From positions 1 to 22,043 of the IMG/VR virus record IMGVR_UViG_3300044858_000394: a stretch of 22,043 nt of DNA; one strand, written 5' to 3'. Position 1 is the first letter of the stretch. The number at the start of each line of letters is the position of its first letter. Below, in pieces: positions 1 through 22,043 of the stretch. Under the pieces are notes generated by a model that did not search any database, was not told the origin of the DNA, and saw only the letters and a program-made list of their open reading frames with translations. This DNA is from a virus. The translations under genes and the position numbers were made by a program.

Positions 1-3000
1 GTAGACCATGCCTGATACTCAGGGGTTTGCCTAAATTCAGTCAACCGCTTGTGCAGGGGGGACATGGCTTCAAGCAGTTTCTCTTGATAGCCCGCCATCT
101 CTTCTACCGTATTGGCAAAACGAGCACCTGTCTCACCCAAATAGTTCTTAGAGATTTCACCCAAGGCAGACAAGTTCAACGCCTTGTACATCAACTGACG
201 GCCAACTGTGCCAATCTTCTCCGCACCCTTCCAAAACCCAACAGCACCTTCTTTGTTCATAAGAGGTTGCTTGCGGATAGTGTCGCCCATCTTTGTGAAC
301 ATCTCTTGCACAACATTAGGGTTATGCAGGGATTGTGCATACATAGTTTCACCCATGCGCTCGGCAGGGGGAGGGCTGATGATGTCGTTCAGCATGCGGT
401 CAATCGCATCCAACGCAGTCTCGGTCTTAGGGGGCAAGCGGAGCATCTGACGTACAGAATTAACTAAACGCTCCCAACCAGTGAGCTTCTCGCCAGTGGG
501 CTTGAACTGCTTTAAGTGATTGCGAAACCCATCATTACTCCACGCTTCCGCAGCGAACTCTTGTATATCTTGCGCACCATAAGTTCCTTCAGTGCCTTTC
601 TTCATTTGATTGAAGAGGGTTGTGACCTGACGGGTAACGGGGTGTGACGGGTTGTCCAAAGTGTGGGACATGGTTGCATGTGAGGACTCATGCAAAATCT
701 CGTACTCAGTAGCACCGTCACGCAGATAGACTGTGTTGGTCTTTGGATCGTACATGGACTTCTTAGCGCCATATACTAGGTTCACATTACCAACCAGTTT
801 GGATAAGTTCTGTGCAAAAAGTTCTGCTGTCTTAGATGAACCGCTATCCGCCAGCGCCTGTAAAGCGCCTACCAAGTTATTGTTAGCAAGCTGTTGGAGC
901 ACCACCGGGTGAGCCTGTGTATGTAATGCGGCAAGGTCTGCATCAGCCTCAAAGCCAGTTATATCGGTGTCGGCAATATCATCTAAATCACTGTAAGGAT
1001 CTTCTTCAGCCAACTGCCGTGCAAGACGTTGTAGTTCTTTCTTACGTTTGCCAGCCAAAGTTTTTGTACCTTTAGCGTCTTCAAGTTCTTCTAGCGTAGG
1101 CGCAAACTCACCTTCGGCTTTGGCAGTAGCGGCTTCGTCAGCAACTTGCGTTGCTGTACCTTTGCGAATGTCTTGTTGCTTCTGCTGTTTCTTGCGTGTC
1201 TTACTAGAGTTTATTTTCTCTTTTGTGTATTGCGCAATCTTCTGATCCATGAATGCTACAGCTTCAGGAGACAAGTTAGCACGTGCCCATGCTTCGGCAT
1301 TCTTGGCGTGGATACCGCCTTGGCCTAAATAAAACGCGGCTTCTTCTTTGGTGCCAAACGTAGGTTCGGGAGTTGCCGCAAAAGTTCCGGGCTTTGATTC
1401 ACTAGGCAACGTCATCTTTGAGTTGCGGTAAGCAGTAGGCTGATACACCAAATCGTTGGCAATCGAATCAAGCGCAAGTTCGGGGACTACTTTGCCAAAA
1501 TAGGCACGGGCATCTTTAGCAATCTGATCTAACTTGTTCTTTAGCCCACTCAACTTCTGTTGGATAGTGGGCAGTTCTGCGGATAAATCAGGGCGATCTA
1601 AGATGCCTCGTGTGGTAGTTGTTGCCGCTTGTCTTTGCGCTTCTGCTTGCTCGGTTTGAGTGGTCGTAGTGCCATCGGTTGTGGTTCCTTCAGTTAATGT
1701 AGTGGACTGCTGTCCTTCTCTTCCAGTAGCGTCTGTAGCATTCTGGTCAGTAGAAACATTTCCACCTCCGACAGTTGTTTCATCGGCTGTGGTATTTTCT
1801 GTAGCAGTGGATTGGCTATCCACGCTAGGGCTTCCTCCACCTGTGGTGGTGTCAGGTCTTGTAACATCAGGTACTCCAAATGCAAATTGGCGGGTTTGTT
1901 CTTGCTGTTTCTGCTTGGTGGGAGAGATATCTACGGACTGCATTTCAGCACGAGCGGCTTTGACTTCTTCGGGATCAAAGGTGCTGACAATATCATCGTA
2001 TGCGGCAGGGTCGATGTTGCCCATGAACTCAGGGTTCTCAAGCGTCTGAATAAACTTGCGGCGACCATCGACCGTATCAAGATCGGTACCTAATAACTGC
2101 AAACCAACCTTAGAGCGGTCAGACACCTTAAGATTTTTCAGGGTGTCAACTGTAACGGGATCCCCGGGCGTGTTTGTAGTTACAGGGCCAAACGCAAAGT
2201 CACGTGTAGCTTGTTGTTGATCAGCACGTTGCTGTTCAAGTGCGGGGCTGTATAAACCACCAGTACCGGGAGTAGGTGGCACTTTGGCAAACGCACTGCC
2301 TTTGGCTCTCTCAGCATCATACGCTCGGTCGAGTGCAGTTTCAAAATCATACTCGGCTTGTAGCTTATCAATTTCAGCTTGAGTTTCTGCATCAGGCGTA
2401 TAACCTTCAGCGGGCCGTATTTGATCCATACGCGCTTGAAGAGCTTTAAGGTTCTCTGCACGTTGGTTGTAATCAGGCAGACCCTCAAACGTAGAAGTTA
2501 AGTCTGCTTCACGTTGCTTACGTGCGTTCTCAAGTGCAATGTCGTATTCAGCACGGCGTTCAGGGGTGAGCGTACCGGCTTTAGCTTCGGCATCCATTTG
2601 CGCTTTGAGAGCCGCTTCGGCTTCTTTGGTATCTTTAAACTCTTTGCGGGCAGTCAAGCCTTGGCTTGCGCCACCGACAGTACCAAACGCACCACCACCG
2701 ATTGCACCTTTAACAAACGATTCTTTGAACCGCTGAATGTTCTCTGGGCCAAACATGTCTTTAGTACTACCTGCAACTTGTTCTGCGGCGGCATTGATAG
2801 ACTCTTGCGCTGCCTCAGTCAAACCTTCAGTACCTGCGGTTTTAGCGGCTTCTTTGCCAATGTACTTCCACACTTTTGGTGCGGCACCAGAATCTTTGGC
2901 CATCTTTTCAATGACCTTCATCTTGCCGTAACCACCAAGTTCACCCAACAATTTGCCGGGGACAATAGCGTCTAAGACGGAAGATAGACCACCAAACAAA

Positions 3001-3656
3001 GCAGCAATACCCGGCTCCATCTTGTCAGTTTCTTGGTAGATGCTTTCGAACACTTCAGGTGCGTTCTGTGCAAACGAACCAAGGTACACACCACCATACA
3101 TCGCACGTTTACCTGCGACCTCACCCGCTTTTTTAGCGGCAGTCTCTGCGGCGGCAAGTCCTACACGGGATAGCGGGCCAGCTTCCAAAGCGGCACCCAT
3201 AGCACCACGAGCGGCAATCCTACTACCCACAGCACCGGCACCTATACCGGGGACTAACGCAGTTAAAGCTGTTGGGCCAAGTTCACCCAAAGTTTCTGCG
3301 CCGTACTGCAAGGCTTCGTATGGGCTACCAATTTCAGTGTATGACCTGAACTGCGTAGGGTACTTGGTTTCTAATGCGGCACGGGATTCTTGCGCCTCTC
3401 CCAGTTGACGTTGGGCGTACTCATCAAAGCCAAGCGCAGATGCGCCCATAGCGGGGAGCGTGTCCCCTAAAGCGATACCTGTTTCCCCCAAACCACGCAT
3501 GAAGCCGCGCTTGAGGAGGGTGCCAATCCCTACATCAGGCTTTGGCATTCTAAAATCGTACTTCTTTTCAAGCCTACCCAATTCAGCCTGTAACTGTTCG
3601 GGTGTTAACTCATCACTAAATTTAACAGGGCCAAGTTTAGGCAGGTCGATAATCAT
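1..3656 (-). CDS. Giant phage protein with zincin (HExxH) metallopeptidase domain, C-terminus beyond window
   Basis: An open frame of 1,218 codons runs from ATG at 3656 to the left edge with no stop, so the C-terminus is missing. AGGTAAG precedes the ATG, 15 bases after the upstream stop. Residues about 45-335 are rich in Gly/Ala hydrophobic stretches (for example LGELGPTALTALVPGIGAGA, 123-142), with SFAQNAPEVFESIYQE (194-209) and EGLTEAAQESINAAAEQ (277-293). I recall this pattern from large phage ejection and polyvalent proteins. Residues about 335-455 look helical. Two TRxFAFG motifs follow (484-490, 588-594), then a Thr/Gly/Ser-rich linker (about 601-683). HESSH lies at 989-993, with EFAAEAWSN at 1033-1041 offering a third zinc-ligand glutamate (E1033 or E1037). 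Gene position matches T7 gp16 (internal virion protein D), but a zincin replaces the usual lytic transglycosylase in the part seen. I infer a virion-borne, injected peptidase. Frame and motif are certain; role is not. Confidence 0.85.
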   Translation of the reverse strand, partial: MIIDLPKLGPVKFSDELTPEQLQAELGRLEKKYDFRMPKPDVGIGTLLKRGFMRGLGETGIALGDTLPAMGASALGFDEYAQRQLGEAQESRAALETKYPTQFRSYTEIGSPYEALQYGAETLGELGPTALTALVPGIGAGAVGSRIAARGAMGAALEAGPLSRVGLAAAETAAKKAGEVAGKRAMYGGVYLGSFAQNAPEVFESIYQETDKMEPGIAALFGGLSSVLDAIVPGKLLGELGGYGKMKVIEKMAKDSGAAPKVWKYIGKEAAKTAGTEGLTEAAQESINAAAEQVAGSTKDMFGPENIQRFKESFVKGAIGGGAFGTVGGASQGLTARKEFKDTKEAEAALKAQMDAEAKAGTLTPERRAEYDIALENARKQREADLTSTFEGLPDYNQRAENLKALQARMDQIRPAEGYTPDAETQAEIDKLQAEYDFETALDRAYDAERAKGSAFAKVPPTPGTGGLYSPALEQQRADQQQATRDFAFGPVTTNTPGDPVTVDTLKNLKVSDRSKVGLQLLGTDLDTVDGRRKFIQTLENPEFMGNIDPAAYDDIVSTFDPEEVKAARAEMQSVDISPTKQKQQEQTRQFAFGVPDVTRPDTTTGGGSPSVDSQSTATENTTADETTVGGGNVSTDQNATDATGREGQQSTTLTEGTTTDGTTTTQTEQAEAQRQAATTTTRGILDRPDLSAELPTIQQKLSGLKNKLDQIAKDARAYFGKVVPELALDSIANDLVYQPTAYRNSKMTLPSESKPGTFAATPEPTFGTKEEAAFYLGQGGIHAKNAEAWARANLSPEAVAFMDQKIAQYTKEKINSSKTRKKQQKQQDIRKGTATQVADEAATAKAEGEFAPTLEELEDAKGTKTLAGKRKKELQRLARQLAEEDPYSDLDDIADTDITGFEADADLAALHTQAHPVVLQQLANNNLVGALQALADSGSSKTAELFAQNLSKLVGNVNLVYGAKKSMYDPKTNTVYLRDGATEYEILHESSHATMSHTLDNPSHPVTRQVTTLFNQMKKGTEGTYGAQDIQEFAAEAWSNDGFRNHLKQFKPTGEKLTGWERLVNSVRQMLRLPPKTETALDAIDRMLNDIISPPPAERMGETMYAQSLHNPNVVQEMFTKMGDTIRKQPLMNKEGAVGFWKGAEKIGTVGRQLMYKALNLSALGEISKNYLGETGARFANTVEEMAGYQEKLLEAMSPLHKRLTEFRQTPEYQAWS
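678..692 (-). other. Zincin active-site motif HESSH in the giant protein
   Basis: Codons 989-993 read His-Glu-Ser-Ser-His, followed by Ala-Thr. HExxH is the zinc-binding and catalytic signature of zincin metallopeptidases: two His ligands and a general-base Glu. The preceding residues (TVYLRDGATEYEILHE) have the hydrophobic character of the active-site helix. The acidic EFAAEAW segment 40 residues downstream is where a gluzincin-like third ligand would be expected. Confidence 0.75.
1608..1856 (-). repeat. Low-complexity Thr/Gly/Ser linker inside the giant protein
   Basis: This codes for residues about 601-683 of the giant protein, dominated by Thr, Ser, Gly, Gln and acidic residues (TTTGGGS, TTVGGG, TTTDGTTTT). 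It separates the N-terminal hydrophobic and helical half from the half carrying the HESSH motif. Both FAFG motifs lie on its N-terminal side. It reads as a flexible interdomain linker. Confidence 0.6.
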
Positions 3657-3671
3657 ACTTACTTACCTATT

Positions 3672-5534
3672 TTAATATTCGCCGGATGGACGTGCGCTTA
3701 AAGCATCTATTGCTTGGCCCCTGATATCTGCTAGATAGGCTTGTTTACGTTTATTAAATATATCTGCGGCTTGTTGGCTACGCAAGTCTTTAGCAGTCAG
3801 GAAATTAGGGCCATAGTCTTTGGCAAGTTGCGCTCTGAGGGTGGCACCTTCATTTTGCATAAAGTCATTAAGACCTTTTGCAGTTGCTTGCATAATACGC
3901 GCTTTATTTGCGTCATCCAAAGAGGCATAACGTTTTTCTTGTGCGGCAAGAGTTGCTTTAGAGATTGACCCTTGCTGTTGTAGTTGTGCAATACCCAGTG
4001 CGTTACGGTTCTGTTGGTCAATTGCAGACAGTTTTAACTGCTCACCTTGGTTAAGTACACCAGCTTTACCAATATCACCAGTCTGTTCAATTTGTTGACG
4101 TTGTAAGGCTTGGCTATTACCGGCAGAAGCGGCGTTCAAATTTAAGCTAGTGTACTTATACAAGTTATCAGCGGCACGTTCTCCAGCCGCTTGAGCGGCT
4201 TGGTAGTTGCCTTTCTTAGACGCAACTTTCTGTTGCTCAAGGTTGTCACGATAATCTTCTAACTTATCTTTAGCGGCACGATTTGCGGCTTCACCACGAA
4301 TGAGGTCTTCAATACCTTGACTGCCTTCGTTACCCAGAGCACCTGCAAGGGTGCGTTCTTTACTACCGGCAATACGCAGACCTGTTTTGATACCGGTCAA
4401 GGCGCGGCCAATTGCACTTTCTCTTTCAAGGCCAGTTTCTCGTTTGCCAAGACGTTCTTCACGAGCTTCAAACCCGGGTCTGTCCATATCTTCCAGTTTA
4501 TTTTGCACTTCTGTAACTTTAGCTTCTACTGCCGTTTTTGTTTCTGCTGGTAATTTTTTGGTAATTGCATCAAGGTCGGTTAATACAGGAGCCGTACGTA
4601 CTGGCAGAGTCGCAATAGTTGGCGTGTATGTCTGCATAGCAGGCATCTTAAAACCAATATCAGCAGAAGCCGCAGGGGGAGCGGGAGGAGGTGGTTGTGT
4701 TTGAGCACCGGGAGCACCGGGAGCCGCAGGTGTGGGGGTTGGAGCTACAGCTTGAGTAGGCGCGGCAAAACTAGCGAGTGCAGATGGCCCTTCTGCCGCA
4801 AGTTGTTGTAACTGCGGAAAAGATAAGTTTGGTAGCGCGGACGCAACGGCTTTAGCCGCTAGGCGTTCTTCATCAGTTTGTCGCATGAACAAACCGGGCA
4901 CAGCGGACGCAGGGCCATACTGCATTTGCAGTTTGTTGCGTAGTTTGGCCATTTCATTAGCCTCAGTAAAATTTTGTCCTAGGCCACTAAAGTAACGACC
5001 TGCTGGGGTTGTTTCTTTAGGTTTAAACACATCATAAGATTGCTGAAGTTTTTCACCACTTTTCTCCATGGCATCAAGTATTTCTTTAGCGCGTTTTCTG
5101 TCGCTTTCACTCATGCCTGTGAACCCAGTGTTCTGATAACGCTCAACCTTGCCACCATCTTCAAACGCAATGATGCCGCCACCGGCATAGGACTGTGGCA
5201 GGTTAGATTGCAGAGCTTCAACACCTTGAGACTGATCCGCTTGAGCGGCTTGCGCCATAACTTGTTGAGCAATCGGAGCACCACCCTGTTGTGGTTGTTG
5301 CATCCCAGCACCAGTAACAGCTTGCGCCATCTTGGCTTTAACTTCTAACAACTTGTTGGTAAGTTCTTGAATGAGGGGAATACCCACATACGACTTAATT
5401 GCACCGCTCTGAACACCCGCAATAAGACTTTTCTGTATAGCTTGAATCTGTTCTGGGTTTCTGGCACCTTTAGCCATTGCCGCCATAGAAGCGGCGCGGC
5501 GTGACATGTCATCTTGTAGGCTATTGAGGCTCAT
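3672..5534 (-). CDS. Large Ala/Gln-rich virion (ejection-type) protein, 620 aa
   Basis: ATG at 5534 is preceded by AAGGTTAAATT, and the upstream gene stops 9 bases earlier. Residues 1-110 look helical and Ala/Gln-rich. Residues 116-129 carry YAGGGIIAFEDGGK, a motif I recall from many uncultured aquatic phage proteins and which echoes motifs in neighbouring genes. A Pro/Ala linker spans 259-289, and residues about 318-610 are charged, Ala/Gln/Lys/Glu-rich and predicted helical. No enzymatic motif is seen. Position just before the giant protein and after the 615-aa protein corresponds to T7 gp15 (internal virion protein C). I infer an internal or ejected protein by composition and gene order, not by a recognised domain. 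Confidence 0.8.
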   Translation of the reverse strand: MSLNSLQDDMSRRAASMAAMAKGARNPEQIQAIQKSLIAGVQSGAIKSYVGIPLIQELTNKLLEVKAKMAQAVTGAGMQQPQQGGAPIAQQVMAQAAQADQSQGVEALQSNLPQSYAGGGIIAFEDGGKVERYQNTGFTGMSESDRKRAKEILDAMEKSGEKLQQSYDVFKPKETTPAGRYFSGLGQNFTEANEMAKLRNKLQMQYGPASAVPGLFMRQTDEERLAAKAVASALPNLSFPQLQQLAAEGPSALASFAAPTQAVAPTPTPAAPGAPGAQTQPPPPAPPAASADIGFKMPAMQTYTPTIATLPVRTAPVLTDLDAITKKLPAETKTAVEAKVTEVQNKLEDMDRPGFEAREERLGKRETGLERESAIGRALTGIKTGLRIAGSKERTLAGALGNEGSQGIEDLIRGEAANRAAKDKLEDYRDNLEQQKVASKKGNYQAAQAAGERAADNLYKYTSLNLNAASAGNSQALQRQQIEQTGDIGKAGVLNQGEQLKLSAIDQQNRNALGIAQLQQQGSISKATLAAQEKRYASLDDANKARIMQATAKGLNDFMQNEGATLRAQLAKDYGPNFLTAKDLRSQQAADIFNKRKQAYLADIRGQAIDALSARPSGEY

Positions 5535-5543
5535 AATTTAACC

Positions 5544-7391
5544 TTATCGTGGAGTCAAAGCGTTGTTCAATGCCAAGGCACTAACACCGGCTGTACCAAA
5601 ACCTGCAATCTGATTACCAAGTGTAGGCTGTGCTTGATACTGAGTTGTAGTTGTACCGGGAACGGCATAACCACGCAACAAAGCGTTGTACTGATTGAAC
5701 GCAGTCATAGGCGCTTCTTGCGCTTGCGCGTAGTTCTGGATCGCTTGGTTGATGATCTGCTGTTGCTGACCTTGTTGCTGCCCGCCAATTTGATTTTGCA
5801 AACCAAGAATACCTGTCTGTGCAGCAAGTTGCTGTGTGCCAAGTTGACCAAGAGTCCCGGCAGCCTGATTGGCTAACCCATAACCAGCTTGTTGTCCTGT
5901 AACACCTTGGAGGCCCACTTGAGCACCCTGCATACCTTGGGCAGTGCCTGCAAGACCACGATCTGCGCCTGACAAAGCAAGTTGACCAGAAGCCAAAGCA
6001 CGATCCACACCAGATAAGCCAACACCGGCACCTTGCATGGCGGCTTGAGAACCTTGGATACCTTGGCCAGTACCCGCCAGTTGAGCATTAATACCTTGTA
6101 AGCCAACACCTGCGCCTTGCATACCCAGACCATACATAGAACCAGCCTGACCTACACCAGACAGAGCACCTTGTTGTCCTTGTAATGCTTGACCAATACC
6201 AGACAGGCCAAGTTGACCACCTTGCAAGGCAGTACCTAGACCAGATTGCGCACCACTCAAACCTTGAAGACCAAGATTGGAGCCATACTGCATAGCTTGA
6301 ACCGCTTTTTCATAAGCGGCTTGTTGACCTTGAGCGCGGATGGCATCCATCTGTGAAGCCAAAGCACGGTTAGCTTCAGCATTCTCAATAGCCTGACGGG
6401 CACCACCAAACGCACCTGCACGAGCGGCGGCGGCTTTACGGCCTTGAGCGGCAATATCCGCTTGACGTTGCGCACCCTGTATTTGAACATCAGTCACAGC
6501 AGACTGATAGGGATTCATGTATCGCTGAACCGCATAAGGATCGGTCATTTGCGCGGCATATTGTTGCCCTGCGGCGGCTTGTTGACGTGCTAAATCTTGT
6601 GATTGCGCAGTGATACCTCGGCCAGTGTTTTGGGCATCAAGTGCCATATTGCCAATAGTAGAAGCATTTTGGCCATAACCTAAAGCAGTGTTTGCTAACT
6701 GAGCAGCTTGCTGGCCGTAACCTGCGCCCATACCGCCATAATACTGACCACCTTGTGTGCCAATTTGTTGCCCTAACAGACCAGACTGTTGACCTTGCAG
6801 ACCAGCTTGAACACCCATGTTGCCGTAGCCATAAGCCGCTTGTTCACCCATGGCGGCACGTTGCGCCGCTTGTTGCGCCGCTTGCATACCAAGAGCCTGA
6901 CCCATTTGGCCGGACTGGAATCCAGCATTGCCATAACCTGCGGCTTGATTGGCAGTACCTAAACCACCTTGGGCGGCGGCGTTAGCGTAACCAGTAGCTT
7001 GATTAAACTGGCCGGGCATCATCAAGTTGGCCGCGTTGTACTGAACCTGCTGTTGCAGAGGACTAAAGCCCGCTACGTATTTAGACGGGTCACTGCTGTA
7101 AGGGACAAACGGTTTAGTACCTGTGATGTCCTCGTTGTAAATGATGTTACCAGCTTCGTCTTTTTGACCACTGTCAACTTTTTTGGTTTGGAATAAGTTT
7201 CTACCCGCACCCATAAGCACGTTCTCAACTTGAGGACGCAGCCAGTCAGGCACATTAGATTGCGTAACGTTTGTTTGTGTGGGGCCACCGCCGCCACCGC
7301 CGCCATAAATAATGCGGCCACCTTCTTTACGGGTTACAGATTCACCAAGGGGTTCACCCATGGCGTAAAGTTCTCGGCGGGAATAGCTCAT
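5544..7391 (-). CDS. Gly/Gln/Ala-rich virion protein with heptad repeats, 615 aa
   Basis: ATG is at 7391, just inside the 3' end of the preceding gene (4-base overlap). The N-terminus has KEGGRIIYGGGGGGG (22-36). Residues about 150-260 are Gly/Gln/Tyr-rich. Residues 285-366 form a conserved-looking helical segment containing DPYAVQRYMNPY and AAAARAGAFGGARQAIENAE, a pattern I recall from other aquatic podovirus-like proteins. Residues 373-498 are 18 in-register seven-residue repeats (pattern x-G/A-L-x-G-x-x). Residues 537-545 are nearly all Gln, and 547-587 hold a distinctive C-terminal block (AQEAPMTAFNQYNALLRGYA). No enzyme motif is visible. Size, composition and neighbours suggest an internal virion protein that is ejected into the host, as for T7 gp14/gp15, but this is inference. 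Confidence 0.8.
   Translation of the reverse strand: MSYSRRELYAMGEPLGESVTRKEGGRIIYGGGGGGGPTQTNVTQSNVPDWLRPQVENVLMGAGRNLFQTKKVDSGQKDEAGNIIYNEDITGTKPFVPYSSDPSKYVAGFSPLQQQVQYNAANLMMPGQFNQATGYANAAAQGGLGTANQAAGYGNAGFQSGQMGQALGMQAAQQAAQRAAMGEQAAYGYGNMGVQAGLQGQQSGLLGQQIGTQGGQYYGGMGAGYGQQAAQLANTALGYGQNASTIGNMALDAQNTGRGITAQSQDLARQQAAAGQQYAAQMTDPYAVQRYMNPYQSAVTDVQIQGAQRQADIAAQGRKAAAARAGAFGGARQAIENAEANRALASQMDAIRAQGQQAAYEKAVQAMQYGSNLGLQGLSGAQSGLGTALQGGQLGLSGIGQALQGQQGALSGVGQAGSMYGLGMQGAGVGLQGINAQLAGTGQGIQGSQAAMQGAGVGLSGVDRALASGQLALSGADRGLAGTAQGMQGAQVGLQGVTGQQAGYGLANQAAGTLGQLGTQQLAAQTGILGLQNQIGGQQQGQQQQIINQAIQNYAQAQEAPMTAFNQYNALLRGYAVPGTTTTQYQAQPTLGNQIAGFGTAGVSALALNNALTPR
5898..6275 (-). repeat. 18 tandem 21-bp units encoding glycine heptads
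   Basis: Residues 373-498 of the 615-aa protein divide into 18 consecutive sevens, such as VGLQGIN, QGIQGSQ, VGLSGVD, LALSGAD, QGMQGAQ and VGLQGVT. A large hydrophobic residue usually occupies position 3 and Gly or Ser/Ala position 5. Only the unit at 415-421 departs clearly. The DNA shows a matching 21-base period with variable third positions, so the period is kept at protein level. Confidence 0.8.
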
Positions 7392-7819
7392 ATTAGTACC
7401 TCGACTAAGGTGTTGCGCGGTTCAAAGTTATAACGTTTCCACAAGCGCACGATGGCTTCACGGCCACTACCTTGTATTTTCGTTGCCCCATGTGATTTAA
7501 GCAACTCTTTTAATTGCTCAAAAGTAGCTTGGTTAGAAATCAATTTACCGCCAATGCAAGTGACAAACGCTACCCTATGAAGCGGGTAGTTTATAAAGGA
7601 CACAGTGCAAGCACCGTGGATTTGTTTTTCTTCATCAATAGCAACTAACAAAAGCCATTGCCCAGAAGTTACATATTGTTGTACGTGGTCAATGTTGTAA
7701 CAATACGCCCAGTCAGGGAAGTCATGACCTTTGTTTAACGCATCCTCAATGTACGGCTTGACCGTAGGCCATATTTGCTGGACGTAGCTTACATCTACTG
7801 AACGGATTGTTAGGTTCAT
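7388..7819 (-). CDS. GNAT-fold-like protein, possible T7 gp13 (internal virion protein A) counterpart
   Basis: ATG at 7819 overlaps the upstream stop as ATGA. The Shine-Dalgarno is weak (GGATGATGTTG), so translation is probably coupled. The 143-aa protein has an acetyltransferase-like layout: an N-terminal strand and helix (LTIRSVDVSYVQQIWPTVKP), a central sheet (WLLLVAIDEEKQIHGACTVS), and a C-terminal helix-strand (REAIVRLWKRYNFEPRNTLV) like the end of GNAT domains. The usual acetyl-CoA loop (Q/R-x-x-G-x-G/A) is not obvious, so it may be catalytically inactive. T7 gp13, an internal virion protein of similar size at the equivalent gene position, is also described as related to this fold. A structural or assembly role is therefore at least as likely as acetylation. 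Confidence 0.65.
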   Translation of the reverse strand: MNLTIRSVDVSYVQQIWPTVKPYIEDALNKGHDFPDWAYCYNIDHVQQYVTSGQWLLLVAIDEEKQIHGACTVSFINYPLHRVAFVTCIGGKLISNQATFEQLKELLKSHGATKIQGSGREAIVRLWKRYNFEPRNTLVEVLI

Positions 7820-8958
7820 TCAACATCATCCATCAAAGACGCAATACCACCTTCAGCACGGCGCATTACGTTGGGGGTACCACGCATTTGGGCAGACCGA
7901 CCAACAATAGCTTGGCTTGGGCCAGATGATGTACGCTGTGGCATAGGCGCGGGCTGCTGGTAACTAAATGGCGACTGCATTTGGTACGGGTTGTACTGCG
8001 GTTGATAGCTAAATGGGGACTGCATTTGATACATTGGATTTGTTACGTAAGGCGACAAACCACCCATAGGACTACCAAACCCACCATAACCAGCAGTCAT
8101 TAGTTGGCCATTAAAACCAGAATTATTGGAGTAAGGATTAAACGGTTGTTGTGCTTGTGCCTGCATTGAAGGCATAGACATCTGAGGGCCGTAGTTGTTA
8201 TAGCCACCAAATGATTGAATATCCGTGCGGTTAATACCTGAACCACGCATAGCGGCTAATGTGCTGTTAATGTCAGAATTTGGGTTCTGTTGAAAGTAGT
8301 TACCAATTGCGTTGTTTACTACTTGTCGGCCACCAGCGGCAGAGCCAGAGTTAGCATCGTTATATGCCCTAGCGGGTGAATATACGGGTTGTGTGCCATA
8401 CGTACTTGTATCAAACTGCGTAGCAGGACGTGCGTAGTTCATGTACGAACTGTTGTAGACAGGCTGAAAGAACTGATCAGAACCTGCGTAAGGTCTACTG
8501 GTAGGAGAAGTCATAGCCGCATTTTGGACTAGATATCCATAGTCAGAATCTGATACGGGTCTACCATTAGTCGTTAAGGCATTACGGATGTCGTTACCCG
8601 TGTAGCCTTGTTGTAACAACGCGTTGTATTGTGGCCCTGATTGGTTGTATGGTTTGCCATACATATTTTGAAGATTGAGGTTGTTGCTAGGTATAGTAGA
8701 AGTACCGGCAGTGTTGCCTGTACCAGTAAAGTTCATACCAGTGATAGAACCACGGTTAGGATTAAATACTGTACTGCCAGTATTAGAAACGTTTGTATTC
8801 GTGGCAGGAGTATTTCCACCACCAGCATCGCCACCGGGGCCACCGCCATCACCTACGCCATCACCAGCACCATCTCCACCACCGCCGCCCCCACCGCCGC
8901 CACCAAAGCAACGGCGAACACCACCATGAAACCCATTAAATTTGCTTGGAATAATCAT
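7816..8958 (-). CDS. Gly/Asn/Tyr-rich low-complexity virion protein, 380 aa
   Basis: ATG at 8958 follows AAGGAACAGCC, 9 bases after the upstream stop. The N-terminus is basic and hydrophobic (VRRCF at 14-18), then ten consecutive glycines (19-28) and a Gly/Asp run to about residue 48. The middle is Asn/Ser/Tyr/Gln-rich and looks disordered or aggregation-prone. Near the end is a 15-residue tandem duplication containing YQMQSPFSYQ. The protein ends RRAEGGIASLMDDVE, a C-terminal motif related to GGI motifs in neighbouring proteins. I do not recognise a family. It lies in the nozzle-to-ejection block, so a minor virion component is the most economical guess. Confidence 0.75.
   Translation of the reverse strand: MIIPSKFNGFHGGVRRCFGGGGGGGGGGDGAGDGVGDGGGPGGDAGGGNTPATNTNVSNTGSTVFNPNRGSITGMNFTGTGNTAGTSTIPSNNLNLQNMYGKPYNQSGPQYNALLQQGYTGNDIRNALTTNGRPVSDSDYGYLVQNAAMTSPTSRPYAGSDQFFQPVYNSSYMNYARPATQFDTSTYGTQPVYSPARAYNDANSGSAAGGRQVVNNAIGNYFQQNPNSDINSTLAAMRGSGINRTDIQSFGGYNNYGPQMSMPSMQAQAQQPFNPYSNNSGFNGQLMTAGYGGFGSPMGGLSPYVTNPMYQMQSPFSYQPQYNPYQMQSPFSYQQPAPMPQRTSSGPSQAIVGRSAQMRGTPNVMRRAEGGIASLMDDVE
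7961..8032 (-). repeat. 45-bp-period direct repeat in the 380-aa gene
   Basis: Two 27-base copies at 7961-7987 and 8006-8032 differ at three positions and encode the peptide YQMQSPFSYQ (first nine residues within the matched copies). Their 45-base spacing is in frame, giving a 15-residue tandem duplication. High DNA identity suggests a recent duplication. Confidence 0.8.
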
Positions 8959-8967
8959 GGCTGTTCC

Positions 8968-10023
8968 TTATGCGTATGTGGGCATATATTTACGCGGATC
9001 AATCTCTTTACCCTGAGACTTACGACCCGTGCGGGCTTTGCGCACTTTGTCCATCATGGCATAAAGTTGTTTGGCACCTGCATCAGAAGAGCCGTTACCA
9101 AGGTGGGAGACCACATCGGCGGGAACTACAAACTCTTCTGTGGCCAAACGAGCGGGGCGCTTACCTCCAATGCTTGCGGGAATACTGTCAGACATACCAT
9201 CACCCGGGCCTTTGAGCATACGGCCACCACGTGCGTAATCAGAGTAGCTTCCCAGATCAGAGATACCACCACGAGCCATGGCCTGTGGGTACATTGGCAT
9301 TTCGCCAACCATGCGGTCATAGCCACCTGCGGCTAAGTCAGTAATACCGCCTTCTGCGTAAGGCGTAACGCCGCGATAGTCCGAGCTAAGACGGAAACGT
9401 TTAAGGGGGCCGTTGTATTCTTCAGGGGAATAAGGATCTTCTTTTCCACCCATAGCACCAGCTAAACCAGAGGCGGCGGCAGTAAAAGGATTAGCTTTCA
9501 ATGAAGCCATTGGATCAGATGCAAACTTAGCCATACCCTCACCAAAAGTTGGAGCGGGTGGAGGGGGAACTACTGAAGGTGCGGTAGGTAGAAACGGAGA
9601 AGTAGAAGCGGCGGGTAGGCCAGAGATACCTGCACTACCTAAATTTCCTGTAAGCGGAAGCGCCTGATTCATTGCCGCATTAACACCAGAGGTGGTGTTT
9701 GCCAACTGGCTTGCTTGCGCAAAACTTTGACCCGCTGGAATTGGTGTAAATCCAGTAGTAGCAACTGGATTAGCTAACATATTTGATACAGGCAAAGCGT
9801 TAGACATCGCCGCATTCGTAGCCGCCTCAGTACCCGCAGTAGCCAAAGCCGCTTCTGTACCAACAGCCGCACTGCCGCCCAAAGCACCACCAATACCCGC
9901 ACCGGCACCGCCGGTCAAGCCCCCGAGGAGAGCACCTTTAAGAGGATCGCCACCAGTCAAAGCGGCAGAGCCACCACCCATTGCCGCGCCAAGCAGCATC
10001 GCTTCACCGACTCCAGTACCCAT
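8968..10023 (-). CDS. Gly/Ala-rich virion protein with conserved C-terminal module, 351 aa
   Basis: ATG at 10023 is preceded by GAGGAGCCTATT. Residues 9-50 are a glycine-zipper-like hydrophobic segment (LLGAAMGGGSAALTGG, then GGLTGGAGAGIGGALGG), suggesting membrane insertion. Residues 75-195 are Ala/Ser/Pro-rich. From residue 222 come YAEGGITDLAAGG, MARGGISDL (249-257) and YARGGRMLKGPGDGMSDSI (263-281). A compact C-terminal module follows, with EEFVVPADVVSHLGNGSS (296-313) and a basic helix. I recall this C-terminal block from uncultured aquatic phage proteins, always without assigned function. Membrane-active N-terminus plus location between nozzle and large ejection proteins fit a T7 gp14-like ejected protein, by inference only. 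Confidence 0.78.
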   Translation of the reverse strand: MGTGVGEAMLLGAAMGGGSAALTGGDPLKGALLGGLTGGAGAGIGGALGGSAAVGTEAALATAGTEAATNAAMSNALPVSNMLANPVATTGFTPIPAGQSFAQASQLANTTSGVNAAMNQALPLTGNLGSAGISGLPAASTSPFLPTAPSVVPPPPAPTFGEGMAKFASDPMASLKANPFTAAASGLAGAMGGKEDPYSPEEYNGPLKRFRLSSDYRGVTPYAEGGITDLAAGGYDRMVGEMPMYPQAMARGGISDLGSYSDYARGGRMLKGPGDGMSDSIPASIGGKRPARLATEEFVVPADVVSHLGNGSSDAGAKQLYAMMDKVRKARTGRKSQGKEIDPRKYMPTYA

Positions 10024-10057
10024 AATAGGCTCCTCTATGTTTTGTCATATTCTAGTA

Positions 10058-10450
10058 CTAAGGGGTCATTGTGCCAACTGCCCCAACCCCAGAAACACCA
10101 GTTAAATTTTTAGTAATTGTGCCCCCAACGGCTCCAACACTACCAACCGCCCCTAAACCTGAAACTCCAGTCAATTCAACTGGCACTTTAATACGAAGCA
10201 TTTGACTTGTAGCCTGTACGCCATCTTGCGTATCCCGGTACACGTCGCCAAACCTTAAATTTGGAAGGTCTACATCAGTAGGCAATGTACGTAAGTCAAG
10301 ATTCAAACTTGCTAGATTAAGTTGCTGTACTGTATTGATGTTATTAAAAAACAACCGAATCACGTTACTCAGCGCATTCATGTACGACTGGTCATATTCC
10401 GCAGGTGCTTGCGGTATGTTGGGTGAAGCCCGGTTCTGAAGCATAGACAT
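10058..10450 (-). CDS. Small virion protein with two C-terminal LTGV repeats, 130 aa
   Basis: ATG at 10450 follows TAGGAGATAACCT; an in-frame ATG two codons later is also possible. Residues 14-50 contain a helical, conserved-looking segment (YMNALSNVIRLFFNNINTVQ). Residues 91-109 and 115-128 read VELTGVSGLGAVGSV and NLTGVSGVGAVGTM, the same repeat unit that fills the 325-aa protein at 17745-18722. No enzymatic motif is seen. It directly follows the nozzle gene, so a tail-tip or fibre-attachment component is plausible. The shared repeat suggests that it contacts the other repeat protein or has the same fold. Function unknown. Confidence 0.72.
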   Translation of the reverse strand: MSMLQNRASPNIPQAPAEYDQSYMNALSNVIRLFFNNINTVQQLNLASLNLDLRTLPTDVDLPNLRFGDVYRDTQDGVQATSQMLRIKVPVELTGVSGLGAVGSVGAVGGTITKNLTGVSGVGAVGTMTP

Positions 10451-10453
10451 AGG

Positions 10454-12562
10454 TTATCTCCTACCGTCGGCTCTGATATCAAGTCTAGGTGCACCTAACT
10501 GCCATGTTGTACCAATCTGGTCTGAGGCAATTTTAAATATCATCTGACGACCTCGAACACGAGTGTAAATCTGCCCCGTGTATTCTTCAGTGATATTGTA
10601 TGTTGCGCCCTTAGTGACACTCGCACTGCCCACATTTCCTGTGCCAGAGCCAGAGTTTTGTAGCGGGTACAAAGTCATAGCAACTGCGGCGGCAGAACCA
10701 CTAGGTGTTGACGTAGAGTTTTCAAATGTTAAATCAGGCAATATGCGCCACACATAGCCAAAATTGTGGCCATCACCAATGTCAAATTCAGAAGAAGAAA
10801 TGTAAGCTGGCAACGCAGTTAAGTTGCCCAAAACATAAGCGTCTACACCATCTTCGTGTTGCACAAGTTCACTGTCATACGTAGCGGCAATGGGCAATGG
10901 TAGTAAACCAGAATCTAACCAAGCTGTACGACCCATATTGCCGTAACTCCACACATTCTCAATGTAGTTATAGATCACATATTTATCACTTACGGTTGAA
11001 TCGGCAGAGCAATAGAACCACCAGATTTCGTTAAAGCCTTCGTTTGTTCCCGCATAAACTTGTTGGGGTTGTAATTGATTAAAGTCATTAAAAATGTAAC
11101 GACGTAAGTCGCAATTCAGTGTTTGTACACGACCATCATATTTGTAGAACTTGTCTACGCCCATCCAATACACCGCGCCTGAAGCAATTACAGCGGCGTT
11201 AGGGCCAATGATAGAAACATTGTCTGCAAGAAGTTGTGCTGTCCACACAAAAGGCGGCCCTACGTACTGCAATGAATAAAGCGAAGAATCTGTGAACACC
11301 ACAATTTCTTGACGAGACTGTAGGGCAGTAATGATTTCAGATCCATGAGACAGTTGCAAACTACCTGCTTGATTTGTAGCCTGTGGTGTCCATGTGTATG
11401 GGTCTTCTTGGTCTGACCAGCGGATCAACATAGGATTTAGAAATGTTTGCCCGTAGTCATTTGTACCAAACACCAATACAAACCGGCTGGTATCAGATAC
11501 TAAGATATAGTTTTGAAATAACGGCGCATCATCATCGCCAGCATCGGCTAAATCAATACCCCGTTGAGATATGCGTTGGGTACCAGACTGGCCGCCAGAC
11601 GTTGTAATAGGGACGCCGTTTATTGTTGTAGACACATTAAATGTACCGCCTGTAGAGTTCACCACAAAATACACTTGCCCTACTGTTAAGCCCGTAGGTA
11701 ATGCGCCGGTAGACGTAAATGTAATTGTTGTGCCATCAGGAAATGAAAACCCAGCGGGTAGTGTGATCTGACCGGGGGCTGCAATACTAATTGTTATTTG
11801 AATTGGCTCGTAACCTACGTTTGCGCTCCAATAGTAAACGCCTTGACCCCGTGGGCCATACACTAAATCTTCACCAAAGTTTTGTTGGTTCCACAACTGG
11901 AGAGATGTAGATGTAGTTTGGCCATTACCCCACGTACCCGCACCCCAAGGGCCAGCACCCCAACCAACTAAAGGCACTTGATATGCGGGGCCAGTATTAG
12001 TTTCGTATTGTGTTACGACCGTTCCGCCACCGGGGGAACCTGCAACGTCTGTAGCGTTGGCAGTGGCTGATACTGTAATGGTGTAAGTATTATCATCAAC
12101 AAACGTAATAATAAAAGTACCAGTTAAAACACCGGCAGTAATGTTGCCACCAAGTCCTACGATACCTCCGCCGCTATAAATCACTGTATCGCTATCTACA
12201 CAGCCGTGATTAGTTTCTGCTACGGAAATAACTGCTGAACCATTGGTCGCTGTAAAAGGATTTGTAAGGGTGATTGTTTTACGGATTGGGGTGACATCGT
12301 AGTAATCGCCACCTTTAAGGATGTAGAAATACAGATTAGTGCCAACACCAACTAGATTTTCTCCCGTAAGAGTAATCCAGTTCCACAGAGAACGGCAAAC
12401 CCCCTGAAAGGTACCACCCGCAAAAGGTTTCCATCCACCAATCTTTTCTGGGTTGCCTTGGCGAAAACGAATCTTATCGCCCTCATACCAGCCGCCTTCG
12501 GTGGTATAGCGTGTGTTTTCCCGGTTGACCCCCGGCTTAAACAAGAATTTTTGTAGTGGCAT
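10454..12562 (-). CDS. Tail nozzle / DNA stabilisation protein (T7 gp12- or P22 gp10-like), 702 aa
   Basis: ATG at 12562 is preceded by AAAGGTAGCCC. The N-terminus (PGVNRENTRYTTEGGWYEGD, 10-29; KIRFRQGNPEKIGGW, 30-44) is the opening I associate with the stabilisation/nozzle family of short-tailed phages, which closes the portal channel and forms the tail tip. A Trp/Gly loop (GWGAGPWGAGTWG, 200-212) and WSDQEDPYTWTP-type segments further along support this. Two beta-rich stretches, at about 95-185 and about 255-330 (PTGLTVGQVYFVV), look like inserted domains. Length lies between P22 gp10 (about 470) and T7 gp12 (about 790). It opens the nozzle/ejection block, directly downstream of the holin gene. 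Confidence 0.75.
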   Translation of the reverse strand: MPLQKFLFKPGVNRENTRYTTEGGWYEGDKIRFRQGNPEKIGGWKPFAGGTFQGVCRSLWNWITLTGENLVGVGTNLYFYILKGGDYYDVTPIRKTITLTNPFTATNGSAVISVAETNHGCVDSDTVIYSGGGIVGLGGNITAGVLTGTFIITFVDDNTYTITVSATANATDVAGSPGGGTVVTQYETNTGPAYQVPLVGWGAGPWGAGTWGNGQTTSTSLQLWNQQNFGEDLVYGPRGQGVYYWSANVGYEPIQITISIAAPGQITLPAGFSFPDGTTITFTSTGALPTGLTVGQVYFVVNSTGGTFNVSTTINGVPITTSGGQSGTQRISQRGIDLADAGDDDAPLFQNYILVSDTSRFVLVFGTNDYGQTFLNPMLIRWSDQEDPYTWTPQATNQAGSLQLSHGSEIITALQSRQEIVVFTDSSLYSLQYVGPPFVWTAQLLADNVSIIGPNAAVIASGAVYWMGVDKFYKYDGRVQTLNCDLRRYIFNDFNQLQPQQVYAGTNEGFNEIWWFYCSADSTVSDKYVIYNYIENVWSYGNMGRTAWLDSGLLPLPIAATYDSELVQHEDGVDAYVLGNLTALPAYISSSEFDIGDGHNFGYVWRILPDLTFENSTSTPSGSAAAVAMTLYPLQNSGSGTGNVGSASVTKGATYNITEEYTGQIYTRVRGRQMIFKIASDQIGTTWQLGAPRLDIRADGRR

Positions 12563-12572
12563 GGGCTACCTT

Positions 12573-13010
12573 TTATTTACTGGCAACGCCTTTGGTCTTC
12601 TCAAAAGAACGCATACCGGCAATGCCCAAGATGCCTGATAATATCACCCAAAGCTGGTCTGCGTCTAGTACTGGCGGTGGATCCATGCCCACTGGAACCC
12701 AGCCCATAGCCTGCAAGTATTTCCAGCACCATTGGAACAGCGGATACAGTAAAAACTGATAGCCCATAGCAGCTACACCAATCCAACCGATGGCAGGTCG
12801 CCAGCCGCTGACAAACACGCTAGAGGACGCAGCTTCAATTTTGTTGACCTCAATCTGCGCTAGGTCTGTGGCTTGGTCAATTCGTTTCTCTTCAAGATCG
12901 AGCTTACGTTGCTCAATCTCCATTTCCATCTTTTCTTTGTCGGTGGTAATCAGGTCGCCAGCAACCTTACCCACGGCTTCAATAATTGATCCAACGGCAA
13001 GCAAGCTCAT
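12573..13010 (-). CDS. Holin, GTA-type three-TM family
   Basis: ATG at 13010 overlaps the endolysin stop as ATGA and is preceded by AAAGGTTTGAA; this makes a 145-aa protein. Residues 3-21 are an amphipathic or hydrophobic helix, 24-60 a charged helix (KEKMEMEIEQRKLDLEEKRI), and 72-95 and 118-133 strong membrane segments. SGWRPAIGWIG (68-78) and the ending GMRSFEKTKGV (132-142) match what I recall of the Holin_3TMs family described in gene transfer agents. Holins accumulate in the inner membrane and permeabilise it at lysis time, releasing the endolysin encoded immediately upstream. A longer start in the same frame would use TTG with no good ribosome site. Confidence 0.85.
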   Translation of the reverse strand: MSLLAVGSIIEAVGKVAGDLITTDKEKMEMEIEQRKLDLEEKRIDQATDLAQIEVNKIEAASSSVFVSGWRPAIGWIGVAAMGYQFLLYPLFQWCWKYLQAMGWVPVGMDPPPVLDADQLWVILSGILGIAGMRSFEKTKGVASK

Positions 13011-13522
13011 TTCAAACCTTTCAATGTGCGGTTTAGCCAGCCCTTGAGGAACTTGACCTGCACAGGGTTCTTGTTGCATATCTCAACGTAGCGGGCAATC
13101 TTGGCCAAGGCATACTGCTCCTTAAACCGCTGACCATCGGGAATCTGATTGAGCTTTTCAATTGTTTTTGCACCAATGCCGCCGTCAGGGGTAGCACCTA
13201 CCACGAGTTGCGCCAGCTTCACAGCCATGCCCATGCCTGCGTTTACACCAAAGTTAAAGATGGTGTTAGCCACATCTTGGTTTGAAATCTCGTTACCGCG
13301 CATCTTGTCCCAAAACTCTGTACGGTAAAACTCTCGCACCATAGGGGTAAGAGACCCACCCATTTCTTTTTTGTCCACTAACGCCCAGCCGGGCCACTGT
13401 GGATTCTTGTTGCGGGCAATGCCAGCATAGGTCATACCGCCAGTGTCGCCGGGAACTTCATGGAGGACGTAGCCGCCCTCGTCTTGCATCATCTGTTCAA
13501 AAGCAGGTTCAAACTGTGCCAT
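13007..13522 (-). CDS. Endolysin, GH108 N-acetylmuramidase
   Basis: ATG at 13522 follows AAGGGGTAAAGAA. The 171-aa protein starts with the GH108 signature: EGGYV with the likely catalytic glutamate at E15, then GDTGGMTYAGIA (25-36). The middle holds the conserved NTIFNFGVNAGMG segment, and the C-terminus (NPVQVKFLKGWLNR) fits the small peptidoglycan-binding domain usual for this family. It cuts the MurNAc-GlcNAc glycan backbone. No signal peptide is seen, so release depends on the holin, which overlaps it by 4 bases. Length is normal for the family. Confidence 0.92.
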   Translation of the reverse strand: MAQFEPAFEQMMQDEGGYVLHEVPGDTGGMTYAGIARNKNPQWPGWALVDKKEMGGSLTPMVREFYRTEFWDKMRGNEISNQDVANTIFNFGVNAGMGMAVKLAQLVVGATPDGGIGAKTIEKLNQIPDGQRFKEQYALAKIARYVEICNKNPVQVKFLKGWLNRTLKGLK

Positions 13523-13526
13523 TTCT

Positions 13527-13982
13527 TTACCCCTTCAAGTCAAAACTAAGATTGGGATGGCGGGGATACTGCACAACACGCTCACCTTCAGGGCATTTGT
13601 ATTTGATGGTCGCCAGCAAGGTGGCTTTGCCGGGGGCAATCTTTTCTTTTCTCACCATCGTGAGTTGGTATGTGAACGTGTCAATTTCTGGCCCCGCTGG
13701 GCCGCTAAACTTGCTTGCCGTAGTGGTTGCTTCATGCACCATACCTGCCGCATCACGGATGCTTGGCGTAAAACTTTCAACAGAACAGTCGTCCCGTTTT
13801 TTGATCCGAGCAACCGTCACATTAATGGGCTTACCCGCCTCGGCCACAATTTTAAAATGCTCTGGAGTCCATTCAATGATGGCTCGGTCAAAAAAGCCAA
13901 ACTTATCGGCAAGCGTGTAACTACCCCCTAGTGCGGCAACACTAGCGGCAATGGCTCCAATGGCTTTGGTAAGGTCAAACAT
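13527..13982 (-). CDS. Membrane-anchored protein of unknown function in the lysis block, 151 aa
   Basis: ATG at 13982 lies one base after the stop of the 30-aa peptide, with GGAG and GGGGG upstream. An in-frame GTG or TTG-type extension upstream is not needed. Residues about 7-24 form one hydrophobic segment (IGAIAASVAALGGSYTLA). The remaining 125 residues look beta-rich and contain only two cysteines (in DDCSVE and KYKCPEG), consistent with a disulfide and a periplasmic location. The stop lies 4 bases before the endolysin start. Position and topology would suit an i-spanin or lysis regulator, but there is no coiled coil and no lipoprotein partner, so I leave the function open. Confidence 0.75.
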   Translation of the reverse strand: MFDLTKAIGAIAASVAALGGSYTLADKFGFFDRAIIEWTPEHFKIVAEAGKPINVTVARIKKRDDCSVESFTPSIRDAAGMVHEATTTASKFSGPAGPEIDTFTYQLTMVRKEKIAPGKATLLATIKYKCPEGERVVQYPRHPNLSFDLKG

Positions 13983-13983
13983 A

Positions 13984-14076
13984 TTACCCCCAACTCCATG
14001 CAATCATGTACGTGCCAAAGATAACAAAGGCCACAATAAGGGCCGCCGCAATGAATGCTTCAGCCCAATCCCACAT
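13984..14076 (-). CDS. 30-aa Trp-flanked single-pass membrane peptide
   Basis: ATG at 14076 sits 3 bases after the stop of the 83-aa gene and the frame ends TAA at 13984, one base before the next ATG. The tight fit on both sides argues that it is a real gene. The ribosome site is weak (AGAG), suggesting coupled translation. The peptide starts MWDW, has an uninterrupted hydrophobic core (FIAAALIVAFVIFGTYMIAW, 8-27) and ends WSWG, so Trp pairs sit at both membrane interfaces. Only D3 and E6 are charged. Given its place upstream of the endolysin and holin, a holin-like, antiholin-like or membrane-depolarising role is plausible but unproven. Confidence 0.68.
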   Translation of the reverse strand: MWDWAEAFIAAALIVAFVIFGTYMIAWSWG

Positions 14077-14079
14077 GGT

Positions 14080-14331
14080 TTACTCTAATGCTTGAATTTG
14101 AGCGGACAGCGCATTTAGTTGCGCAAGCAGTTCTTCTTTGGTAGGCGCGGGTGTAGGTTCGGGCGTAGGAGGTTCTACTACAACAGGTGCAGTAAACACA
14201 CCGTCAGCGTAAGTCCATCCGGGGCCAGCTTCTGGACAATCAATCCAACCATGCATAGCTGCAAACTCAGCGTCAGCTACAACTACATTAGCCACCACAC
14301 CGTTTTCAATAATTGCATATCTGTTTGTCAT
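14080..14331 (-). CDS. Small phage protein, possible fibre accessory protein, 83 aa
   Basis: ATG at 14331 follows AAGGAATTAAT. The N-terminal 50 residues (YAIIENGVVANVVVADAEFA, then GWIDCPEAGPGWTYADGVF) form a small beta-rich domain of a kind I recall as common next to phage tail fibre genes. A Pro/Thr linker (PPTPEPTPAPT) leads to a short C-terminal helix (EELLAQLNALSAQIQAL) likely to form a coiled coil. It directly follows the glycine-rich fibre gene, so it may be a fibre assembly chaperone or a subunit trimerising through its C-terminal helix. Neither is shown by the sequence. Confidence 0.68.
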   Translation of the reverse strand: MTNRYAIIENGVVANVVVADAEFAAMHGWIDCPEAGPGWTYADGVFTAPVVVEPPTPEPTPAPTKEELLAQLNALSAQIQALE

Positions 14332-14340
14332 ATTAATTCC

Positions 14341-15330
14341 TTACCAAGTGTAGACACGGACTAGGCCAGCACCGCCAGCACCACCAGCACCTGTAGTTGA
14401 TCCATTTGTTGCCCCGCCGCCACCGCCACCGCCACTTGCGGGCTGACCACCAGCACCGCCAGCACCGCCAACGCCAGATGTATTTCCACCAGAACCACCA
14501 CCAGCGCCGCCCTGTCGTCCAGAACCAGCAGGCCCGGCTCCACCAGCGCTATTATCATTTGGGGCCGCCGCGCCGCCCGTGCCATTGCCACCATCTGAGC
14601 CAACATTTGTCCCGCCTACGCCTCCCGCATTAGTGCCGTTTGTACTATCCGTCGTTCCTCCGCTGGCTCCTCCGGGGCCGCCCTGAAAAGAAGAACCGCC
14701 CGGCAATCCCTGACCATTTTGTCCGCCCGCGCCGGAGCCGCCACCCCATCCAGACGGTAGACCAGAACCACCACTTACAACTCTTGCCCCACCAAATTGT
14801 CCGGATGAAGTATTTGTTCCATCACTTGATCTTGGTTGGCCTCCTGCCGTGGCGGCTCCTACCCCCATAGTACCCCCGCCACTACCACCAGATGAGTTGC
14901 TGTTGTTGCCGCCAGCGCCCAAAGAACCACCAAAAGAAGTTAAAAGAGCACCAAACGTAGTATCGCCTCCAGCAACTCCAGGATTACCGTTTGTGTCGTT
15001 TGCTGTTATTGCCGCACCGCCAGTACCGCCAGCCCCAATTGTTACAGTTACTGTACTTCCCACTTCAGAGGCTTTAAACAACCGTTGTGTATACGAACCG
15101 CCCCCTCCGCCAGCGCCGCCGCCACGAGTACTAAAATTTCCACCCCTGCGACCAGAACCCGCTCCACCACCACCACCCCACGCTTCAACCATTACAAAAG
15201 TTGCGCCTGATGGTTTTGTATATGTGCCTGAAGTAGTGAACTCTTGAAGGTTTGGGCCACTCGCCGCAGCGGTGGTTTGAATAGATGCATCGGGAAACTG
15301 AACGCCCGTTGATATAAGAGAGACTGCCAT
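14341..15330 (-). CDS. Glycine-rich tail fibre tip / adhesin-like protein, 329 aa
   Basis: ATG at 15330 is preceded by AAAGGAGCATTTAA. Residues 8-22 ([15 protein letters not shown]) match a short N-terminal motif frequent in tail fibre proteins. Residues 30-55 ([20 protein letters not shown]) open the phage Gly-rich domain, which continues through more than 250 residues of GG-rich loops with Asn/Ser/Thr and closes with [10 protein letters not shown]4-like gp38 adhesins build a polyglycine-II sandwich from similar glycine runs and use the connecting loops for receptor binding. A similar receptor-binding role is inferred here. No catalytic motif is seen. GC content is raised by glycine codons. 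Confidence 0.78.
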
Positions 15331-15342
15331 TTAAATGCTCCT

Positions 15343-16029
15343 TTAAGGTGTACCGTTGCCGGTGATATCGCTCAGTGTTGTAAATACACCAGCACTTGTC
15401 ATGCTTGCTATTGTCGTTGCGCCGTATTTAAAGATCAATTTTCCACCAGACTCTTCAATGCTAAAGTTGGTTGTTGCTAATTTTGCAACTGTGCCGTTTG
15501 CATTACCTGTACCGCCGTTAGCGGCAACTAATGTGCCCGCAACTGTAACCGCCCCAGAAGTAGCGGTAGAAGGAGTTAACCCCGTTGATCCAAAACTGAT
15601 GGTAGACACACCACTAAAAATGGATGAAACCACTACTACAAAGTCAGAACCGTTCCATGCAAGTAGAACTTTTTCACCATTAGCAATTGTCACACCTGCT
15701 GTTGGGCCAGAACCAACTACCTTTATACTAAATCCACCTGTAGTGTCATTGATCACAATATAGGCTTTAGACTGTGCAGGGGCAGTAATTGTTCTTATTG
15801 CTGTACGCGCCCCTGTACAAAGCAGTACAGCGTTACGCGCTTGATTAGCTGCGCCATTGGTAGTAGTTAAGGTTACATTAGCATCCGTAGATAACGTAGT
15901 AGTCCCGGCAACAGCAGAGTCAATCAGCGAAGTGATTGCATCATTAACCGTTGTACCCCATGTACCCGATAAATCTCCTGTGGTCGGTAAAGCCAAACCA
16001 AGGAGCGGGGAGAAATTGGTTACTGCCAT
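15343..16029 (-). CDS. Tail fibre-like protein, 228 aa
   Basis: ATG at 16029 follows AAAGGATAATC, 2 bases after the preceding stop. The N-terminus (LGLALPTTGDLSGTWGTTVN, 10-29; DAITSLIDSAVAGTTTLS, 30-47) is a frequently recurring phage fibre segment. The middle (SKAYIVINDTTGGFSIKVVG; VLLAWNGSDFVVV) looks like a beta-sandwich domain. AANGGTGNANG and the closing GKLIFKYGATTIASMTSAGV are also fibre-associated motifs. It lies between the S74 fibre and the Gly-rich fibre, so the three probably form one fibre or a branched receptor-binding apparatus. Its exact position is unknown. Confidence 0.78.
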   Translation of the reverse strand: MAVTNFSPLLGLALPTTGDLSGTWGTTVNDAITSLIDSAVAGTTTLSTDANVTLTTTNGAANQARNAVLLCTGARTAIRTITAPAQSKAYIVINDTTGGFSIKVVGSGPTAGVTIANGEKVLLAWNGSDFVVVVSSIFSGVSTISFGSTGLTPSTATSGAVTVAGTLVAANGGTGNANGTVAKLATTNFSIEESGGKLIFKYGATTIASMTSAGVFTTLSDITGNGTP

Positions 16030-16031
16030 GA

Positions 16032-17735
16032 TTATCCTTTCGCCTCAAGAGCGGCGACTTTAGCTTCAAGTTCTTTGATAGCTTCAATCAGTAATGGTAC
16101 AAGTTTTTCGTAATGAACAGTTAAATACTGCTCGTCAATTGGGGCTGGTACAACTACTTCAGGAAGCACGGCTTGCACAGACTGCGCAGAAACACCAACT
16201 TCACGTTTAGGTTTATACCCCAAAGCCTGCGCTGTTTCATTGGCTTCATAGTAGAAGCCACTCAGTGTTTTAACTTTAGCCAACGCACCTTCAATGTTAC
16301 CCAGCTTAGTTTTTAGGCGGTCGTCTGAGTAGTGTGCTGTAACAGAGTTGGTTGCGCGAATCTCCCCAGCCGTAGTTGAGGCTGCCGTCCCAACGCCAAT
16401 GGAGTTAAACTGCGAGTTTTGAGAAGTGCTTGTAAAAGTAGCTGCTGAACCGGATGCGTTTCCCGTTAAAGAAGCCGTAATCGTACCGGCAGAAAAATTA
16501 CCTGATGCGTCACGAGCAACAACCTTAGATGCGGTGTTTGTAGTAGTTGCATCTACCGCTGCTGTTACCGCAGCCGAGCCATTAAACGAAGTACCTGTTA
16601 AATAAGTGCCCAACGTCAGTGTGTTGGTTGTATTGGCGGTTATCGTAATGTCTGCACTGCCGTTAAACGATGTACCGTTAATTGTGCGGGCTGTTTGAAG
16701 TACTGTGGCAGTAGCGGCATTACCTGTAGTCGATCCCGAAGAACCTGTCACGTTACCTGTCACGTTACCCGTCAAAGCCGCAGTAATAGTACCTGCGCTA
16801 AAGTTGCCCGAAGCATCACGAGCCACAACTTTAGAAGCTGTATTGGCCGAAGTAGCATCAACTGCCGCAGTTACTGCCGAAGAACCGTTATAGCTTGTGC
16901 CAGTTAAATACGTACCAAGAGTTAGTGCATTAGATAAAGAACTTGCTGTGGTGGCATTACCACTCAAAGCCGCTGTAATTGTTCCAGCAGAAAAGTTACC
17001 AGAGGCATCACGTTGAACGATAGCAGATGCAGTGTTGGCATTGGTTGCAGTAGTAAACGTTGGAGCACCTGTGCCCCCAGAAGTTACAACTTGTCCCGCT
17101 GTTCCAGCCGCTGTGACTGCATACGCTGTACCGGTTCCGTAACTAATACCACCAGCCGTTGCCGTTGCCGTTGAGTTTGTTCCACCGTTAGCGATAGGTA
17201 ATGTACCGCTTACATGCGTTGTAAGACCAATCTTGCCGTAACTAGGGGCTACCCCTACACCACCAGAAATAATTGCATTACCTGTAGCTACATCGGCCAG
17301 CTTAGACAATGCAGTTGTAGTGGACGCAAATAAGATGTCGCCTATGGCGTAACTAGACTGGCCCGTACCGCCAGAAGTCGCTGGAAGGATTGAACTGTTA
17401 GTGGCCGTCAGTGTTGTGCCATCAGCATAAACGGAACGGCTAGAAGGGTACGTAACAAATACATCTTTGGTGCCAGCAGAGAAGTTAACAGCCGATCCGC
17501 CGTTGCTTGAAGAAAGCACCGTATTACGCGCAAGGAGGGTTCCAGCGGATGTATATGTCCCAATGCCAACTTCCCATTCAGTGCCTGTTTGGGCTGTGAT
17601 GGTGTAGTAAGTTGTGTTGGCGTTACCAACTGCCGCAAAAGACTGGAACCCTGTGGACGCTCCAAGCAAAGTCACCGTCCCCGTACCCGTTGTGGTAGTC
17701 GTTTCTTTAACGCGATCTGCTAATACAAGTGCCAT
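16032..17735 (-). CDS. Tail fibre/spike protein with C-terminal S74 intramolecular chaperone domain, 567 aa
   Basis: ATG at 17735 is preceded by AAGGACATAAT. The N-terminus (LVLADRVKETTTTTGTGTVT) is a common fibre start. Residues 118-230 hold GGTGQ-type loops. Residues about 230-427 contain repeats: RDASGNFSAGTITA three times (from 242, 306, 408), inside a 54-residue unit duplicated at 271-324 and 373-426. From 468 comes the peptidase S74 / endosialidase-type chaperone: HYSDDRLKTK with the expected Ser470-Lys475 dyad for self-cleavage, VGVSAQSVQAVLPEVV, YLTVHYEKLVPLLIEAIKEL and a terminal coiled coil. The chaperone trimerises and folds the fibre, then cuts itself off. Confident for the family, open for receptor. 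Confidence 0.93.
   Translation of the reverse strand: MALVLADRVKETTTTTGTGTVTLLGASTGFQSFAAVGNANTTYYTITAQTGTEWEVGIGTYTSAGTLLARNTVLSSSNGGSAVNFSAGTKDVFVTYPSSRSVYADGTTLTATNSSILPATSGGTGQSSYAIGDILFASTTTALSKLADVATGNAIISGGVGVAPSYGKIGLTTHVSGTLPIANGGTNSTATATAGGISYGTGTAYAVTAAGTAGQVVTSGGTGAPTFTTATNANTASAIVQRDASGNFSAGTITAALSGNATTASSLSNALTLGTYLTGTSYNGSSAVTAAVDATSANTASKVVARDASGNFSAGTITAALTGNVTGNVTGSSGSTTGNAATATVLQTARTINGTSFNGSADITITANTTNTLTLGTYLTGTSFNGSAAVTAAVDATTTNTASKVVARDASGNFSAGTITASLTGNASGSAATFTSTSQNSQFNSIGVGTAASTTAGEIRATNSVTAHYSDDRLKTKLGNIEGALAKVKTLSGFYYEANETAQALGYKPKREVGVSAQSVQAVLPEVVVPAPIDEQYLTVHYEKLVPLLIEAIKELEAKVAALEAKG
16458..16925 (-). repeat. Diverged 162-bp in-frame duplication in the S74 fibre gene
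   Basis: Copies at 16764-16925 (residues 271-324) and 16458-16619 (residues 373-426) start 306 bases apart. The peptides are nearly identical (LTLGTYLTGTSxNGSxAVTA through FSAGTITAxLTGN), but many third codon positions differ, so this is an old or deliberately diversified repeat. Confidence 0.8.
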
Positions 17736-17744
17736 ATTATGTCC

Positions 17745-18722
17745 TTACAATGTCATTGCAACATTTTGCCAGTTTGGTGTTTCGCTGTCATCAATCAATG
17801 ACCAATAAAAATAATTCACTGTACCGACTTGACCCCTTGCTGACACGCCGTTCAGAGCAATTGATCTTTCGCCAATTGACACCGTGCCAACATTGCCAGT
17901 GGCTACTACGCCATTTTCTGTTGGGTTATTTGTTTCAGTAACATCACCTACTACACCAGAGGCTTCAACACCAGTCAAAGCAACAAACCGTTCGCCCATC
18001 CCAACAGTACCAACTGCGCCCGATGCTGAAACACCATTTGGGACAGGTGAGAAGTCAACATTACCAACTGCGCCTGAACCTTCAACGCCTGTTACTCCAA
18101 ACTCTTTGCCAGAAATAATTGTCCCTACCGCACCAGAAGCCTCAACACCCGTTAAAGCAACTGTTAAAGAAGTACCCACTGTACCAACACTACCGCTGGC
18201 TTCTACGCCTGTTAAAGCAAATTGGTGGGGGCCAACAGTGACAGATCCAACTGATCCAGTAGCAACTACACCATTTTCGGTGGGATTGTTTATCTCTGAA
18301 ACATTACCAACTTGACCGTCTGCTGATACTCCAATGAGCGCAAATGTTCTATCTGCTAATGCTACCGTACCAACTGCGCCAGAAGCTAAAACGCTTGCCA
18401 AAGCAACTGTACGCTCCCCCATAGAAACCGTGCCTACGGAGCCTGAAGCCTCAACTCCCGTTACGTCTGCACTCTTACTAGCAATACCTATTACTGTACC
18501 AACTGCGCCGGTAGCCTCAACGCCGGTAAGCGCAAAGCTACGATCCGCAAGAGTAACTGTGCCTACCGCACCCGCTGCTTCAACGCCTGTTAGCGCAACA
18601 GAACTATCTTCCGTAACCGTGCCTACCGCGCCAGATGCCTGAACGCCGGTAAGAGCAACGAGTACTGTCTGCTCCGCAAGCGAGGCAAACGGCGCTTCAG
18701 CAAATGCGGATATTCCAAACAT
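17745..18722 (-). CDS. Repeat protein built of about 14 LTGV units, 325 aa
   Basis: ATG at 18722 follows CCGGAGTAGCC. After a 21-residue N-terminus, residues 22-302 consist of about 14 repeats of 18-23 residues, consensus VALTGVEASGAVGTV plus 4-7 variable residues. A longer sub-repeat (NNPTENGVVATGxVGxVxxG) occurs twice. The last 23 residues form a cap (YFYWSLIDDSETPNWQNV) of a kind I recall after such repeats in marine phage proteins. Regular Val/Gly/Thr spacing predicts stacked beta strands (beta-solenoid or beta-roll). It lies just before the fibre genes, so a fibre shaft or virion surface role is likely. It shares its repeat with the 130-aa protein at 10058-10450. Confidence 0.8.
   Translation of the reverse strand: MFGISAFAEAPFASLAEQTVLVALTGVQASGAVGTVTEDSSVALTGVEAAGAVGTVTLADRSFALTGVEATGAVGTVIGIASKSADVTGVEASGSVGTVSMGERTVALASVLASGAVGTVALADRTFALIGVSADGQVGNVSEINNPTENGVVATGSVGSVTVGPHQFALTGVEASGSVGTVGTSLTVALTGVEASGAVGTIISGKEFGVTGVEGSGAVGNVDFSPVPNGVSASGAVGTVGMGERFVALTGVEASGVVGDVTETNNPTENGVVATGNVGTVSIGERSIALNGVSARGQVGTVNYFYWSLIDDSETPNWQNVAMTL
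17817..18659 (-). repeat. About 14 tandem ~60-bp units encoding LTGVEASGAVGTV repeats
   Basis: These are the coding repeats of the 325-aa protein. Units are recognisable in DNA by recurring complements of 'actgtgcctaccgcacc' and 'acgcctgttaaagcaac', but they vary widely at third positions. Unit length is mostly 60-63 bases and always in frame. Confidence 0.82.
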
Positions 18723-18731
18723 GGCTACTCC

Positions 18732-18747
18732 GGTGAGTTACCCCACC
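18732..18747 (-). promoter_or_regulatory. Small hairpin abutting the ribosome site of the repeat-protein gene
   Basis: In the 32-base gap between the 158-aa and 325-aa genes, the transcript can pair GGUGGG with CUCACC (one G-U pair) around a GUAA loop of the GNRA type. The 3' arm ends where the GGAG ribosome site begins. No U-run follows, so it is not a terminator. It could tune translation or protect mRNA ends, but a six-pair stem may be chance. Confidence 0.35.
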
Positions 18748-18754
18748 GACCCTA

Positions 18755-19231
18755 TTAGGTTGTAGCCAAACGAATCAAAGCATCTGTTGTGTTGTTTGTT
18801 GGCATTGTCAAAGTAAACGTGCCAGCAGTGATTGTTTGTGAACCAAACGTATGAACGCTTACAGCCTTATTGCTTTGTGTTGAGTTGTAGATCAACACGG
18901 CATCAAACGCTGTAGCCAAAGTCACTGTGGTGTATGTAATACTGGCCGAAGGCGTGACAAACGCAACACCCGCCGTTGCAGAGCTATTGGTTGCTGTTGG
19001 GGGTGTGCCAAATGTAACTGCAACACCGCCCGCAGAGTAGCCAGTACCAGATACTTCATTACTAGCAGAGTATGCTGTTGTAGAAGCATTAACCGTTGCG
19101 GTTGTTAAATACAACGCGGCTTTAAAGCTATCTGTTGCGCCGGTTGCACGAACTGGGGCAGTGCCGAAGTTGTGTGTTGCGGTCATCAACTCGCCCATAA
19201 AGCTGGTTGTCATTGCTTGAGTATTTGCCAT
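18755..19231 (-). CDS. Structural beta-rich protein, paralogue B, 158 aa
   Basis: ATG at 19231 is preceded by AAGGAGCCTAAC. The Ala/Thr/Ser/Val-rich 158-aa protein is beta-rich and shares a layout with the 140-aa protein at 19445-19867: FKAALYLTTATVN, AYSASNEVSGTGYSAGG, AVLIYNSTQSNKAVSV and TFTLTMPTNNTTDALIRL match corresponding segments there in the same order. I recall this type from uncultured phage genomes as a virion protein without a precise role. Its location between the head-tail adaptor and the fibres suggests a neck, decoration or tail-surface protein. It is 18 residues longer than its paralogue, partly because of its extended N-terminus (MTTSFMGELMTATHNFG). Confidence 0.78.
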   Translation of the reverse strand: MANTQAMTTSFMGELMTATHNFGTAPVRATGATDSFKAALYLTTATVNASTTAYSASNEVSGTGYSAGGVAVTFGTPPTATNSSATAGVAFVTPSASITYTTVTLATAFDAVLIYNSTQSNKAVSVHTFGSQTITAGTFTLTMPTNNTTDALIRLATT

Positions 19232-19241
19232 GTTAGGCTCC

Positions 19242-19436
19242 TTAGTTAAAAGATGCGGCTTCTACCGCAGAACTTACGTTTTTCTTGAGGGCCACGTGCG
19301 CAGAACGATGCACAAGCTCCCCGTCCAACCAATACTCCACCCATGTGGTTGACTCGTTGTCATTATCCAACGAACCTTCGCGTTTTTCAAGCAAAGATTC
19401 GTCCATTTCGCCTTTGGTAGTTGTAACCAGTGCCAT
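19242..19436 (-). CDS. Small conserved phage protein of unknown function, 64 aa
   Basis: ATG at 19436 follows TAGGAGAAAAT, and the gene is packed between two paralogous structural genes with gaps of 8 and 10 bases. The N-terminal half is acidic (DESLLEKREGSLDNDNE). The second half reads TTWVEYWLDGELVHRSAHVA, a pattern that I believe recurs in other phages at this place, although I cannot name the family. No membrane segment or signal is seen. Its fixed position between the paralogues suggests a partner or regulator of them. Confidence 0.7.
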   Translation of the reverse strand: MALVTTTKGEMDESLLEKREGSLDNDNESTTWVEYWLDGELVHRSAHVALKKNVSSAVEAASFN

Positions 19437-19444
19437 ATTTTCTC

Positions 19445-19867
19445 CTATACAAGTCTAATGAGTGCAGCCGTGCTAGTGTTAGCAGGCATCGTTACGGTAA
19501 AAGTTTGTGTTGATGTTACGTTATTTCCAAAATCTAAAACACAGACAGCCGCGCCAGTAGTCACGTCATAAATTAACGCACCCCTAGCAGTAATTGCGCC
19601 TGTCCATGCTGGGCTGGAAAAGTTAACGTAAATAGTACTGCTGTTGGAACTAAGCGCAGTATTCACGGTCGCCGTTACTATTTGACCACCCGCTACATAG
19701 TTACCACCAGAAGCCTCGCCGTCTGATGTGTAGGCCGCAGTAAGCTGGTTTAAAGTAGCGGAGTTGGTATACAACGCCAATTTAAACGTGTCCGTTGCAA
19801 ATACTAACGTGCTGTTAATTAACCCAGTCCGTAACGTATTGCAGGAATAATTACCTGTAAAAGCCAT
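19445..19867 (-). CDS. Structural beta-rich protein, paralogue A, 140 aa
   Basis: ATG at 19867 overlaps the adaptor stop by one base (TGATG), so translation is probably coupled; no strong separate ribosome site is visible. The 140-aa protein contains FKLALYTNSATLN, AAYTSDGEASGGNYVAGG, ARGALIYDVTTGAAVCVLDF and TFTVTMPANTSTAALIRL, each with a counterpart in the 158-aa protein at 18755-19231. No catalytic motif is visible. Expression coupled to the head-tail adaptor and strong beta content suggest a virion component. Confidence 0.78.
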   Translation of the reverse strand: MAFTGNYSCNTLRTGLINSTLVFATDTFKLALYTNSATLNQLTAAYTSDGEASGGNYVAGGQIVTATVNTALSSNSSTIYVNFSSPAWTGAITARGALIYDVTTGAAVCVLDFGNNVTSTQTFTVTMPANTSTAALIRLV

Positions 19868-20565
19868 CAGGTCACCGCCTGTCTATATTGACCAGAACGA
19901 TAAGCATCCTGACGCTCCATGCCATCGCCTAAACGTTTAGCTTGTGCAAGTGCTTCTTTATATTTGCCATCGTACAAGGCAAGCATGTCTGCCTCACCCT
20001 TCATGTAGGTGTAAGCCTCAACTAGTGAACCATATAAGAGCACCGTGTCAAAGTTATCGCCAAGCCATGACGTACCCGCAGTCGTGATTGACTCTGGGTA
20101 GTAATAGAAATGAAGTTCTGCCGTATACGCCGCATCAGGAGTTGGGCCAAGAATAAACGTCAGTTCAGTTGTAATTACACTACTAACAATGGCTGGGCCA
20201 AACAGTGCGTAATACTTTGGAATGCCAACATCTGTCGTAGGATTAGGGTACGCCTGACGAATGTAATTTACGTCTTTGTTTAACAAGTACTCGTAGTTAC
20301 CAGACGCATCTATCACTGCCAAAGAGTATGTAGCAAGATAATCGTTTGGAGCTTGAAGATATTTGTTGCCTGACTGAATATTACCCGTCATGTTTTTGCG
20401 CAAAAACGGAAACTGCACCGTGTTATAGATGCGTAATTCAGCTTGCTCAATAAACCTGTTAATCTGTTCGGTAGTTGTCTCTATCCCGCCACTGGCAAGA
20501 GTAAAGTCCGGAAAATTATTTTCCGTATACGACTGAATAGTATCAAACAGTTGGGTGTAATTCAT
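19867..20565 (-). CDS. Head-tail adaptor protein (SU10 adaptor / T7 gp11-like), 232 aa
   Basis: ATG at 20565 lies one base after the upstream stop, in the shared context GGCTTGATATG. Residues 1-60 contain YTQLFDTIQSYTENNFPDFT, QINRFIEQAELRIYNTVQFP and FLRKNMTG, the N-terminal helical pattern of podovirus and SU10-type adaptors that ring the portal and connect it to the nozzle. The middle is beta-rich (YLQAPNDYLATYSLAV), and the C-terminus returns to helix (LYGSLVEAYTYMKGEADMLA; YKEALAQAKRLGDGMERQDA). Length is typical (T7 gp11 is 196 aa). The nozzle partner is encoded about 7 kb downstream rather than next door. Confidence 0.82.
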   Translation of the reverse strand: MNYTQLFDTIQSYTENNFPDFTLASGGIETTTEQINRFIEQAELRIYNTVQFPFLRKNMTGNIQSGNKYLQAPNDYLATYSLAVIDASGNYEYLLNKDVNYIRQAYPNPTTDVGIPKYYALFGPAIVSSVITTELTFILGPTPDAAYTAELHFYYYPESITTAGTSWLGDNFDTVLLYGSLVEAYTYMKGEADMLALYDGKYKEALAQAKRLGDGMERQDAYRSGQYRQAVT

Positions 20566-20575
20566 ATCAAGCCAT
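20563..20575 (-). promoter_or_regulatory. Third copy (partial) of the GCTTGATATG start context
   Basis: The end of the 88-aa gene and start of the adaptor read GGCTTGATATG, matching the context of the two upstream starts but lacking the AAGGA ribosome site. Initiation here probably relies on coupling to the upstream gene. Confidence 0.45.
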
Positions 20576-20833
20576 TGGGCCTCGCGCCATCACGCCTTTG
20601 GTAGCCGCGCCAGTACCACGGATTTTTATACCAGAAGTCTTTGGCTCTTTGTATGGGTCACGACTGATGTTACCAACAGACATGTTCACATCATTAGCGG
20701 TCAAACGGTTACCACCGTTATAGCCACTGTTCTTGATGTCTACACCGGCTTCACCGTTCATATTGTGGGGCGGAGCATAGACGCTGGCATCGCCAACTTC
20801 TTTACCCATCATCTTTTTGCTAAAAGTTGCCAT
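20567..20833 (-). CDS. Small basic phage protein, 88 aa
   Basis: ATG at 20833 is one base after the upstream TGA, with AAAAAGGAG overlapping the end of the upstream gene. The protein is rich in Gly, Asn, Lys and Met, looks largely disordered, and ends in SGIKIRGTGAATKGVMARG plus PMA. I recall this C-terminal block from other uncultured aquatic phages, with no known function. No membrane segment, cysteine pair or enzyme motif is present. Its location among neck genes suggests a virion or assembly-associated protein. The MARG string also occurs in the 351-aa protein at 8968-10023. Confidence 0.72.
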   Translation of the reverse strand: MATFSKKMMGKEVGDASVYAPPHNMNGEAGVDIKNSGYNGGNRLTANDVNMSVGNISRDPYKEPKTSGIKIRGTGAATKGVMARGPMA

Positions 20834-20845
20834 ATCAAGCTCCTT
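20831..20845 (-). promoter_or_regulatory. Ribosome site of the 88-aa gene inside the upstream stop
   Basis: AAGGAGCTTGATATG includes the ribosome site, the last Ala codon and TGA stop of the 67-aa gene, and the ATG of the next gene. It decides the ATG at 20833 over longer in-frame readings and matches the context at 21036-21050 at 14 of 15 positions. Confidence 0.75.
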
Positions 20846-21038
20846 TTTTATAGGTGAAGGAAGACTTCTTTTGGTTAGCCACTTTGGCCAAACCACGACC
20901 CAGAGCTTTCATCTGAGCATTTGTCTTACCGCCTTTGGCAAGTTTTGTCATAGGCTGACCGGGATGTAGCTTCTTCTCGTGCTTATGCACGGCTCCAGCA
21001 ATCATCTTTTCGTCTTGTTTTAAATCCGCTTTTTTCAT
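20835..21038 (-). CDS. Small lysine-rich phage protein, 67 aa
   Basis: ATG at 21038 follows a consensus ribosome site (AAGGAGCTTGAA) that overlaps the upstream stop. An in-frame TTG further upstream is much less likely. The 67-aa protein has about 15 lysines and very few acidic residues outside its first 25 positions. Segments KMIAGAVHKHEKKLHPGQPM and AKGGKTNAQMKALGRGLAKV are conserved-looking blocks I recall from small uncultured-phage proteins near neck genes. Strong basicity suggests nucleic-acid contact or packing against DNA in the virion. Function unknown. Confidence 0.74.
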   Translation of the reverse strand: MKKADLKQDEKMIAGAVHKHEKKLHPGQPMTKLAKGGKTNAQMKALGRGLAKVANQKKSSFTYKKGA

Positions 21039-21050
21039 TTCAAGCTCCTT
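21036..21050 (-). promoter_or_regulatory. Ribosome site fixing the 67-aa gene start
   Basis: AAGGAGCTTGAAATG: the AAGGAG core lies 6 bases before the ATG at 21038, and its first bases are part of the zinc-ribbon gene's TAA stop. It selects this ATG over an upstream TTG. Confidence 0.75.
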
Positions 21051-21477
21051 ATGTAACTGTAACCGTAACTGTACCAAGTTCTATCGCTAACACCAAGTTA
21101 TTTGGCGTTAAAAGCGTATCAAAACTTCTTGCGCCACCAACAGGGTTGTACCCCCACTGAAACACCCGACTGCCTTGCTCTGGGTAACCAAACCCATCTT
21201 GGGTGGTGCTGTCCGTTAACAGAATCTGTAAGCCACTTTGGCCAGAAACTTGATAGCTCACATCAGGACGCGGCTCACGCACAGCTTGCGGATCATTGAC
21301 TGGATACATACCCAGTTGCAACTGCGGCTGATCGGGATCCCAACATGCGGGGCACACCTTGATATTAAATGGCTTGGTCTTGACAATCTGTGTCTTTAAT
21401 TCCTTGAGCTTATACCTCTGCGAACATCTGTCGCATTCAGCAATTGCATGTTTGCCTGATGCAAATTTACTAGGCAT
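21049..21477 (-). CDS. Zinc-ribbon phage protein, 142 aa
   Basis: ATG at 21477 lies inside the 3' end of the upstream gene (8-base overlap) and is preceded by AAGGAATACGTTCT; an upstream in-frame TTG is rejected. Residues 15-45 carry two CxxC pairs (C15, C18, C42, C45) separated by a basic segment, typical of a four-cysteine zinc ribbon. HAIAECDRCSQRYKLKELK is a recognisable opening for such phage proteins. The remaining 95 residues are beta-rich and end in a TVTVTVT strand. The gene sits within the neck cluster, so it may be a small virion or assembly protein using zinc for stability, or a DNA contact. Role not established. Confidence 0.8.
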   Translation of the reverse strand: MPSKFASGKHAIAECDRCSQRYKLKELKTQIVKTKPFNIKVCPACWDPDQPQLQLGMYPVNDPQAVREPRPDVSYQVSGQSGLQILLTDSTTQDGFGYPEQGSRVFQWGYNPVGGARSFDTLLTPNNLVLAIELGTVTVTVT

Positions 21478-22043
21478 AGAACGTATTCCTTGGCACAAAC
21501 CTCAACGGAGAGGTATCGCGGTCTTCTGCTTCAGCCAAAAGCCATTGCTGTTCATACTCAGCCTTTAGCGCCATCACACGATTGGGATCCATATCTGGCA
21601 ACTTCATACTCAACAGATAAGCCAATCCTGCCACCATGCAGGGGATAAAACGGAACGGAATATCCTGCACGTTTACACCTGTGCCAGCGTCCTGAATACG
21701 GCGCATGCGGTAGTACACAAACATGTACTGATCTCCGGGGGCGTTAGGTGTAGGCCACACATTGATAGCAGGTAGGTTCTGCACGGTTATAGCTGCACCA
21801 GTAGTATGCGCCGCAGCGGTTGTGCCATTCTGTCCACGAGCGCAGTTTAACAACTGGTTGTTTACAGGGTCTATGTTGGGGTAACTGATGGTCTCATTAT
21901 CAATCTTGATAAACCCAGCAGTGGTCAAACCGTCCACATTAGACAACGTGATTGTGGTGGCTGTAGATGAAATGGTTCCGTTAAGGGTAACCGTAGTGCT
22001 GTTCTCTTGACCAGACTGACGGTTGTACCAGACCTGAATTGGT
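21470..22043 (-). CDS. Neck/adaptor-like phage protein, N-terminus beyond window
   Basis: The frame is open from the right edge and ends TAG at 21470; 190 codons are visible. An internal TTG at 21946 is in frame but lacks a ribosome site, and coding upstream continues smoothly (PIQVWYNRQSGQENSTTVTL), so the real start lies beyond 22043. A beta-rich module (ITLSNVDGLTTAGFIKIDNE ... LLNCARGQNGTTAAAHTTGA) precedes a region with NVWPTPNAPGDQYMFVYYRM, DIPFRFIPCMVAGLAYLLSM and DRDTSPLRFVPR. I recall this C-terminal pattern from a widespread uncultured-phage protein whose N-terminus resembles head-tail adaptors. Neck assignment rests on that and on the neighbours. Confidence 0.78.
   Translation of the reverse strand, partial: PIQVWYNRQSGQENSTTVTLNGTISSTATTITLSNVDGLTTAGFIKIDNETISYPNIDPVNNQLLNCARGQNGTTAAAHTTGAAITVQNLPAINVWPTPNAPGDQYMFVYYRMRRIQDAGTGVNVQDIPFRFIPCMVAGLAYLLSMKLPDMDPNRVMALKAEYEQQWLLAEAEDRDTSPLRFVPRNTFYA

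Follow-up and report, generated by a model that had tools for sequence, protein, structure and literature searches.

A 615-aa protein encoded on the minus strand of a 22,043-nucleotide stretch of viral DNA (hereafter the window) is probably a podovirus-type DNA ejection protein that folds into a single long hairpin of antiparallel helices, in which arm A would run out to a GAFGG tip and arm B back, packed in register through glycine/alanine faces; several such hairpins may form a tube. Both arms are periodic, their lengths are locked together across relatives, insertions and deletions fall at mirror-image positions in the two arms, and the tip is conserved. The sequence patterns argue strongly for in-register antiparallel pairing of the arms, and analogy with known ejection systems moderately supports the association of several ejected hairpins into a DNA channel or tube. 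The length lock and the mirror-symmetric indels are the main point, and they are visible only with relatives. The gene and its parts are as follows (A3, short-armed relatives; A2, long-armed relatives).

5544..7391 (-): 615-aa hairpin protein, putative DNA ejection protein (open reading frame; relatives match phrog_4287; profile link A3-A2)
6417..7073 (-): arm A, aa 107-325, Gly/Ala/Gln-rich, between the AGFSPLQ anchor and the tip (Gly/Ala period ~3.6; length 219, locked to arm B)
6402..6416 (-): hairpin tip GAFGG, aa 326-330, the most conserved part of the family (A3 conservation; AlphaFold2 helix break at 325-330)
5682..6401 (-): arm B, aa 331-570, between the tip and the LLRG anchor (Gly/Ala period 3.50; AlphaFold2 helices 331-420 and 437-572, low confidence)
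5898..6275 (-): 18 glycine heptads inside arm B, aa 373-498 (register score, shuffles)
5547..5681 (-): C-terminal segment following arm B, aa 571-615, with the LLRGYAVP anchor and a Gly/Ala-rich end

The original prediction had pointed to 18 in-register glycine heptads at aa 373-498, and this held far beyond chance. Nucleotides 6275-5898 encode exactly these residues, and the 18 units follow the pattern x-[G/A]-[L/I/M]-x-G-x-x, with G/A at position 2 in 17/18, L/I/M at position 3 in 16/18 and G at position 5 in 16/18; all three positions agree in 14 of the 18 units, and two of three in a further 3. The register score was 49; shuffling these residues 20,000 times and keeping the best of 7 registers gave 21.3 on average and never more than 32. 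The period-3.5 Gly/Ala power was 14.9, as against at most 8.9 in 5,000 shuffles. The period is kept in relatives, in which the heptad run ranges from 3 to 90 by a fixed rule. We rejected a DNA-level tandem array as the source of the heptads: TRF found no repeat across them, and its only matches were a 1.9-copy 21-mer at 6766-6805, which lies in arm A, and two shorter rows, neither of them in the heptads.

The Gly/Ala residues are spaced 3-4-3-4, which yields an unbroken small-residue stripe where normal coiled coils hold large core residues, and a large residue adjoins this stripe in the heptads. Pooled over 38 relatives and read from the tip, the seven columns were L/M/I (76%), Q (59%), G (78%, plus A 11%), mixed, G/Q, mixed and G/A (82%). 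The protein is not a canonical coiled coil by the usual pattern of large hydrophobics at a and d, since the 3-4 positions are Gly/Ala and L/M/I (76%) stands beside them. Helix packing through glycine faces, as originally proposed, fits these data: Gly/Ala occupy both core-like columns, 2 and 6 from the tip (89% and 82% G+A, 38 proteins).

Two periodic regions flank the conserved segment that ends in GAFGG (aa 326-330). Before residue 284 the Gly/Ala period of the window protein is 3.59-3.6, versus 3.50 in arm B, and the longest relative (L028, 1,723 aa) shows sharp periods, 3.610 N-terminal to this segment and 3.500 C-terminal to it. The Gly/Gln/Tyr region at aa ~190-255 had been read as a degenerate continuation of the heptads; it has its own period of 3.6 rather than 3.5 and its length tracks arm B, so that it is instead the partner arm, A. 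In A3, an alignment of 54 short-armed relatives, the three tip glycines and the following R are invariant. The arms are nearly uncharged (A 6% and B 2% charged residues), with 22% Gln+Asn. In 43/131 relatives (e.g. L013, L015, L035) the C-terminus runs more than 150 aa past the C anchor; these proteins are probably fusions with the downstream cassette protein, and such putative fusions suggest that the two proteins work together.

The window protein itself had no Pfam match (E<=0.1) and no PHROG match (E<=0.001), probably because its arms dominate; tblastn of this protein and of one relative (L041) against 50,697 phage records gave no match, and a Pfam search of all 54 A3 members found nothing. 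Relatives were collected from IMG/VR (57 loci directly, and at least 80 loci in each of two profile scans), and a scan of genome contigs added one more (L143, 2e-11). Among these, 53/54 A3 members matched phrog_4287, "DNA ejection protein" (best 7e-25), as did 7/8 in another set and the four named-phage members tested (DSL-LC04, HTVC023P, CRP-901 and MinM2; E 2e-19 to 1e-4). The A3 profile aligned with the long-armed A2 profile over 321 columns (hhalign probability 100, E 3.2e-92), and the large gaps in this alignment fall where the arms differ. The named-phage members of PHROG 4287 share the tip motif and synteny with the window protein; they are 278-461 aa long, compared with 615 aa for the window protein and 1,723 aa for the longest relative, and the relatives span 239-1,723 aa in all. 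The cultivated Caulobacter phages GB2A, RW, RLK and KcrB also carry a member.

AlphaFold2 monomer models gave low confidence for both the window protein (26 sequences; mean pLDDT 53, pTM 0.27) and a short-armed relative, L083 (54 sequences; mean pLDDT 61.6, pTM 0.29). The former has helices at 129-214, 223-283 and 287-324, a break at 325-330, then helices at 331-420 and 437-572; the latter has helices at 110-141, 147-190 and 202-263. Both agree with a helix-tip-helix arrangement, although at this confidence the models do not themselves establish the helices, and neither of the two low-confidence monomer models showed arm-arm contact. A Foldseek search of the L083 model against the PDB found nothing (best E 3.4), and a profile search of PDB sequences gave no match. 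The window model had 14 matches in BFVD at E<=0.001, all with large rmsd and uninformative given the low-confidence model.

For the arm lengths, A was counted between the AGFSPLQ anchor and the tip, and B between the tip and the LLRG(L/Y) anchor; the anchors were located by small profile HMMs, which had been built from the same sequences that they then measured. From 176 distinct arm pairs, 30 without an anchor were dropped, leaving 146, and 6 near-duplicates were removed, leaving 140; one of the proteins, L017, entered by its open frame, its tblastn match spanning frames. Across these 140 non-redundant relatives, arm A ranges from 65 to 781 and arm B from 94 to 791 residues, with r 0.987. Independent contrasts on a tree of the anchor blocks gave r 0.993, with equal sign in 114/117 non-zero contrasts. 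Similarly, among 41 non-overlapping sister pairs, length differs in 26, and in 25/26 both arms lengthen or both shorten; in the remaining pair, L033/L161, only A differs, by 11.

Most pairs fall on a single line. In the main class (104 pairs), B = 0.9765 A + 30.5 (slope error +- 0.0018, r 0.9998) with a residual SD of 1.7, a value that is flattered by the partly circular selection of this class on the outcome (B-A <= 31). Within it, B is a multiple of 7 in 88/104, 12/104 members lie more than 1.5 residues off the line, and B-A falls from 28 (A = 91) to 10 (A = 781). Free of outcome selection are the set of 140, the 41 sister pairs and a split by a sequence signature described below (126 and 14 proteins). 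In the 126 proteins picked by absence of the signature, the Theil-Sen slope is 0.981 (0.978-0.984); B-A exceeds 31 in 22 of them, most near a steep line (e.g. 94/137).

The drift in B-A and the slope of 0.977 are as equal numbers of turns predict, with about 3.6 residues per turn in A and 3.5 in B, so that helical turns, not residues, are matched between the main-class arms. Consistent with this, the ratio of the two periods in L028 (3.500/3.610 = 0.970) agrees with the window-to-L028 length ratio of 546/562 = 0.972; these are separate data, the former being phase within one protein and the latter lengths between proteins. A separate observation concerns L021 (A 392, B 441), one of the 22 and a clear exception to the length lock: its arm B exceeds the expected length by about 28 unmatched residues (four heptads), and carries a recent 56-aa duplication that has no counterpart in A. 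It is either an assembly error or an unpaired intermediate.

Could the arms be low-complexity, mostly disordered Gly/Gln repeats that drift in length, with the correlation reflecting a shared expansion bias? The composition of the arms and the low AlphaFold2 confidence speak for this reading, which we nevertheless regard as highly improbable. Such a bias would not yield B = 0.977 A + 30.5 with a residual SD of 1.7 over 65-781 residues, nor mostly whole-heptad steps or mirror-image positions, and prolines are absent from the B arms (0/7,674 residues in 90 proteins), which argues against disorder.

The positions of the length changes are matched as well. In 37 related pairs, chosen for similar arm-length change and not for position, a single gap per arm was placed by best identity; the distance of the gap from the tip agrees between the arms with a Spearman coefficient of 0.96 (31 pairs). 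For 14 indel events, hand-picked from the 37 pairs to cut overlap and with a few sharing a sequence, the mean offset was 5.7 residues, versus 48.9 at random and 21 when permuted among events, and 0/20,000 permutations gave one as small. Between the window protein and L003, for example, the indel lies 137-138 residues from the tip in A and 137-142 in B; the corresponding values are 177-180 and 173-181 for L005/L004, 151-152 and 151-156 for L010/L006, and 67-68 and 52-56 for the worst-matched event, L045/L054. Furthermore, L024 has 86 (A) and 84 (B) residues more than its near-identical sister L014. The extra residues are two copies of a 43-aa unit in A and of a 42-aa unit in B, absent in L014, and the tandem junctions of these recent duplications lie 227 (A) and 216 (B) residues from the tip. 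Read from the sequences, mirror-image indels are what in-register antiparallel pairing would demand, and we know of no other simple explanation for them.

These positions also bear on a three-helix bundle, in which B would fold back at a YGSNLGLQG break so that the arms lie side by side rather than as one straight hairpin. The L083 model, with helices at 110-141, 147-190 and 202-263 and a break at 191-201, favors such a bundle. We consider it improbable, since indels match at equal tip distance from about 45 to 180 residues out, past the break, and a fold-back would pair B with B. A single hairpin remains the preferred reading of the arms.

A smaller group of relatives obeys a different slope. 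The signature F[NRTS][ATS][EDQ]Q[AQR], read in arm B independently of length, is found in 14 proteins, with slope 1.98 and r 0.999; B mod 11 is 5 in 9/14 of them. When the second class was defined instead by B-A >= 42 (29 proteins, L021 excluded), the slope was 1.94 +- 0.05. In the signature class prolines make up 38/628 residues of arm A and 0/958 of arm B, versus 38/8,392 residues of arm A in the main set (90 proteins). Polyproline II rises by about 3.1 A per residue and a beta strand by about 3.3 A. With helix B at 1.5 A per residue, a slope of about 2 places arm A at about 2.9 A per residue, and arm A of this class probably runs as an extended strand beside a hendecad helix B. We know of no structure of a proline-containing extended arm A against a hendecad helix B. 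If arm A is so read, physical length, rather than residue number, would be the invariant in both classes. Examples of the second architecture are L042, L192, L175 and L109.

The original prediction had placed the protein in an ejection setting, and this is supported by the phrog_4287 matches of relatives together with the hub-before-hairpin gene order. The neighbouring genes are as follows.

10454..12562 (-): tail hub or "stabilization protein", 702 aa, P22 gp10-like by position and annotation (phrog_3287, E 1.3e-62)
8968..10023 (-): conserved 351-aa cassette protein with a C-terminal GxSDSIPA-type motif (synteny, alignment)
7388..7819 (-): 143-aa protein encoded immediately ahead of the hairpin gene, where CRP-901 has a protein annotated GNAT; no Pfam match
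3672..5534 (-): 620-aa protein, the next gene, probable second ejection protein (role inferred from position)

By tblastn the tail hub matched 145 phage records, the matched proteins being annotated "stabilization protein". Hub and hairpin gene lie on one strand in 126/223 loci (loci from separate scans, partly overlapping), and 22 of those 126 have the full window gene order. The gene of the 620-aa protein, which had no family match in PHROG or Pfam, follows the hairpin gene in 29 loci. In window positions 1-3671, past this gene, there is no large minus-strand open reading frame, and no third ejection protein was seen there.

The most widely shared cassette protein is the 351-aa protein, present in 200/223 loci from these overlapping scans. 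Its C-terminal stretch GDGMSDSIPA...EFVVPADVV can be aligned with MinM2 (E 1e-22), and also with the final part of a DSL-LC04 protein for which tape-measure PHROGs are matched. The 351-aa protein is kept in phages without an evident long tail. DSL-LC04 differs from the window in having a 1,068-aa "DNA transfer protein". We rejected a role of the hairpin protein as a tape measure for tail length, as no tail tube or sheath gene was found among the subset of open reading frames scanned. Two separate genes, 18755-19231 and 19445-19867 (both minus strand), match PHROG 644 (function unknown) and are paralogues in one structural operon. Runs of at least seven glycines occur near the N-termini of two cassette proteins, at 5544-7391 and 7816-8958 (both minus strand).

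A real hairpin could still be a static part of the virion, such as a fibre, a rod surrounding the portal or a spacer inside the head, instead of an ejected channel. All of the hard evidence concerns the arms and not function, the PHROG name is an annotation, and very long arms such as those of L028 do not easily fit the picture of an envelope channel. Against this, the hairpin gene follows the tail hub and precedes the gene of a second cassette protein, as in the P22 order gp10-7-20, and charge-poor Gln/Gly/Ala arms (2-6% charged) suit a DNA conduit better than a fibre. Taken together, we judge a static role unlikely.

For the favored ejected hairpin, a mechanism can be outlined. Arm A (aa ~107-325) would run to the GAFGG tip and arm B (aa ~331-570) would return paired turn against turn, the glycine/alanine faces letting the helices pack unusually closely. 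Several hairpins would be stored in the virion and ejected first; they would then line up laterally to form a tube whose surface is uncharged and rich in Gln, prolonging the short tail across the host envelope like T7 gp14 and the phiX174 H tube. The nearly uncharged, Gln/Asn-rich arms fit a conduit with no grip on the DNA. How far the tube reaches would be set by arm length; at 1.5 A per residue this comes to about 33 nm for the window protein and 10-117 nm over the family. A podovirus head is shorter than 117 nm, so that a straight 781-residue arm, at 117 nm, would exceed it; a straight rod inside the virion is therefore impossible for the longest members.

More tentatively, the protein may be an ejectable tail extension of genetically set length, with a single-hairpin subunit whose two rails are matched turn for turn and whose reach evolves by paired duplications, from about 10 nm to more than 100 nm, possibly fitting the thickness of the host envelope or surface layer. 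Arm A would then lie outside and arm B inside a gently twisted tube, a conjecture suggested by the 3% longer path of A.

Because they refold and act transiently, ejection proteins are difficult to study. This family is a natural length series covering an approximately tenfold range of arm length, in which sequence alone suggests the facing residues; both the fold and the contribution of length to genome delivery are thus directly testable. It is rare in evolution for two distant parts of one gene to gain paired, mirror-image insertions of equal numbers of turns, and here two physical solutions, helix against helix and, probably, extended chain against helix, obey one length-matching rule. Length matching may also guide the design of protein rods or tubes of tunable length.

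Among known systems, P22 gp7 resembles the window protein in its setting: it follows gp10 in the operon (order gp10-26-14-7-20-16), is Gly/Ala/Gln-rich and is named for DNA ejection (phrog_598). The hairpin gene likewise lies downstream of a gp10-like tail hub, the ejection role of the following gene being assigned by position only. P22 gp7 is 229 aa and lacks long arms, whereas the window protein is 615 aa and long-armed, and the profile match was not significant (hhalign probability 1.5%, E 0.035). T7 gp14 was likewise not related at the profile level (hhalign probability 0.07%, E 0.7, not significant) and belongs to a different PHROG. Neither comparison being significant, we assign the hairpin protein to neither family.

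In its proposed structure the window protein resembles T7 gp14, an outer-membrane ejectosome protein whose gene is the first of its ejection cassette (PMC8954989). Ejected gp14 extends the tail channel towards lipopolysaccharide; there are six copies, each a pair of antiparallel helices with a short loop between them (PMC11784390), and a two-helix antiparallel hairpin of this kind is proposed for the window protein. The gp14-like proteins are 181-240 aa and vary by less than 30% (PMC8954989), compared with 615 aa for the window protein and 239-1,723 aa for its relatives. DEV gp73 is reported to form a nonameric membrane channel (PMC10925440). The phiX174 H tube is a decamer with 11 heptads and 3 hendecads and a Gln/Asn/Arg-rich lumen that spans the cell wall (PMC7354561); the hairpin family has heptads in its main class and steps of 11 in the second. 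H differs in being a single helix per subunit from an ssDNA phage, 170 A long and without glycine faces, whereas a glycine-faced hairpin is proposed for the present family.

The PHROG name of the family and the idea of a hairpin for gp14 are already known. As far as our searches show, what is new is a length-locked, mirror-evolving, glycine-faced hairpin with a tenfold range of arm length, its arms being undescribed in the open papers searched. SMC proteins have canonical coiled coils without glycine faces, and ATPase heads. Their arms form an intramolecular coiled-coil hairpin whose length is under selection, with preferred steps of about 100 aa (PMC5344682), and we cite them, claiming no homology, as a precedent for selected hairpin length.
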